A stretch of 64,000 nt of DNA. Origin: Amycolatopsis tolypomycina (lineage in GTDB: Bacteria > Actinomycetota > Actinomycetes > Mycobacteriales > Pseudonocardiaceae). Positions 1 through 64,000 of this stretch are shown piece by piece (the first letter of the stretch is position 1; every line of letters starts with the position of its first letter). A model generated the notes under the pieces. It saw nothing but the letters and a program-made list of their open reading frames with translations. It was not told the origin of the DNA and did no database searches. The stretch is from the NCBI RefSeq assembly GCF_900105945.1, contig NZ_FNSO01000004.1, forward strand, positions 1,302,001-1,366,000, read 5' to 3'. A program made the translations under genes and the position numbers.

Positions 1-1374
1 GAAGACGACCTGCCGTCCCGGCGCCCACCGCGGCTCGAACGACGCGACCACCCGCGTGCCCGGCGCGGTCATCGCGTCGCGGTCGGCGACCGGGCCGGTG
101 ACCGGCCCCGCGACGACGTCCAGGCGCGCCAGCCGCGGCACCGAGCCACCGCCGTTCGGCCGCGACGCCAGCCGTGCCCGCACCACGACCGTGACGTCCG
201 AGCCGCGCCGCACCCGCAGCCGCCCGCCCAGCGTCGCCGAGGAACCGCCGCCGTGCGCGTCGACCGCCAGGTCCTGGACCAGGCCGCCGTGCGTCAGCCA
301 GATCCGCCCGGCCCGCAGGCCCTCCAGGACGCCTTCGAGGCTGCGCCGCGTGACGCCGACGTACGTGCGGCTGAACTCGCCCGGGTAGAAGTCCGCGTAC
401 GGCGCGGCCAGCTGCGGCGTGCCGGCATCGACCGGGTCGGGGAACTTGCCGTGCGTGTCGTACCAGTCGCCCGGCACGTCCGGGCGGACCAGCGTGTCGC
501 CGCGGTTGTAGTGCGAGTCGGAGTTCGTGGTGATCCACCACGGCTTGCCCTCGGCGAGCAGCGAGTCCCACAGCCCGCCGACCTTCGCCGTCGCCCAGTC
601 CCAGCCGCCGTGCGTCCGGTAGGCCTCGGCCGGGTAGCCCGGCCACGAGTTCGGGCCCGGGGTGTTGATGTAACCGCCGCGCGCGCCGCCGTTGCCGAGC
701 GGCTTCGGGAAGCCGTCCGCCTGGGCGCCGGGCGCGCCTTCCATGCCGATGACGATGCCCGGCGCGGCGTCGCGGTAGGCGCGCAGCTCGTGCGGGGCGA
801 CGCGGCCGTTGCGCAGCGGGTGGTTGATCAGCACGACCGGCGCGTGGATCCGCCGCGCGCGTTCGGAGTCGGAGAGCCAGCGCAACGCCCGCAGCGCGAG
901 GGCCTCGTTCGCCGGGCTCGACGCCTCCGAGTTCGTCAGCCGCCAGTCGAAGGCCCGCTCGAACTCGCGCAGCTTCGCCGCCTGCTGGTCCCCGGCCTGG
1001 AAGAACACCGTCGCGTGCTCGGCGCCCGGGACGTTCCACTCCAGGCCGTGCCACAGCAGCAGGTCCGGGTACTTCGCCCGGGCGGCGAGGAAGTCGGCTT
1101 CGGTGGGCTCGACCGACACCTTCTCGTGCTCGGCGTGGCCGTGGTCGGTGAAGACGATCCAGTCCGCGCCGTGCGCCCGGCCGCCGCGCGCGATGTCGTC
1201 GATCCGGTACATCGCGTCGTAGGAGTACTGGCTGTGCGTGTGGTGGTCGCCGACCAGCCACTGGTAGCGGCCGGGGGCGAAGCCGGCGAAGGTCTCGGGG
1301 GCGGGCAGCGGCAGGCCCGCGGCGGCGGCCGCGAGGCCGGCGCCCTTGAGGAAGCGGCGTCGATCGGTGGTCAC
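1..1374 (-). CDS. CehA/McbA-type PHP-domain metallohydrolase, Tat-exported (C-terminus off the window)
   Basis: The reading frame begins at a GTG (1374) and runs off the left edge, so about 458 residues are visible and the C-terminus is missing. The N-terminus MTTDRRRFLKGAGLAAAAAG is a clear twin-arginine signal (RRRFLK followed by an Ala-rich segment), so the enzyme is probably folded in the cytoplasm with metals and exported. The mature part opens with GDHHTHSQYSYDAM and then FTDHGH, the metal-binding HxH and DHGH motifs of the PHP superfamily; NHPLRNG and NSDSHY further on add likely ligands. This layout fits CehA/McbA family metal-dependent phosphoesterases. The substrate cannot be told from sequence. 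The gene is divergent from the small gene at 1433. Confidence 0.8.
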   Translation of the reverse strand, partial: MTTDRRRFLKGAGLAAAAAGLPLPAPETFAGFAPGRYQWLVGDHHTHSQYSYDAMYRIDDIARGGRAHGADWIVFTDHGHAEHEKVSVEPTEADFLAARAKYPDLLLWHGLEWNVPGAEHATVFFQAGDQQAAKLREFERAFDWRLTNSEASSPANEALALRALRWLSDSERARRIHAPVVLINHPLRNGRVAPHELRAYRDAAPGIVIGMEGAPGAQADGFPKPLGNGGARGGYINTPGPNSWPGYPAEAYRTHGGWDWATAKVGGLWDSLLAEGKPWWITTNSDSHYNRGDTLVRPDVPGDWYDTHGKFPDPVDAGTPQLAAPYADFYPGEFSRTYVGVTRRSLEGVLEGLRAGRIWLTHGGLVQDLAVDAHGGGSSATLGGRLRVRRGSDVTVVVRARLASRPNGGGSVPRLARLDVVAGPVTGPVADRDAMTAPGTRVVASFEPRWAPGRQVVF

Positions 1375-1432
1375 GGCGGGGGACGCTAAGCCGCCGGGGT
1401 GAACGGGCGGTGTCCCGGCGGCCAACTGTGCT

Positions 1433-1873
1433 GTGATCTTCGGTGTGGAGGAGAAACCCCTGGGCCGGGTGCTGCTGCCGGTGATCGCGCTGGCACTGGC
1501 CGCGGGCGTGGGGCTCGCGTTCTTCGTCGACGCGCTCGTCCGGCCGCCGGAGCTGCCGGTCGACACGAACCCGGCGCCGCTGGCGGGACACACGTTGTGC
1601 GCGGCGGTCGTCGTGACCTTTTTGTCCGAAGAGGACATGCGGGCCGCGCTGCCGTCCTTCCGCGACGACCCGAAGGCCCGGCGGGTGTTCGTCGACCCGC
1701 CGTCGGCGTCCCTGCTCGCCGTCCCGGGCACCGACCTGAAGGCGTGGGCGCAGGAGCTGCACGCCCGCTACCGGACCGCCGAGCGGGTGACGGTGATCGA
1801 CTCCGACACGACGGCGGCGCAGCTGAACCTCACTGCGCCGCCGCCGAAGTGCCCTCGTGAGGGCGAGTACTAG
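1433..1873 (+). CDS. Small membrane-anchored protein of unknown function
   Basis: A 146-residue protein starting at GTG 1433 (a second in-frame GTG at 1445 is equally possible and lies just before the GEEK-like basic start). One hydrophobic segment near residues 11-33 (VLLPVIALALAAGVGLAFFV) is followed by an extracytoplasmic domain of about 110 residues with a single Cys pair (LCAAVVV and PKCPRE). The pattern VTFLSEEDMRAAL followed by VIDSD loosely resembles the periplasmic domain of actinobacterial FtsX, but the protein lacks the other FtsX membrane helices, so this is only a resemblance. Its stop overlaps the stop of the convergent fadB gene (TAG on each strand within 1870-1873), leaving no room for a separate terminator. 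Confidence 0.6.
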   Translation: MIFGVEEKPLGRVLLPVIALALAAGVGLAFFVDALVRPPELPVDTNPAPLAGHTLCAAVVVTFLSEEDMRAALPSFRDDPKARRVFVDPPSASLLAVPGTDLKAWAQELHARYRTAERVTVIDSDTTAAQLNLTAPPPKCPREGEY

Positions 1874-3981
1874 CGCGCCGGGACCGAAGCCACACCCGGG
1901 GCGAGGAACGGCTTGCCGTTCACCCGCTCGGACACGCCGGAGCGGTCCAGGTACGGCGTGATGCCGCCGTTCCAGAACGGCCAGCCGGCGCCCAGGATCA
2001 GGCACAGGTCGATGTCCTGCGCCTCGGCGACCACGCCCTCGTCGAGCATGATCCGGATCTCCTCGGCGATCGCGGCCAGCGCCCGCTCGCGCACCTGCTC
2101 CGAAGTGGACGGCTGGTCGCCCTGCGTCCACAGCGCGACGACCTCGGGGTCGGCCGAGGCGTTGCCCTGGGCGTCCCAGATCCAGACGCCCTTCTTGCCC
2201 GCCTTGACGAACTTCGCGAGGTTTTCGGACACGGTGAACCGGTCCGGGAACGACTCGTGCAGCGTCTCGCCGACGTGCAGCGCGATGGCCGGGCCGACGA
2301 GCTGCATCAGCGTCAGCGGCGTCATCGGCAGGCCCAGCGGCTCGAGGGCCTTGTCGGCGACGTCGAACGGCGTGCCCTCGTCGACGGTGACCAGCACCTC
2401 GCCGAGGAAGCGCAGCAGGAGCCGGTTGACGACGAACGCCGACGCGTCCTTCACCAGCACGCTGGACTTCTTCAGCTGCTTGCCGACGGAGAACGCCGTC
2501 GCCAGCGAAGCGTCGTCGGTCTGCTCGCCGCGGACGATCTCCAGCAGCGGCAGCACGGCGACCGGGTTGAAGAAGTGGAAGCCGACGACCCGCTCGGGGT
2601 GCTGCAGCTTCGACGCCATCGCGGTGATCGACAGCGACGAGGTGTTCGTCGCCAGGATCGCCTCGGGCTTGACGTGCTGCTCCAGCTCGGCGAACACCTG
2701 CTGCTTGACGCCGAGCTCCTCGAAGACGGCTTCGATGACGAAGTCGGCGTCGGAGAACGCGGCCTTGTCGAGCGAGCCGGTCACCAGGGCCTTGAGCCGG
2801 TTGGCGGCGTCCGGGGACAGCCGCTTCTTGCCCAGGAGCTTGTCGATCTCGGCGTGGACATAGCCGACGCCCTTGTCGACGCGTTCCTGGTCGACGTCGG
2901 TGAGCACGACCGGCACCTTGAGGCGGCGCACGAACAGCAGCGCGAGCTGGCTGGCCATCAGGCCGGCGCCGACGATGCCGACCTTGTTCACCTTGCGCGC
3001 CAGGGACTTGTCCGGCGCGCCGGCCGGGCGCTTGGCACGCTTGTTGACCAGGTTGAACGAGTACAGCCCGGCGCGCAGGACGTCGGACATGAGCAGCTCG
3101 GCGAGGCCGTCGGTCTCGGCCGCGTAGCCGCGGTCCAGATCGTTTTCGCGGGCCAGTTCGAGCAGCTCGACGGCCTTGGTCGCGCCCGGCGAGGCGCCGT
3201 GCGTGCGGCCGTCCACAATGGACTTCGCGCGGGCGATGGCCGCGTCCCACGCGGAGCCGCGGTCGATCTCGCGGCGAGCCGGGGTGATCTCGCCGTTGAC
3301 CACCTTCGCGAGCCACAGCAGCGACTGCTCGAGGTAGTCGGCCGAGCCGAAGACCTGGTCGACGATGCCGAGCTCGGCCGCCTGCTTGACGGAGAGCATC
3401 TTGTTCTGTGCCAGGGCGTTCTCGATGATCACCGTGACGGCGGCGTCGGCGCCGATGAGGTTCGGCAGCAGCTGCGTGCCGCCCCAGCCCGGGAACAGGC
3501 CGAGGAAGACCTCGGGGAACGCGATGGCGGCGGTGTTCTCCGACAGCGTCCGGTAGTGGCAGGACAGCGCCAGTTCCAGGCCGCCGCCCATGACCGCGCC
3601 GTTGACGAACCCGAAGGTCGGGATCGAAGACTCGGTGAGGCGGCGGAACACGTCGTGCCCGGTCTGGGCGATCTCGCGCGCCAGCTGCGGGTCGCTGACG
3701 GCCTCGACGCCGGACAGGTCGGCACCGACGGCGAAGATGAACGGCTTGCCGGTGACGGCGATCGCGGCCGGCTCGGCGGCGAAGGCCTCGTCCAGCGCGG
3801 CGTTCAGCGACACCAGGCCCTGGGGGCCGAAGGTGTTCGGCCGGGTGTGGTCGTGGCCGTTGTCGAGCGTGATCAGCGCGACGGGCTTCTGGAGCCCGGG
3901 CACCTTGACCAGGCGGGTCTTCGCAACCGTGACGACCTCGTCCGGGAACGCGGCCTTCGCTGCTTCAGCGGTGAAAGTCAT
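1870..3981 (-). CDS. fadB: Fatty-acid oxidation multifunctional protein: enoyl-CoA hydratase / 3-hydroxyacyl-CoA dehydrogenase
   Basis: A 703-residue protein starting at ATG 3981 (MTFTAEAAKAAFPDEVV). The N-terminal third is a crotonase fold (GFVNGAVMGGGLELALSCHY, then FPEVFLGLFPGWGGTQLLP), which hydrates trans-2-enoyl-CoA. From about residue 325 comes a Rossmann domain (KVGIVGAGLMASQLALLF) and then the C-terminal 3-hydroxyacyl-CoA dehydrogenase domains (TNTSSLSI, VGFHFFNPV), which oxidise the 3-hydroxyacyl-CoA with NAD. The size and order match actinobacterial FadB such as M. tuberculosis Rv0860. The ATG shares one base with the fadA stop (TAATG), so the two subunits of the trifunctional beta-oxidation complex are translationally coupled. 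Confidence 0.93.
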   Translation of the reverse strand: MTFTAEAAKAAFPDEVVTVAKTRLVKVPGLQKPVALITLDNGHDHTRPNTFGPQGLVSLNAALDEAFAAEPAAIAVTGKPFIFAVGADLSGVEAVSDPQLAREIAQTGHDVFRRLTESSIPTFGFVNGAVMGGGLELALSCHYRTLSENTAAIAFPEVFLGLFPGWGGTQLLPNLIGADAAVTVIIENALAQNKMLSVKQAAELGIVDQVFGSADYLEQSLLWLAKVVNGEITPARREIDRGSAWDAAIARAKSIVDGRTHGASPGATKAVELLELARENDLDRGYAAETDGLAELLMSDVLRAGLYSFNLVNKRAKRPAGAPDKSLARKVNKVGIVGAGLMASQLALLFVRRLKVPVVLTDVDQERVDKGVGYVHAEIDKLLGKKRLSPDAANRLKALVTGSLDKAAFSDADFVIEAVFEELGVKQQVFAELEQHVKPEAILATNTSSLSITAMASKLQHPERVVGFHFFNPVAVLPLLEIVRGEQTDDASLATAFSVGKQLKKSSVLVKDASAFVVNRLLLRFLGEVLVTVDEGTPFDVADKALEPLGLPMTPLTLMQLVGPAIALHVGETLHESFPDRFTVSENLAKFVKAGKKGVWIWDAQGNASADPEVVALWTQGDQPSTSEQVRERALAAIAEEIRIMLDEGVVAEAQDIDLCLILGAGWPFWNGGITPYLDRSGVSERVNGKPFLAPGVASVPAR

Positions 3982-5213
3982 TACTTCGCCCCCTCGAACG
4001 CCGGGTTCTCCCAGATCACGGTGCCGCCCATGCCGATACCGATGCACATCGTGGTCATGCCGTACCGCACGTCGGGCCGCTCGGCGAACTGGCGGGCCAG
4101 CTGCGTCATGAGCCGGACACCGGACGAGGCGAGCGGGTGGCCGCACGCGATGGCGCCGCCCCACTGGTTGACGCGCGGGTCGTCGTCGGCGATGCCGAAG
4201 TGGTCGAGGAAGGCCAGCACCTGGACGGCGAAGGCCTCGTTGATCTCGAACAGGCCGATGTCGTCGATGGACAGGCCGGTGCGCTTGAACAGCTTCTCGG
4301 TGGCCGGCACCGGGCCGATGCCCATGACCTCCGGCTCGACGCCGGCGAAGGAGTAGCCGACCAGCCGCATGGCGACGGGCAGGCCCAGCTCGCGGGCGGT
4401 TTCCTCGTCGGCGAGGATCGACGCGGTCGCGCCGTCGTTGAGGCCCGCGGCGTTGCCCGCGGTGATCCGGCCGAACGGGCGGAACGGCGTCTTGAGGTTC
4501 GCCAGCTGCTCGACCGTGGTGCCCGGCCGCGGCGGCTCGTCCTCGGTGGCCAGGCCCCAGCCGAGCTCGGCGCTGCGGGTGGCGACCGGCACCAGCTCCG
4601 GGCCGATCTTGCCGGTCTTGACGGCTTCGGCGTACTTCTCCTGGCTGCGCGCGGCGTAGGTGTCGGTGCGCAGCTTGGTGATCGCGGGGAACCGGTCGTG
4701 CAGGTTCTCGGCGGTCTGGCCCATGACCAGCGCGGTGGGGTCGACGAGCTTGTCGGCGATGATCCGCGGGTTCGGGTCGACGCCCTCGCCCATCGGGTGG
4801 CGGCCCATGTGCTCGACGCCGCCGGCGATGGCGATGTCGTAGGCGCCGAAGCCGATGCCGGACGCGGCGGTGGTGACGGCCGTCATGGCGCCGGCGCACA
4901 TGCGGTCGATGGCGAAGCCGGGCACGGACTTGGGCAGCCCGGCCAGCAGCGCGGCGGTGCGGCCGATGGTCAGGCCCTGGTCACCGGTCTGGGTGGTGGC
5001 GGCGATGGCCACCTCGTCGACGCGCTCGGGCGGCAGTTCGGGGTGCCGCCGCAGCAGCTCGCGGATGGCGTTGACGACGAGGTCGTCGGCCCGGGTCCCG
5101 GCGTACATGCCCTTGTCGCCGGCCTTGCCGAAGGGGGTGCGGACCCCCTCGACGAAGGCGACGTTGCGCACGCCCCGCGCGTTCGGCGCGAGCGGCGTTG
5201 CTGGTGCGGCCAC
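3981..5213 (-). CDS. fadA: Acetyl-CoA C-acyltransferase (3-ketoacyl-CoA thiolase)
   Basis: A 410-residue thiolase beginning at GTG 5213, with TGGAG five bases ahead. It cleaves 3-ketoacyl-CoA to acetyl-CoA and a shortened acyl-CoA. The acylated nucleophile Cys lies in IDRMCAGAMTAV, the His in CGHPLASSGVRLM and the second Cys in TMCIGIGMGGTVIWE, so all three catalytic elements are present. Length and sequence style match the partner thiolase of the FadAB complex (Rv0859 type). It is the first gene of the fadA-fadB pair. A palindrome in its upstream region suggests control by a repressor that is not encoded next to it. Confidence 0.93.
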   Translation of the reverse strand: MAAPATPLAPNARGVRNVAFVEGVRTPFGKAGDKGMYAGTRADDLVVNAIRELLRRHPELPPERVDEVAIAATTQTGDQGLTIGRTAALLAGLPKSVPGFAIDRMCAGAMTAVTTAASGIGFGAYDIAIAGGVEHMGRHPMGEGVDPNPRIIADKLVDPTALVMGQTAENLHDRFPAITKLRTDTYAARSQEKYAEAVKTGKIGPELVPVATRSAELGWGLATEDEPPRPGTTVEQLANLKTPFRPFGRITAGNAAGLNDGATASILADEETARELGLPVAMRLVGYSFAGVEPEVMGIGPVPATEKLFKRTGLSIDDIGLFEINEAFAVQVLAFLDHFGIADDDPRVNQWGGAIACGHPLASSGVRLMTQLARQFAERPDVRYGMTTMCIGIGMGGTVIWENPAFEGAK

Positions 5214-5257
5214 GAATGCTCCAGAAAGTAGACGTTGTTGACCGCACGATAGCCCTT

Positions 5258-5273
5258 GTTACCCACCGGTAAC
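5258..5273. promoter_or_regulatory. Candidate operator upstream of fadAB
   Basis: The inverted repeat GTTACC-CACC-GGTAAC (16 bases) lies 45 bases upstream of the fadA GTG. On the minus strand it is followed after a few bases by TATCGT, a plausible -10 element, so a bound repressor would overlap the promoter. Fatty-acid oxidation genes in actinobacteria are commonly controlled by acyl-CoA-responsive TetR or GntR proteins. Which regulator binds here cannot be read from the window. Confidence 0.4.
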
Positions 5274-5298
5274 CAGTGGTGTGGCCCGGTCGAGTGGG

Positions 5299-5928
5299 CT
5301 ACGGCACACTCTTGGGCTCCAGCGTCCGTCCTTTCACGAGCCACGCGACGCCGAACGCCTCCACGGCGATCGCCTCCAGCCACAGGGCGGGGTGCAGGTC
5401 CGGCGTCAGGCCGAGGTACTTCGCCAGGGCGATCAGCACCAGGCAGGCCAGGATCACGGCCCCGCAGACGCGGTAGAGCGCGCCGAACCGTTCCGGCTGC
5501 TCGCCGTCGTGGGGGAACAGCCGCAGGCAGAAGCAGGCGAGGGAGAGGAAGAACACGGCCGCGAACGCGAGGTGCAGGACACCCGCGGTCCGGTCCCACG
5601 CCGTGACGTCGTGGTCGGGGGTCGTCGGGAACAGCGCGAGCCCGATCGCGCCGAGTCCGGCGACCGTGCTGACGATGTTGTCGATCGAGTCGTGGCCGTA
5701 GTAGGCGAGGAGGAACACTCCGGCGGCGCACATCGAGCCGACGAGGACGTCGCGGAGGTCGGTGTAGTAGTAGCTGCTGAGCGAGCCGGCGACGTCGCCG
5801 CCCTGGACGAGCTGCTTGCCGAGGATCAGCACGAACGGCAGCGCGAGGCCGATGAGGCCGATCGCGCGCCGCAGGAACAGGTACGAGTGGACGAGGGTGT
5901 GCTGCGGGGATCTGGTCGCCGTGGTCAT
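5299..5928 (-). CDS. Polytopic membrane protein, unknown function
   Basis: About 209 residues from ATG 5928, chosen because GGAGG sits seven bases upstream; an in-frame ATG at 5976 exists but has weaker support. Six hydrophobic stretches are visible, including LRRAIGLIGLALPFVLILG, VLVGSMCAAGVFLLAYYG, VSTVAGLGAIGLALFP, VLHLAFAAVFFLSLACF and VCGAVILACLVLIALAKY. The loop SSYYYTDLRDVLVGSM is reminiscent of DUF998-type membrane proteins seen in actinobacteria, but I do not assign a function. It stands alone between the fadAB promoter and the start-side end of the three-gene propeller operon. Confidence 0.7.
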   Translation of the reverse strand: MTTATRSPQHTLVHSYLFLRRAIGLIGLALPFVLILGKQLVQGGDVAGSLSSYYYTDLRDVLVGSMCAAGVFLLAYYGHDSIDNIVSTVAGLGAIGLALFPTTPDHDVTAWDRTAGVLHLAFAAVFFLSLACFCLRLFPHDGEQPERFGALYRVCGAVILACLVLIALAKYLGLTPDLHPALWLEAIAVEAFGVAWLVKGRTLEPKSVP

Positions 5929-5988
5929 GGCCGCCTCCGGGGGTTCACTCAGGTGGATCGGCGGCGAGGTGCCCACGGGTGAGGCTTG

Positions 5989-6957
5989 TTACCGCGCAGT
6001 TGTCCAAGTTCTCAGCTGATCGTTACGCAGTTCGGCGAAGGTGCCGTCGTTGTGGGCGATCGGCGTGAAGCCTTCGAGGAGCTCGATCCGGGCGCCTTCG
6101 GCCGGGTCCCAGACCTCGAGCCCGGCTTCGGCGGCCACGTAGAGCAGGCCGTCGTGGGCCCACATCCGCCCGGCCGGCCCGGCGAACATCCCGGTGCGGC
6201 GCCCGGTCGCGGCCTCGCGCAGGTCGACGCCGTCGGGGCCCTGGAGAGCGACGGTGTGCTCGTCCAGCCAGGCGATCGGGGTGTCCCAGACGTCGTCGCG
6301 GTCGGCGAGGTGGCGGCCGTGCTCGGGGGCGTGCCGGTCGCCCGCGAGCCACGCCGCGCAGTCGATCACCAACGGGATGCCCACCGGGTGCCAGGCCCAG
6401 CCGTCGGTGAGCAGCGCGCGGCCGGACGGGCTCGGGTGAAGTGCGCCCAGGAAGTAACCGAGGTAGTGCTCGGGGTTGTCTTCGCGGGTCGTGGTGCGTT
6501 CGGTGAGCAGCCGGCCCGTTGCCGACTCGAACACGTCGAGACGGTTCCAGTCGGTGGCGGCAACGAACTTCTCCTCGTCGAGGAAGGCGAAGGGGAAGCG
6601 GGTCCACTCGTTGTCGTTCCAGTCGCGGTCGAGGTGGCGGACGGTGACCCACTCGTCGAGGTCGACGACCGTGCCGTACTGCCCGTAGTCCGAGACGATC
6701 GCCGCGAACCGCCCGTCGGGCGAGGCGTGCAGGGCGGGGCCGCGCGGCCGGTCCGGCCCGTCGTTCCGCTCGACGTCTCGCTCTTCGGGCAGCACGACCG
6801 GCCCGATGAGCCACTGGTCGTCGTCGGTGATCCGCACGAAGCCCTCCGCGGTGAGCGCGAGCCAGCCCTCCGGGTAGGGCGCGAGGCACCGGTCGTTCAG
6901 CGGACGGACCGGACAGGCACGTGCCGACCACGTGCCGCCGCGGGGCGGGGTGCTCAT
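5989..6957 (-). CDS. Propeller-like protein, third paralogue of a coupled trio (lacks the Cys/His module)
   Basis: A 322-residue protein from ATG 6957. Its start overlaps the stop of the preceding paralogue (ATGA). It is collinear with the C-terminal ~320 residues of the two genes upstream, sharing GGTWSARACPVRPLND, ALTAEGFVRITDDDQW, AATDWNRLDVF, TGRRTGMFAGPAGRMW and FAELRNDQLRTWT. The recurrent short strands around W, D and G (YGTVVDLDEW, LEVWDPAEGARI) suggest a WD40/YVTN-like beta-propeller. The N-terminal Cys/His-rich module of the other two copies is absent; the alignment starts directly at GGTW. No enzyme motif, signal peptide or membrane segment is seen. Function unknown. Confidence 0.8.
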   Translation of the reverse strand: MSTPPRGGTWSARACPVRPLNDRCLAPYPEGWLALTAEGFVRITDDDQWLIGPVVLPEERDVERNDGPDRPRGPALHASPDGRFAAIVSDYGQYGTVVDLDEWVTVRHLDRDWNDNEWTRFPFAFLDEEKFVAATDWNRLDVFESATGRLLTERTTTREDNPEHYLGYFLGALHPSPSGRALLTDGWAWHPVGIPLVIDCAAWLAGDRHAPEHGRHLADRDDVWDTPIAWLDEHTVALQGPDGVDLREAATGRRTGMFAGPAGRMWAHDGLLYVAAEAGLEVWDPAEGARIELLEGFTPIAHNDGTFAELRNDQLRTWTTAR

Positions 6958-8204
6958 GCTTCCGCTGTCCAGGTCCGGAGCTGGTCGTCGCGCAGCTCGG
7001 CGAAGGTGCCTTCGCAGTGGGCGGTCGGGCGGAACCCGGCAGCGAACCCGATCCGGGCGCCTTCGGCCGGGTCCCAGACCTCGAGCCCGGCTTCGGCGGC
7101 GACGTACAGCAGGCCACCGTGTCCCCACATGCGTCCGGCCGGCCCGGCGAGCATCCCGGTGCGGCGCCCGGTCTGCGCGTCGTAGAGCTCGACGCCGTCG
7201 AGCATCCGCTGCCAGGAAGCGCCCATGCGCTGGATGGCGATCGTGGTGTCGTCCAGCCAGGCGATCGGGGTGTCCCAGTCGCTGCTGCGACCGGGGGTGA
7301 GGTGCCGGCCCGTCTCGGCCGCGTGGACGTCGCCGGCGAGCCACGCCGCCACGTCCACGACCAGCGGGGAACCCACGGGCATCCAGACCCAGCCGTCCAC
7401 GACCAGCGATCGTTCGGACGGGCTCACCTGGAGCGCGCCCTGGAAGTAGTCGAGGTAGTGCTCGGGTTCCGGCGCACCCTCCTGCGGTGCCGCGGTTTCC
7501 CGGTCGGTCAGCAGCTCGCCGCCGGGGAGGGCGAACACGTCGAGGCGGTTCCAGTCGGTGCCCGCGACCACCTTGGCCGTTTCGCCTTCGCCGAGGAAGG
7601 CCAGCGGGTACCGGGTGAGCTCGTTGTCGTTCCAGTCCCGGTCGAGGTGGAGCACGGTCGACCACTCGTCGAGGTCGACGACGGTGGCGAACTGGCCGTA
7701 GTCGGAGACCACGGCGGCGAACCGGCCGTCGCGGGAGGTGTGCAGGCTGCGGCGGGGGCGGTCGGGGAAGTCGCGCATGTCCACGGGGTTCTCTTCGGGC
7801 AGCTCGACCGGCCCGACGAGCCACTGGTCGTCGTCGGTGATCCGCACGAAGCCCTCCGCGGTGAGGGCGAGCCAGTGCCCGGGCATGGGCGCCAGGCAGC
7901 CGTCGTTCAGCGGCCGCACCGGGCAGGGGCGTGCCGACCACGTGCCGCCGAGTTCCCGGTCTCGCAGGAGGACCTCGGTCTCGCCGTGCCAGCCCGAGGG
8001 GAAGCTCCGCTGGTCGGCCCGGTCGGCGCAGCTTGCGCAGACGTCGACCAGGTCGGCCGGGGTGCACTCGCCGCAGACGAGGTCGTAGCGGGTGCCCACG
8101 CCGGTGAGGTGGCGGGTGGACGAGGGAGGTTCTTCGACAGCCAGGTGCGGACAGAGGCGCAAGCTGCCGATCGAGCCCGGGTGGCCGCAGGGGAGGGTGG
8201 TCAT
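6954..8204 (-). CDS. Cys/His-module plus propeller-like protein, second paralogue
   Basis: A 416-residue protein from ATG 8204; the ATG overlaps the stop of the gene before it (ATGA) and its own TGA overlaps the next start. The first ~75 residues hold a regular set of metal-ligand candidates: CGHPGSIGSLRLCPHL, then YDLVCGEC and VDVCASC, consistent with a zinc-ribbon-like fold. The rest is the propeller-like domain shared with its neighbours (GGTWSARPCPVRPLND to LRDDQLRTWT). It is closest to the downstream copy: both carry the identical segment ALTAEGFVRITDDDQWL, which points to a recent duplication. No known family is recognised. Confidence 0.8.
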   Translation of the reverse strand: MTTLPCGHPGSIGSLRLCPHLAVEEPPSSTRHLTGVGTRYDLVCGECTPADLVDVCASCADRADQRSFPSGWHGETEVLLRDRELGGTWSARPCPVRPLNDGCLAPMPGHWLALTAEGFVRITDDDQWLVGPVELPEENPVDMRDFPDRPRRSLHTSRDGRFAAVVSDYGQFATVVDLDEWSTVLHLDRDWNDNELTRYPLAFLGEGETAKVVAGTDWNRLDVFALPGGELLTDRETAAPQEGAPEPEHYLDYFQGALQVSPSERSLVVDGWVWMPVGSPLVVDVAAWLAGDVHAAETGRHLTPGRSSDWDTPIAWLDDTTIAIQRMGASWQRMLDGVELYDAQTGRRTGMLAGPAGRMWGHGGLLYVAAEAGLEVWDPAEGARIGFAAGFRPTAHCEGTFAELRDDQLRTWTAEA

Positions 8205-9385
8205 GCTTGCGGTGTCCAAGTTCTCAACTGATCATCGCGCAGCTCGGCGAAAGTGCCGTCGCGGTGGGCGAGGGGGTGAAATCCCGGGGCGAAGCCGACT
8301 CGGGCGCCTTCGGCCGGGTCCCAGACCTCGAACCCGTCGTCGGTGGTCACGTACAGCAGGCCGCCATGTCCCCACATCCGCCCGGCGGACCCCGCGAACA
8401 TCCCGGTGCGGCGCCCGGTCCGCGCGTCGTGGAGCTGGATGCCGTCGATCGGCAGGTCATCGCCGATCCGTTGCAGAGCAACCGTTGCGTCGTCCACCCA
8501 GGCCATCGGTACGTCCCACGGATCGCGGAAAGCAAGCGCCTGGCCGTGCTCGGGTGCGTGCCGGTCGCCGGCGAACCAGGCCGCGCAGTCGAGTACCAGC
8601 GGAATCCCCTCGGGCTGCCAGACCCAGCCGTCCACGAGCAGGGAACGCCCGGACGGGCTCGGCAGCAGCGCGCCGAAGAAGTAGTCGAAGTAGTGCTCGG
8701 GGTTCTCGTCGTAGTCCGTCACGCGCTCGGTGAGCAGGCGGCTCGTGGCCGGGTCGAAGGCGTCCAGCCATTTCCAGTCGGTGGCGGCGACGACCAGCGG
8801 GCCGAGGAACGCGACCGGGAAGCGGGTCGTCCTGTTCCCATAGTCCTGCCGGTCCAGCGCCAGGGTCACCGCGCCCGAGGCGAGGTCGACGACCGTGCCG
8901 TACCGGCCGTAGTCGGTGACCGCGGCGGCGAACCGGCCGTCGGCGGTGGTGTGCAGCGCCGGTGCGGCCGGCGGGGATTCCGGCGGGAGGTCCACGGTGG
9001 CGACGTGCCGGGGCGCCGGGTCGAGGGCGACCAGACCGTCGGCGGTCCAGGCAAGCCAGCCGTCCGGCAGGGCCGCGAGGCACCGGTCGCCGAGCGGCTC
9101 GGGCACCCCGGCGAGCGTCGTCCAGGTGCCGCCGAGGTCCCGGTCTCGCCGGAGGATCTCGGGGCTGCCGCGCCAGCCGAGGTCGGCGTCGCCTTCGAAG
9201 CAGCCGGTGCACGCGTCGACCAGCTCCGGGGTGTCCGCCTCGGCGCAGGTCTTGCACAGCAGGTCGTATCGGGTTGCGACGCCGGTGAGCACGCGGAAGC
9301 ACCCGGGTCCGTTGTCGGTGGTGAGGTGGGCGCAGACACGCGCCCCGGCGGCCGGTGCGAGATGGCCGCACGAAGAAGCTTTCAC
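8201..9385 (-). CDS. Cys/His-module plus propeller-like protein, first paralogue
   Basis: A 394-residue protein from GTG 9385, with GAGGTG directly upstream as ribosome-binding site; longer in-frame starts read through low-quality Arg-rich sequence and are not preferred. The N-terminus shows CGHLAPAAGARVCAHL, then YDLLCKTC and VDACTGC, the same Cys/His spacing as the second paralogue. The propeller-like part keeps the common core (PEHYFDYFFGALLPSPSGRS, VDGWVWQPEGIPLVLDCAAW, FEVWDPAEGARVGFAPGF) but is the most diverged of the three, so it may represent the ancestral form. It heads the operon and is the only member with a free-standing ribosome-binding site. Confidence 0.8.
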   Translation of the reverse strand: MKASSCGHLAPAAGARVCAHLTTDNGPGCFRVLTGVATRYDLLCKTCAEADTPELVDACTGCFEGDADLGWRGSPEILRRDRDLGGTWTTLAGVPEPLGDRCLAALPDGWLAWTADGLVALDPAPRHVATVDLPPESPPAAPALHTTADGRFAAAVTDYGRYGTVVDLASGAVTLALDRQDYGNRTTRFPVAFLGPLVVAATDWKWLDAFDPATSRLLTERVTDYDENPEHYFDYFFGALLPSPSGRSLLVDGWVWQPEGIPLVLDCAAWFAGDRHAPEHGQALAFRDPWDVPMAWVDDATVALQRIGDDLPIDGIQLHDARTGRRTGMFAGSAGRMWGHGGLLYVTTDDGFEVWDPAEGARVGFAPGFHPLAHRDGTFAELRDDQLRTWTPQA

Positions 9386-9416
9386 CACCTCAGTGTCGAT
9401 CGGCCGCGCAACCCAT

Positions 9417-11008
9417 TTACCGGACGCCGAGGTGCGCCAGCCAGCCGCCCTTCGCCGAGATGTCCTCCGCCCCGTCCGTTGCCGACGGCTCACAGAGGAA
9501 ACCGGAAACCCGTGTGCCGTCCGCGAGTTCGAGCTTCCCGATGGCCAGGGGAGCCGGGATTCCGGCCACGAACTCGCCGAAACCCCGCGCCGGCAGCTCC
9601 CACACCTCCGCGGCCACCGACACGCCTCCCGACGCCACCCGCACCAGCCCGGGCTTCGGCGGGACCGTGTCCAAGGCGTACAACCGGTACGCGGGCGCCG
9701 TCGAAACCGCGGACACGAACCGGCCGCCGCGGGACGTCAGCTCGTGGTTCAGCGGCTGGCCGCGCAGGTGCGCGCCGACCACGACGATCGGGATCCGCTC
9801 GCGGCGCAGCCCGGCCAGGGCCGCCAGCTTGAGGTCGTCGTGCGGCGCGCCGAGGAACATCACGCCGAACGGGCGTCCGGCCACCGTCCCCGCCGGGACA
9901 GCCAACGCCGACAGCCCGAACAGGTTGGTGGAGTTGGTGAACCGGCCCAGCCGGGCGTTGACCGCCACCGGGTCCGCCGCGACCTCCGCGAGCGTCGGGT
10001 GCTCGGTCGTCGTCGGGACGAGCAGCGCGTCGACCCCGGCCAGCGTGGCCAGCGCCTCCGCCCGCAGGCTCGCCAGGGTGGCCTGGTCGGCGAACAGCCG
10101 GTGCGCGGGGATGTCGCGGGCCGGGCCGATGATCGAGCGCACGACCGGGTCGACGGCGTCCGGGTGCGTGTCGATGAACTCGCCGACCGCGGTGTACCGC
10201 TCGGCGACGAACGCGCCGCCGTACAACAGCTGCGCCGCCTCCAAGAACGCCGAAATGTCCACTGTGGTCACTTCGGCGCCCGCTGCCGCGTACTCCGCGA
10301 CGGCCGCCTCGAACGCCTCGGCCCAGCCCGGAGCCAAGGGGCCCAGCTCGGAAGGCACGCCGATGCGGAACCGTCCCGTGTGGACCTGCGCGGGCTCGGC
10401 CAGGCAGGTCAGCGCGAACGACGCTTCCTCGACCGTCCGCGCGAACAGCGAGACGCAGTCGATGCTCGCGCAGGCGGGCACCACGCCTTCCGTCGGCAGC
10501 AGGCCCGGGGTCGGCTTGAGCCCGACGATCCCGTTGAACGCCGCCGGCACCCGGCCCGAACCGGCGGTGTCCGTGCCGAGGGCCAGGTCCACGATGCCGA
10601 GGGCGACCGCCACCGCCGAACCCGAACTGGACCCGCCCGAGACGTACGCCGGGTCAACGGCGTTCCGCACCGCGCCGTACGGGCTGCGCGTCCCGACCAG
10701 GCCGGTCGCGAACTGGTCGAGATTCGTGGTGCCGAGCACCAGAGCACCCGCCGCCCGCAGCCGTGCGACGACCGGCGCGTCGGCCTCCGGCTTGTACGCG
10801 TAGTCCGGGCAGGCCGCCGTCGTCGGCAGGCCCGCGACGTCGATGTTGCCCTTGACCGCCACGAGCTTGCCGTACAGCGGCAACCCACTTCCCGACAGGG
10901 CCGCGGCCTCGGCCAGCACGTCGGCTTCCGGCCGGAGGTCGATCCAGATCTCCGGCCGGTCCACCCGCTCGATCCGCCGGTACGCGGCCCGCACTCGTTC
11001 GACAAGGC

Positions 11009-11012
<4 letters not shown>
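9417..11012 (-). CDS. atzF: Allophanate hydrolase (amidase-signature enzyme)
   Basis: A 531-residue protein from ATG 11012. It hydrolyses allophanate to carbon dioxide and two ammonia. The amidase catalytic triad is visible: Lys54 in VAVKGNID, the cis-Ser in VSGGSSSGSAVAV (about 128-129) and the nucleophile Ser152 in GTDTAGSGRVPA. A C-terminal extension of about 120 residues after the amidase core is typical of allophanate hydrolases and absent from plain amidases. The ATG overlaps the stop of the carboxylase gene by four bases (ATGA), so the two enzymes are made in step. Last gene of the nitrogen-assimilation operon. Confidence 0.92.
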
Positions 11013-14553
<3,541 letters not shown>

Positions 14554-14557
<4 letters not shown>

Positions 14558-15189
14558 TCGCCGCCTCCGGGGGAGATGACGACCATCCGCACCGGCGTCG
14601 GGTCGAAGCCGTTGCAGGGGTTGTTGATCTGCGGGCAGTTCGAGACGAGCACCAGCACGTCGGTCTCCGCGCGCAGCCGGACTTCCAGGCCCGGCGCGGA
14701 GATGCCGTCGACGATGCCGAGCGTGCCGTCTTCTTCGACCGGCACGTTCATGTACCAGTTGACGTTGCTGACCAGGTCGCGCTTGCCCAGGCCCCACTTG
14801 GCGCCCTCGATGAGGAAGTTCTCGACGCAGGCGTGCTGGTAGCGGGTGTGCTGGCCGTAGCGGAGGCTGTTGGACTCCTTGCTGCACGCGCCGCCGATGG
14901 TGTCGTGGCGGCCGCAGGTGTCGGCGACGACGGTCAGCAGCGGCGCGCCCTCCTGGGTGCGCAGGACGCTGCCGGTGGTCAGGAAGATATTGCGCTGCGC
15001 GGCGATCGTCGCGGCCGCGCTGTAGCGCTTCGAGGTGTCGTGCGCGTCGTAGCAGAGGAAGTCGACGGCCTGGTTGCCGCCCAGGTCCATGATCGCCAGC
15101 TCCTGGCCCGCCTTCAGCACCGTCGAGAACGGCGCCCGCGCGGGGACGTCGAAGCTGACTTCCAGCTGGGACTCGTACGCCGTGCTCAT
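14554..15189 (-). CDS. DUF1989 protein (urea carboxylase-associated / carboxyguanidine deiminase subunit)
   Basis: A 211-residue protein from ATG 15189, overlapping both neighbours by four bases. DUF1989 features are clear: GGNQAVDFLCYDAHD, DTCGRHDTIGGACSKESN and VNWYMNVPVEEDG, with conserved Cys and His that probably bind zinc, and SNCPQINNPCNGFDPTPVR near the end. Pairs of such proteins beside this carboxylase were long called urea carboxylase-associated proteins 1 and 2; published biochemistry shows that several form a heteromeric carboxyguanidine deiminase (CgdAB) that converts carboxyguanidine to allophanate and ammonia. Which role applies here is inference from context. Confidence 0.85.
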
Positions 15190-16019
15190 GCGATCCCCCG
15201 TGCGGTCAGGTAGTCGGCGGTGTTCTCGAACGCGCGCTGCGCCTCCGGCGTGTGTGTCCACTCCGGACTGTCCGGGGTGGTCGGCCGGTCGCGCCAGGCG
15301 AGGACCTCGAGCTTGGACACGGTGTAGTCCGGGCGCGGGTCGATCGCGTGCGGGACGTTCGCGACGAGCACGATCGACGGGATTTCGATGCGCAGGTCGA
15401 CGGCCTTGCCCGCGCCCGCGGACCCGGTGAACTCCAGCCGGCCGTCCGGCTGGACCCGCACGCCCTGGAAGAACGACAGGCTGGGCGGCAGGTCCCGCGG
15501 GCCAAGGCCGTGCTTCGCCGCGGCGAGGGTGAACAGCGGCAGCCCGGCGGGGGCGGGGCCCTGCGGGGAGCCATCGCCGTACCGCTCCGCGTTGCCGTCC
15601 ACAGTGGACGTCCCGCACAGCGTGTCGTGCTTCCCGCTCGAGTCCGCGACGATGGTGGCCAGCACCCGCGCCTGGTCCGACAGCAGCGCCACCGACTCGC
15701 CGACGTAGGCGTTCCACTGCACCTTGACCGTGTCGGCGACGTTGAGCCGCTCCCACGGCTGGTCGGCGTTGAACAGCAGCAGGTGGGCGCAGGCGTCGCC
15801 GTCGACGTCGGTCAGCCGCAGCCGCGTGCCCCGGGCCAGCACCTTGTGCGTGTACCCGCCGCCGGCCACGGTCTCGGCCCAGGTCAGCGCCTCGGGGGCG
15901 ACCCCGGGGGGCGGTGACGGCCAGCTGCTCGCCGGGATCGACGGCATCGTGTCGACGACGGTGCCTGCCTGGGCGCGGGCGTGGTCGCGAGCGCCGTAGG
16001 TCGTCGCGGTGCTGCTCAT
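15186..16019 (-). CDS. DUF1989 protein (second subunit of the pair)
   Basis: A 277-residue protein from ATG 16019. It shares the DUF1989 core with the next gene (VDGDACAHLLLFNADQ, ADSSGKHDTLCGTSTVDGN, LSFFQGVRVQPDG, VLVANVPHAIDPRP), but has a longer N-terminus and a C-terminal helical tail ending LTARGIA. The two paralogues are adjacent and coupled by ATGA, as expected for an obligate heteromer. Together they would act between the carboxylase and allophanate hydrolase. The gene also overlaps the upstream permease by four bases. Confidence 0.85.
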   Translation of the reverse strand: MSSTATTYGARDHARAQAGTVVDTMPSIPASSWPSPPPGVAPEALTWAETVAGGGYTHKVLARGTRLRLTDVDGDACAHLLLFNADQPWERLNVADTVKVQWNAYVGESVALLSDQARVLATIVADSSGKHDTLCGTSTVDGNAERYGDGSPQGPAPAGLPLFTLAAAKHGLGPRDLPPSLSFFQGVRVQPDGRLEFTGSAGAGKAVDLRIEIPSIVLVANVPHAIDPRPDYTVSKLEVLAWRDRPTTPDSPEWTHTPEAQRAFENTADYLTARGIA

Positions 16020-17500
16020 GGCGTCCTTTCCGAGAGCGCGGGTTCGAGGGCGGGAGCGGGGCGCAGCCGCAGCCAGCAGAGCCGGCCGAGCACGAGCGCA
16101 CCGCCGACGAACTCTATCGGGAACAAGAGCATCCAGGGGGAGCCCGAACCGGCGAGATCGTAGATCTCCGCACGCGGCCAGGCGATGTTCACGATCATGC
16201 CGATTCCGTACAGAACGGCTGCTCCGTTCAGCGGTACGCCCCACCGGCCGAGGGAGAACCGGCCCGGCTCGGCCGGGAAGCCCCCGCGCAGCCGCTTGAT
16301 CAACAGGGGGCCGGTCACGAGCAGGTAGGCCAGGTAGACGACCACCACCGACGTCCCGGTGATCGTGCTGAACAGCGTCGGGTTGCCGACGTTGAGCAGC
16401 AGCAGCCCGATCGCCAGCGCCCCGGACAGCAGCGCGGGCGCGACCGGCGTCCCGGTGCGCGGGCTGACGCCGGCGAGGCGGGCGGACGCGGGGAGGGCGC
16501 CGTCGCGGGCCATCGCGTAGATCAGCCGGATCGTCCCGGTCTGGATGGTCAGGGTGCAGACGACGACGGCGATCGCGACGTCGGCGAGGAAGACCCGGCC
16601 GAGGGTGTCGCCGAAGACGGCGGTGATCACGTACGGCAGACCCTTGCCGGCGAGCTGCCCGTCGGTGAGGCTCGGCGCGGCCATCAGCGCGGTGACGACC
16701 ACGGCGAGGCCGCCGATCCCGGAGACCAGCACGGCCCGCAGCACCGCCCGCGGCGCCGTCTTGCGCGCCTCCTTCGTCTCTTCCGCGACCGACGCGGCGG
16801 TGTCGAAGCCGTAGAGGACGTACGCCGCCATGAGCGCCGAAGCGAGCACGCCGCCGATCCCGGCGCTGGTGCCGGGCGCGTCGTGCAGCACCACCTGCGG
16901 GCCGCGGACGGCGAACAGGAGCAGCCCGGCGATGAGGACGACGACGCCGAGGAGCTCGGCCGCGACACCGACGTCGTTGATCCGCGCCATCAGCCGGACG
17001 CCGCCGGCGTTGACGGCGGTGGTGAAGACGAGCAGCAGGGTGCCGAGCAGCACGGCGTTGGCCGCGCCGGTCGGCGACGTCACCGCACTGTCGCCGCCGA
17101 CGAGCTGGAAGCCGTCCCACACCGACGGCAGCACGACCTGGAGCGCGATGGCCGCGGCGGCGAGGGCGACGATGCAGCCGATGAGCATCATCCAGCCGGC
17201 CAGCCAGCCGAGAAAGCCCTTGCTGAGCTGTTTCGCCCACTGGTACACGGAGCCGGCGAGCGGGTAGCGCGCGGCGAGCTCGGCGAAGACCAGCGCGACG
17301 AGCACCTGGCCGGCCAGGACGACCGGCCACGTCCAGAAGAAGAGCGGGCCGCCGAAGGTGTAGCCGAAGCCGAAGAGCTGGAAGACGGTGGTGAGGATGG
17401 AGACGAAGGAGAAGCCGGCGGCGAAGGCGGAGAACCCGCCCAGCGACCGGCGAAGCTCCTGGCGGTAACCGAAGGCGGCGAGTTCGTCGGGTGGCGTCAT
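16016..17500 (-). CDS. APC-family permease, likely importer for guanidine/urea or a related amine
   Basis: A 494-residue transporter from ATG 17500 with AAGGAG eight bases upstream. About 12 hydrophobic segments follow an N-terminal cytoplasmic stretch; FSFVSILTTVFQLFGFGY and YPLAGSVYQWAKQLS are typical of the amino acid-polyamine-organocation superfamily (transmembrane 1 and 3 regions). It is the first gene of the operon, and its stop overlaps the first DUF1989 start. Permeases of this type recur in front of carboxylase/allophanate hydrolase operons, so uptake of the operon's substrate is the likely job. Substrate choice cannot be read from sequence. Confidence 0.85.
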   Translation of the reverse strand: MTPPDELAAFGYRQELRRSLGGFSAFAAGFSFVSILTTVFQLFGFGYTFGGPLFFWTWPVVLAGQVLVALVFAELAARYPLAGSVYQWAKQLSKGFLGWLAGWMMLIGCIVALAAAAIALQVVLPSVWDGFQLVGGDSAVTSPTGAANAVLLGTLLLVFTTAVNAGGVRLMARINDVGVAAELLGVVVLIAGLLLFAVRGPQVVLHDAPGTSAGIGGVLASALMAAYVLYGFDTAASVAEETKEARKTAPRAVLRAVLVSGIGGLAVVVTALMAAPSLTDGQLAGKGLPYVITAVFGDTLGRVFLADVAIAVVVCTLTIQTGTIRLIYAMARDGALPASARLAGVSPRTGTPVAPALLSGALAIGLLLLNVGNPTLFSTITGTSVVVVYLAYLLVTGPLLIKRLRGGFPAEPGRFSLGRWGVPLNGAAVLYGIGMIVNIAWPRAEIYDLAGSGSPWMLLFPIEFVGGALVLGRLCWLRLRPAPALEPALSERTP

Positions 17501-17652
17501 GCGGGCTCCTTGTTTCGGTCGCTTGACAGAAATTAGGTTTCCGCGGCTTCGCGATGATCTCCGCCGTGTTAGGGGTCCGTTAACGGCGGGATCGACACGG
17601 CGTCAATGACGACATCCGGGCGTAACCGCACCTCCGTGCGCGTGTTGCGCGC

Positions 17653-17672
17653 TGTGACCTGGCAAGATCACA
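17653..17672. promoter_or_regulatory. Palindromic operator, probably bound by the adjacent TetR protein
   Basis: TGTGACCTGGCAAGATCACA is a 20-base inverted repeat in which 16 of 20 positions are symmetric. It ends four bases before the GTG of the TetR gene (17676) and lies in the divergent region facing the permease operon. Size and placement fit a TetR operator used for autoregulation. The close spacing to the start codon leaves little room for a ribosome-binding site, so the message may be leaderless. Confidence 0.55.
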
Positions 17673-17675
17673 TCC

Positions 17676-18341
17676 GTGGTCAAAGGGTCGGGAGTCGGCA
17701 GGCCGAGGGCGAGCGGAGCGGCGGCCAACCGGCCGGACGCGCGCCAGGCCGTGCTCGACGCGGCGGGGGAACTGTTCACCGGAGCCGGGTACGCGGCGAC
17801 GACGACGAGAGCGATAGCCGAACGCGCGGGCCTGCGCCAGGCGTCGCTGTACTACCACTTCCCGGCGAAGGAAGACATCCTCGCGGCCCTGCTGGCCGAG
17901 ACGGTCCGCCCGTCGCTGGCACTGGCGGCCCGGCTGGCCGACGGCCCGGCCCCGGCGGCGGTCCGGCTGTGGGCGCTGGCGTACGCGGACATCGGGTTGC
18001 TCGGCGGGGCCCGGCACAACCTGGGCGCGTTGTACCTGCTGCCGGAGGTCGGCTCGCCGAACCTGGCCCGTTTCCGCACCGAACGCGCGGAGCTGAAGGC
18101 GGCGTACGGCCGGCTGGTGGCGGCGTCGGGCGTGGCGCCCGCGGCCGTCGGGATCCGGACGGACCTGGTGTTCGGGCTGGTGGAGAGCATCGCGGTGATC
18201 CGCAGGGACGACCCGGAGCTGGACGTCGAGGCCCACGTGCGCGAAGGGGCCGACGGGGTGGTCCGCCTGGTGGGGCTGGGTGACCCGTCGGACGAGCTGC
18301 GGGCGGAGGCGCACACGCTGCTGGCGGCCCTGGCGGAATGA
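17676..18341 (+). CDS. TetR-family transcriptional regulator
   Basis: A 221-residue protein from GTG 17676. The N-terminal helix-turn-helix domain reads VLDAAGELFTGAGYAATT, then AIAERAGLRQASLYYHFP and KEDILAALL, a textbook TetR DNA-binding domain at about residues 25-70. The C-terminal ligand-binding part is not assigned to a subgroup. It is divergent from the guanidine/urea operon and translationally coupled to the downstream TPR gene by ATGA. The palindrome just upstream is the obvious candidate operator; the divergent operon 175 bases away may be a second target. Confidence 0.9.
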   Translation: MVKGSGVGRPRASGAAANRPDARQAVLDAAGELFTGAGYAATTTRAIAERAGLRQASLYYHFPAKEDILAALLAETVRPSLALAARLADGPAPAAVRLWALAYADIGLLGGARHNLGALYLLPEVGSPNLARFRTERAELKAAYGRLVAASGVAPAAVGIRTDLVFGLVESIAVIRRDDPELDVEAHVREGADGVVRLVGLGDPSDELRAEAHTLLAALAE

Positions 18342-19363
18342 GCGTCGACCGGCTTCGCGGCGAGATCGCCTGGCTGGGCGCGAAGCTGCAGCGCCGTCGC
18401 CGCCAGGACGACCTGACGGCGCTCGACCTGCGCGACCAGATCGCGGACCGGCTCGCGGAGCTGCGCGACCCGGGCACGGAGGCCTGGCTGCGCGCGCTGG
18501 TCGCGGACCAGGCCCGCGTGTTCGGGGCCCGGCACCACGCAACGCTGGGGTCGTGGTTCCTCATCGCCGCACGCTGTTCGCAGACCGGCCGGGTCGACGA
18601 AGCCCTGGAGCTGTTCGCGTCGGTCCGCGCGGCTTACGCGTATGTGCACGGGCCCGACCACGACGCGGTGGTGCACTGCGGGTACGCGATCGCGACGGCG
18701 CTGTTCGACGCGGGCCGGTACGCGGCGGCGATCGACGCCTTCCGGGCTCTGGGGTTCACCGCCGACGTCGCCCGCGCCCAGGTCAAGCTGGCGAGGTTCG
18801 ACGAGGCCGAGCAGACGTTGCGCGCGGTTCCCCCGGAGGAGGCCGCGTTCGTGCGCGCGACGATCCAGGCCGAGCTGGGCGCGCCGGGCCCGTTGATCGA
18901 GCGGACGCGCGCACTGCCGGCCGCGGGCACGGAGGACCCGGAGGCGGCCCGGATGTGGCTGGCGTACGGCTTGCTGCTGGCCGGCGAAGCGGCGGAAGCG
19001 GCGGATCTCGCGTCGGCGGTGGTGACGTCCCGGGTGACCCACCCGGGCCCCGACGACCGGCTGACGTGGGAGGCCCGGGTGCTGCTGGCCCGGGCACTGG
19101 CGGAGACGGACCGCTTGGCGGACGCGGAGCACTACGCGCGGGCCGCGCTGGATGCGGCGCCCTTGCCGCCGGGCCACCCGGTCCTGCTGCACGCCTTGGC
19201 CACCGTGGCTCGGGTGCACTACCGCCGGGAGAAGTGGGCGGTGGCGGTGGAGACGTACGAGTTCGCGGTCGAGGGGTTCAAGACGGTGCTGGGTGCGGGA
19301 CATCCGTACACGCTGAAGGCGGCAGAGGCGTTGGCGGCCGCCCGCGAGGCGGCGGGCTTGTGA
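18338..19363 (+). CDS. Tetratricopeptide-repeat protein
   Basis: A 341-residue protein from ATG 18338, overlapping the TetR stop (ATGA). It is all-helical, with TPR-like units: RCSQTGRVDEALELFASV, ATALFDAGRYAAAIDAFR, VKLARFDEAEQTLRAV, LLARALAETDRLADAEHYAR and VARVHYRREKWAVAVETYEF. The first ~50 residues form a charged, probably coiled helix (AKLQRRRRQDDLTALDLRDQ). No signal peptide or catalytic motif is present, so a cytoplasmic scaffold or partner role is likely. The coupling suggests it works with, or is controlled by, the TetR protein. Confidence 0.85.
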   Translation: MSVDRLRGEIAWLGAKLQRRRRQDDLTALDLRDQIADRLAELRDPGTEAWLRALVADQARVFGARHHATLGSWFLIAARCSQTGRVDEALELFASVRAAYAYVHGPDHDAVVHCGYAIATALFDAGRYAAAIDAFRALGFTADVARAQVKLARFDEAEQTLRAVPPEEAAFVRATIQAELGAPGPLIERTRALPAAGTEDPEAARMWLAYGLLLAGEAAEAADLASAVVTSRVTHPGPDDRLTWEARVLLARALAETDRLADAEHYARAALDAAPLPPGHPVLLHALATVARVHYRREKWAVAVETYEFAVEGFKTVLGAGHPYTLKAAEALAAAREAAGL

Positions 19364-19388
19364 TGCCGGCCGGCGGGGCTGTGCCGCG

Positions 19389-20396
19389 TCAGTACCCGCG
19401 GTCGTAGAGCGCCCGCAGCCACGGTTCCCTGACGGCGGGCAGCCGCGCGAGCGTGTACCGGAACGCGTGGCTGGACGGCTGGAACGGGCAGAGCGGGTGC
19501 GGTGGCAGCGGATCGTCCCGCTCCACGCCCGCCGGCAGCCCGCCGCTCACCGGCAGCCGGGTCCGGTGCGGCGGGAACGCGAGCTCGGCCCACAGCCCGG
19601 CGTCCAGCGGGACCGGCACCGCCCCGCCGCGCGGCTGCCAGAGGTCTCCGGTCTGCGGGTGAATCGGCACCAGCAGCAGGTCGGCGGCCGGCTCGCCGAA
19701 CCCCGGTCCGGCCAGGTCGAGCCGCTTCGCGCCCGGCCCGGCGGGCAGCAGCGCGTCGAGTGAGCGGCCGAAGAGCTCGGCGACCGGTCCGGGCGCCACC
19801 TCGACCGGCGCGCCCGCGGCCGCCACCACCACGTGCGCGAGAGCCACGCCCGCCGGGATGTCTCGGAATGCGCTCAGCCGGTGTTCCAGTGCGCCGGTGG
19901 CGAGTAGCTCAGCCCAGTCCGAGACGGGCCGCTCCGGCGGGGCGGGCAGCCGCACCACGGCCTGCGGGAGGAGCCGGACGACCTGCCAGCACCCGCAGTC
20001 GTCCAGCCTCGTCCCGACCGGCAGGGCACAGCCCAGGCAGGCGAGATTCGGTCCGTCGCTCCCGTCGATCCCCTGGCAGTAGCCCGCGGCCCGCTCGAGG
20101 ATCAGCCGGGTGCCGTGCACGTCGCCGGGCGCGAGCAGGACGGTGCCCACCGGCCCGCCGGACAAGGCACCGAACGGCGCGAAGCGCCCGAGCTTCGCAG
20201 CCTCGCCCGCCTCGACCTCGTCGAACTGCCGCCACGGCGGCCCGTCGGGTGCGGGGTCGACGGCGAAGGACCCGGCTTCCAGCAGGGGCGGGTGCAGCGT
20301 CTCCCAGTGGGTGTCGGCCCAGTGCACCGGCAGCGCCACCTCCGACACCGCTGCCGTCAGGACCGCACCGCAGCCCGCACAACCGAACACCGCCAA
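19389..20396 (-). CDS. Zinc-ribbon-headed protein of unknown function
   Basis: About 335 residues. I start it at TTG 20396, which has GGAGG eight bases upstream and gives MAVFGCAGCGAVLT; GTG 20390 is the alternative. The opening FGCAGCGAVLT and later CQGI, LACLGCALPVGTRLDDCGC provide several Cys pairs, suggesting a structural zinc site built from both ends of the N-terminal half. The C-terminus (HPLCPFQPSSHAFRYTL) carries another Cys/His group. Actinobacterial relatives beginning with a similar Cys-x2-Cys-GA-x-LT motif exist to my recollection, but no function is known. It is convergent with the TPR gene. Confidence 0.65.
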   Translation of the reverse strand: MAVFGCAGCGAVLTAAVSEVALPVHWADTHWETLHPPLLEAGSFAVDPAPDGPPWRQFDEVEAGEAAKLGRFAPFGALSGGPVGTVLLAPGDVHGTRLILERAAGYCQGIDGSDGPNLACLGCALPVGTRLDDCGCWQVVRLLPQAVVRLPAPPERPVSDWAELLATGALEHRLSAFRDIPAGVALAHVVVAAAGAPVEVAPGPVAELFGRSLDALLPAGPGAKRLDLAGPGFGEPAADLLLVPIHPQTGDLWQPRGGAVPVPLDAGLWAELAFPPHRTRLPVSGGLPAGVERDDPLPPHPLCPFQPSSHAFRYTLARLPAVREPWLRALYDRGY

Positions 20397-20537
20397 GCCG
20401 TTTCCCTCCCCCGCGCGTAGTCCACAGCTTGCCCGGGATGTGCACAACTCGGCCTGTGCTGCGGTCTCACCCCGGCTTTTCGTCGGCAGCTCTCGATAGG
20501 CTGGAATCGGGGGCCGGCCCCGCGGCCGTGGCGGCCG

Positions 20538-21791
20538 TCAGGAAGCCGTCGTCTGCAGAGCCTTGCTCAGCACCGCAACGGTCAGCTCGACCTGCCAAGG
20601 CCGGGCCCCGCCCGCCCGCAGGACCTCCGCCACCGAGTCCTCATCGGTCTCCGCCGGTGGCCGCCAGCAGGTTCGCCGGACCAGGTCCGGCAGTAGCAGG
20701 TTCTCCACCGGCAGCCGGCGGTCCTCGGCGATCGCCGTCAACGCCGTACGCGCCGCCGACAGGCGGGCCGCCGCGTCCGGGTCCTTGTCCGCCCAGCGGT
20801 TCACCGGGGGCGGGCCGTCCGTCGGCTGCGAAGGTGACGGCAGTTCCGATGCCGGCAAAGCCCGGGCCGCCTGCAGGTGGCGCAGCCAGCTCGCCGTGTA
20901 CTTCCGCTGCACGCGGCCGCTGAACACCGGCAGCGCCTGCAGCTCCTCGACCGTCTTCGGGTCCGCCGTCACCGCGTTCACGATCGCGCTGTCCGGGAGG
21001 ATGCGGCTCGGCGCGCGGTCGCGCTTGCGGGCCAGCTCGTCGCGGGCCTGCCACAGCTCGCGGACCGCCGCCAGGCCACGCGGGCTGCGGATCTTGTGCA
21101 CGCCGGACGTCCGCCGCCACGGCTCGGCACGCGGGGGCGGTGGCGGGGCCATCCGCACGAACTCGAACTCCTGCCGGGCCCACTCCAGCTTGCCCTGGGC
21201 GCCCAGCTCCGCTTCCAGCTTTTCGCGCAGCTGGACGAGCAGCTCGACGTCGAGGGCGGCGTAGTTCAGCCAGTCGACCGGCAGCGGCCGCTTCGACCAG
21301 TCGGCCGCGCTGTGCCCCTTCTCGAGGGTGTACCCCAGCAGGAGCTCGACCAGCGTGCCCAGTGCGACGCGCTCGTAGCCCGCCAGCCGGCCGGCCAGCT
21401 CGGTGTCGAACAGCGCCGCCGGGTGCAGGCCCAGCTCGGCGAGGCAGGGGAGGTCCTGGGAGGCCGCGTGCAGCACCCACTCCAGGTTGTTGAGGACTTC
21501 GCGCAGCGGCTCGAGTTCGCCGTCCAGCGCGATCGGGTCGATCAGCACCGTGCCGGCACCTTCGCGGCGCAGCTGCACGAGGTAGGCCTTGGGCCAGTAG
21601 CGGTAGCCGGACGCACGTTCGGTGTCGACGGCGACCGCACCCGAGCCCGCGGCGAGCTTCGCGCAGGCCTCGGCCAGCGCGGCGGGGTCGGTGACCACCG
21701 GGGGCGTGCCCTCGGCGGGTTCGCGTAGCAGCACAGGGCCGCCCGTGGACTCGATCTCCATCCCGGTGTCCTCGGCCTCTGCACTTCCCAT
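20538..21791 (-). CDS. rnd: Ribonuclease D (DEDDy 3'-5' exonuclease with HRDC domain)
   Basis: A 417-residue protein from ATG 21791. The exonuclease domain shows the DEDDy residues: Asp56 and Glu58 in VAVDTERASGY, Asp113 in HAASQDLPCLAEL, and Tyr177/Asp181 in YAALDVELL. An HRDC-type helical domain follows (LWQARDELARKRDRAPSRIL to NAVTADPKTVEELQALP), and a second helical region closes the protein. It trims 3' ends of stable RNAs. Its place next to the response regulator, DUF3000 and heme genes matches a neighbourhood common in actinobacteria. Confidence 0.92.
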   Translation of the reverse strand: MGSAEAEDTGMEIESTGGPVLLREPAEGTPPVVTDPAALAEACAKLAAGSGAVAVDTERASGYRYWPKAYLVQLRREGAGTVLIDPIALDGELEPLREVLNNLEWVLHAASQDLPCLAELGLHPAALFDTELAGRLAGYERVALGTLVELLLGYTLEKGHSAADWSKRPLPVDWLNYAALDVELLVQLREKLEAELGAQGKLEWARQEFEFVRMAPPPPPRAEPWRRTSGVHKIRSPRGLAAVRELWQARDELARKRDRAPSRILPDSAIVNAVTADPKTVEELQALPVFSGRVQRKYTASWLRHLQAARALPASELPSPSQPTDGPPPVNRWADKDPDAAARLSAARTALTAIAEDRRLPVENLLLPDLVRRTCWRPPAETDEDSVAEVLRAGGARPWQVELTVAVLSKALQTTAS

Positions 21792-21806
21792 GGTTGACGA
21801 CCCTAC

Positions 21807-21840
21807 GGGACGGGCATACCGCGCCTGGTCTGCCCGCCCC
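21807..21840 (-). terminator. Hairpin between response regulator and RNase D genes
   Basis: GGGACGGGCA (21807-21816) pairs with TGCCCGCCCC (21831-21840) across a 14-base loop, with one wobble position. It lies 20 bases after the response-regulator stop and just before the RNase D start, so it could end the upstream transcript or attenuate readthrough. There is no U-tract, as is usual in high-G+C actinobacteria. Confidence 0.4.
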
Positions 21841-21859
21841 GCAGGGCTGTTTGCTTGCG

Positions 21860-22576
21860 TCAGCGGATCACGCCGGCTCGCATGGCCAGCGCCACCATCT
21901 GGGCCCGGTCGCCCGTGCCGAGCTTGCGCCCGATCCGGGACAGGTGGGACTTGACGGTGAGGGCGGAGAGCGAAAGCTCCTCGCCGATCTCCTTGTTGGA
22001 CTGCCCGTCGGCGACCAGCTGGAGCACCTCCACCTCACGAGCGGACAGCTCGCGCGGGGTGTTGTCGGTGCCCGCGACGCGGGTCCCGGTGGCGAGCACC
22101 GGAGCCACGCTCGGGTCGGCGTAGACGCCGCCTTCGAGCACGCGCCGCACGCCGTCGGTCACCACGACCGGCGACGCGGACTTCAGCAGGTACGCCTGGG
22201 CCCCGGCCTGGAAGGCCGAGCGGACCGCGTACGGGTCGTCCGAGGATGCGAGGACCACCACGCGCGGCCAGCCGTGGCTACGGAGTTCCGTGACCAGCTC
22301 GATGCCGCTGCCGTCCGGCAGTCCGAGATCGAGGATCGCCAGGTCACAAGGCCCGGTGGCCTGTGCTCGCGCCCTCGCCTCGGCCACCGGGGCGGCTTCG
22401 TGGACGGTGCCCGCACCCATCTGTGCGAGTCTTGCTGCGATTGCCTCCCTCAACAGCGGGTGGTCATCGACCACCAACACGGAAAACAGCTCTTCCCGCG
22501 GGTGCGGAACCATGCTCGCCGGCAACGCGCCGGCTGGCGTGGATCGGACGGCCTGAGATAAGCCGACGGTAGCCAC
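21860..22576 (-). CDS. NarL/LuxR-type response regulator (orphan)
   Basis: A 238-residue protein. I choose GTG 22576 because GGGAGG lies seven bases upstream; Met at 22513 is an alternative. The receiver domain is complete: DD pair in VLVVDDHPLL, phospho-acceptor Asp83 in AILDLGLPDG, switch Ser in VVLASSDD and Lys in AYLLKSAS. The C-terminal helix-turn-helix reads LSAREVEVLQLVADGQSNKE then IGEELSLSALTVKSHLSRI. No sensor kinase gene is nearby, so its phosphodonor is encoded elsewhere. A long leader region lies upstream. Confidence 0.9.
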   Translation of the reverse strand: MATVGLSQAVRSTPAGALPASMVPHPREELFSVLVVDDHPLLREAIAARLAQMGAGTVHEAAPVAEARARAQATGPCDLAILDLGLPDGSGIELVTELRSHGWPRVVVLASSDDPYAVRSAFQAGAQAYLLKSASPVVVTDGVRRVLEGGVYADPSVAPVLATGTRVAGTDNTPRELSAREVEVLQLVADGQSNKEIGEELSLSALTVKSHLSRIGRKLGTGDRAQMVALAMRAGVIR

Positions 22577-23320
22577 GTCACTACCTCCCTGGAGTCGGTC
22601 GTGCCCCCCGACCGGCACCGGGACCTTCGGCCGTTCAGCCGCGCCAGCTTTAGACCGAAAGTGGTGTCGTCGAAGGCACTGTAGCCGTCCTGAGGCCGTT
22701 GCGGGGGGATCGAATGGGTATCTATCTCAAACGAACAGTCACTCAGTGGGTTCGAGGTAACACGATCGGGCTAGTACACGGCCGGTTGCTAACGGATAGC
22801 CCAGCGAACACGATGCACAGTGGTTACCGGCGTCCAAATGGCCGTGCAGATGGGCCGTGCAGCTTCCGGTGCGCCTAGTGACGAGGGGCCGGATGGGCTC
22901 CCCCAGTCCGCGAAATGTGGCCCCGGCCGGGGCATGATCAACTCGGCCGCACGGCTCCGCCGTCGCCTGTCGAAGCCGGGAACTGTGACTGTCCGTGTCC
23001 GCCGCGGGGTGACGGCGGCGACCGGACGCCCGATTTGATCTTGTTGCGGTGTGTGACCGCGGGGAGTCACGAACGAGGAGACGTGAAACGGCCTCGCAGA
23101 CCGTGGCGGGCGCCGGGGGTGTCCCGATGGCCGACCGGCCGGTTCGGCGGGCCTGGCGGTCGCTCAGGCGCCGGTAACGATGTGAACGGTGTTCAGCAGA
23201 CGTGAATTTTGCTCACATCCGTACAACTGCGGGTCCGGGGGCACCCGTTCGCGAGGAGGCCGTTGCCGATTCGTTGCGGAACATCGCCCGGACAGCCGCC
23301 CGCAGGTCGTGAGGGGTAAG
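22577..23320. other. Noncoding region upstream of the response regulator
   Basis: This 744-base stretch has no open frame with convincing codon use. It must carry the response-regulator promoter; on the minus strand TACAGT near 22680 and TAGATA near 22723 are possible -10 elements, but neither has a clear -35. The segment near 22730-22800 is locally less G+C-rich than the genes around it. I see no tRNA or recognised riboswitch. The insertion sequence begins right after its right-hand end. Confidence 0.4.
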
Positions 23321-23336
23321 GCGGGTAAGAACCCGC
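23321..23336. repeat. Left target-site duplication of the IS481 element (hairpin)
   Basis: GCGGGTAAGAACCCGC, identical to the sequence right of the element at 24648-24663. The unit is itself a perfect hairpin (GCGGGT, loop AAGA, ACCCGC), so the element appears to have landed in a transcription-terminator stem, probably that of the DUF3000 gene. After insertion the hairpin exists on both sides. Confidence 0.75.
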
Positions 23337-24647
23337 TGTTGAGTCTCAGGACTTGTCGGACAGTTGATGTCTCAGGACCTCACGGACACTGACCGGCCTG
23401 TCGGGGTTGTGATCGGGTGGGTTGTACCGATCATGCGGCGATGGGCAGAGCAGGGTTTGCGATGGATCCTGAGTTCGTCGCCGCGGTCGCTCGGGCCGCG
23501 GGCGGGGAGAAGATCAACGTCGCGGTGTTCTGCCGCGAGCACGGCCTGTCCCGGGACACCTTCTACCGGTATGTGACCCGGTTCCGCGCCGAGGGCGCCG
23601 ACGGGTTCATCCGCCGCAGCACCGCCCCGCACCATCACCCCACCGCGCTCGCGCTGGAGGTGGTCGAGGCGGTGCTGCGGGCCCGCAAGCAACTGGCCGA
23701 GGCAGGCTTGGACAACGGGCCGATCTCGATCCGCTGGCGACTGCAGGACGCCGGGTTCCACCCGCTGCCCTCCCGGGTGTCGATCTACCGGATCCTGCGC
23801 GAGCGGGGCCAGATCGTGGCCCAGCCACGCAAACGCCCCAAGACCCGGCGGCGGTTCAGCTACGCCGACCCCAACGGCTGCTGGCAGATCGACGGCATGG
23901 AACACCACCTCGCCGACGGCACCACCGTCTGCATCATCCAGATCCTGGACGACCACTCCCGCCTCGACGTCGGCACCTGCGCCGCCACCGGTGAAACCAC
24001 CGCCGGCACCTGGGCCGCCCTGCAACGAGCGTTCGCCGGCTACGGCCTGCCGGTCAGAATCCTCTCCGACAACGGGCTGGCCTTCACCGGCCGCCACCGC
24101 GGCTGGATGGTCGAACTGGAACGCCTGCTCGCCGCGCTCGGGGTCACCACCATCGCCGCCACCCCACGTCACCCCCAGACCTGCGGGAAGAACGAACGCG
24201 CCCACCAGACCCTGCAGAAATGGCTCGCCGCCCGGCCACCCGCCCACACCCTCACCGAACTGCAGAACCTGCTCGACGAGTACCGGCAGATCTACAACCA
24301 CCGCCGCCACCAGAGCCTCAACGGCGACACACCCCAGCAGCGCTACGACACCCGCCCGAAAGCCACCCCCAGCACCGGCCCGCACCGGCCCAGCGGCATG
24401 ACCACCCGACCCGTCTCGGCCACCGGCGTGATCGCGTTCTCCGGCTGCTCCATCGTGCTGGGACGCACCTGGGCCGGACGCACCGCCAGCGTCTACTGGC
24501 AAGGCGACCGCGTCACCGTCATGATCGACAACACGGTCACCCGCCAGCTCACCCCCGACAGATCAGTACGCTACCAACGCCTCACCAACCAGAAACTGTC
24601 CGACAAGTCCTGAGACACATCTGTCCGTGAGGTCCTGAGACAGCACA
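23337..24647 (+). mobile_element. Complete IS481-family insertion sequence (1311 bases)
   Basis: The ends are imperfect inverted repeats: TGTTGAGTCTCAGGAC at the left and, read from the right, TGTGCTGTCTCAGGAC, each followed by a CGGACAG box. Each end holds two related subrepeats (a TCTCAGGACTTGTCGGACAG type and a TCTCAGGACCTCACGGACA type) in opposite order. A 16-base direct repeat, GCGGGTAAGAACCCGC, flanks the element exactly (23321-23336 and 24648-24663) and is read as the target duplication. One intact transposase gene fills the interior. The intact ends, gene and flanks suggest a recent insertion. Confidence 0.85.
23462..24613 (+). CDS. IS481-family DDE transposase
   Basis: About 383 residues from ATG 23462 (MDPEFVAAVARAAGGEK); upstream in-frame ATGs at 23417 and 23441 would add 15 or 7 residues. 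An N-terminal helix-turn-helix (INVAVFCREHGLSRDTFYRY) is followed by the rve catalytic core with the DDE triad: Asp in GCWQIDGME, Asp in ILSDNGLAFT and Glu in GKNERAHQTLQKW. The family hallmark HPQTxGKNER is present (HPQTCGKNER). The frame is intact, so the element is potentially active. Confidence 0.93.
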   Translation: MDPEFVAAVARAAGGEKINVAVFCREHGLSRDTFYRYVTRFRAEGADGFIRRSTAPHHHPTALALEVVEAVLRARKQLAEAGLDNGPISIRWRLQDAGFHPLPSRVSIYRILRERGQIVAQPRKRPKTRRRFSYADPNGCWQIDGMEHHLADGTTVCIIQILDDHSRLDVGTCAATGETTAGTWAALQRAFAGYGLPVRILSDNGLAFTGRHRGWMVELERLLAALGVTTIAATPRHPQTCGKNERAHQTLQKWLAARPPAHTLTELQNLLDEYRQIYNHRRHQSLNGDTPQQRYDTRPKATPSTGPHRPSGMTTRPVSATGVIAFSGCSIVLGRTWAGRTASVYWQGDRVTVMIDNTVTRQLTPDRSVRYQRLTNQKLSDKS

Positions 24648-24663
24648 GCGGGTAAGAACCCGC
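24648..24663. repeat. Right target-site duplication of the IS481 element (hairpin)
   Basis: Second exact copy of GCGGGTAAGAACCCGC, 40 bases beyond the stop of the DUF3000 gene on the minus strand. In that position the hairpin would serve as the terminator of the DUF3000 transcript. Confidence 0.75.
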
Positions 24664-24703
24664 CTTGCCACTCACGAGTGGGCAGGTGGCCGGCGAAGGT
24701 GGC

Positions 24704-25267
24704 TCAGGAGCCCTGGCGCTGCCCGAAGAGCGTCACGCCGACCGGCGGCAGGCCCACGACGCTCGCCATCACCTGGCAGAAGGCCTGCCCGTGGGGCAGC
24801 AGCCCGGCGTCCGTCGGCGTCCACGACGCCCGCAGCTCCAGGTCGTCGGTGCGGGCGGGCCCGGAGATGTCGCCGAAGCGGGCCGACGACGTCTCGGTCA
24901 CCGTGCCGCCGAGTGCCTTCCAGCTCGCGCCGGACACCTCGAGCGCGTCGGTCAGCCACGACCAGCCGACCGCCGGCAGGAACGGGTCCGTCGCCAGCTC
25001 GCGGTCCAGCTCCGCGCGCACGTACATGACGAGCCGGAGCACGCCGTCCCAGCCGTCCTGGCCTTCGGGGTCGTGCAGCAGCACCAGCCGGCCCGAGGCC
25101 AGCACGTCCGCCGGCCCGGACACCTCGCAGCTGACCGCGTACGACCACGGCGCGAGCCGCTGCGGGGCGCGCATCGGCTCCAGCAGCACCTCCCGGCGGG
25201 GCCGGACGGACTGCAGCGCCGCGACTGCTTCGCGGAAGAGTTCGGGCACTGGCGTCATCGCGGTCAC
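24704..25267 (-). CDS. DUF3000 family protein
   Basis: A 187-residue cytoplasmic protein. Its sequence (RREVLLEPMRAPQRLAPWSY, DGWDGVLRLVMYVRAELDRE, FLPAVGWSWLTDALE) matches the DUF3000 family, which is restricted to actinobacteria and nearly always sits divergently from hemE, as here. No catalytic motif is evident and no function is known. The 88-base gap to hemE holds the divergent promoters. Because the position is conserved, a role connected with heme metabolism is possible, but nothing in the sequence proves it. Confidence 0.85.
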   Translation of the reverse strand: MTAMTPVPELFREAVAALQSVRPRREVLLEPMRAPQRLAPWSYAVSCEVSGPADVLASGRLVLLHDPEGQDGWDGVLRLVMYVRAELDRELATDPFLPAVGWSWLTDALEVSGASWKALGGTVTETSSARFGDISGPARTDDLELRASWTPTDAGLLPHGQAFCQVMASVVGLPPVGVTLFGQRQGS

Positions 25268-25355
25268 GCTTCGACTTTAGGGCGGGCACGGCCTGTTGCG
25301 GGCGCAGGCGCGCCGAGGAACGGGCCCGCCGCGGCTCGTGGCACGATTGACGGCG

Positions 25356-26426
25356 ATGTCTCAGACCACGCCCCTGCCGCGCCCGGCCGCCCCGGCCGCC
25401 CGCCGCGAGCTGCCCGAAGCCCCGTTCCTGGCCGCCGCGCGCGGCGAACGCCCGGCCCGCACGCCCGTCTGGTTCATGCGCCAGGCCGGCCGCTCGCTGC
25501 CGGAGTACCGCGCGCTGCGCGAGGGCGTGCCGATGCTCGACGCCTGTTTCGACCCGGAAATGCTCGCCGAGATCACGCTGCAGCCGGTGCGCCGGCACGG
25601 CGTCGACGCGGCGATCCTCTTCAGCGACATCGTGGTGCCGCTCAAGGCCGCCGGCGTCGACATCGACATCGTGCCCGGCACCGGGCCGGTGGCCGCCGCG
25701 CCGGTGCGCGACCTCGCCGCCGTGAAGGCGCTGCCGGAGCTGGAGCCCGAGCAGGTGGCGAAGGTCGCCGACGGTGTCCGGCTGCTGGTCGAGCGGCTCG
25801 GCGAAACCCCGCTGATCGGCTTCGCCGGCGCGCCGTTCACGCTGGCCAGCTACCTCATCGAGGGCGGCCCGAGCCGCAACCACGAGCACACCAAGGCGCT
25901 CATGCACTCCGAGCCCGAGGTGTGGCACGAGCTGGCCGGGCGGCTGGCCGACGTCGCGCTGACGTTCCTGCGCGCCCAGCTCGACGCCGGCGTCGACGCG
26001 ATCCAGCTGTTCGACTCCTGGGCCGGCGCGCTGTCCGAGCGGGACTACCGCGAGTTCGTCCTGCCGCACTCGGCGAAGGTCCTCGCCGGCGTCGCGGAGT
26101 ACGGCGTGCCGCGGATCCACTTCGGCGTCGGCACCGGCGAGCTCCTCGCCGCGATGCGCGACGCGGGCGCCGACGTCGTCGGCGTCGACTGGCGGATCCC
26201 CCTCGACGAGGCCGTGCGGCGGCTGGGCGGCCGCGCGATCGTGCAGGGCAACCTCGACCCGGCGCTGCTGCACGCGTCCTGGCCGGTCCTCGAAGCCGAG
26301 GTCCGGCGGATCGCCGAGGAGGGCAAGGCGGCCGACGGCCACATCTTCAACCTCGGCCACGGCGTGCTGCCCGGCGTCGACCCCGACGTGCTGACCCGCG
26401 TGGTCGGGCTGGTGCACGAGCTGTGA
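25356..26426 (+). CDS. hemE: Uroporphyrinogen decarboxylase
   Basis: A 356-residue enzyme from ATG 25356; longer in-frame starts cover low-quality sequence. It removes four carboxyl groups from uroporphyrinogen III to give coproporphyrinogen III. Signature segments are present: [20 protein letters not shown] (the substrate-anchoring Arg motif), [41 protein letters not shown] and [10 protein letters not shown]. First gene of a heme operon; its TGA overlaps the GTG of the oxidase gene (GTGA). Confidence 0.95.
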
Positions 26427-27823
26427 AGCGCGTCGCGGTCGTCGGCGGCGGCGTCTCCGGGCTGACCGCGGCCTACCGGCTGCGGCGGCTGCTCGGCGCG
26501 GGCGCGGAGATCACCGTCTTCGAGAAGACGACCGCGCCGGGCGGGAAGCTGCGCACCGCCGAACTCGCCGGGGTGCCCTACGACGTCGGCGCCGAGGCGT
26601 TCCTCGTCCGCCGTCCCGAGATGCTCGGCCTGGTCCGCGAGCTCGGGCTCGACGTCGTCAACCCCACGAAGGCCCGCGCGAAGATCCACGCGGGCGGCGC
26701 CGTCACCGGCCTGCCGCCCGGCACGGTCATGGGCGTGCCCGCGTCCGCGGAGTCGGTGGCCGGCGTGCTGTCCGAGGCGGGCCGGAAGGCCGTCGAGGCC
26801 GAGCCGTCACTGCCTGAGCTGCGGCTGCCGGGCGGGGACGTGCCGCTGGGGCCGCTGCTGCGCGAGCGCTTCGGCGACGAACTGGTCGACCGGCTGGTCG
26901 ACCCGCTGCTCGGCGGCGTCTACGCGGGCGGGGCCGACGGCCTCGGCCTGCGCGCTTCCATGCCCGGCCTGGCCACCGCGCTGGCCTCGGGCGCGGGCTC
27001 GCTGACCGCGGCGGCGGCCGCCCAGCTGCCGGCGAACACGTCGGCGGCGCCGGTGTTCGGCAGCGTCCCGGGCGGCCTGGGCGCGGTGATCGACCGGCTC
27101 ACCACGGCGTCCGGCGCCGAGCTGCGGACCGGCCTGCCGGTGTGCGGCATCGAGCGGCACGACACCGCCTGGCGGCTGCGCATCGGCGCGGCACCGACCG
27201 CGCACGCCCCGGCGGACAACACCTTCGAAGCCGACGCCGTGGTCCTGGCGGTCCCCGCGCCCTCGGCCCGCCGGCTCCTGGCCGACCTCGTCCCGGCCGC
27301 CTCGGCGGCCTTCGGCGAGGTCGAGCTGGCGTCGATGGCCGTGGTCGCGCTGGCGCTGCCGCCGGGCACCGCGCTGCCCGAGGCGTCGGGGATCCTGATC
27401 GGCGCCGGCGAAAGCGACGCCGCGGGCAAGCCGTACGCGTCGAAGGCGTTCACGTTCTCTTCGCGCAAGTGGGCGCACTACGGCACCGGGCCGGTCCTGG
27501 TCCGCGGCTCGGTCGGCCGGTTCGGTGAGCCGGGCGCCCTGCAGTTCGACGACGTCGAGCTGGTCCGGGTGGTCCGCGACGACCTCGCCCGGCTGACCGG
27601 CATCACGGCGGCGCCGATCGAGACACTGGTGACGCGGTGGGGCGGCGGGCTGCCGCAGTACGGCACCGGCCACCTCGACCGCGTCGAGCGGATCGAGAAG
27701 GCCGTGGCGGCGGTGCCGGGCCTCGCGATCGCCGGAGCGACCCTGCACGGCGTCGGGCTGCCGGCGTGCGTGGCGACGGCGGAGGCGGCGGCCCAGCGGA
27801 TCGCGGCGCACCTGTCTTCGTGA
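26423..27823 (+). CDS. hemY: Coproporphyrinogen III oxidase, FAD-dependent (HemY/CgoX type)
   Basis: A 466-residue flavoprotein from GTG 26423. The FAD-binding start [20 protein letters not shown] and [12 protein letters not shown] identify the protoporphyrinogen oxidase family. [36 protein letters not shown] and the C-terminal [17 protein letters not shown] segment are further hallmarks. In Gram-positive bacteria this enzyme oxidises coproporphyrinogen III to coproporphyrin III, before iron insertion, which agrees with the chdC gene next door. It is often annotated hemG. Translationally coupled to hemE. Confidence 0.93.
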
Positions 27824-27879
27824 GTGCGCTCACCTGACCCGTGGCAGCGGCCGGGGCACCGCGGTGACAGGATGGACTC

Positions 27880-28572
27880 ATGGCGCGGGTCAACTACAAC
27901 GAGCTCAACGACACCATCCGCTACACCACCTGGTCGGTCTTCCGGATCGAGCCGGGCCGGCTGGGCGAGGACCGCGGGACCGCCGGCCGGGAGACCGCCG
28001 AGTACCTCGACGGCCTCGAGGCCAAGGGCGTGGTCGTCCGCGGTGTCTACGACCTGTCCGCGCTGCGCGCCGACGCCGACTTCATGGTCTGGTGGCACGC
28101 CGAGGAGATCGAGCAGGTCCAGGCCGCGTACGCCGGGTTCCGCCGGACGCCGCTGGGCCGCGCGTCGACGCCGGTCTGGAGCCAGACCGCGCTGCACCGG
28201 CCCGCCGAGTTCAACAAGAGCCACATCCCGGCGTTCCTGGCCGGGGAAGAGGCGCGCAAGTACGTCTGCGTCTACCCGTTCGTGCGGTCCTACGAGTGGT
28301 ACCTGCTGCCGGACGCCGACCGGCGCAAGATGCTCGCCGACCACGGCAAGGAAGCCCGCGACTACCCGGACGTCCGCGCGAACACCGTCGCGTCGTTCGC
28401 CCTCGGCGACTACGAGTGGATCCTCGCCTTCGAGGCCGACGAGCTGCACCGGATCGTCGACCTCATGCGCCACCTGCGCGGCACCGAGGCGCGGCTGCAC
28501 GTGCGCGAGGAGATCCCGTTCTACACCGGCACCCGCGTGCCGCCCGCCGAGCTCGTCGCGGCTCTCCCGTAG
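27880..28572 (+). CDS. chdC: Hydrogen peroxide-dependent coproheme decarboxylase (HemQ)
   Basis: A 230-residue protein of the chlorite-dismutase fold, starting at ATG 27880. It converts coproheme to heme b, the last step of the coproporphyrin-dependent route. Visible family segments are [44 protein letters not shown] with the catalytic Tyr region, and [20 protein letters not shown] with the heme-ligand His. The ferrochelatase and catalase partners are not in the window. It is downstream of hemY by 56 bases and shares one base with the next gene (TAGTG). Confidence 0.93.
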
Positions 28573-29924
28573 TGCCCGAGAAGACAGTGCGCGAGATCGT
28601 CGAGGGTGTCTGGGACGCCCTGACCGGGTCATCGCCGGGGGCGTTCGAGCTGACCGGAACCGAAGAGGTGCTGCCCGGTCCGTACCGGGTGGCGGCCGCC
28701 GCCACGGCGTCGATCGCGGCGGCGACGCTGGCCGCCGGCGAGATGCTCCGGCTTCGCGACATCGAGCCCGGCGTGGTCACGGCGGACACGCGGCACGCGG
28801 CGGCGGCGTTCCGGAGCGAGCAGCTGCTGCGCGTGGACGGCGTCGGCGCGGAGAACGTCTGGGCACCGCTGTCGGGCGACTACCGCGCGGCCGACGGCTG
28901 GGTGCGGCTGCACGCCAACTACCCGCGCCACGAGGCGGCGATCTGCTGGGGGCTCGGGGTGCCCGGGGCTCGCGAGGCCGTCGAGAAGGCGGTCGCCGGG
29001 CGGAGCGCGCGCGAGGTGGAGCACGCCGTCGTCACCGCCGGGGGAGCGGCCGCCGAGCTGCGGTCGCCGTCGGACTGGGCCGCGCATCCGCAAGGTGAGG
29101 CGGTGTCCTCGCTGCCACTGGTCTCGCTGTCTTCGATCGCCGACGCGCCGAAGCGGACGTTGTTCTACTCGGACCGGCCGCTGGGCGGCATCCGGGTCCT
29201 GGAGCTGACGCACGTGCTCGCCGGCCCGGTGGCCGGCCGGGTGCTGGCCGCGCACGGCGCCGACGTCCTGCACGTCGGGGCGGCGCACCTGCCGCGGGTC
29301 GAGGCGCTGGTGCGCGACACGAACCAGGGCAAGCGCTCGGCGTTCGTGGCACTGGACACCGAGGGCGGCCGCGCGCGGCTGAAGAAGCTGATCAGCCGGG
29401 CGGACGTGCTGGTGCAGTCGTTCCGGCCGGGCGCGTTGGAGCGCATCGGGTTCGGGCCCGCGGAGCTGGCCGAGCTGCGGCCGGGCCTGGTGATCGCGGA
29501 CCTGAGCGCGTACGGCTGGACGGGGCCGTGGGCCCGGCGGCGCGGGTTCGACAGCCTGGTCCAGATGTCGAGCGGCCTGGCCTGGGGCGACCCGCCGTCG
29601 CCCCTGCCGGTCCAGGCACTGGACCACGCCACGGGCTGGCTCACGGCGGCGGCGGTGATGACGGCCCTGCGCCGGCAGGTGACCGACGGCGGCACCTGGC
29701 GCGCGCGGCTGTCACTGGCGGGCACGGGCCGCTGGCTGGATTCCTTGGGCCGCAAGGACCCCGCGGCCACCGACGTCGACTTCGGCGACCTGCTGGAGGA
29801 GGTGGACAGCGGTTACGGGCGCCTGACGCGGGTGAAGATGGCCGGCGGGCTGCCGGGCGCGGAGCCCCACTGGGACTTCGGGACGCGGCTGCCAGGTGTC
29901 GACAAACCGACCTGGACGCCCTGA
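28572..29924 (+). CDS. CaiB/BaiF-family CoA-transferase
   Basis: A 450-residue protein from GTG 28572, sharing one base with the chdC stop. The class III CoA-transferase core is recognisable in RPLGGIRVLELTHVLAGPVA, AHGADVLHVGA, DTNQGKRSAFVALDTEGG and DVLVQSFRPGALERIGFGP. The N-terminal ~190 residues form a second, more divergent CoA-transferase-like half (AAATLAAGEMLRLRDIEPG, VWAPLSGDYRAADGWVRLH). The catalytic Asp expected near the first strand-turn is not clear to me. Substrate unknown; its coupling to heme genes may be only transcriptional. Confidence 0.8.
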   Translation: MPEKTVREIVEGVWDALTGSSPGAFELTGTEEVLPGPYRVAAAATASIAAATLAAGEMLRLRDIEPGVVTADTRHAAAAFRSEQLLRVDGVGAENVWAPLSGDYRAADGWVRLHANYPRHEAAICWGLGVPGAREAVEKAVAGRSAREVEHAVVTAGGAAAELRSPSDWAAHPQGEAVSSLPLVSLSSIADAPKRTLFYSDRPLGGIRVLELTHVLAGPVAGRVLAAHGADVLHVGAAHLPRVEALVRDTNQGKRSAFVALDTEGGRARLKKLISRADVLVQSFRPGALERIGFGPAELAELRPGLVIADLSAYGWTGPWARRRGFDSLVQMSSGLAWGDPPSPLPVQALDHATGWLTAAAVMTALRRQVTDGGTWRARLSLAGTGRWLDSLGRKDPAATDVDFGDLLEEVDSGYGRLTRVKMAGGLPGAEPHWDFGTRLPGVDKPTWTP

Positions 29925-29965
29925 GGCGGGCGGCCGACGGCGGGCGGGAGCGGTCGCCGCTGCAC

Positions 29966-30010
29966 TGAACGACTCTTTCATGACGTCTGACGTCATGAAA
30001 GAGTCGTTCA
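29966..30010. repeat. Palindromic repeat, copy 1 (21-base arms)
   Basis: TGAACGACTCTTTCATGACG plus T is mirrored perfectly after a three-base loop (CTG). The arms are 29966-29986 and 29990-30010. It lies between the convergent CoA-transferase and the MNIO-partner gene, where it could end transcription from both sides. Related copies occur at 59788-59844 and 63588-63632. Confidence 0.8.
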
Positions 30011-30074
30011 TGACGTTCAAATCCGCTGCCACGCCCGGCTGAGCCCGGCAGCACGACCCCCAACTCGGTTCGCG

Positions 30075-30413
30075 TCAGCGACGCCGGAGGCGGTCGACCA
30101 GCCGGCGCTTCGGCTTGGGCAGGTGGCCGCCTTCGATCAGCCATGTCACGAACTCGTCCGCGTACGCCCCCGACCGCTCCGCCGCCTTCTTCGGGCGGCC
30201 TCGGTTGAACTCCGCGAACAGGGGCCCGAACCGCTCGCCCAGTGCCTCCGCCAGCTCGGGCCGCTGGTAGGCCAGTACCCGGCCGTGCTTGCGTCGCAGC
30301 ACGGTCGCCTCCACCCGCAACCGGTCCGGGTCGAAGCCCGCCGGTGCCGGGCCGTCGGCCAGCAAGGCGTGCAGCAGCTCCGCCTGGCGCCCGGCCAGGT
30401 CCTCGCGGCTCAC
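30075..30413 (-). CDS. Small partner protein of the MNIO enzyme (SCO6045-like)
   Basis: A 112-residue basic protein from GTG 30413, overlapping the MNIO stop by four bases (GTGA). The N-terminal half is helical (LAGRQAELLHALLADGPAPA, VEATVLRRKHGRVLAYQRPE) and the C-terminus is strongly basic (HLPKPKRRLVDRLRRR). I recall a similar small protein, SCO6045, beside the DUF692 gene of Streptomyces. MNIO enzymes commonly need a partner that binds the precursor peptide (MbnC, TglI and others); position and size suggest the same role here, although no sequence similarity to those partners is evident to me. Last gene of the operon. Confidence 0.7.
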   Translation of the reverse strand: MSREDLAGRQAELLHALLADGPAPAGFDPDRLRVEATVLRRKHGRVLAYQRPELAEALGERFGPLFAEFNRGRPKKAAERSGAYADEFVTWLIEGGHLPKPKRRLVDRLRRR

Positions 30414-31210
30414 GTCGTCACCGCTGCCCGCAGCGCCGCCAGCTCCGCCGCGAGTTCGTCGTCCGTGGGGTAGTCGTCGTCGCGCTCCAGCAGGACGCCC
30501 GGCGGGTCCGTGCGGCGGCGCAACTCCGTCAACAGGGACAGCACCTCCGGCAGGACCGGGTGCGCGTGCGTGTCGTGGTAGACGCCGTCGCGCTCGATGC
30601 CGCCCGCCATGTGCACGTACGCCAGCCGCTCCCAGGGGATGCCGTCCAGGAACGCCTCCGGGTCGGTGCCGATGTTGCGGGCGTTGGCGTACAGGTTCGC
30701 GACGTCGATGATCAGCAGGCAGTCCGTCCGCTCGGTCAGCTCGGTGAGGAACTGCTCCTCGGTCAGCTCGGCGTCCGGCCAGTCGAGCACCGCGGCGATG
30801 TTCTCCAGCGCCAGCGGTACGTCCACAATGGACTGGGCGAGCCGGACGTTCGCCACCAGCACGTCCAGTGCCTCGCGCGTGCGGGGGAGCGGCATCAGGT
30901 GCCCCGAGTCGAGCCCGCCCGCGCGCACGAAGCACACGTGGTCGCTGACCAGCGGCGCGTCCAGGGCCCGCGCGATCTCCGCGAGGTGCTGGACGCGGCC
31001 GGTGTCCAGCGGCTCGGCGCCGCCGAGGGACAGCGAGACGGCGTGCGGCAGCACCGGCAGCCCTCGCTTCCGCAGCGCCACGAGCGTCTCCGGCAGGTGG
31101 TCGGCGTGCAGGTTCTCGGCGACGACCTCGACCCAGTCGACGCCCGGCAGCCGCGCGATCGACAGGTCGAGCTCGTGCCGCCAGCCGATCCCGATCCCCA
31201 GCTCACCCAC
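30410..31210 (-). CDS. Multinuclear non-heme iron oxidase (MNIO, formerly DUF692)
   Basis: A 266-residue TIM-barrel enzyme from GTG 31210, with GGAGG eight bases upstream; the start lies inside the end of the preceding gene (8-base overlap). The iron ligands and family motifs are intact: His56 in PHAVSLSLG, His91 in SDHVCF, Glu136 in LENIAAVL, Asp169 and Asn172 in IIDVANLYANA, His200 in VHMAGG, Asp213/His215/His217 in DTHAHPV and Glu242 in LLERDDDYP. Characterised relatives (MbnB, TglH, ApyH, ChrH) oxidatively remodel residues, mostly Cys, in ribosomal peptides. Here the only Cys-rich products nearby are the tails of the two membrane proteins upstream. Confidence 0.92.
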   Translation of the reverse strand: MGELGIGIGWRHELDLSIARLPGVDWVEVVAENLHADHLPETLVALRKRGLPVLPHAVSLSLGGAEPLDTGRVQHLAEIARALDAPLVSDHVCFVRAGGLDSGHLMPLPRTREALDVLVANVRLAQSIVDVPLALENIAAVLDWPDAELTEEQFLTELTERTDCLLIIDVANLYANARNIGTDPEAFLDGIPWERLAYVHMAGGIERDGVYHDTHAHPVLPEVLSLLTELRRRTDPPGVLLERDDDYPTDDELAAELAALRAAVTT

Positions 31211-32120
31211 CGCAACCCCCTCCGCCGCCGCACGACGAACCACACGAGGACCCGCTGCTGCACGACGAGCCGCTGCTGCAGGAAGACCCGCTGCTGCACG
31301 ACGACCCGGACGAGCCCCCGCCGCCGGACGCCGTCACCGGCGGGGCCAGCGCCGCGCTCAGCTCCTCGTCCGGGTACATCGCCCAACCGCCCAGCGCGAC
31401 CGCGGCCGCGGCCCCGCCGAGCAGCACGCCGCCCGCCAGCATCCCGGCCGGCACCGGCCCGCTCGCCGCGGAGCGGACCTGGCCGAGCACGCGGTACCCC
31501 GCGGCCGATGGCTGCCGCGCGCCCGGCTTCGCCCGGCGAACCGCCGCCACCACCGCCAGCACTGCCGCGACGATCACCAGGAACACCAGGATCCCTACCG
31601 GGCGGCCGAGCGCGATGCCGTTGACCAGCCGGACCAGGCCGAACGCCAGCACGCCCACCTGCAGGAGCAGCCCGAACGTCCGTGCCTGCCGCTTCGCCGA
31701 AGCCGACACCAGCAGCCCACGCTGGTCGAGGCCGTCCTCCAGGGCCCGCATCGCCGCCGAGCCGCGCACGGACGCCCGGATCGTCGCCGTCGTCTTCAGG
31801 TGCGCGACGTCGAAGACCGCCCGCTCCACCGGGTCGGACGGCCGTGCCGCGGTCCGGCTGATCTGTTTGTAGCTGTTGACGCGCAGCTGCCCGCGCTCGA
31901 CCAGGGCCGCGATCGCCGCGTCGACGGCCCGGTCGGGGCCACCGGCGAGGAAGGCGAGCTGGTACACCGTGGGCGGCGGACCGGCGAGATCGGCGCCCGC
32001 CCGCATCGCCCGGCGGTTCACGACGCCGGTCACGATGACCCTGACCAGCAGGGCCGCGCCGAGCAGCGCGATGTAGAGGACCACGAAATCCGGTCCGGAA
32101 ATGCCCCACGGGTCGTCCAT
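31203..32120 (-). CDS. TIGR04222-type membrane protein with Ser/Gly/Cys-repeat tail (first tail type)
   Basis: A 305-residue protein from ATG 32120. An N-terminal helix (VVLYIALLGAALLVRVIV), a soluble segment resembling a winged helix (VYQLAFLAGGPDRAVDAAIA), then hydrophobic helices around residues 155-200 and 235-260. The protein has no Cys until the last 32 residues, which contain four SSGSSC units, one GSSC and a final GGGGGCGG: six Cys in a regular array. I recall this architecture as the TIGR04222 family (conserved domain followed by a low-complexity tail). With four helices both termini would be on the same, probably cytoplasmic, side. The MNIO start overlaps its stop, so enzyme and likely substrate are made together. 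Confidence 0.85.
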   Translation of the reverse strand: MDDPWGISGPDFVVLYIALLGAALLVRVIVTGVVNRRAMRAGADLAGPPPTVYQLAFLAGGPDRAVDAAIAALVERGQLRVNSYKQISRTAARPSDPVERAVFDVAHLKTTATIRASVRGSAAMRALEDGLDQRGLLVSASAKRQARTFGLLLQVGVLAFGLVRLVNGIALGRPVGILVFLVIVAAVLAVVAAVRRAKPGARQPSAAGYRVLGQVRSAASGPVPAGMLAGGVLLGGAAAAVALGGWAMYPDEELSAALAPPVTASGGGGSSGSSCSSGSSCSSGSSCSSGSSCGSSCGGGGGCGG

Positions 32121-32186
32121 CGCCCGTCTCCCCTCAGTGTGTCGCGGTTACCGTAGCTGTGAGACGCACGCGCTCGCGTCGGCGTT

Positions 32187-33086
32187 TCAACCGCCGCAGC
32201 CCCCGCCTCCGCCGCCACCTCCGCCGCCGCAGCTGCTGCCCCCGCCGCCTCCGCCGCAGCTCGCGCCGCCGTAGAAACCGGCGCTGCCCCCACTGGCGGC
32301 CGCCCACCCGCGGCGTGGGCCGTGGCCGCGGGACGGCGAGACGTGCGTGGCGCGGCTGACAGCCAGCCGGACGTCCTTGTCGGGGTGGCTGCCGAACCCG
32401 CCGGCCGCGACGGCCGCCACGGCGCCGGACGCCAGCGGCCCGGCCCGCTCGGCTTCGGTGGCCGCGGCCCGCCCGGCGGTGGTGGTGGTCCCCAGTCCGG
32501 GGAGGGTCACGGCGCAGTACGTGCCGACGGCGGCCGCGCCGATGTTCAGCACCAGCAGGCCCACCAGGAAGCCGACCGGGTGCCCGGCCGCCGAGCCCGC
32601 GACCAGCCGGACCGCGCCGAGCACCAGCAGCGCCACGTAGGCCAGCACCGTGAAAACCCAGGTCAGGCGCACCTTCCGGACGTCGACCAGCAGGCCGCGG
32701 GCGATCAGCCCGGCCTCGAGCGCGGCCACCTCCGGGTGCTGCAGCACCTCGCGGCGCACCGATTCGACGGCGGTGCCGGTCTTGCCGATCCGCACCAGCA
32801 CGGCCCGGCCCAGGTCGTCCGGCGCCGAACCGCGGACGTGGTGCACCCGGCCGGTGCCGTCCATCCGGATGGTCTGCTGCTCCAGCAGGCGCGCGACGAC
32901 GACCTCGCCGACGCGCGTGCGGCCGCCGGTGAGCAGCGCGAGTTCTTCGGCCCGCTCCGGCACGCCCCCGCTCCGGCCGCGCCGCAGGACGCCGAGCCGG
33001 AGCCCGGCGGCCAGCGCCGGGACCAGCAGCAACCCCAGGTAGAGCCCCGCGAACACCGGTCCGGGAATACCCCAGGTGTCGGTCAT
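32187..33086 (-). CDS. TIGR04222-type membrane protein with Gly/Cys tail (paralogue)
   Basis: A 299-residue paralogue of the next gene, from ATG 33086 (MTDTWGIPGPVFAGLYLGLL aligns with MDDPWGISGPDFVVLYIALL). The soluble part (ELALLTGGRTRVGEVVVARL) and central helices (VFTVLAYVALLVLGAVRLV, VGFLVGLLVLNIGAAAVG) keep the order of the paralogue. Its tail carries GASCGGGGGGSSCG followed by a long Gly run and CGG, i.e. three Cys spaced by 8 and 12 residues, plus one Cys in a membrane helix. It is the first gene of the operon and is separated from its paralogue by 66 bases. Two substrates with different Cys spacing for one MNIO enzyme would be unusual. Confidence 0.85.
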   Translation of the reverse strand: MTDTWGIPGPVFAGLYLGLLLVPALAAGLRLGVLRRGRSGGVPERAEELALLTGGRTRVGEVVVARLLEQQTIRMDGTGRVHHVRGSAPDDLGRAVLVRIGKTGTAVESVRREVLQHPEVAALEAGLIARGLLVDVRKVRLTWVFTVLAYVALLVLGAVRLVAGSAAGHPVGFLVGLLVLNIGAAAVGTYCAVTLPGLGTTTTAGRAAATEAERAGPLASGAVAAVAAGGFGSHPDKDVRLAVSRATHVSPSRGHGPRRGWAAASGGSAGFYGGASCGGGGGGSSCGGGGGGGGGGCGG

Positions 33087-33175
33087 GAGTCCGCCCTCCC
33101 TCGTCCGTGTGCGGAGACTACGTTCGAGGAAGGGCGGGGGGTTGCTCCCTTAAGGAGGATTTAGGCTGGTGCCTT

Positions 33176-33598
33176 CTACGACTGGGGTACCAATTTGAGC
33201 GAGATCGAGTTGATGCAGTAACGCTGGTCGGTCGGGGTCGGGTAGCCCTCGCCCTCGAAGACGTGCCCGAGGTGGCTGTGGCAGGAGCCGCAGAGCACCT
33301 CGATGCGCTTCATGCCCATGGTGCGGTCTTCGCGCAGCAGCACGGCGTCGGAATCGGCCGGGTCGTAGAAGGACGGCCAGCCGCAGTGGCTGTCGAACTT
33401 CGTGTCGCTGCGGAACAGCTCGGCACCGCAGGCGCGGCACTCGTAGACGCCGGTGGTCTTCGTGTCGGTGTACTCACCGGTGAACGGCCGTTCGGTCCCC
33501 GCCTGGCGGAGGACGGCGAACTCGTCGGGGCTGAGCTGCGCCCGCCATTCCTGCTCGGACTTCACGACGCGCGGGGTCGCGCCGACAACGGGTTTCAT
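33176..33598 (-). CDS. msrB: Peptide-methionine (R)-S-oxide reductase
   Basis: A 140-residue enzyme from ATG 33598; GTG 33616 upstream would add six residues. It reduces methionine-R-sulfoxide in proteins. Zinc is held by Cys54/Cys57 (YECRACGAELF) and Cys103/Cys106 (VLCGSCHSHLGHVFEG), and the catalytic Cys128 lies in QRYCINSISL. FDSHCGWPSFYDP is also characteristic. The resolving Cys is not obvious other than Cys72. It is transcribed toward the same side as the MNIO operon's start region but is a separate unit. Confidence 0.95.
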   Translation of the reverse strand: MKPVVGATPRVVKSEQEWRAQLSPDEFAVLRQAGTERPFTGEYTDTKTTGVYECRACGAELFRSDTKFDSHCGWPSFYDPADSDAVLLREDRTMGMKRIEVLCGSCHSHLGHVFEGEGYPTPTDQRYCINSISLKLVPQS

Positions 33599-33617
33599 AC
33601 CTTTCACCCGATCCACG

Positions 33618-33923
33618 TTACGCCGCGAGCCAGGCGAGGGCGTGCACGACGATGTCCCATGCGGCCACGATCACGCCGAGCACGATGAGGACGACGATCA
33701 GGGCCGCGACCCAGTAGCGCAGCCCCCCGAGCCGGTTGCTGGAGTCGGCGAAGTCGGCAACCCCGTCCAGTGCGGCTTCGATGGTGAAGTTCGGTCCGCA
33801 CCGCTCGATGCGGTCGAGGTGCTCGGCGAACGCGCGCGCCTCCGGATCGTACGGGTCCAGGCCGACCAGGTCCTCGTGGAAGCGAGGATTCTGGCCCGGC
33901 AGCGAAGCTCCGTCGTCGGCCAT
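33618..33923 (-). CDS. Small single-helix membrane protein
   Basis: A 101-residue protein from ATG 33923 (MADDGASLPGQNPRFHEDLV); an ATG at 33941 is less likely. The N-terminal 65 residues are polar and acidic, and residues 70-100 form one hydrophobic helix (YWVAALIVVLIVLGVIVAAW) ending in a short polar tail. No known domain. It precedes msrB by 19 bases and may be co-transcribed with it. Confidence 0.7.
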   Translation of the reverse strand: MADDGASLPGQNPRFHEDLVGLDPYDPEARAFAEHLDRIERCGPNFTIEAALDGVADFADSSNRLGGLRYWVAALIVVLIVLGVIVAAWDIVVHALAWLAA

Positions 33924-33976
33924 GCCACCACGGTAGGCCATCCGGCCCGCTCAGCACACCGGACGCGCGTTAAGTC

Positions 33977-35674
33977 TCAGTTGCCCGTGCTCGACCCGGC
34001 GTCGGCGTTGGCCTTGGTCTGGGCGTCGATGAGCAGCTGCCCGCCGGAGTTCACGATCCGGAACGAGTGCGACTCTTCGTGATCCGGGAAGACCACCGTG
34101 GCGGTGATGGTCACCGCGCCGTCATCGTTGTACGCGCCGCTCGCGCGCTTGGCGCTGACCGACTTGAACTTGCTCCAGTACTCGGTGAAGGCGTCCTGGC
34201 TGCCGTAGACCTGCTGGGCCGCCGGCGTGAGCATCGACCAGGAGGCCGCGGCCCCGCCGGGGAAGTCGTAGAACGCGATGATCCGCTGGCCGGCCGGAGA
34301 AAATTCGATCTTGCCCGACGTGGGGGTCTTGCCAAGGCCGGCGGGTGCGTTCGGGGCACTGCTCGAGCTGTTGGGCTTGGACGAGTTCTGGCCCGAGGTC
34401 GGCTGGGTGCCCGGCGACTGGGCCACCTGGTTGCCGCCCGAACCGCCGTTGCCCGAGTTCAGGACCAGGAACACGACGACCGCGACCACCACGACCGCCG
34501 CGCCGGCGCCGGCGAACATCGCGTACTTGCGCTTGTTGTCCGGCTTGCTCGTGGTCGACGAGTACTGGGGAGCCCTGGCCGTCGGCGCGGCCGCGGGCAT
34601 CGGTCTGGGCGGGGTGTTCGGCGGGGCGGCCGGGGAGCGCATCGGCATGAACGCCGCCGTCGGGCGGGGCGGGTTCGACGGTGACTTGGCTGCCGGCTTG
34701 TTCGCCGGCACGGGTGTGCCGACCGGCGGCGACGACGGCGCCTTGCCGACCGTGCGCTGCCACGGCGGCCGCTCGCCTTCGTCGGCGGCGGGCGTGGCCG
34801 GTTTGCGGCCCGCGCCGCCGGAGAGCAGCGGCGGGGACGCCGACTGGCCGCCGGGCTCGGTGCGGGCCAGCGCGGCCAGCCGCTCGCGGGCCTCGGCCAT
34901 GCTCGGCCGCTCGCCCGGCTCGCTGCGCAGCAGGCTCATCAGCAGCGCGGTGGCCGCGCCCGCCTGCACCGGCGGGTTGATCTGGCCGTTCGCCGCCGCG
35001 TAGAGCAGCGCGAGCTGGTTGGTCGTGTTGCCGTACGGCGTGGTGCCCTCGATCGCCTGGTAGAGGGTCGCGCCGAGGGCGAAGACGTCGGAGCTGGGCA
35101 CCGGGTCGGCGCCGCGGGCCAGCTCGGGGGCCAGGTACGCGGGGGTGCCGCCGATCAGGCCGGTCGCCGTCAGCGTCATGTCGCCGGCCGCGCGGGAGAT
35201 GCCGAAGTCGGTGATCTTCGCGGTGCCGGTCTCGTCGATGAGGATGTTGCCGGGCTTGACGTCCCGGTGCACGATCCCGGCGCGGTGGGCGGCCACCAGC
35301 GCGGACGCGACCTGCTCGCCGATCCGGGCGACCCGGCCCAGCGGCAGGGTGCCCTCCTCGGCGAGGATCGTGGAGAGGCTGGGCCCGTTCAGGTACTCCA
35401 TCACCAGGCACGGGTCGCCGTTGTGCTCGGCGATGTCGAACACCACGATGGCGTTCGGGTGCTGGAACCGGGCGGCGTTCTTCGCCTCGCGCATCGCGCG
35501 CTGGCGCATGTTGTCGCGTTCGGTCTCGGAGACACCCGGCTGCGGGAGGATCTGCTTGATCGCGACGGTGCGTTCGAGGCGCACGTCGGTCGCGCGCCAC
35601 ACGACACCCATGGCACCGCTACCAATGTGCTCGACGAGGCGGTAGTGCCCCGCGATCAGCTGACCGGTGTCGAT
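33977..35674 (-). CDS. Membrane-anchored Ser/Thr protein kinase (Hanks type), non-canonical start codon
   Basis: About 565 residues. The glycine loop (HIGSGAMGVVWRATD) begins before the first ATG (35611), and no ATG, GTG or TTG exists in frame between that ATG and the stop at 35717-35719. I place the start at ATC 35674, eight bases after AGGAG; CTG 35659 is another option. Kinase motifs are intact: AIKQIL Lys, IVHRDVKPGNILID, KITDFGISRA and GTPAYLAPE. A Pro-rich linker of ~100 residues follows, then a transmembrane helix (AMFAGAGAAVVVVAVVVFLV) and an extracellular domain of ~150 residues without PASTA repeats. It probably senses an external signal. Confidence 0.85.
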   Translation of the reverse strand: MDTGQLIAGHYRLVEHIGSGAMGVVWRATDVRLERTVAIKQILPQPGVSETERDNMRQRAMREAKNAARFQHPNAIVVFDIAEHNGDPCLVMEYLNGPSLSTILAEEGTLPLGRVARIGEQVASALVAAHRAGIVHRDVKPGNILIDETGTAKITDFGISRAAGDMTLTATGLIGGTPAYLAPELARGADPVPSSDVFALGATLYQAIEGTTPYGNTTNQLALLYAAANGQINPPVQAGAATALLMSLLRSEPGERPSMAEARERLAALARTEPGGQSASPPLLSGGAGRKPATPAADEGERPPWQRTVGKAPSSPPVGTPVPANKPAAKSPSNPPRPTAAFMPMRSPAAPPNTPPRPMPAAAPTARAPQYSSTTSKPDNKRKYAMFAGAGAAVVVVAVVVFLVLNSGNGGSGGNQVAQSPGTQPTSGQNSSKPNSSSSAPNAPAGLGKTPTSGKIEFSPAGQRIIAFYDFPGGAAASWSMLTPAAQQVYGSQDAFTEYWSKFKSVSAKRASGAYNDDGAVTITATVVFPDHEESHSFRIVNSGGQLLIDAQTKANADAGSSTGN

Positions 35675-35777
35675 GGCGACTGCTCCTGACGAAATTCCCG
35701 GTGGTGGTGGCCCTGCTCAGCGCGTTACCGCTTCGCGCACCCGATCGAGTGTAGCGGTCGGGCCTGTGCTCTTCGCG

Positions 35778-36440
35778 TCAGCCAGCCTGTCCGGCAGGCT
35801 GCGGTTCGGCCGGTGCCCGCTTCTTGAACACCTTGACCAGCCCGATCGCTCCGGCCAGCGCGAACACGCCGTAACAGGCGAGCAGCGCGGGCGGCGTGTC
35901 GCCGGTCAGAGCGTCGCCGAGGACGACCACGGCGACCGTGCCGGGCACGCTCCCGAGCAGCGTACCGGTCAGGTACGGGACGAGCCGCACCGAGGACACC
36001 CCGCAGAGGTAGCTGAAGGGGGCGAACGGCACCACCGGGATCAGCCGCAGCGACGTGATGGCGAGGACGCCGCCGTCGGCGAGGCGGTCGTTGACCGTTC
36101 TGACGGCCGAGCGGTGCAGGTGCCGGGTGACGAGGTCACGGCCGAGCAGCCGCGCCAGCCCGAAGGAGAGGCCGGCCGCGATGGTGGTGGCGACCAGGCC
36201 GATCGCGATCCCGGCCGCGGTGCCGACGAGCAGGCCGGCGGCCAGGTTGAACACCGTGCGCGGGATGGGCGCCACGGTGAGCAGCGAGTAGGCGACGAGC
36301 AGCACGAGCGGGGTGGCGGGGCCGGTGGTGGCGGCCCAGGCCCGCAGTTCGGCCGGACCGGGGATCGGCAGCAGCACCGCGGCCGCCGCGAAGGCGGCGA
36401 GCACGGCGAGCGCGACGATCAGCTTGGTGCGGCCGGACAC
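35778..36440 (-). CDS. TVP38/TMEM64 (DedA-like, SNARE-associated) membrane protein
   Basis: A 220-residue protein from GTG 36440. The VTT-domain signature is visible in APIPRTVFNLAAGLLVGTAA with GRDLVTRHLHRS and LRLIPVVPFAPFSYLCGVSS, where the conserved Arg and Pro lie in re-entrant loops. About six hydrophobic segments. Family members are linked to membrane lipid transport or homeostasis. Monocistronic, with an IS110-family element inserted upstream of its promoter region. Confidence 0.85.
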   Translation of the reverse strand: MSGRTKLIVALAVLAAFAAAAVLLPIPGPAELRAWAATTGPATPLVLLVAYSLLTVAPIPRTVFNLAAGLLVGTAAGIAIGLVATTIAAGLSFGLARLLGRDLVTRHLHRSAVRTVNDRLADGGVLAITSLRLIPVVPFAPFSYLCGVSSVRLVPYLTGTLLGSVPGTVAVVVLGDALTGDTPPALLACYGVFALAGAIGLVKVFKKRAPAEPQPAGQAG

Positions 36441-36507
36441 CCGATCGAGCCTACCGGCGGCATTCTCGCGGGCGCCGCCCAGGCGCGATCACCGCTAGCG
36501 TGGCCTC

Positions 36508-37800
36508 AGTGTCAGGGTGGTGTTGCCGCTGTTGCGGTGGTTGGGATCCTGGCCGCTGGTGACCTGGCTCGTAGCGTCGCTGCCACCTGCTTGCGGGTTG
36601 GCGATCATGCGTTGTGCCGGTCACCGGTGAGCCAGGGCCGACCGGCGTGACTTGATAGGAGCGTGGCAGCGCCCCCACTGAGGTGTGTCCGCCGGCCGGC
36701 CCAGCCGTCCCTTCGAGCTGGAAGGAGACCATCCCCATGGTGGTGATGCTGGGTATCGATGTCCACAAGAACACCCACACCGCGGTCGCGGTCGAGCAGG
36801 TAGGGCGCAAACTCGACCAGAAGACGGTGCGCGCGACCGATGCCGGTCACCGGCAGCTGCTGCGCTGGGCACTGCGCAACTGGCCAGACACCGAGCTGAC
36901 GTTCGCGGTGGAGGACTGCCGGCACGTGTCGACCCGGCTGGAACGAGCGCTGCTCGCCGCAGGCCAGACCGTGGTCCGGGTCCCGCCGAAGCTGATGGCC
37001 GGAGCTCGCTCCTCGGCGCGCACGCGCGGCAAGTCAGACCCGATCGACGCACTGGCCATCGCCCGGGCCGCGCTGCGCGAACCGAACCTGCCGGCCGCCA
37101 CACACGACAGCGTCTCCCGCGAGGTCAAACTGCTCGTCGACCACCGCGAAGACCTGGTCAACACCCGCACCCAGGTGCAGAACCGGCTGCGCTGGCACCT
37201 ACACGAACTCGACCCCGAACTCGACCCCACCGCCCGCAGCCTGGACCGGCTCTGCGAACTCGACCGGCTCACCGCCTGGCTGGCCCAGCAGCCGGCATCG
37301 ATGGTGGTGCGCATCGCCACCGAGCTGGTCACCGACATCCGGGCACTCACCGTCCGCGCCAACGCACTGGAGCGGGAACTCGCCCAGCGGATGGCTCACC
37401 TCGCACCCCGCCTGCTCGCCATACCCGGCTGCGGTGCCCTGACCGCAGCGAAAATCGTCGGCGAAACCGCCAACGTGACCCGGTTCCGCTCCGAAGCCTG
37501 CTTCGCCATGCACGCCGGCGTCGCCCCCATCCCCGCCTCCTCCGGCAAGACAAACCGACACCGCCTCGCCCGCGGCGGCAACCGACAACTCAACGCCGCG
37601 CTGCACCGCATCGCCGTCACCCAAACCCGCCTGGCCGGCCCCGGCCGCGACTACATCCACCGACGCCGAACCACCGGAGACACCACCATGGAAGCACTCC
37701 GCGCCCTCAAACGACGCCTCGCCCGCGTCGTCTACAACACCCTCCACCACGACACGACCCAACAACCAACCACGCTCCCCGCAGCGGCTTGACATAGGAG
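36508..37800 (+). mobile_element. IS110-family insertion sequence (ends approximate)
   Basis: The element consists of a ~230-base noncoding left end (beginning near GTGTCAGGGTGGTGTTGCCG), the transposase gene and a very short right end of roughly 10 bases. IS110 elements lack terminal inverted repeats and target duplications, so both borders are estimates. CTTGATAGGAGC (36652 region) and CTTGACATAGGAGCA (37788 region) are similar sequences near the gene's two ends and may mark recombination sites. The noncoding left end is where IS110 elements carry their bridge RNA. Confidence 0.65.
36737..37792 (+). CDS. IS110-family DEDD transposase
   Basis: A 351-residue recombinase from ATG 36737, with GAAGGAG eight bases ahead. 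The N-terminal RuvC-like DEDD domain starts MVVMLGIDVHKNTHTAVAVE and continues with TFAVEDCRHVS and SDPIDALAIARAAL; the C-terminal Tnp domain contains LLAIPGCGALTAAKIVGETA and the serine-bearing GVAPIPASSGK. The frame is uninterrupted, so the element may be active. Confidence 0.93.
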   Translation: MVVMLGIDVHKNTHTAVAVEQVGRKLDQKTVRATDAGHRQLLRWALRNWPDTELTFAVEDCRHVSTRLERALLAAGQTVVRVPPKLMAGARSSARTRGKSDPIDALAIARAALREPNLPAATHDSVSREVKLLVDHREDLVNTRTQVQNRLRWHLHELDPELDPTARSLDRLCELDRLTAWLAQQPASMVVRIATELVTDIRALTVRANALERELAQRMAHLAPRLLAIPGCGALTAAKIVGETANVTRFRSEACFAMHAGVAPIPASSGKTNRHRLARGGNRQLNAALHRIAVTQTRLAGPGRDYIHRRRTTGDTTMEALRALKRRLARVVYNTLHHDTTQQPTTLPAAA

Positions 37801-37806
37801 CAACGC

Positions 37807-38823
37807 ATGCCCAAGCACGGTGACCCGGTGGAGTACGAGGTGGGCGGCCGCACGGTCCGCGTCTCGAGCCCGGACAAGGTGTACTTCCCCCAGCGCGGCA
37901 TCACGAAGCGGCAGGTCGTGGAGCACTACCTGACGGTCGGCGGGCCGCTGCTGCGCGCGATCGGCGAGCGCCCGACGACGCTGAAGCGCTACGTCGACGG
38001 CGTCGAGGGGGACTGGTTCTACGCCAAGCGCCTGCCGAAGGGCGCGCCACCGTGGGTGGCGACCGCCGAGATCACGTTCCCGTCGGGCCGCAAGGCGGCC
38101 GAAGTGTGCCCGACCGAGCCTGCGGTGTTCGCGTGGGCGGCCAACCTGGGCACGTTCGACTTCCACCCGTGGCCGGTCCGCAGCGCGGACGTCGACCACC
38201 CGGACGAGCTCCGCATCGACGTCGACCCGCCGGACCGGGCGGGCTTCGCGGACGCGGTCGAGGTGGCCAGGGTCGTCCGCGAGGTGCTGGCGGACGCCGG
38301 CCTGACGGGCTGGCCGAAGACATCGGGTGGCCGCGGCGTGCACGTGCTGGTCAGGATCCGCCCGGAGTGGGACTTCGTCGCGGTCCGCCACGCGGTGATC
38401 GCGCTGGGTCGCGAGGTCGAGCGCCGGATCCCGGAGAAGGCGACGATCTCCTGGTGGAAGGAGGAACGCGGCGGCCGCGTGTTCCTGGACTACAACCAGG
38501 CGGCACGTGACCGCACGGTGGCCTCGAGCTGGTCGGTCCGCGGCACCCCGCGCGCAACGGTGTCGACGCCGCTGACGTGGGACCTGCTGGACGAGGTGGA
38601 CGCGGACGACTTCGACGTACTGACGATCCCGGCGTTCCTGGCGGAGCACGGCGACCTGCACGCGCCGATGGACGAGACGCCGTTCGGCCTGGAGACGGCG
38701 TTGGAGTGGTACGAGCGGGACCTGCGGGACCACGGGCTCGGGGATCTGCCTTATCCGCCGGACTATCCGAAGATGCCGGGGGAGCCGAAGCGGGTGCAGC
38801 CGAGCAAGGCGCGCCCCGAGTGA
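37807..38823 (+). CDS. Non-homologous end-joining polymerase domain protein (LigD-Pol type primase/polymerase)
   Basis: A 338-residue stand-alone polymerase of the archaeo-eukaryotic primase superfamily, from ATG 37807. It fills gaps and extends ends during double-strand-break repair with Ku and a ligase. Catalytic acidic residues Asp138/Asp140 sit in ELRIDVDPPD, and TSGGRGVHVLVRI and HPWPVRSADVDHPDELR are family signatures. No ligase or nuclease domain is attached; an ATP-dependent ligase is encoded at 52363. The IS110 element ends only a few bases before the gene, and TAGGAG at the junction serves as its ribosome-binding site. Confidence 0.92.
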   Translation: MPKHGDPVEYEVGGRTVRVSSPDKVYFPQRGITKRQVVEHYLTVGGPLLRAIGERPTTLKRYVDGVEGDWFYAKRLPKGAPPWVATAEITFPSGRKAAEVCPTEPAVFAWAANLGTFDFHPWPVRSADVDHPDELRIDVDPPDRAGFADAVEVARVVREVLADAGLTGWPKTSGGRGVHVLVRIRPEWDFVAVRHAVIALGREVERRIPEKATISWWKEERGGRVFLDYNQAARDRTVASSWSVRGTPRATVSTPLTWDLLDEVDADDFDVLTIPAFLAEHGDLHAPMDETPFGLETALEWYERDLRDHGLGDLPYPPDYPKMPGEPKRVQPSKARPE

Positions 38824-38826
38824 CGT

Positions 38827-39453
38827 TCACGGCTTGCGGCAGCTGACCGCCGTCACGGTCGCCTGGGGGACGACTTTGCTCGTCTTGGTGCTCATGCTGG
38901 TGCGGTCGACGCGGTACGCCGTGCCGCCCTGGGCGTAGGCGGTTTCGATGAGCTCGCCGGACGTGTCACCCGAGATGCTGTAGGTGATGTCGCACTCCCA
39001 GAGCAGGGTGCTCGCGCCGAGGAAATTGAGCTTCGGCTCGACGACCACGTTGCATCCCGCCGAACCGAAACACTGCTTGGACTGGATGGCCAGCTCGACC
39101 GAGTAGTCCTTCGGCGTGGGCTCGGGCAGCGCCGGCTCGGTGGTGGCCGGAGCGGCGAGAGCGGGAATCGACGGGCTGGTGGTGGCAGGAGCGGCGGCGT
39201 CACGCGGCCGGCCGACACCGTCGGCGGAGATCCACGTTTGGCCGGGCCCGACGCACGGGACTTGCTGGGACTTGTCCAGGCACGGACTGGCGGTGGTCTT
39301 GCCGAACGCGGTCGCCAGCACGATGCCGGCCGCCAGCGCAGGCAGCACGACGAGTACACCGACCACCCATGGCCACTTCCTGCGCCGGGGCCGCGGGGCG
39401 GGCGGCAGCGGGAAGTGCGGCTCGTGCGGGCCGGGTGAGGCCGGAACGGACAT
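38827..39453 (-). CDS. Membrane-anchored extracytoplasmic protein, unknown function
   Basis: A 208-residue protein from ATG 39453 with GGAGG seven bases upstream. A Pro-rich cytoplasmic N-terminus is followed by one helix (PWVVGVLVVLPALAAGIVLA) and an extracellular part with a Thr/Pro/Ala linker and a ~100-residue domain containing several Cys (CLDKSQQVPCVG, KQCFGSAGCNVVV, WECDITYSIS, VSCRKP) that could form disulfides. No family recognised. It is convergent with the NHEJ polymerase gene (3 bases apart). Confidence 0.75.
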   Translation of the reverse strand: MSVPASPGPHEPHFPLPPAPRPRRRKWPWVVGVLVVLPALAAGIVLATAFGKTTASPCLDKSQQVPCVGPGQTWISADGVGRPRDAAAPATTSPSIPALAAPATTEPALPEPTPKDYSVELAIQSKQCFGSAGCNVVVEPKLNFLGASTLLWECDITYSISGDTSGELIETAYAQGGTAYRVDRTSMSTKTSKVVPQATVTAVSCRKP

Positions 39454-39794
39454 GACCACCTCCGTGACTCTGTGCCCGGGACAGACGCGACGGAGGAACC
39501 CTGCGTCACGGCGTGGCACGGATGGAAGCCTCGTCCGGTACCGGCTTGTAACCACGCCCACAGCAGTGGCGGCCATCACCGAATCAGGGGCTTACCCGGC
39601 AAATTCCTGTCGGCCAAAAGAACCAACCCGAACGCGGAGTGATCACCCAAGCGCCCGCTGTCGCCTTTCGGGTCACAAATGTTGCACGGCCGATCTCGAT
39701 GTCACGATCTTGGTCTTCGACGGCGTAACGTGCGGTCCCGGATCGGCGACTCCCCGGGGCCATCGGGGAGCGGGTTCGAGGAAGGAGGCCGTTC
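39454..39794. other. Divergent intergenic region with a small hairpin
   Basis: These 341 bases separate the exported protein and the DUF6221 gene and hold both promoters. CTCCCCG (39750-39756) pairs with CGGGGAG (39764-39770), a hairpin 24 bases before the DUF6221 start that might influence its translation. No gene or known regulatory RNA is seen. Confidence 0.4.
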
Positions 39795-40187
39795 GTGGAC
39801 GACCTGATCGCTTTCCTCGCGGCGCGCGTGGGCGCGCGGCAGGCGTTGATCATGCAGGCCGTCAACAAGGCCAAGGCCGGCGAGGCCATGAACCGCGGCG
39901 AGACGAAGGTTGCCGTGGAGCAGAAGATCCGCGGGCTCACCGATCTCGAGCTCGACGTGGTCAACCAGATGATCAACGAGATCGAGGCGGCCCGGCGGAT
40001 CCTGCTCGCCCACCGCACCACCGTCTCGGAGAAGGTGCCCGGTTTTCCGCTCTACGGCAGCGAATACTGGTGTGAAACCTGCCACGTGCCCGCCGACGAG
40101 GCCGGCTCCAACTGGTGCCTCACGCTGCGCCTGCTGGCCCTGCCGTACGCCGACCACCCGGAGTACAGCGAGCGCTGGCGTCCCTGA
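39795..40187 (+). CDS. DUF6221 family protein
   Basis: A 130-residue protein from GTG 39795, with GGAGG upstream. Start VDDLIAFLAARV and end CLTLRLLALPYADHPEYSER fit the DUF6221 family of actinomycetes. A C-terminal YWCETCHV ... NWCLTL Cys group may bind zinc. Small, cytoplasmic, function unknown; the family is common in actinobacterial accessory regions. Confidence 0.75.
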   Translation: MDDLIAFLAARVGARQALIMQAVNKAKAGEAMNRGETKVAVEQKIRGLTDLELDVVNQMINEIEAARRILLAHRTTVSEKVPGFPLYGSEYWCETCHVPADEAGSNWCLTLRLLALPYADHPEYSERWRP

Positions 40188-40223
40188 CGGGAATCCCGCC
40201 GCACGCCGGGCGTTGTAGCCTGC

Positions 40224-41222
40224 GTGACGCTGTTTTCCGTGCTCGACCGCTCGCCCGTGCGGCGGGATCGCGGGCCCGCGCAGGCACTGCGGGACACCGT
40301 CGCCTTCGCCGGCGGGATCGAACGGCTGGGCTACCACCGGTTCTGGGTTTCCGAACACCACGGCGTGCCCGGGGTCGCCGGGTCCGCGCCGACCGTGCTG
40401 GCCGCCGCCGTCGCGGGGGCGACGAGCCGGATCCGCGTCGGCACCGGGGGCGTGATGCTGCCGAACCACCGCCCGCTGGTCGTGGCCGAGCAGTTCGGCG
40501 TCCTGGAAGCGCTTCACCCCGGGCGCATCGACATGGGTCTCGGCCGCTCGGTCGGCTTCACCGGCGGCGTCCGATCGGCGCTGGGGCAGGGCAAGGAGGC
40601 CGCCGACGACTTCGGCGCGCAGGTGCGCGAACTGCTCGGGTTCTTCACCGGCTCGCACGCGTACCCGGGCGTGCACGCCTATCCGGCCGAGGGGTTGCGC
40701 GTGCCGCCGTTCCTGCTGGCCACGGGATCCGGCGCGGACCTCGCCGCGGAACTCGGGCTGCCGCTGGTGATCGCCCCGGTGCGAGGCGAAGCCGCCCTGG
40801 TCGACGCCGTGACGCGCTACCGCGACGGCTTCCGGCCGTCGGCGTGGGCGCGCGAGCCGTACGTGGTGGTGTCGACGGCGATCGCCGTGGCGGACTCGGC
40901 GGCGGACGCGCGGCGCCTGCTGGTTTCGGAGGCCTGGGCGACGGTGTACTCGCGCTCCCACGGCGTCTTCCCGCCCCTGGACCCGCCCGCCGAGATCCTC
41001 GCGGCACCGATGACCGACCGCGAGCGCGGGCGGCTCGAGGAGACCTTGGCCGGGCAGGTTTCCGGGACGCCGGCGGAGGTGGCGGACCGGCTGGGCCGGT
41101 TGGTCGAAGTCACCGGCGCGGACGAAATCCTCGCCACGACGGCGGCCTACGACCAATCCGCGCGGTTCGATTCCTTCGCCGCGCTGGCCCGATTGGCCGA
41201 ACTGCGTGAGCCCGTTTCCTGA
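40224..41222 (+). CDS. Luciferase-like (LLM class) flavin-dependent oxidoreductase, MsnO8 type
   Basis: A 332-residue TIM-barrel protein from GTG 40224. GYHRFWVSEHHGVPGVAGSA, IRVGTGGVMLPNHRPL and GRIDMGLGRSVGF are typical of the family, which uses reduced FMN to oxidise varied substrates. Physiological substrate unknown. Its last 76 bases are overlapped antisense by the remnant of the P-loop kinase gene. Confidence 0.85.
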   Translation: MTLFSVLDRSPVRRDRGPAQALRDTVAFAGGIERLGYHRFWVSEHHGVPGVAGSAPTVLAAAVAGATSRIRVGTGGVMLPNHRPLVVAEQFGVLEALHPGRIDMGLGRSVGFTGGVRSALGQGKEAADDFGAQVRELLGFFTGSHAYPGVHAYPAEGLRVPPFLLATGSGADLAAELGLPLVIAPVRGEAALVDAVTRYRDGFRPSAWAREPYVVVSTAIAVADSAADARRLLVSEAWATVYSRSHGVFPPLDPPAEILAAPMTDRERGRLEETLAGQVSGTPAEVADRLGRLVEVTGADEILATTAAYDQSARFDSFAALARLAELREPVS

Positions 41223-41805
41223 TATCCGGATATCGCGTCGGGAATTGGCGGAGGTATTGCGGTGGCCCGGTTTTCGGTGACCGCCGGGTCGGCCTCGAGC
41301 CGCGACCGGACCCGTCCGGCGATGTCCCGCGCCACCTCGGCCGGCGTCTTCCCTTCCGTCGGCACGAGTGTTCCCGACCGGCGCAGCCACGGCAGGGCCT
41401 CGGCGTAGCGGTCGACGTGGTCGAGCCGCCACTGCCGGGCGAGGGTGTCGGCCGACTCCTCGATCCGGCGGCGCAGTTCGGCCGGCCCCGCGTGCACCAC
41501 GAAGTGCGCGACCGGGACGCCGCGGCCGGCCAGGCCGTCGAAGATCTCCCGCGCGTACGCCTCGACCAGGACGGTCTGCGGGATCACCAGCGGGCCGGCG
41601 TGTTCGTGCACCCGCGCGGTGTTCTCGACGACCAGCGGCCGCCACAGCGGCAGGGCTGGAAGTCGCCTCCGTGCTCGGGAAACGCCGTGCGCAGCAGGTA
41701 GCCGACGAACTCCGTGTCGAACGTGCGGGCACCCAGCAGGCGCGCCAGTTCGGCCGCGGTCGTCGTCTTGCCCGCGCCGAACGTGCCGTTCAGCCAGACG
41801 ATCAC
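41147..41805 (-). pseudogene. P-loop kinase/ATPase gene broken by a frameshift
   Basis: Starting at GTG 41805, the frame gives VIVWLNGTFGAGKTTTAAEL (Walker A) through GYLLRTAFPEHGGDFQ, then shifts. The family continuation LPLWRPLVVENTARVHEHAG, VIPQTVLVEAYAREI and ARQWRLDHVDRYAEALPWLR is encoded in the next frame. Reading CAG-CC-CTG at 41651-41658, one base is missing relative to an intact frame, so this is a one-base deletion or a sequencing error. The intact gene would make a ~190-residue AAA/shikimate-kinase-like protein. It overlaps the DinB gene's stop (GTGA). Confidence 0.8.
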
Positions 41806-42458
41806 CCGAGGACCAGCGGCAGCCGCGCGGCCAGGTCGCCCAGTGCGGTCTCCTCCGCCTCCGTCGGCGCCCGCCGGCCCGTCGCCACCAGCAGCACGTC
41901 CGCATCCGGCCACGACGGCGGGAACTCCGCCCCCGCGATCCGCTCCACCATCGCCCGGGTCCGGGCCAGGCCCTCCGCCGGCGGGCCGGCCACCGACGGC
42001 ACGTGCGCCACCAGGTCCAGGTGGTGCAACGTCCACTCCAGCACGTACGCCGACAGGTAGTCGCCCGCTGTCAGCACCATTTCCTGCGTCGACACGCGCA
42101 TGCCCGGGTCCGCCAGGTCCGCCGCGCGGCCCGCCGCCGAGCCCACGTCGTCGAGGTGGAACTGCAGCAGCGCCGGGTCTTCGTACGCCGCCGCCAGGCG
42201 GACGATCAGCGCCGACAGCGGGTCTTCGCCCGTCGGTGGGGTGGCTGACACCGCCCAGTACGTGATCGCGTCGTGCGTCACCGCCGTCGATGCCGGGGTG
42301 GCCAGGGTGATCAGCACGTCCTGCGCGTCGATCACCAGGTGGCAGACCAGGTCCCGGACCAGCCACCCGCGACACCCCGAGGGCTGGGAAAACGCCGAGG
42401 GGGGAAGGGCGGCGACGGCGGCACACAACGCCGCCCACGTGCGCGAAAAGAGATCCAC
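41802..42458 (-). CDS. DinB/maleylpyruvate isomerase N-terminal domain protein
   Basis: A 218-residue protein from ATG 42458. The helical bundle with WLVRDLVCHLVIDAQDVLIT and YVLEWTLHHLDLVAHVPSVA contains the His residues that bind metal in the mycothiol-dependent maleylpyruvate isomerase/DinB family. Many such proteins in actinobacteria are mycothiol- or bacillithiol-type transferases. Specific substrate unknown. Coupled to the broken kinase gene downstream. Confidence 0.8.
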   Translation of the reverse strand: MDLFSRTWAALCAAVAALPPSAFSQPSGCRGWLVRDLVCHLVIDAQDVLITLATPASTAVTHDAITYWAVSATPPTGEDPLSALIVRLAAAYEDPALLQFHLDDVGSAAGRAADLADPGMRVSTQEMVLTAGDYLSAYVLEWTLHHLDLVAHVPSVAGPPAEGLARTRAMVERIAGAEFPPSWPDADVLLVATGRRAPTEAEETALGDLAARLPLVLG

Positions 42459-42477
42459 GCGCGCGAAGCTAGCAGGG

Positions 42478-44049
42478 TCACAACCTCAGCTGCAGCTGAG
42501 TCAGCAGCCGCTGCGCCGGGTCGTCGAAGTCCACTCCGGACACTTCGGCCGCGCGGCGGACGCGGTACCGCACCGTGTTCGGGTGGATGTTGAGCACCCG
42601 GGCCGCCGCGCGGACGTCGCCGAACGCGTTCAACCAGGCCAGCACCGCCGGGACCAGGATGCCGCCGTGCTCGGCGTCGTGCTCCGCGAGCACCACCAGC
42701 CGCGGGTCGCGGATCCGGGGCTGGGAGCCCAGGAAGGCCAGCACCTCCGACAGCAGCACCTCCGCGCGGACGTCGGCCAGCGAGGCGACGTCGGCGGCCC
42801 AATGCCCGCGCGTCATCGCCGCGAGGACGCGGTCGGCGTCGCCGCGGGAGGCCGCCGCCTCCGAGAGGCGGGGCACGACGCCGCCGAGGGCCGCGCGGAC
42901 CGGGACGTCGAGGTGACGGCGAGCCGTCGCGGTGATCTCGCGGGCGAGCGCCAGCACCGCCGCGTCGGAGTGCTCGGGCAGGTCCGGCAGCAGCGCGTAG
43001 ACGCGGCCGCCGATCACGCTCACCAGCGCGCTGCGCCGGTAGGCCGCCGTGTGGACGGCGATCAGGTGCACCAGTTCTGCCCGCCGCAGCTGCCGGTTGT
43101 CCGAGCGCTCCAGCGAGAACGCCAGTACCTGCGCCGGCCGCGCGGGGTCCGCGCCGATGTCGTCGGCGACGGACTCGGCGTCGAGCCTGCCCTCCAGCAG
43201 GCTGGCCAGGAGGTCTTCGCGCAGCCGCAGCTCCGGGCTCGGCAGCGTGCGCGCGCGGATCAGCTGCGGGGCGAGCGTGCGGCTCGCCCCGAGCAGCGCC
43301 GTCTCGGCCCGTTCGGTGAGCGGCTGGGCGCCCTCCTGGACCCAGATCGTGCCGAGGGGCTGCTTGCCCGCGTGGATGCCGGCGGCGATGCGGCGGCGGA
43401 TGCCCAGCTCGGGCCGCTCGTCGATCCGGACGATCCCTTCGCCCGCGCGAAGCCGCTGGTAGACGCCCCATTCGCGGAGCATCGCGAGGTAGCGCTCCGG
43501 CCCTTCGCGGCCGAGGATCGACAGCCGCCGCAGCTCGTCGACCTCGTCGCCCGCCCGCGAATACGCGAGCACGCGGTTCGCCGTGTCCTCGATGCTGACC
43601 AGGCCGCCGGTGAGCGTCGCGATCGTCTGGGCCAGCGCGAACAGGTCGCCGAGCACCTCGCCGCTGGCCGCTTCGCCGCCCGCGCGCGCCGCCTCGACGA
43701 CCCCGCGGGCCAGCGCCTCCACCTGCTCCCAGCGGGCCTCCGCCCCGACCGTCAGCAGTGCGACGCCCGCGTCGGCGGCGACGTCGGCGCCGGTTGCGCC
43801 CTTGACCGCGACCGCGGCCGCGCCGCCACGCCCGGCCGCGCGGATCGCCGGGGCCGCCGCCCGGCCGCGGGCGCCGATCACCAGCACCAGGTCGCCGGGG
43901 GAGGCCTCCAAGGGGTCCTCGGGGTCGAGGATCACCACGTCGGTGACGCCGACACCGAGGCCGTGCGGCGCCACGACGACCTCGACGAGCGGCTCGCCCA
44001 GCGTCGCGAGGACGTGGCGCAGGGAGGTTGTTTGATCGGCCAAAGCCAT
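42478..44049 (-). CDS. PucR-family regulator of proline catabolism (PruC-like)
   Basis: About 523 residues from ATG 44049; an upstream ATG at 44112 is possible but crosses the divergent promoter. An N-terminal PucR-type purine-catabolism domain (TDVVILDPEDPLEASPGDLV) is followed by a GGDEF-like middle part and a C-terminal helix-turn-helix of the PucR type (DVRAAARVLNIHPNTVRYRV). It is transcribed divergently from pruA, the arrangement known for the proline-catabolism activator in mycobacteria. The 89-base gap contains repeats that may be its binding site. Confidence 0.88.
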   Translation of the reverse strand: MALADQTTSLRHVLATLGEPLVEVVVAPHGLGVGVTDVVILDPEDPLEASPGDLVLVIGARGRAAAPAIRAAGRGGAAAVAVKGATGADVAADAGVALLTVGAEARWEQVEALARGVVEAARAGGEAASGEVLGDLFALAQTIATLTGGLVSIEDTANRVLAYSRAGDEVDELRRLSILGREGPERYLAMLREWGVYQRLRAGEGIVRIDERPELGIRRRIAAGIHAGKQPLGTIWVQEGAQPLTERAETALLGASRTLAPQLIRARTLPSPELRLREDLLASLLEGRLDAESVADDIGADPARPAQVLAFSLERSDNRQLRRAELVHLIAVHTAAYRRSALVSVIGGRVYALLPDLPEHSDAAVLALAREITATARRHLDVPVRAALGGVVPRLSEAAASRGDADRVLAAMTRGHWAADVASLADVRAEVLLSEVLAFLGSQPRIRDPRLVVLAEHDAEHGGILVPAVLAWLNAFGDVRAAARVLNIHPNTVRYRVRRAAEVSGVDFDDPAQRLLTQLQLRL

Positions 44050-44138
44050 GCGAGCGATTTTAGCCGTTCGGACAAGCCGCCCGAGTGTGTCCGGAGTTAC
44101 CGTTCGGGGCATCAGGACTACAGAGCAGAGGAGCCGCC
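44050..44138. promoter_or_regulatory. Divergent pucR-type regulator / pruA control region
   Basis: CGGACA (44069-44074) and TGTCCG (44088-44093) form an inverted repeat, and CCGTTCGG occurs twice in direct orientation (44064-44071 and 44100-44107). Such a combination in the short divergent gap is a good candidate for the PucR-family activator site. GAGGAG ahead of the pruA GTG is the ribosome-binding site. Confidence 0.45.
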
Positions 44139-45767
44139 GTGGACGCCGTGACCCAGACCCCCGCCCCGACGAACGAGCCGGTGCTCACCTACGCGCCGGG
44201 CAGCGCTGAGCGCGCCGAACTCGAGGGTGCGCTCCAGCGGCTGGGCCAGGCGGAACCGGTCGACCTGACCGTCACCATCGGCGGCGAGCAGCGCCCCGGC
44301 GGCGGCGAGAAGATCGACGTCGTCCAGCCGCACAACCACAAGCACGTCCTCGGCACCATCCACAGCGCCACCCAGCAGGACGCGGCCGACGCCATCGCGG
44401 CCGCCGCGCAGGCCGCCCCGGAGTGGCGTGCGCTGTCCTACGACGACCGCGCCGCGATCCTGCTGCGCGCCGCCGACCTGCTCACCGGCAAGTGGCGCGC
44501 CACGCTCAACGCCGCCACCATGCTCGGCCAGTCCAAGACCGCGACCCAGGCCGAGATCGACTCCGCCTGCGAGCTCGCCGACTTCTGGCGCTTCAACGTC
44601 GAGTTCGGCCGCCGCATCCTCGCCGAGCAGCCGATCAGCTCGCCGGGCGTGTGGAACCGGATGGAGCACCGGCCCCTCGAGGGTTTCGTCTACGCGATCA
44701 CGCCGTTCAACTTCACCGCGATCGCCGGCAACCTGCCCACCGCGCCCGCGCTGATGGGCAACACCGTGCTGTGGAAGCCGTCGCCGACGCAGTCGTTCGC
44801 CGCGCACCTGACCATGCGGCTGCTCGAAGAAGCCGGGATGCCGCCGGGCGTGATCAACCTGCTGCCGGGCGACGGCAAGGCGGTCTCCGAGGTCGCCCTG
44901 ACCCACCGCGACCTGGCCGGCATCCACTTCACCGGCTCGACCGCGACCTTCCAGCACCTGTGGGGCACGGTCGGCGCGAACATCGCGGGCTACCGCGGCT
45001 ACCCGCGCCTGGTCGGCGAGACCGGCGGCAAGGACTTCGTGCTCGCGCACGCCTCCGCCGACGTCGACGTCCTGCGCACCGCCCTGGTCCGCGGCGCGTT
45101 CGAGTACCAGGGCCAGAAGTGCTCCGCCGCTTCGCGGGCGTACATCCCGCGCAGCGTCTGGAACGAGCTGAAGGACGGCCTGGTCGCCGAGACCGAGGCG
45201 CTGACCTACGGCGACGTCACCGACCTGTCCCACTTCGGCGGCGCGGTGATCGACCAGCGCGCGTTCACGAAGCACTCCGACCTGTTCGACCGCGTGCGCG
45301 AGGATGCCTCCGTCGAGGTGCTCACCGGCGGCACCGCCGACGACAGCGTCGGCTACTTCGTGCAGCCGACGATCCTCGTCTCGGACAACCCGAAGCACGA
45401 GATCTTCTCGACCGAGTACTTCGGCCCGATCCTGTCGGTCTACGTCTACGAGGACGGCGGCTTCGACGACGTCCTGAAGCTGATCGACTCCTCCGCCGCG
45501 TACGCGCTGACCGGCGCGGTGATCGCCAACGACCGCAGCGCCGTGGCGAAGGCGTCGGAGGCGCTGAAGTTCTCCGCGGGCAACTTCTACGTCAACGACA
45601 AGCCGACCGGTGCCGTCGTCGGCCAGCAGCCGTTCGGCGGCGCGCGGGCCTCGGGCACCAACGACAAGGCCGGTTCGATCTTCAACCTGCTCCGCTGGAC
45701 GAGCCCGCGCTCGGTCAAGGAGACCTTCGTGCCGCCGACCAGCGTGCGTTACCCGCACCAGGGCTGA
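44139..45767 (+). CDS. pruA: L-glutamate gamma-semialdehyde (1-pyrroline-5-carboxylate) dehydrogenase
   Basis: A 542-residue aldehyde dehydrogenase from GTG 44139. It oxidises glutamate semialdehyde to glutamate with NAD, the second step of proline breakdown. The catalytic Cys328 lies in YQGQKCSAASRAY, the general-base Glu region in VGETGGKDFVLAHA, and AITPFNFTAIAGNLPTAPAL is specific to this subfamily. The proline dehydrogenase that would normally follow directly is now displaced by an IS110-family element. Confidence 0.95.
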   Translation: MDAVTQTPAPTNEPVLTYAPGSAERAELEGALQRLGQAEPVDLTVTIGGEQRPGGGEKIDVVQPHNHKHVLGTIHSATQQDAADAIAAAAQAAPEWRALSYDDRAAILLRAADLLTGKWRATLNAATMLGQSKTATQAEIDSACELADFWRFNVEFGRRILAEQPISSPGVWNRMEHRPLEGFVYAITPFNFTAIAGNLPTAPALMGNTVLWKPSPTQSFAAHLTMRLLEEAGMPPGVINLLPGDGKAVSEVALTHRDLAGIHFTGSTATFQHLWGTVGANIAGYRGYPRLVGETGGKDFVLAHASADVDVLRTALVRGAFEYQGQKCSAASRAYIPRSVWNELKDGLVAETEALTYGDVTDLSHFGGAVIDQRAFTKHSDLFDRVREDASVEVLTGGTADDSVGYFVQPTILVSDNPKHEIFSTEYFGPILSVYVYEDGGFDDVLKLIDSSAAYALTGAVIANDRSAVAKASEALKFSAGNFYVNDKPTGAVVGQQPFGGARASGTNDKAGSIFNLLRWTSPRSVKETFVPPTSVRYPHQG

Positions 45768-45777
45768 GAGGGAGTTT

Positions 45778-47218
45778 CAATGATCGTGTCAAGCGGCGGC
45801 TGTGGCCGTGAGCGGTGGTGAGGGATGGAACTCGCGGCCGTCGCGCAGCAACGCCCAGATGACGTCGACCAGGCGGCGGGCCAAGGCGATCAGGGCTTGG
45901 GTGTGCCGTTTCCCTTCGCCGCGTTTGCGCAGGTAGAAAGCCCGAGAGGGACCGTCGGGGCGTTTGATGGCCGACAGGGCGGCCAGGTAGAACACCCGGC
46001 GCAGGCCGCGGTGGTAGCGCTTCGCCCGGTGCAGGTTGCCCCGTATCCGCCCGGAATCGCGGGGCACCGGCGCGAGACCCGCGTAGGCGGCCAGATGCGC
46101 GGAACTGCGGAACGCGGCCTGCAGGTCGCCGCCGGTCCCGGCGAGCAGCTGGGCCCCCAGGATGGGGCCGAATCCGTCGAGGCTGGTGATGGGCCCGGCG
46201 TCGGGGTGCTCGGCGAACCGTGCACCGAGCTGCTTGTCCAGGTCTTTGATTTCCCGGTCCAGTTCCAGCAGCTGCCGGGCCAGCCGGGCGATCAACGGTG
46301 CGGTCACCGATTCTCCCGGCAGGGCCACGGTTTGCTCCGCTGCCGCGGCGAGGGCCTTGTCCACCATGGCCGGAATGCCCTTGGTCCACGCACCATGCTC
46401 GGCCAGATAGGCCGACAGGCCAGTCGCTTCGGCCGCGCGGATGCCGGCCGGGGTCTGGAACCCGGTGAGCAGCACCAGCGCCGAGCGGGTGGAGTAGTCG
46501 AACGCCCGTTCCAGCGCGGGAAAAATCGAGGCCAGCAGTTCCCGGATCCGGTTGACCCCGCGCACCCAGTCGGCCATCAGGTCCTCGCGGCGCGCGGTGA
46601 GCACCTGCAGATCGGTGACGACCGCGTCGGGGCTGGTGATCGGGGCGAGATCGCTACGCAGGCGGGCGGTTTCGGCGATGGTGCGGGCGTCACGCGCGTC
46701 GGTTTTGCCTTCACCGGCGAACGCGCCGGCCATCCGGTTGACCAACCGGCCCGGCACCGACACCACCGGCTGGCCGGTGGCCAGCAGCAGCGTGATCAGC
46801 AGGCTCGCCGCACCGGAGGTCATGTCGACCGCCCACACCACCTCCGCGGCTTTCGCGGTGGTGCGGGTGATCAGCTGCTCGATCGCGGCTTGGCTGTTGG
46901 CGACCTTCCGGGAGAACACGATCTTGCCGGTCTCGTCCACCGCGCAGGCGTGGTGGAAGCCTTTGCCGACGTCGATCCCGACCCACATCTTGTGCACTGC
47001 CACGCAGCCTGTCCTCCCGTCTTCGCAGCTCAGCCCGGTGGACGACCCGCCGACAGCTCCATAAACAGCGACCGAGCGCAGATTTCAATCAGCGGCCAGG
47101 GCGTCCAGAACGACGGGGCGGCCACTCCTTCGAAGCCACCACACGAGGCAAGCCGTCATCAGCCACACCCCATCGCCCTGGGCATCCAGAACATCCCGTC
47201 CTGAACACCAACAATCTT
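45778..47218 (-). mobile_element. IS110-family insertion sequence between pruA and proline dehydrogenase (ends approximate)
   Basis: The element lies between the pruA stop and the GGAGA ribosome-binding site of the dehydrogenase and is oriented against both genes. It comprises one transposase gene (45789-47003) and about 215 noncoding bases upstream of it (47004-47218), the position of a bridge RNA in IS110 elements. In that region GGGCGTCCAGAACGACGGG and GGGCATCCAGAACATCCCG are related segments. TTTCAAT occurs near both ends (45774 and 47084 areas). Exact borders cannot be set without an empty site. Confidence 0.7.
45789..47003 (-). CDS. IS110-family DEDD transposase (different subgroup from the element at 36.7 kb)
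   Basis: A 404-residue recombinase from ATG 47003. The RuvC-like domain reads MWVGIDVGKGFHHACAVDET, VVWAVDMTSGAASL and KTDARDARTIAETARLRS; the C-terminal Tnp domain has LDGFGPILGAQLLAGTGG and the serine in LAPVPRDSGRIRG. It is only distantly related to the other IS110-type transposase in the window, so the two elements arrived independently. Intact frame. Confidence 0.93.
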   Translation of the reverse strand: MAVHKMWVGIDVGKGFHHACAVDETGKIVFSRKVANSQAAIEQLITRTTAKAAEVVWAVDMTSGAASLLITLLLATGQPVVSVPGRLVNRMAGAFAGEGKTDARDARTIAETARLRSDLAPITSPDAVVTDLQVLTARREDLMADWVRGVNRIRELLASIFPALERAFDYSTRSALVLLTGFQTPAGIRAAEATGLSAYLAEHGAWTKGIPAMVDKALAAAAEQTVALPGESVTAPLIARLARQLLELDREIKDLDKQLGARFAEHPDAGPITSLDGFGPILGAQLLAGTGGDLQAAFRSSAHLAAYAGLAPVPRDSGRIRGNLHRAKRYHRGLRRVFYLAALSAIKRPDGPSRAFYLRKRGEGKRHTQALIALARRLVDVIWALLRDGREFHPSPPLTATAAA

Positions 47219-47230
47219 ATGGAGACCGTC

Positions 47231-48160
47231 ATGTTGCGTGCCCCGCTGCTCGCCGCCGCCCGGTCGAAGCGCATCCGGGCGCTGGTCGAGGCCGTGCCCG
47301 CCACGCGCTCCGTGGTGCGCCGGTTCGTCGCCGGGTCCGAGACCGCCGACGCCGTCCGCGTGGCCAGGGAACTGGCCGCCGACGGGCGCCGGATCACCCT
47401 CGACCACCTGGGCGAGGACACCGCCGACGCCGCCCAGGCGGCGGCGACCGTGGCGGCCTACGAAGCCGTGCTGACCGCGCTGGCCGCGGAAGGACTCGCC
47501 GAGGGCGCCGACGTGTCGGTGAAGCTCTCGGCGGTCGGGCAGTTCCTGCCGTCGAACGGCGAGGACGTCGCCCTCGAGAACGCGCGGAAGATCTGCGCGG
47601 CGGCCGACGCGGTCGGGGCGACCGTGACACTCGACATGGAGGACCACACCACCACGGACTCGACGCTCGGCATCCTGCGCGAGCTGCGCGGCGAGTACCC
47701 GTGGGTGGGCGCGGTGCTGCAGGCCTACCTGCGGCGCACCGAGCAGGACTGCCGTGAGCTGGCCGGGCCGGGCTCCCGGGTCCGGCTGTGCAAGGGCGCC
47801 TACGCCGAGCCGGAGTCGGTGGCGTTCCAAGAGAAGTCCGAAGTGGACAAGTCCTACGTCCGCTGCCTGCGCGTCCTGATGGCGGGCGAGGGCTACCCGA
47901 TGGTGGCCTCGCACGACCCGCGGATGATCGAGATCGCCGCCGCGCTGGCCGAGGAGCACGGCCGGACCGACGACGACCACGAGTTCCAGATGCTCTACGG
48001 CATCCGGCCGGAGGAGCAGGCGCGGATCGCGGCGTCGGGCGCGCGCATGCGTGTCTACGTGCCGTACGGCGACGAGTGGTACGGCTACTTCATGCGGCGG
48101 CTGGCCGAGCGGCCGGCGAACCTGGCGTTCTTCCTGCGCGGGCTCGCCACCCGTTCCTGA
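47231..48160 (+). CDS. Proline dehydrogenase (monofunctional, FAD)
   Basis: A 309-residue protein from ATG 47231, chosen for GGAG six bases upstream; the in-frame ATG at 47219 overlaps that site. It oxidises proline to pyrroline-5-carboxylate, feeding PruA. The beta/alpha barrel motifs are present: VSVKLSAVGQFL, VTLDMEDHTTTDSTL, AVLQAYLRRTEQDCREL, RLCKGAYAEPESVAF, SHDPRM and the C-terminal GDEWYGYFMRRLAERPAN. It followed pruA until an IS110-type element inserted between them. Confidence 0.93.
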   Translation: MLRAPLLAAARSKRIRALVEAVPATRSVVRRFVAGSETADAVRVARELAADGRRITLDHLGEDTADAAQAAATVAAYEAVLTALAAEGLAEGADVSVKLSAVGQFLPSNGEDVALENARKICAAADAVGATVTLDMEDHTTTDSTLGILRELRGEYPWVGAVLQAYLRRTEQDCRELAGPGSRVRLCKGAYAEPESVAFQEKSEVDKSYVRCLRVLMAGEGYPMVASHDPRMIEIAAALAEEHGRTDDDHEFQMLYGIRPEEQARIAASGARMRVYVPYGDEWYGYFMRRLAERPANLAFFLRGLATRS

Positions 48161-48161
48161 G

Positions 48162-48207
48162 ACACGACGAAGGCCGCCCCGCCGAGCTGGGGCGGCCTTC
48201 GTCGTGT
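48162..48207. terminator. Strong bidirectional hairpin terminator
   Basis: ACACGACGAAGGCCGCCCC (48162-48180) pairs perfectly with its 19-base complement (48189-48207) around an 8-base loop. It starts one base after the proline dehydrogenase stop and ends eight bases before the end of the convergent thioredoxin gene, so it serves both. Confidence 0.9.
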
Positions 48208-48215
48208 GGTGGTGG

Positions 48216-48587
48216 TCAGGCCTGTTCGGCCTCGGCTTCGGCGGCCTTGCGCTTGACCTCGGCCATGTCGACCTCGCGAGCCTGCTTGATGAGCTCTTCG
48301 AGGGCAGGCTCGGGGAGCGCGCCGGGCTGGGCGTAGATCAGCGTCTTGTCCCGGATGATGGCCAGCGTCGGGATCGAGCGGACGTCGAAGGCGGCGGCGA
48401 GCTGCTGCTGCGCTTCGGTGTCGACGCTCGCGAAGACGATGTCTTCGTGCTTTTCGGAGGCCTTCTCGTAGACCGGCGCGAACTGGCGGCACGGTCCGCA
48501 CCAGCTCGCCCAGAAGTCGATCAGGACGAAGTCGTTGTCGGTCAGCGTCTGGTCGAAGTTCTCGGCGGTCAGCTCAACGGTGCTCAT
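48216..48587 (-). CDS. trxA: Thioredoxin with charged C-terminal extension
   Basis: A 123-residue protein from ATG 48587. The redox site WCGPC is at residues 29-33 (FWASWCGPCRQFAPVY) and the cis-Pro in VRSIPTLAI. The last ~20 residues (MAEVKRKAAEAEAEQA) are a charged helix beyond the usual thioredoxin length. General cytoplasmic protein-disulfide reductase; a link to msrB 15 kb away is functional, not positional. Confidence 0.93.
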   Translation of the reverse strand: MSTVELTAENFDQTLTDNDFVLIDFWASWCGPCRQFAPVYEKASEKHEDIVFASVDTEAQQQLAAAFDVRSIPTLAIIRDKTLIYAQPGALPEPALEELIKQAREVDMAEVKRKAAEAEAEQA

Positions 48588-48672
48588 GCCCTGGTCAACG
48601 ACGCGAGCCCGGCGGGAATTCCCGGGGCCGGGGTAGCGTCTGGGTGAGCGCACCCTGTCAGAGGAGGAACAG

Positions 48673-48915
48673 ATGGCCGACGGCGAGATCCTGGGCCGGA
48701 TCGACGAGCTGATCGCGGAGGAGCACGAGCTCCGGTCGCGCTCGGTCGGCGTGGGGCTCAGCGGCGGCGACAAGGACCGGCTCACCGCGGTCGAGCAGCA
48801 GCTCGACCAGTGCTGGGACCTGCTGCGGCAGCGGCGCGCCAAGGCGGAGTTCCACGAGAACCCGGACGACGCCGCCGCGCGCCCGGTGTCCGAGGTGGAG
48901 TCCTACCGCCAGTGA
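48673..48915 (+). CDS. DUF2630 family protein
   Basis: An 80-residue acidic helical protein from ATG 48673, preceded by GAGGAGGAA. ILGRIDELIAEEHELRSR and VEQQLDQCWDLLRQRRAKAE match DUF2630, a short actinobacterial family predicted to form a helical hairpin. No function is known. Confidence 0.85.
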   Translation: MADGEILGRIDELIAEEHELRSRSVGVGLSGGDKDRLTAVEQQLDQCWDLLRQRRAKAEFHENPDDAAARPVSEVESYRQ

Positions 48916-49012
48916 AAAAACTTCTCGGCGCGATGTCGAGAACGTCCGACCGGCTCCGTCCCCGGGGTGGCAGCGGCCAGAATGGGCCGTCCGACACCGA
49001 GGGAGCACCACG

Positions 49013-49423
49013 ATGGCGAAGTACCTGTTGCTCAAGCACTACCGCGGCGCGCCGGCCCCGGCCAACTGCGACACGAGCATCGACCAGTGGACGCCGGAGG
49101 AGGTCGCGGCGCACATCCAGTACATGCGGGACTTCGGGGAAAAGCTCGTCGCGACCGGCGAGTTCGTCGAGCACCAGGCACTCGCCCCGGAGGGGACGTT
49201 CGTCCGCTACGACGGCGAGGGCAGGCCGCCGGTCACCGACGGCCCCTTCCCCGAGACCAAGGACCTCATCGCCGGCTGGACGGTGATCGACGTCGACAGC
49301 TACGAGCGGGCCCTCCAGCTGGCCGCGGAGCTGTCGGCCGCGCCCGGCCCGAAGGGGGAGCCGATCCACGAGTGGCTCGAGCTGCGCCCGTTCCTGGCCG
49401 CGCCGCCGACCATCACGGAATGA
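49013..49423 (+). CDS. DGPF (YciI-like) domain protein
   Basis: A 136-residue protein from ATG 49013 (MAKYLLLKHYRG). The family motif DGPF is present in VTDGPFPETKDLIAGW. Proteins of this type are the regular partners of ECF42 sigma factors, whose gene follows 35 bases downstream. The ferredoxin-like fold suggests a ligand- or substrate-binding role, not proven. Confidence 0.88.
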   Translation: MAKYLLLKHYRGAPAPANCDTSIDQWTPEEVAAHIQYMRDFGEKLVATGEFVEHQALAPEGTFVRYDGEGRPPVTDGPFPETKDLIAGWTVIDVDSYERALQLAAELSAAPGPKGEPIHEWLELRPFLAAPPTITE

Positions 49424-49458
49424 CGGGGGACGTCGTGGGCACGGGGATCGGCTGAGCC

Positions 49459-50600
<1,142 letters not shown>

Positions 50601-50613
<13 letters not shown>

Positions 50614-50742
50614 TCAAGCCCGTAACTCGCGTGATTGGGCCCGGAACTCACGTGATTGGAGCCGTAACTCGCGAGTTACGGCTCCAATCACGCGAGATCC
50701 GGCTCTGAACACGCGAGTTACGGGTCTGGTCACGCGGGTTAC
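50601..50742. repeat. Array of 21-base repeats, head-to-head, with a 40-base palindrome
   Basis: Three units run on the plus strand (50601-50621, 50622-50642, 50643-50663; e.g. GTAACTCGCGTGATTGGG at the start of the second) and three inverted units follow (50680-50700, 50701-50721, 50722-50742). They meet at a palindromic centre, giving the perfect 20-base arms GTGATTGGAGCCGTAACTCG (50652-50671) and complement (50672-50691). The first unit overlaps the sigma-factor stop codon. The array lies between convergent genes and may terminate both. Confidence 0.85.
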
Positions 50743-50746
50743 GGGG

Positions 50747-52294
50747 TCAGGCGGGGCAGAGGGTGCCGTCGGCGGGGATCTTGCCGTCGACGAGGAAGGC
50801 GCGGGCCGCGTCGGTGACGCAGGGGGAGGCGCCGAGGGCGCCGTGGCCCGCGCCCTGCCAGGTGATGGTGACCGCGGACGGCATCTGGTCGGCCGCGCGG
50901 GTGCTGCCGACACCGGGCGTGACCGGGTCCGTCGCCGTCGCCGCGACCAGGATCGGCGGGGCGCCGGGCGCGCCCGGCGCGGGCAGCGGCTCGGTGCGCA
51001 CCGGCCACGGGCCGCACCAGGCCAGCTGCTGGGCGACGACCGCGCCGAACTGGGGGTACTTGCCGCGCATGCCGGCCACGACCTGGTCGAGCTGGTCGGC
51101 GGAGAGCCGGGTCTGGCTGTCGTTGCAGCGGGTCGCGATCGTGGCGTCGATCCGCGACGGCTGGGCCCGCGAATCCTGCAGCACGGGCGCGGCGAACACG
51201 GCGAGGGGACCGGTGTTGCCGGCGCGGGCCGCGGTGATCGCGTCGGCCAGTTCGGGCCACCGCGAGCGCTGCGCGAGTCCCGTGTAGACGGCGAACATCG
51301 CGACGCCCGGGCCGAAGGCGGTCCCGTCGCCGCCCGTCGGCGGAGTGCTCCGGAGCTGGTCGGTGAGCGCGGTCAGCGCCGCCTTCGGGTCGCCGAGGGC
51401 GCAGCGCCGCGCCGCGCAGTCGGCGGCGAAGGCGTCCAATGTGGACTGCGCGCCGGCGGCGACGGCGTCGAGGACCGCGGCCGTGTCGGCGCCCGGGTCG
51501 GGCACGCCGTCGAGGACCATGCGCCCGACCTGGCCGGGGTAGCGCACGGCGTACTCGGCCAGCACCTTCGAGCCGTCGCCGTGGCCGAGCGCGTTCAGCC
51601 GGTCGGCGCCCAGCTGCTTGCGGAGCTCGTCGAGGTCGCCCGCGCCGCGCCAGCTGTCCAGCGCGGTCTGGGAGTCGTCCAGCTCGATGGCGCACTGCTG
51701 GCCGGCCTTGCGGGCGGCGTCCAGCACGTCGCCGAGGCCGCCCTGCGCCGGGTCGGCGTCGATGAGGTCGTGCCGGATGTCGGCCGGGACGCACTGGGCC
51801 GCGCCGGAGAGCCCGGTGCCGCGGCGGTCCAGGCCGATCAGCGAGAACTTCTCCAGGAACGCGGGCGGCAGCGTCGCGGCCAGCCGCGCGGCGTACACGG
51901 TGCCCGGATCGCCGTCGACGTCGTTGACCACGACCAGCGGCACCGGCCCGGTGCCGACCTTGAGCGCCAGCAGCCGGACCAGCGAGCGCCGCGGCTCGCC
52001 GGGGGCGTCGAGCGGCGCGGTGACGCGGGCGCAGGTGAAGTGCAGGCCGTCCGGCACGCCGGGGGTGCCGATGCGCTGGCGGGTGTCGTCGTCGCAGTCG
52101 GCCCACTTCAGCGTCGGCGACTGCGGCTCGCCCAGCGGCGGCAGCGGGACGCCGGGCGTCTTGGCCGGGCCGGGGGTGGCCGTCTTGCCGTCGTTCTCGA
52201 CCAGCGCCGGGCGGACCGACGGCCCCGCGGCGCAGCCCGCGGCGGCGGTCACGGCGAGCAGCGCGGCCAGGAGACGGGTACGGCGGCGGCGCAC
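50747..52294 (-). CDS. Lipoprotein of the alpha/beta-hydrolase (TAP-like) family with a missing nucleophile
   Basis: A 515-residue protein from GTG 52294. The signal peptide ends in a lipobox (AVTAAAGC, Cys21). The fold resembles secreted tripeptidyl aminopeptidases: LIGLDRRGTGLSG, a Cys-rich cap and the C-terminal TAP-like segment with Asp (ATDPVTPG) and His (GAGHGALG). At the nucleophile elbow, where relatives have G-x-S-x-G, the sequence is LGHGDGSKVL: residue 239 is Gly instead of Ser. It may therefore be a binding protein rather than an enzyme. Confidence 0.85.
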   Translation of the reverse strand: MRRRRTRLLAALLAVTAAAGCAAGPSVRPALVENDGKTATPGPAKTPGVPLPPLGEPQSPTLKWADCDDDTRQRIGTPGVPDGLHFTCARVTAPLDAPGEPRRSLVRLLALKVGTGPVPLVVVNDVDGDPGTVYAARLAATLPPAFLEKFSLIGLDRRGTGLSGAAQCVPADIRHDLIDADPAQGGLGDVLDAARKAGQQCAIELDDSQTALDSWRGAGDLDELRKQLGADRLNALGHGDGSKVLAEYAVRYPGQVGRMVLDGVPDPGADTAAVLDAVAAGAQSTLDAFAADCAARRCALGDPKAALTALTDQLRSTPPTGGDGTAFGPGVAMFAVYTGLAQRSRWPELADAITAARAGNTGPLAVFAAPVLQDSRAQPSRIDATIATRCNDSQTRLSADQLDQVVAGMRGKYPQFGAVVAQQLAWCGPWPVRTEPLPAPGAPGAPPILVAATATDPVTPGVGSTRAADQMPSAVTITWQGAGHGALGASPCVTDAARAFLVDGKIPADGTLCPA

Positions 52295-52362
52295 GGGCGT
52301 GTCCTCACGTCTGGTCGATCATCGGGCAGGCCGAGCTTCGCACGGCCGGTGTGGGACGCGGG

Positions 52363-53442
52363 TTAGCGGGTCCGCACCACCTGGCCGCGGAAGACGGCGT
52401 CGAGGTCGTAGCAGGCCGGCTCGTCGAGCTGGCTGTAGTCGCACGACGCGGGCTCGCGGTCGGGCCGCCACCGCACGAACCGCGCGTTGTGCCGGAACCG
52501 CGACGGCATCCCGCCTTCGGTGTTCTCGTAGGCGACCTCGACGACGCGCTCGGGCCGCAGCGGCACCCATTCGTGCTCGGTGCCCCGCCAGCGGGTGATG
52601 CCGCCGGGGATGCGCTGGGCCTCCCCGGTGGCCCGGCCGCCCCACGGGTGGTCTTCGCCGTCGGTGACCAGCGGCGCCAGTTCGGCGGCGAGCTCGCGGC
52701 GGCGGTCCTTGGGGAACGACCCGACGGTGCCGACGTGGTGCAGCACGCCCGTTTCGTCGTGCAGGCCGAGCAGGAAGGACCCGACGAGCTCGCCGGGCCC
52801 GCCGTCGACGTGCCAGCGCAGGCCGGCGAGCACGCAGTCCGCGGTGCGCAGGTGCTTGTACTTGACCATGACGCGCTTGCCGGGGGTGTAGGGCTCGTCG
52901 AGGGGCTTGCCGATGACGCCGTCGAGGCCGGCGCCTTCGAACAGCTCGAACCAGTGCCGCGCGGTCTCCGGGTCGGTGGTGGCGGGGGTGAGCGGGAAGC
53001 GGTCGCCTGCCAGTTCCGTCAGGCGTTCCCGGCGCACGGACGTCGGCTCGTCGAGCAGGGACCGGTCGTCGAGGGCCAGGACGTCGAAGGCGACGAACTC
53101 CGCGGGCTGTTCGGCGGCCAGCAGCGTGATCCGGCTTTCGGCGGGGTGGATGCGTTCGGTGAGGGCGTCGAAGTCGAGCCGCCCGCCGCGCGCGACGACG
53201 AGCTCCCCGTCGAGCACCACCCGCGGCGGCAGGATGTCGAGCAGCCGCGCGACGGTCTCCGGGAAGTACCGGTTGAGCGGTTTTTCGGCGCGCGACTGCA
53301 GGTACAGCTCGTCGCCGTCGCGGAAGACGATGCAGCGGAAGCCGTCCCACTTGGGTTCGAAGAGCAGGCCGCCGGAGTCCGGGATGGCTTTGGCGGACTT
53401 GGAGAGCATCGGCTTCAGTGGCGGCCGCAGCGGTAGGGGCAT
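52363..53442 (-). CDS. ligC: ATP-dependent DNA ligase (LigC type)
   Basis: A 359-residue ligase from ATG 53442 (ATG 53451 is possible). The adenylated Lys31 lies in motif I, LLFEPKWDGFR; motif III/IIIa is VVLDGELVV and the later motifs include DGVIGKPLDEPYTPGKR and MVKYKHLRTADC. The OB-fold domain (ERVVEVAYENTEGGMPSRFR) closes the protein. It has no polymerase or nuclease domain, and may act with the stand-alone polymerase at 37807 in end joining or base-excision repair. Confidence 0.9.
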   Translation of the reverse strand: MPLPLRPPLKPMLSKSAKAIPDSGGLLFEPKWDGFRCIVFRDGDELYLQSRAEKPLNRYFPETVARLLDILPPRVVLDGELVVARGGRLDFDALTERIHPAESRITLLAAEQPAEFVAFDVLALDDRSLLDEPTSVRRERLTELAGDRFPLTPATTDPETARHWFELFEGAGLDGVIGKPLDEPYTPGKRVMVKYKHLRTADCVLAGLRWHVDGGPGELVGSFLLGLHDETGVLHHVGTVGSFPKDRRRELAAELAPLVTDGEDHPWGGRATGEAQRIPGGITRWRGTEHEWVPLRPERVVEVAYENTEGGMPSRFRHNARFVRWRPDREPASCDYSQLDEPACYDLDAVFRGQVVRTR

Positions 53443-53466
53443 GCCCCGCATTCTGCGGAAAACCCC

Positions 53467-53511
53467 GGCTCAGCGCACGCGTTTCGCCGGTGCCGTGTCG
53501 AGCTCCATGCG
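53467..53511. repeat. Detached copy of the 3' end of the AmaP-like gene (45 bases)
   Basis: These 45 bases are identical to 53654-53698, which cover the last 13 codons and stop of the AmaP-like gene (encoding MELDTAPAKRVR). The copies are direct, 187 bases apart, and the interval is filled by 21-base repeat units. A tandem duplication followed by repeat expansion, or insertion of the array with duplication, would explain it. Confidence 0.85.
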
Positions 53512-53653
53512 CGGGCGGCGTGTCCAGGGGGGCGGCCGGCGTGCCCGGGCGCTCGGTCGGCGTGCCCAGAGGGTCGGTTCGCGTGTCTGGGCGGTCGGCT
53601 CGTGTGATTGGCGGGTCGACACGCGTGATTGCGGGGTCGACACGGCCGGGGTG
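53512..53653. repeat. 21-base repeat array of the CGCGTGATTG family
   Basis: Consecutive 21-base units are clearest at 53572-53592, 53593-53613 and 53614-53634 (e.g. GGTCGACACGCGTGATTGCG), with more diverged units on either side. Read on the minus strand in one frame, the array gives a seven-residue repeat with spaced His and Arg, but it lies after the stop of the AmaP-like gene and is not part of a convincing protein. The unit resembles that at 50601-50742. Confidence 0.75.
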
Positions 53654-53656
53654 GGC

Positions 53657-54256
53657 TCAGCGCACGCGTTTCGCCGGTGCCGTGTCGAGCTCCATGCGGA
53701 CCGCGGCCGGCAGCGAGTCCAGGCCGAGCGACTCGCGCGCCCTGGTCAGGACCCGCGTGTCGAGGTCCGCCCACACCGCCTTCAGGTCCGTGCCTTCGTG
53801 CAGCCACAGCGTGATGCGCAACGCCGGAGACGTGCGCGAGCCGACCGCGCGGACCCGGGCGCGGCTGACGCCGTCGAGCTGCTCCGCGTCGGCCTGGACC
53901 GCGCCGGCGATCGCGGCCGCCGTCACCACCAGCTCCGCTCCCTCCGTGCGGTCGAGGTCCAGGTCCGGGCGCGGTTCCGGGCGCAGCGCGCGCAGGGCCC
54001 ACCGCAGCCCGAGCACGAACAGCAGCACCCCGAGGACGATCGCGGCGATGCGGGCCGGCGTCGCGTGCGAACCGAGCCACGCCAGCGCGATCGGGTCCAG
54101 CAGGGGACGGCGGCCGCGGAATTCGCCGAGGCCGCCGAGGCCGACGACCAGGGCCAGCGTGCCGCCGGCGAACGCCAGCAGGCCGATCAGGAACGTCAGG
54201 GTGCGTTCGCCGGTGTAGGACCGGGAAAGGGCCTTGACGGCGGCCGTCTTGCTCAT
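53657..54256 (-). CDS. AmaP-like membrane anchor of the Asp23/Gls24 cluster
   Basis: A 199-residue protein from ATG 54256. Two membrane helices (LTFLIGLLAFAGGTLALVVG and AAIVLGVLLFVLGLRWALRA) are separated by a short loop, followed by a cytoplasmic domain resembling Asp23/Gls24 (DLDRTEGAELVVTAAAIAGA, LRITLWLHEGTDLKAVWADL). This is the design of the alkaline-shock anchor AmaP, which holds Asp23-type proteins at the membrane. Overlaps the upstream gene by ATGA. Its 3' end is duplicated downstream. Confidence 0.8.
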   Translation of the reverse strand: MSKTAAVKALSRSYTGERTLTFLIGLLAFAGGTLALVVGLGGLGEFRGRRPLLDPIALAWLGSHATPARIAAIVLGVLLFVLGLRWALRALRPEPRPDLDLDRTEGAELVVTAAAIAGAVQADAEQLDGVSRARVRAVGSRTSPALRITLWLHEGTDLKAVWADLDTRVLTRARESLGLDSLPAAVRMELDTAPAKRVR

Positions 54257-54789
54257 CGGCGGTCCTTCGGCGAGTCGACGACGACCGTCACCTTCGGCCG
54301 CCGCACCAGCGGGATCTCGTCGAGCAGCGCCGACACCGTCGCCAGCAGGCGCGGCCGCAGCTCGCCCTCGGTCTCGAGGGTGCTCTTCGCGCGGACGCGG
54401 ATGCGGCGGGCGCTCGCGGTGACCGACGCGCCCGCGACGTTGTCCTGCGCCCGCACGGTCAGCCCGACCAGCCGGGCCAGCGACCGCGGTGACGTCGAGA
54501 CGCTCACCTCACCGGCCGGATCGGTCAGCCGCACCGCGCGGTTGCCCGCGGCGAGCGCGCAGCCCACCAGGACCAGGCCCGCGGCGGCCAGCACACCGGC
54601 CGCGATGCGCACCGCGGGGGCGTCCCAGCCCAGCGACGCCAGCTCGGCCTGCCAGCGCGGCCACGGCACCAGCAGCGGCGCCGAACCAGGGCGCCACCAG
54701 TGCCAGCCGACCTCCAGGGCGAGCAGCGCCCCGGCCGCCGCGAAGGCCAGGCCGAGCAGCGTGGCGAGGATGCGGACGAACGGGCGCAC
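54253..54789 (-). CDS. DUF6286-type membrane protein of the Asp23 cluster
   Basis: A 178-residue protein with two N-terminal helices (ILATLLGLAFAAAGALLALE, IAAGVLAAAGLVLVGCALAA) and a C-terminal Asp23-like cytoplasmic domain (GEVSVSTSPRSLARLVGLTV, ETEGELRPRLLATVSALLDE). Architecture parallels the AmaP-like neighbour, so the two may be paralogues forming one membrane assembly. Three bases downstream of the Asp23 gene. Confidence 0.75.
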   Translation of the reverse strand: MRPFVRILATLLGLAFAAAGALLALEVGWHWWRPGSAPLLVPWPRWQAELASLGWDAPAVRIAAGVLAAAGLVLVGCALAAGNRAVRLTDPAGEVSVSTSPRSLARLVGLTVRAQDNVAGASVTASARRIRVRAKSTLETEGELRPRLLATVSALLDEIPLVRRPKVTVVVDSPKDRR

Positions 54790-54791
54790 GG

Positions 54792-55142
54792 CTACCGCAC
54801 CCTCGAGGCCGAGTCCGGCACCAGCGCGGACACCGTCACGGCCAGGCTCCGCACGCGGTAGCCGGTGATGCCCTCGACCTCTTCGGCCACCCTTGCCCGC
54901 ACATCGCCGACGACCGCGCGGACCGCCGCCGGGTAGTGCAGGGCCAGGTCGAGGGCGAGGTCGACGTCGTTGTCCTGACCGCCGACTTTGGCCTTCGGTG
55001 CCTTCTTGCCCTCGCGGGCGGTGCCGGCGACCTGGCCGGCCGCGTGCTGCGCGACCTTGCGGACCACCGCGTGCCCGATGGTGAGGGTGCCGCGCTCGGC
55101 CGGTTCGGCGAGCTGCCGCGGCACGTCGAGGGCCGGGCTCAC
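54792..55142 (-). CDS. Asp23/Gls24 family envelope stress protein
   Basis: A 116-residue protein from GTG 55142 that overlaps the preceding small gene (GTGA). GTLTIGHAVVRKVAQHAAGQ, VDLALDLALHYPAAVRAVVG and VEEVEGITGYRVRSLAVTVS are the family's three conserved segments. Soluble; in firmicutes such proteins coat the membrane and respond to cell-envelope stress. The role in actinobacteria is not established. Confidence 0.85.
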   Translation of the reverse strand: MSPALDVPRQLAEPAERGTLTIGHAVVRKVAQHAAGQVAGTAREGKKAPKAKVGGQDNDVDLALDLALHYPAAVRAVVGDVRARVAEEVEGITGYRVRSLAVTVSALVPDSASRVR

Positions 55143-55315
55143 TTGTCGCGGCCCTTGCCGAACAGCTCGCCGAGGTCGAGTTCGCCGTCGAGGACGCGGC
55201 CGGCGACCAGGCCGATGATGCCGACGGCGAGGGTCACCAGGAACGCGGTGAAGCCCTGGGTGGCGGCGAGGCCGAGGATCAGCCCGGCCAGCAGCCCGGT
55301 CTGCGTTGCGTTCAC
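55139..55315 (-). CDS. Small DUF2273-like membrane protein of the Asp23 cluster
   Basis: A 58-residue protein from GTG 55315 with AAGGAGG eight bases upstream, below the usual size cutoff for gene calls. Two hydrophobic helices (TGLLAGLILGLAATQGFTAF and LVTLAVGIIGLVAGRVLDGE) precede an acidic end (LGELFGKGRDK). Small proteins of this kind accompany Asp23 genes in many bacteria. Overlaps the next start (GTGA). Confidence 0.8.
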   Translation of the reverse strand: MNATQTGLLAGLILGLAATQGFTAFLVTLAVGIIGLVAGRVLDGELDLGELFGKGRDK

Positions 55316-55349
55316 ATGTCCTCCTTGGACTAGGACGGAAGGCCGGCGC

Positions 55350-55787
55350 TCATTCCACGCGCGTGGATTCGGGTTCTTCCTCGCCCGGCAGGAAGATGTC
55401 GTTGACCGCGATGTTCACCTCGATCACCTCGAGCCCGGTGATCTGCTCGACCGCCGTGATCACGTTGCGCCGCACCGCGCGGGCGACGTCGGTGATGCGG
55501 GCGCCGTACTCGACGACCACGTCGAGGTCGATCGCCGTCTGCTTCTCGCCGACCTCCACCGACACGCCGGTCGTGGTGACCGTGCCGGAGCCGGGGATGC
55601 GTTCGCGCAGCGCGCCGATCGCGCGCGACACGCCACCGCCGCCCAGCGTGTGGATGCCGGCGACCTCGCGGGTGGCCAGGCCGGCCACCTTCTGCACGAC
55701 CAGCGAGGAGATCGTGGTGCGGCCGGCCGCGCCCTCTTCGTTGAGCGGGGTGACCGTGCCCGGGCTTTCGGTCCGTTCCGGGTGCAT
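55350..55787 (-). CDS. Asp23/Gls24 family envelope stress protein (second)
   Basis: A 145-residue protein; ATG 55787 is preferred, with GAGAGGAG about nine bases upstream. It shows TTISSLVVQKVAGLATREVA, AIDLDVVVEYGARITDVARA and ITAVEQITGLEVIEVNIAVN, a full Asp23 domain with a longer Glu-rich C-terminus (PGEEEPESTRVE). Paralogue of the gene at 54792. Confidence 0.88.
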   Translation of the reverse strand: MHPERTESPGTVTPLNEEGAAGRTTISSLVVQKVAGLATREVAGIHTLGGGGVSRAIGALRERIPGSGTVTTTGVSVEVGEKQTAIDLDVVVEYGARITDVARAVRRNVITAVEQITGLEVIEVNIAVNDIFLPGEEEPESTRVE

Positions 55788-55867
55788 GCGTGCGGGCTCC
55801 TCTCGGCTGTTCACGCCCTTACGATGCCCTCGGGCGCACAACCCTCACGCAATGTCCCCCGATCGGG

Positions 55868-56251
55868 TTAATCCCGGCCGGGGTGGACGTCCACGACGTG
55901 CACGTTCACCGTCCAGGCGACGCCCAGCTGCCGGGCCAGCCCGGCGGTGAGCTCCCGCCGGAACGCCTCGGCGGCTTCGTCGGCCACGACGCCGAACCGG
56001 ACCGACACGAGCACCTGCACGACGTCGTCCTCGACCGCGACGGCCGACACCCGCAGGCCGTCGGCCGGGATCGTCCGGGCCAGCCGGTCGACGACGTGGC
56101 CGATGCTGTCGGTGCCGCCGGTCCGGCGGCCGTGCGCGACCGCCCGCAGGACGCGTTCGACCAGGCCGGGCGGGGTCGGCACCCGGTGCGCGGCCGCCCG
56201 GCGCACCGCGTCCCAGCGGGGGTCGGACTCGGGATCCTCGGTCTCGGCCAT
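55868..56251 (-). CDS. Small Asp23-cluster protein, unknown
   Basis: A 127-residue protein from ATG 56251, sharing one base with the sigma-factor stop (TGATG). The C-terminal two thirds (GHVVDRLARTIPADGLRVSA, VEDDVVQVLVSVRFGVVADE) look like a degenerate Asp23-type fold. As it is coupled to the sigma gene it might regulate it, but it lacks a recognisable anti-sigma domain or membrane helix. Confidence 0.7.
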   Translation of the reverse strand: MAETEDPESDPRWDAVRRAAAHRVPTPPGLVERVLRAVAHGRRTGGTDSIGHVVDRLARTIPADGLRVSAVAVEDDVVQVLVSVRFGVVADEAAEAFRRELTAGLARQLGVAWTVNVHVVDVHPGRD

Positions 56252-56805
56252 CACCGCTCCCTCAACTCGGCGAGCAGCGCCACCCTGGCCCGGTGCAGCC
56301 GGGAACGCAAGGCACCGACGTTCACGTCGAGCACTTCGGCGACCTCTTCGTAGCTCAGCCCCTCCAGTTCGCGCAGCACGAGCGGCACCCGCTGGGACAC
56401 CTCCAGCCTGCCGACCGCCCGCAGCACGGCGTCGACCTCCTCGGCCCGCACGACCCGGCCTTCGGGCCCGGGCACCGCCGCGGCGAGCAACGCGCTGTCC
56501 ACAGTGGACTGCGGGACGGGGTCGTCGAGCGAGACCGTGGGGCGGTGGCGGCGCAGCACGGCGAGCGCGCTGTTGGTGACGACGCGGTAGAGCCACGTCG
56601 ACACCGCCGACTCCTGCCGGAACCCGGCCAGCGACCGCCACGCGGCCAGCCACGCGTCCTGCACGACGTCCTCGGCCTCGGCCGCGCTGCCGGTGATCCG
56701 CAGCGCGACCCGGTACATCCGGGGCGTGTGCGCCCGCACCAGCGCGCCGAACGCCGTCTCGTCGCCGCCCGCGGCCCGGGTGAGCAGCTCGGCGTCGTCG
56801 CTCAC
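56251..56805 (-). CDS. ECF-type RNA polymerase sigma factor of the Asp23 cluster
   Basis: A 184-residue sigma factor from GTG 56805, overlapping the preceding gene (GTGA). Region 2 (FGALVRAHTPRMYRVALRIT, AEDVVQDAWLAAWRSL) and region 4 (LEGLSYEEVAEVLDVNVGAL, RSRLHRARVALL) are complete. It stands at the head of the Asp23/AmaP genes and probably drives them. The only candidate regulator is the small protein just downstream. Confidence 0.9.
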   Translation of the reverse strand: MSDDAELLTRAAGGDETAFGALVRAHTPRMYRVALRITGSAAEAEDVVQDAWLAAWRSLAGFRQESAVSTWLYRVVTNSALAVLRRHRPTVSLDDPVPQSTVDSALLAAAVPGPEGRVVRAEEVDAVLRAVGRLEVSQRVPLVLRELEGLSYEEVAEVLDVNVGALRSRLHRARVALLAELRER

Positions 56806-57542
56806 CCGGCGTCCCGGCGGTAGCGCAGGAACGTGAAGCCGTCCTCGACGAGGATCGACGCGAGGGCGAGCCGGCGCGGCACGGCGGGGGCGGCGCCCGC
56901 GGCGATCCGGCCCGCGGTCCCGGCCACCAGCAGCGGCGCGACGGTCAGGCACAGCTGGTCGACGCGGTCGGCGGTGACGAGCCGGGCGAACAGGCCGGGC
57001 CCGCCTTCGCAGGCGATGCGGCGCAGGCCGCGGGCGGCCAGCAGCTCGAGGGCGCGCGGCAGGTCGACGTCGTCCGCGCCGGCCCGCAGCACCTCCGCCC
57101 CGGCGGCTTCGAGCGCGCGCGTGTCGGCGGTGTCCGTGGTGACCACGATCGGGGCGACGGCGGTCTCGGTGAACAGCCGGGACGCGGGGTCCAGCTCCGC
57201 GGTGCGCGTCACGACGGCGATCGGCGGGACCCCGGTGAACCCGAGACGGCGACGGCGCTCCAGGCGGTTCGCGCCCGGGACGACCCCGCGGTAGTTCTCG
57301 GCGCGGACGGTCCCCGCACCCACCAGCACGACGTCGGCGAGGTCGCGGCCGAGCAGGAAGACCCGGCGGTCGGCGGCGTGCGACAGCCCCGCGGACGTGG
57401 TGTCGATCTCGACGGCGCCGTCCGCGGACGCGACGAAGTTGACCTGCACCCAGGGCCGGTCCAGGTCCTCGGGGTAGGCGTAGATCCGCTCGAGGTCCGC
57501 ACCGGTCAGTTCGCCCGTGGGTTCGGGCCACACACTCCGCAC
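56802..57542 (-). CDS. RibD C-terminal-type pyrimidine reductase
   Basis: A 246-residue protein from GTG 57542. WVQVNFVASADGAVEIDTTS, LADVVLVGAGTVRAENYRGV and IACEGGPGLFARLVTADRVD are signatures of the dihydrofolate-reductase-like RibD reductase domain, which reduces a pyrimidine intermediate of riboflavin synthesis with NADPH. The deaminase domain is absent; actinobacteria often carry such single-domain paralogues whose substrates are unsettled. Coupled to the sigma factor. Confidence 0.88.
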   Translation of the reverse strand: MRSVWPEPTGELTGADLERIYAYPEDLDRPWVQVNFVASADGAVEIDTTSAGLSHAADRRVFLLGRDLADVVLVGAGTVRAENYRGVVPGANRLERRRRLGFTGVPPIAVVTRTAELDPASRLFTETAVAPIVVTTDTADTRALEAAGAEVLRAGADDVDLPRALELLAARGLRRIACEGGPGLFARLVTADRVDQLCLTVAPLLVAGTAGRIAAGAAPAVPRRLALASILVEDGFTFLRYRRDAG

Positions 57543-57631
57543 GTGATCATCCCAGCACGGACGTGAATCAGGTCTCTACCGGGGCATATGCCCGCTCACC
57601 GGCACGGGTGACGCGGATAGGCTCTGCGACC

Positions 57632-58642
57632 ATGCCCGCGCACCTGACCGGCCGCCACCCCGAGCTGTCCGCCGACGAGCTGATCGGCGCGCTGGTGCCG
57701 CCGCCGCGCTTCGACGCCGTCCGGTTCGAGACCTACCTCCCGAATCCGGACGAGCCGAGCCAGGCCGCCGCGGTCGAGGCGTGCTCGGCGTTCGCCGCCA
57801 AGGTCGGGGCGCGCAAGGAGAAGAAGCGCTTCCGGCTCTTCGGCGGCTCCGCCGAGCCGGCCGGGCCGATGGGGCTCTACCTCGACGGCGGGTTCGGCGT
57901 CGGCAAGACCCACCTGCTCGCTTCGACGTGGCACGCGGCGCCGTCGCCCAAGGCGTACGGCACGTTCGTCGAGCTGACCCACCTGGTCGGCGCGCTGGGC
58001 TTCGCCGAGGCCGTCCGGCGGCTGTCGGAGCACCGGATCCTGGCCATCGACGAGTTCGAGCTGGACGACCCGGGCGACACCACGCTGGTGACCCGGCTGC
58101 TGCAGGAGCTGATGGACGCGGGCGTGTTCGTCGCGGCGACGTCGAACACGCTGCCGGAGAAGCTCGGCGAGGGCCGGTTCGCCGCCGAGGACTTCCTGCG
58201 CGAGATCCAGACGCTGTCGGCCCGCTTCGGCGTGGTCCGCGTCGACGGCCCGGACTACCGCCACCGCGGCCTGCCGGACGCGCCGCCGCCGGTCACGCCG
58301 GAGGAGCTGGAATCGTCGGCCGCCGCGCACGCAGGGTCCACAGTGGACGACTTCGACGCGCTGTGCGAGCACCTGGCTTCGCTGCACCCGTCGCGCTACG
58401 GCCGGCTGCTCGACGACGTCACCCGCGTGCACCTGCGCGGCATCCACCCGGCGCCGGACCAGAACGTGGCGCTGCGCCTGGTCGCGTTCGCCGACCGGCT
58501 CTACGACCGGGCCATCCCGCTGGTCGTGTCGGGCGAGCCGCTGTCGTCGCTGTTCACCGAGGAGATGGTGAACGGCGGCTACCGCAAGAAGTACCTGCGC
58601 GCGGTCAGCCGGCTGACGGCGCTGGCACGGGACGCGGTCTAG
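57632..58642 (+). CDS. zapE: ZapE/AFG1-like P-loop ATPase
   Basis: A 336-residue ATPase from ATG 57632 (ATG 57563 gives an unlikely longer N-terminus). Walker A GLYLDGGFGVGKTHLLASTW, Walker B HRILAIDEFELDDPGDT and sensor region VAATSNTLPEKLGEGRFAAE are intact, as is the family segment RFDAVRFETYLPNPDEPSQA. The family includes the cell-division factor ZapE and mitochondrial AFG1. Divergent from the pyrimidine reductase. Confidence 0.9.
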   Translation: MPAHLTGRHPELSADELIGALVPPPRFDAVRFETYLPNPDEPSQAAAVEACSAFAAKVGARKEKKRFRLFGGSAEPAGPMGLYLDGGFGVGKTHLLASTWHAAPSPKAYGTFVELTHLVGALGFAEAVRRLSEHRILAIDEFELDDPGDTTLVTRLLQELMDAGVFVAATSNTLPEKLGEGRFAAEDFLREIQTLSARFGVVRVDGPDYRHRGLPDAPPPVTPEELESSAAAHAGSTVDDFDALCEHLASLHPSRYGRLLDDVTRVHLRGIHPAPDQNVALRLVAFADRLYDRAIPLVVSGEPLSSLFTEEMVNGGYRKKYLRAVSRLTALARDAV

Positions 58643-58653
58643 GCTCACGCCGC

Positions 58654-59196
58654 ATGACGGCGCCGACGGCTTACGAGCACTCCTGGGGCCGGGTCATGGA
58701 GGAGCTGCGCGGCAGCGCATGGGGGACACCGGAAGAGCTGTTCGGCGGCGAGTTCTTCGTCCAGAACATCCGTGCGGCGCTCGCCGCTCCGCCGCCTCCC
58801 CTGTGGTACGACCCCTCGCCCGAGGAACTGCGGTTCTCCTCCGGGCTGCGGGTGGCCGACCTGAGCTGCACGGGTTCGGCCTGGCTCACCGCGATCCGGG
58901 TCGAACCGGGCGCCGCCCACGGCGAGCTGTGGTTCGACTTCGACCGCAAGCTGCCCGGCTACCGGAAGCTGGACATCGGCTACGCCGGATACCTCGCGGC
59001 TCTCCAAGTGACCAAGGGGACGAGCGGCTGGCAGCTTCTCTTCACCGACGTCTCGCTGCGGGACGACGAATTCGACTGGGTCGTCGAAGGGTTGCAGGCC
59101 ATGCTGGAAACCTTCCCCGACCTCTTCCCCGGGTACGACTACGAGCCGCTGAGGCGCCGGCTCGAGGAGCGGCTGGGCCCGGGCTCAGCCGGCTGA
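58654..59196 (+). CDS. Uncharacterised cytoplasmic protein
   Basis: A 180-residue protein from ATG 58654, 12 bases after zapE. Acidic and Trp-rich: SWGRVMEELRGSAWGTPEEL, ADLSCTGSAWLTAIRVEPGA, RKLDIGYAGYLAALQVTKGT and DDEFDWVVEGLQAMLETFPD. No signal, helix bundle or motif I can name; size and composition recall immunity or SMI1-like proteins, but I do not claim that. Its last 12 bases overlap the convergent PAP2 gene. Confidence 0.65.
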   Translation: MTAPTAYEHSWGRVMEELRGSAWGTPEELFGGEFFVQNIRAALAAPPPPLWYDPSPEELRFSSGLRVADLSCTGSAWLTAIRVEPGAAHGELWFDFDRKLPGYRKLDIGYAGYLAALQVTKGTSGWQLLFTDVSLRDDEFDWVVEGLQAMLETFPDLFPGYDYEPLRRRLEERLGPGSAG

Positions 59197-59751
59197 CGGC
59201 GCCGGCACGGGACGCCGTACCGGCCAGCTGAACAGCACGACCGAGACGGCGAACAACGTCCCGCCGACGACGTCGGTGAGGTAGTGGTAGCCCATCCCGA
59301 CGAGCCCGGCGGCCGCGGCGAGCAGCGCCACCGCGGCGAGCACGACCACGACCACCCGGCGGGTGACGAGGACGAGCACGGTCAGCACCGCCGCCAGGCT
59401 CACCGTGTGACCGCTCGGGTAGACGAGGGTGTCGTTCTTCCAGCGGTCGTAGAGCGGTTTCAGCAGCCAGGCCGTCAGCAGGATCGCCAGCACCGGGGCG
59501 GCGAGCGCGACCGCGGCCTCCCACCGCCGTCCGGCGCGCAGGCAGCGGAAGACGCCGAGCAGGCCCAGCACGAGCACCACGTACGGCTCCGTGGGGAGGA
59601 CGAGCGCCCGCGCCACCCCGGGGCCGAGGTGCGCGACGGCCCCGGCCGCGGCGGCGTCGAGCGCGCCGGGCGCCGTCCCGCCGGCGAACGGCAGGCCCAG
59701 CAGCAGCGCGAGCAGGCCGCAGACCGCGGCGGGCACCCGGATCGTCCTCAC
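59185..59751 (-). CDS. PAP2-family membrane phosphatase
   Basis: A 188-residue protein from GTG 59751 with six hydrophobic segments. The three phosphatase motifs are KPLYDRWKN (Lys and Arg), YPSGHT (with catalytic His) and GYHYLTDVVGG (His and Asp). In the third motif Tyr stands where Arg or Ser is common, but the His-Asp pair is kept. It probably dephosphorylates a lipid or undecaprenyl pyrophosphate at the outer face. Confidence 0.88.
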   Translation of the reverse strand: MRTIRVPAAVCGLLALLLGLPFAGGTAPGALDAAAAGAVAHLGPGVARALVLPTEPYVVLVLGLLGVFRCLRAGRRWEAAVALAAPVLAILLTAWLLKPLYDRWKNDTLVYPSGHTVSLAAVLTVLVLVTRRVVVVVLAAVALLAAAAGLVGMGYHYLTDVVGGTLFAVSVVLFSWPVRRPVPAPSAG

Positions 59752-59787
59752 CCGCGCGAGGGTAGCCGGGCGTGGCAGCGGGTCCGA

Positions 59788-59844
59788 ACGTCATGAAAGA
59801 GTCGTTCATGACATCTGGTGTCATGAACGACTCTTTCATGACGT
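59788..59844. repeat. Palindromic repeat, copy 2 (26-base arms)
   Basis: ACGTCATGAAAGAGTCGTTC followed by ATGACA (59788-59813) is mirrored perfectly at 59819-59844 around the loop TCTGG. It lies in the divergent gap between the PAP2 gene and the FAD oxidase gene, so here it cannot be a simple terminator of either. Translated, it yields the sequence MKESFMT, which creates spurious N-termini for the downstream gene. Confidence 0.85.
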
Positions 59845-59924
59845 CGGTGACAGCCGAGCCGGGCCCCGGGACGCGCGGCCGCCGAGGGTGCGTCACGATG
59901 CGGGGGACGGACTTGGAGGAGCGG

Positions 59925-60809
59925 ATGCGGGTCACAGTCGCCGGGGCCGGGATCGTGGGCCTGAGCAGCGCGTACCGGCTGGTGGAGGCGGGGCACGACG
60001 TCACCGTCGTGGCGGCGTCCCCGCCCGGGGAATCGACGTCGGCCGTGGCCGGTGGGGTGCTGTACCCGCCCGGCCGGGGCGGGGACGAGCGGGTCGTGCG
60101 GTGGACCGCCGCGAGCCTCGCGGTGTTCCGCGGGCAGGACGCGCCGGGGGTCCGGTTCCGCCGCGGCCGGGTCCTGCTGGCGGCGGGCGAGCCGGACCCG
60201 CAGTGGCTCCCGGCGGTGGACGACGCGGTCCGCGACGGCGACCGCGTCGAGTTCACGACGGCGGTGGTCGACACGCCGGTGTACCTCGACTGGCTGCTGT
60301 CGCGGGTCGGCGCCCTGGGCGTGCGGATCGAGTACCGGCCCCTGACGTCGTTGTCGGGCCTCGACGCCGACGTCGTGGTCAACGCGGCCGGCCTCGGCGC
60401 GGGCCGGCTGGCGGGCGACGGCTCGATGGTCCCGGTCGGCGGCCAGGTCGTGCACCTGACCGACCCGGGCCTGCCGGAGTTCGTGGTCGACCAGACGGGC
60501 CCGGGCGTGACGTACGTGATCCCCCACGGCAGCCACGTGGTGTGCGGCGGCACGGAGGAGCCGGGCCGCGCGGACACCGACCCGAACCCGGCCGTGACGG
60601 CGGACATCCTGCACCGCTGCCGCGCACTGGAGCCACGCCTGGCGGACGCGGAGGTGCTGCGGTCGGTGGTGGGGCTCCGCCCGTCCCGGCGCGCGGTGCG
60701 GCTGGAGCGGGTGGGCGACGTCGTGCACTGCTACGGGCACGGAGGCGCGGGCATCACGCTGGCCTGGGGCTGCGCGGCCGACGTCGCCGAGCTGGTCACA
60801 GCCGGATGA
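59925..60809 (+). CDS. FAD-dependent D-amino-acid oxidase-like protein
   Basis: A 294-residue protein from ATG 59925 with GGAGGA seven bases upstream; longer starts would read through the palindrome. RVTVAGAGIVGLSSAYRLVE is the FAD dinucleotide-binding motif; AGGVLYPPG, VVNAAGLGAGRL, GGQVVHLTDPGLPEF and the C-terminal GLRPSRRAVRLERVGDVVHC then CYGHGGAGITLAWG match the D-amino-acid oxidase family. Substrate unproved. Its end overlaps the convergent GH5-like gene by 14 bases. Confidence 0.87.
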   Translation: MRVTVAGAGIVGLSSAYRLVEAGHDVTVVAASPPGESTSAVAGGVLYPPGRGGDERVVRWTAASLAVFRGQDAPGVRFRRGRVLLAAGEPDPQWLPAVDDAVRDGDRVEFTTAVVDTPVYLDWLLSRVGALGVRIEYRPLTSLSGLDADVVVNAAGLGAGRLAGDGSMVPVGGQVVHLTDPGLPEFVVDQTGPGVTYVIPHGSHVVCGGTEEPGRADTDPNPAVTADILHRCRALEPRLADAEVLRSVVGLRPSRRAVRLERVGDVVHCYGHGGAGITLAWGCAADVAELVTAG

Positions 60810-62094
60810 GTTCCGTGATGCCGCGGGCGCGCAGGTAGTTCGTGTCCGCGGCGCGGCTCTGCAGCACGAACGCGACCTGCTTCCCCTCCGCCGCCAGCTT
60901 GAAGAAGCGGTCGTTGCCCCACGTCGGGAAGAGGTCGGGGACCACGATCGCCGCCGTGCGGGGCCGGGGGGCCGGCGGGGTGCGGTCGAACTCGGCCACC
61001 AGCGCCTTCAGCGCCTGGCCCGCGGGCTTCAGCCTGCGGTCGTTCGTGTACAGCCCGAGGTCGTACTCCAGCGGGTTCAGGTTCGGCACCAGCGCCGGGT
61101 GCACGTCGTGCGAACACCACCAGGTGAAGCCGAGCGTGGACGTGCAGGAGGCCGCGTTGCGGATCGAGCGGGACAGCCATTCGCCGTACTGGGCCCGGGT
61201 CGCGTCGCTGAAGTGGATCGACGGCGCCGCGCCGTCTTCCTGGATCCAGACGCGGCGCGCCGGGTCCGTCGCGTACGCCTGGGCCACCTGGATCAGCCGC
61301 TCCGCGTTGTGTGTCGCGACCGCGCCGAGCGGGTCGGTCTTGAGCGTGCCGGAGAACGACGTCCACGGGTGGATCGCCACCACGTTGCCCGCGTCCGCGA
61401 GCCCCGGCCGGGTGAAGTACGTGCCGTTGTCCCACGGTGCCCGGTCGCAGCCGACCGTGTGCTCCTTGCCGGGGGCCACCTGCTCGGCGTGGGCGCACAG
61501 CGTCCGGGCCCACGTGTCGGCCTGGGCCTGGGTGACGAACAGGCCGGCGTAGTCGTCCCAGTAGTAGTACGGCTCGTTCGACAGGTCGAAGCCCAGGAAA
61601 CGCGGGTGCCGCCCGATCCGCTCGGCCAGCGCCGTCAGCAGGGTCCGCTGCGCGTCCAGGGCCGCCGGGTCGGTGAACCAGTTGACCGGCTTCGGCTTCG
61701 TCTGCAGCCAGTTCGGCGTCCAGTAGCGGGCCGAGATGTGGCCGTTGAACACGGTGACCTCGACGTCCAGCCCGGCCGCGTCCGCGAGGTCGAGGAACCG
61801 GTGCAGCCGGTCGAGCTTCTCGCCGCTCACCAGGGCGGGTTCCGGCTGGAAGGCCGACCACAGCAGCATGAGCCGGAGGTGGTCGAGCCCGAGCGCGGCG
61901 ATGTCGTCGAGGTCGCGGCGCAGGTCGTCCTCGCGCCAGTCCTCCCACATGTGGAACCAGCGCGTCGACGGCGTGTAGTTGACGCCCAGCCGGAACGCCC
62001 GCCGCGGGGGCGCCGCCAGTGCGGGTGCCGCCGTGGCGACCAGGGCCGTCGCGACCGCTCCCGTGAGCACCGACCGCCGCTTGAGATCCGCCAC
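60796..62094 (-). CDS. Tat-exported glycoside hydrolase, GH5-like (mannanase/cellulase type)
   Basis: A 432-residue protein from ATG 62094. The signal MADLKRRSVLTGAVATALVA is a Tat-like peptide ending near APALAA. The TIM-barrel holds the likely acid/base Glu174 in FDLSNEPYYYW and nucleophile Glu286 in RVWIQEDGAA; LGVNYTPSTRWFHMWEDWRE and AIHPWTSFSG are further GH5 features. A ~60-residue C-terminal domain follows the barrel. Likely degrades extracellular beta-mannan or beta-glucan. Confidence 0.85.
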   Translation of the reverse strand: MADLKRRSVLTGAVATALVATAAPALAAPPRRAFRLGVNYTPSTRWFHMWEDWREDDLRRDLDDIAALGLDHLRLMLLWSAFQPEPALVSGEKLDRLHRFLDLADAAGLDVEVTVFNGHISARYWTPNWLQTKPKPVNWFTDPAALDAQRTLLTALAERIGRHPRFLGFDLSNEPYYYWDDYAGLFVTQAQADTWARTLCAHAEQVAPGKEHTVGCDRAPWDNGTYFTRPGLADAGNVVAIHPWTSFSGTLKTDPLGAVATHNAERLIQVAQAYATDPARRVWIQEDGAAPSIHFSDATRAQYGEWLSRSIRNAASCTSTLGFTWWCSHDVHPALVPNLNPLEYDLGLYTNDRRLKPAGQALKALVAEFDRTPPAPRPRTAAIVVPDLFPTWGNDRFFKLAAEGKQVAFVLQSRAADTNYLRARGITELIRL

Positions 62095-62170
62095 GCCGCC
62101 TCCTCGGTTGATCGCGCAGATCTAGCACGGCGGGGAAGTCGATCTCCAGGGTTGACCGGCGATCTGTCCG

Positions 62171-63529
62171 TCAGTTGCGGGAGAAGGCGGCATGATCGGC
62201 TTCCGTTTGGTCGGCATACCGCACGGCGTACGCACCCATCGCCTCGTCGAGTTCCGAGTCGTCGGCGAAGTAGCCCGCGAGCAGCTTGGGGTGCAGCGAC
62301 CGCGTGTGGGCGCGGGCCAGCAGCGCCCCGGCCAGCCTGCCGTAGTCGTCGAGGTGGTCCTTGGCCAGTTCCGCGGGGTTGATGTCGCCCTTGAGATTGC
62401 GGAACTGGCGGACGATGAACGGGAGGCCGCCGATCGTGGTCCAGCCGAGGAGGATGTCCGTCTCGGCCTGCACCAGGCGGGCGCCGTCGACGATCCGGCG
62501 GCCTTCGTGCGCGGCCGGCGGCAGGTCGAGGTACGGCGCGAGGGCCGGGCGCTGGGCCTGTTTCACCTGCAGGATCAGGTCTTCGTCGTCGTTGCCGTGC
62601 AGCAGGGCGACGTAGCTGCGCAGGCCCACGCTGCCCGTGCCGACCACCCGGAAGGCGACGTCGGCGAGCCGGTACCGGGCGATCAGCGTCCGCCGCGACT
62701 CGCGCAGGGTGTCCACATAGGACATCAGCCCGGCGGCGACGGCCTCGGCGGCCGGCGCGTCGACGTGGGTCAGCACGGGCGCGTCTTCGACGAACCGGTG
62801 GCGCGAGAGGCCGGTCTCGTGGTCGTCGACGCGCTCGGTCCAGCGCGCGGAAACCTTGGCGCTGTCGTTCTTGCGGGCCTTTTCGGCCGCGTCGGCGAAG
62901 TCGTCGATCAGCTCGTCGGCGCGGGCTTTGGACAGCACGGACGAGTCCGGCAGGGCGTTCCAGCTGCGCAGGAACGGCAGTTCGGCCAGCGCGCGGATCG
63001 TCCGGCGGTAGGACTTCACGGCGTCTTCGGCGGCCTCGCGGCAGCCCGCCTCACGGATGCCGCCCTCGCGGCCGGCGAGCACGAGGCTGGCCGTGAGCCG
63101 CTTGAGGTCCCACTCCCACGGGCCCGGCACCGTCTCGTCGAAGTCGTTGATGTCCATCACGATCTTGCCTTCGGGGGTGCCGTAGAGCCCGAAGTTCGCG
63201 GCGTGCGCATCACCGCAGAGCTGCGCGGCGACCCCGGAGGAGGGGGTGCCCGCGAGATCGGCGCCCATCAGCCCGGCGGCGCCCCGGAAGAAGGTGAACG
63301 GCGAGGTGCGCATCCGTTCCCGCCGCAGTTCGGCCAGCTCAGGCAGCCGCCCGGCGCCGGTGGCCTCGAAGTACTCGTGCGGCGTCGGCCGGTCCTTCCC
63401 CGCGGCCGCGTGGTCGTGCAGCGCGGCGGGGGTCTTTTCCCGGAGCCGCTTCCCCTGTTCGTACAGCTCGGCCGGTGTCACGCTCTCGGCGCCCACCAGC
63501 GGCCGTTCGGCCCATTCCCCTGATCCCAT
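62171..63529 (-). CDS. DUF2252 family protein
   Basis: A 452-residue cytoplasmic protein from ATG 63529. MRTSPFTFFRGAAGLMGADL, QLCGDAHAANFGLYGTPEGK and DINDFDETVPGPWEWDLKRL define DUF2252, a kinase-like fold whose GDAHAANF and NDFDE segments resemble the catalytic and metal-binding loops of aminoglycoside phosphotransferases. VGTGSVGLRSYVALLHG and LGWTTIGGLPFIVRQ are also conserved. Function unknown; phosphotransfer is plausible. Confidence 0.88.
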   Translation of the reverse strand: MGSGEWAERPLVGAESVTPAELYEQGKRLREKTPAALHDHAAAGKDRPTPHEYFEATGAGRLPELAELRRERMRTSPFTFFRGAAGLMGADLAGTPSSGVAAQLCGDAHAANFGLYGTPEGKIVMDINDFDETVPGPWEWDLKRLTASLVLAGREGGIREAGCREAAEDAVKSYRRTIRALAELPFLRSWNALPDSSVLSKARADELIDDFADAAEKARKNDSAKVSARWTERVDDHETGLSRHRFVEDAPVLTHVDAPAAEAVAAGLMSYVDTLRESRRTLIARYRLADVAFRVVGTGSVGLRSYVALLHGNDDEDLILQVKQAQRPALAPYLDLPPAAHEGRRIVDGARLVQAETDILLGWTTIGGLPFIVRQFRNLKGDINPAELAKDHLDDYGRLAGALLARAHTRSLHPKLLAGYFADDSELDEAMGAYAVRYADQTEADHAAFSRN

Positions 63530-63550
63530 ACCGGCACAACGTCCGGCGGG

Positions 63551-63689
63551 GACGTTGTGCTCCCGGACGCGCCGGGTCCCGACGTCATGAACGAGTCGTT
63601 CATGACGTCGGACGTCATGAACGACTCGTTCAGTGCATCGGCGACCGGCCGGACCGGGCCGGTGACCCGGACGTTGTGCTCCCGGACGC
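63551..63689. repeat. Palindromic repeat copy 3 flanked by 20-base direct repeats
   Basis: TGAACGAGTCGTTCATGACG plus TC (63588-63609) mirrors 63611-63632 around a single base, a variant of the palindromes at 29966 and 59788. The direct repeat GACGTTGTGCTCCCGGACGC occurs on each side (63551-63570 and 63670-63689). The 200-base gap between the DUF2252 and aminotransferase genes is thus almost wholly repeat sequence, and no promoter is obvious in it. Confidence 0.8.
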
Positions 63690-63729
63690 CGCCGGGGCGG
63701 GAGGCTCACCCGGCGGCGTCCGGGTGGTT

Positions 63730-64000
63730 TCAGGGGCGGATGACCTCGGCGATCGCGTCGATGCCGCGGTCCAGTTCCGCGCGGGTGATCACCAGCGGCG
63801 GGGCCACCCGCAGGGTGCGCTCGTGCGTCTCCTTGCACAGCACGCCCCGCGCCATCAGGGCCTCCGACGCCGCCCGGCCCGAGGGGCCGCCGGGGGCGAT
63901 GTCGATGCCCGCCCACAGGCCTCGGCCGCGGACCTCCGACAGGCCGTGGCCGACCAGCTCGTTCAGCCGGCTGTGCAGGTGGGCGCCCAGCTCGGTCGCC
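63730..64000 (-). CDS. rocD: Ornithine aminotransferase, C-terminal part (start beyond the window)
   Basis: Only the last ~89 residues are in the window, with the stop at 63730. EVRGRGLWAGIDIAPG, ARGVLCKETHERTLRVAPPL and VITRAELDRGIDAIAEVI match the C-terminal domain of class III pyridoxal-phosphate aminotransferases, most like ornithine-oxo-acid transaminase. It would make glutamate semialdehyde from ornithine, the substrate of PruA encoded 18 kb away. Confidence 0.85.
   Translation of the reverse strand, partial: ATELGAHLHSRLNELVGHGLSEVRGRGLWAGIDIAPGGPSGRAASEALMARGVLCKETHERTLRVAPPLVITRAELDRGIDAIAEVIRP

Follow-up and report, generated by a model that had tools for sequence, protein, structure and literature searches.

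A candidate membrane-tethered MNIO modification unit with cysteine-rich tails in Amycolatopsis tolypomycina and its relatives

Introduction

What does an MNIO (DUF692) enzyme act on when its gene directly follows those of two membrane proteins with cysteine-bearing tails? The question is raised by a gene cluster in a stretch of 64,000 nucleotides of Amycolatopsis tolypomycina (contig NZ_FNSO01000004.1, positions 1,302,001 to 1,366,000), referred to here as the window, whose own numbering is used throughout. The MNIO products known so far are mostly small exported peptides. Methanobactin, the product of MbnB/MbnC, is made from a short peptide precursor and secreted, and the system of the window would differ from it on both counts.

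A preliminary description of this DNA presented the system as undescribed, a claim that does not hold. Antoine et al. 2025 (PMC12452194) deal with the same enzyme family, TIGR04222 Ser/Gly/Cys tails and short partner type. They treat TIGR04222 membrane proteins with C-terminal Ser/Gly/Cys tails, mostly from Actinomycetota, as putative MNIO substrates, and for at least 10% of the TIGR04222 clusters they report a short partner of PME-type 2; their examples include one from Saccharothrix sp. NRRL B-16314, to which our own locus L040 also belongs. Our literature search found no further publication that connects TIGR04222 and MNIO, although others may exist.

Results

The operon is transcribed from the minus strand in the order 107-aa gene, msrB, TM1, TM2, MNIO and partner. 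The two putative substrates, TM1 (299 aa, 32187..33086) and TM2 (305 aa, 31203..32120), are separated by a gap of 66 nt and score 91.8 and 151.8 bits against TIGR04222, both above the NCBIfam cut-off of 43. The MNIO enzyme (266 aa from GTG 31210, 30410..31210) matches PF05114 with 280.4 bits (cut-off 25). Its start codon, GTG 31210-31208, lies just ahead of the TM2 stop codon, TGA 31205-31203, and the two genes overlap by 8 nt, so the enzyme start is not inside the stop of TM2, where the preliminary description had placed it; a longer reading of the enzyme from GTG 31243 is likewise open. The partner (111 aa, 30075..30410), a helical protein of PME-type 2 that is perhaps DUF2063-like, begins at GTG 30410 and overlaps the MNIO stop by 4 nt. 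Coordinates and family scores thus agree with the earlier view of four same-strand genes, two TIGR04222 proteins, an MNIO and a small basic partner, as an operon. Upstream of TM1 by 89 nt is msrB (33176..33616, minus strand), encoding a methionine-(R)-sulfoxide reductase, preceded by the gene for the 107-aa protein (33618..33941, minus strand), for which Pfam and NCBIfam scans gave no match. The nearest named loci belong to Amycolatopsis, with enzyme identities of up to 99%.

TM2 contains exactly six Cys (residues 275, 281, 287, 293, 297 and 303), all within its last 31 residues, in a tail (residues 264-305 plus stop, 31203..31331, minus strand) that contains four SSGSSC units, GSSC, GGGGGC and GG. 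The confinement of the six Cys to this tail had been read correctly before, but the protein had been taken for the first of the two membrane proteins when it is encoded by the second gene. Three Cys in a Gly tail had been noted for TM1 and are present; a fourth, inside its third hydrophobic stretch, had gone unmentioned. Applied to the whole genome, a loose pattern for SSC-type repeats matched 21 times, fewer than in the reversed control (33+37), and because only the three matches of this locus overlap in tandem, no second tail of this kind was found with it. A search of plasmids with TM2 found nothing.

Foldseek returned no usable match for the TM2 model in the PDB (best E 3.3), and a profile search of PDB sequences placed low-complexity tails on top (E 7.7e-5), together with weak matches to winged-helix regulators (E 0.008-0.012); given the helix-hairpin order in the model, a winged-helix-like TM2 domain may be considered, but only as a lead. 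TM2 resembles DUF2207 membrane proteins in that it matches their C-terminal domain (DUF2207_C, E 7.7e-6), at 26.2 bits under the Pfam cut-off of 33, and the match recurs at E <= 0.01 in 10 of 61 TM2 relatives. DUF2207 proteins have Gly-rich tails, we know of no association of theirs with an MNIO, and our literature search found no DUF2207 paper.

The lack of co-occurrence that would have refuted the preliminary description is not what the genomes show. Among 249 genomes of the order, PF05114 was found in 86, TIGR04222 above cut-off in 96 and both in 82, leaving TIGR04222 on its own in 14 and the MNIO on its own in 4, where the TIGR04222 counts refer to at most 11 candidates scored per genome, among the matches listed. 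Of the 149 listed TIGR04222 matches above cut-off, 107 have an MNIO match no more than 10 kb away, every one of them upstream of it and on the same strand, which goes beyond chance. A draw of 296 genomes from the phylum contained an MNIO in 15, TIGR04222 above cut-off in 11 and both in 10 by hand count. PMC12452194 reports 490 of 1372 TIGR04222 genomes without an MNIO, and C-proximal Cys missing from over a quarter of the TIGR04222 proteins.

At least two Cys in the last 60 residues were present in 68 of 73 TIGR04222 proteins near an MNIO (those of the 107 that fall within the stretches examined for Cys), in 9 of 27 that are distal to it in MNIO-bearing genomes (a 28th, which runs off its contig, is left out) and in 3 of 14 from genomes without an MNIO, one of which (G432) appears to be out of frame. 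The proteins counted are not independent of one another: a single protein type of genus f3 g4 accounts for 11 of the 18 Cys-poor distal proteins, and family f84 for 13 of the 14 proteins from MNIO-less genomes. The nine distal proteins with Cys tails count against our best explanation. In a single case, L170, the MNIO match is split across three frames and the tail has only one Cys.

It is conceivable that the tail is an unmodified low-complexity sequence, that the MNIO acts on another substrate and that the linkage is historical. Gly and Cys codons are one base apart, Cys-less Gly-rich tails exist in distal paralogues, and 20 of 124 enzyme-partner loci with full context have no visible Cys tail, so that the enzyme there must act elsewhere or on another substrate. 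Sixteen of these 20 are fused forms, and 14 of the 16 belong to f5, a family taken to be Streptomyces-like; at L246 the absence of the tail is unsure, as the sequence ends downstream, where f5 loci carry the tail gene. The regularity of the tail argues the other way. The spacing of its Cys has a clear mode of 6, and the last two Cys are kept in at least 90% of 61 aligned sequences. With the tail also found on unrelated anchors next to the same enzyme-partner pair, as described below, we regard an unmodified tail as very unlikely.

The partner has no Cys and an Arg-rich end, and its model consists of five helices. It directly follows the MNIO and carries no DUF2063 signature of its own, which is the arrangement of PME-type 2 and not that of PME-type 1 (DUF2063 plus a full RRE, 250-260 aa). 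The window partner had no Pfam match at E <= 0.1, an NCBIfam scan of its relatives gave nothing useful, and its match to MbnC is modest for a helical protein; NGO1945 was absent among the matches listed. A partner match was present at all 80 named loci, alongside a Cys tail in 79, a TM2-like match in 76, msrB in 71, the 107-aa protein in 68 and chdC in 62. Every TIGR04222-MNIO locus that we examined from the order has a partner match, whereas many TIGR04222-MNIO clusters in PMC12452194 apparently have no partner gene.

Of the 148 MNIO loci from the genome set, some of which may be among the 80 named ones, 129 carry the partner no farther than 5.5 kb away and 19 lack it; as the partner model was built from the same loci, it could overlook very distant partners elsewhere. 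A Cys tail lies within 5 kb in 104 of the 124 partner-bearing loci with full context and in none of the 19 partner-less loci, five loci near contig ends being excluded from the tail counts. In the enzyme tree (FastTree, 141 rows) the partner-bearing enzymes are split off by one branch with support 97, with long branches among the partner-less enzymes. As the partner-bearing enzymes form a single clade, the contrast corresponds to one evolutionary event and marks one subfamily, not a repeated correlation, and with a single change of the partner on the tree, independent-pairs tests are unable to reach significance. Enzyme and partner are joined in one reading frame in several lineages; fused forms make up 32 of the 129 partner-bearing loci according to a script, with five sequences inspected, and in L198 and L206 the partner match is situated after the enzyme match.

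Nine loci (L128-L130, L206, L209, L211, L220, L231 and L234) carry a Cys tail without a TIGR04222 match. Their tail proteins, of 83-119 residues with inferred starts, have one N-terminal hydrophobic helix, then an Arg-rich stretch and then a tail with 3-9 Cys. L212 and L232 also carry Cys tails but are left out of this count, and L020 has a non-TIGR tail according to the script, yet its contig starts close upstream. The partner is present at all nine loci (E 1.1e-16 or lower), and these single-helix (1-TM) anchors require two changes on the enzyme tree, on which eight of the loci are placed. The small adjamnio-V group of PMC12452194 may correspond to these anchors. The occurrence of the tail on such anchors beside the same pair suggests that the tail is the part that travels with enzyme and partner. 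On comparison of sequences, then, enzyme, partner and tail appear as a conserved unit, and the earlier proposal of the Cys tail as the likely substrate stands.

The enzyme of the window has the complete residue set H56, H91, E136, D169, N172, H200, D213, H215 and E242, for which 3bww and 8hci show counterparts when aligned; each residue is conserved at 0.99-1.00 in 122 enzymes of the clade and at 0.74-1.00 in 19 others. We take this His/Asp/Glu/Asn set to be the metal ligands. Neither known equivalog fits, as the NCBIfam models for BufB and MbnB give 202.4 bits (cut-off 310) and 47.7 bits (cut-off 325), respectively. Asp244, present in 121 of the 122 clade enzymes with one gap, corresponds by motif to Asp249 of FonB, which is required and has been proposed as the base in thiooxazole-forming MNIOs, with the residue after it (Phe or Asp) tuning specificity, according to PMC13097082; the same source states that its enzyme favours a small residue following Cys. 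In our tails the residue following Cys is Gly in 251 and Ser in 61 of 318 cases (312 together). In our set the residue after Asp244 is Gly in 63, Asp in 36, Glu in 13 and Ala in 6, and Glu is commoner at tail-less loci (9 of 18 against 4 of 104, kinship ignored).

From the conserved Asp244 and the Cys-Gly/Ser context our first guess for the tail product would be 5-thiooxazole, with copper as the first metal candidate, both by analogy only. A 5-thiooxazole makes the product about 4 Da lighter per modified Cys and is reported to absorb near 305 nm. The tail may instead be modified by another MNIO reaction, such as formation of an oxazolone-thioamide, beta-carbon excision or cross-linking, and serve in signalling or protein anchoring. 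MNIO chemistry is reported to be diverse, and a role other than metal binding would suit the lack of any metal transporter or metal regulator among the 11 proteins of the window that were compared with Pfam. Against this stand the conserved Asp and the Cys-Gly/Ser context, both in keeping with the thiooxazole group, and we consider a different reaction decidedly unlikely.

The side of the membrane on which the tail lies bears on its function. The AlphaFold model of TM2 (pLDDT 83.5) has helices at 9-40, 140-170 and 176-197, then shorter ones at 206-220, 225-229, 237-248 and 252-258, and a disordered tail; residues 221-240 have a pLDDT of 64-70. Helix 9-40 has no K/R ahead of it in TM2, and across relatives K+R per 12 residues rises from 0.08 ahead of helix 1 to 2.26 behind it (59 of 61 sequences), with 6.05 K+R just behind helix 3, a bias that would put both the TM2 domain and the tail on the cytoplasmic side.

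PMC12452194 predicts the tails to be periplasmic, and they might then be modified before export and bind copper outside the membrane like bufferins, which operate in the periplasm. Many members do have, ahead of the tail, a hydrophobic stretch with acidic residues behind it: in TM2 it spans 226-247, it is uncharged in 40 of 61 sequences, and if it crosses the membrane as a fourth helix the tail lies outside, as published. The counterparts of this stretch in some paralogues bear Arg, Glu or Pro, which argues against a conserved crossing. The charge bias and the short modelled helices ahead of the tail also point inward, as does the Arg-rich stretch between helix and tail in the 1-TM anchors. 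We therefore favour a cytoplasmic tail, contrary to the published prediction; from charge and model this placement is probably correct, and an external, bufferin-like tail seems fairly unlikely.

The preliminary description also drew a link to iron or copper from the proximity of chdC. The chdC (HemQ) gene (27880..28572, plus strand; HemQ_actino, 369 bits) lies outside the operon, separated from it by a CoA-transferase family III gene (28710..29924, plus strand; Pfam scan), and both are convergent with the operon. The proximity itself is not peculiar to the window: in its family, chdC is among the matches listed for 23 genomes, and in 19 of these it is no more than 15 kb away. As a link it is weak: the two blocks are convergent, and the corresponding number for other families of the order is 0 of 46 genomes among the matches listed, chdC being on the same contig at 0.2-5.1 Mb in 12 and on different contigs in 34; a further 17 MNIO genomes have no chdC among the matches listed. 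In f5, chdC is found in the stretch examined at 21 of 24 partner-bearing loci. The chdC neighbourhood thus recurs in two families, and any iron or heme link is positional only. An effect of copper on heme synthesis is reportedly described in PMC7283390.

Discussion

The explanation that we prefer, to which we give a slightly better than even chance, is a membrane-tethered RiPP-like unit in which MNIO and partner modify Cys tails facing the cytosol, with a metal binder as the likely product. The partner, perhaps DUF2063-like, would position the MNIO, and the enzyme would oxidise Cys of two 3-TM proteins, in their flexible C-terminal Ser/Gly tails. The tails would remain at the cytoplasmic face beside the cytosolic enzyme and would come to bear several oxidised Cys, most likely as 5-thiooxazoles as in bufferins and captophorins, giving a multi-site soft-metal ligand, probably for copper, at the inner membrane surface. 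The partner relationship, the portability of the tail and the active-site residues emerge from comparison of the loci, as far as sequences can establish them; we infer chemistry, metal and function from relatives only.

Those relatives are chiefly the bufferins and captophorins (Buf1, Buf2, EGKCG; 5-thiooxazole), (PMC13097082), with which the system shares, by motif, the conserved Asp and perhaps a DUF2063-like partner. It also has in common with them several Cys per substrate and a small residue after Cys. It differs in its multi-pass membrane substrate, in a tail of SSC/GGC type in place of EGKCG or DUF2282, and in a partner too short for DUF2063 and a full RRE; no DUF2282 match was found, and no EGKCG was seen by eye in TM1 or TM2. 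Compared with what PMC12452194 reports, our analysis adds locus-level counts of tail and partner, with the partner at all order loci examined, as well as enzyme-partner fusions, 1-TM anchors, the evidence for the cytoplasmic side and the conserved Asp. Searching its main text by term, we found no link to heme genes or methionine sulfoxide and no enzyme-partner fusion.

We put forward tentatively, at somewhat below even chances, a class of intracellular membrane-tethered metallophore with an oxidised Cys tail, interchangeable anchors (TIGR04222 or 1-TM) and a position at the cytosolic face. In such a class the MNIO would decorate resident membrane proteins instead of making an exported peptide. 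Our literature search found no published assay for an intracellular thiooxazole metal buffer of Actinomycetota. The 1-TM anchors, 83-119 residues long, are small and tractable starting points, and so are the naturally occurring fusions of enzyme and partner. Should the tail prove to be modified and inward-facing, resident membrane proteins would be among the targets of MNIOs, and Actinomycetota would possess a thiooxazole metal buffer inside the cell.

MNIO loci in other genomes

Nineteen of the MNIO loci compared with the window locus (L123, L124, L131-L137, L199, L200, L215, L222, L224, L227, L233 and L255-L257) have neither a match to the window-type partner nor Cys tails. At the f5 loci L194-L197, L235-L251 and L253, from a Streptomyces-like family, a single reading frame spans both enzyme and partner; a TIGR04222 protein without Cys is often present, and chdC lies close by in most of them. 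At a further locus, L170, the enzyme match is broken up across three frames, and the adjoining TIGR04222 protein has one tail Cys.

Repeats and transposase in the window

A gene for a VTT-domain membrane protein adjoins an IS110-family transposase gene (36683-37792, + strand; matches to PF01548 and PF02371). The non-coding flanks of this transposase gene may carry a bridge RNA.

The CoA-transferase and partner genes converge, and in the gap that separates them lies a palindrome (29966-30010), whose 21-base arm occurs in 68 copies genome-wide, frequently paired, versus 0 for the reversed control; a second pair of the arm is found at 59788-59844. The palindrome is a REP-like element, dispersed through the genome.
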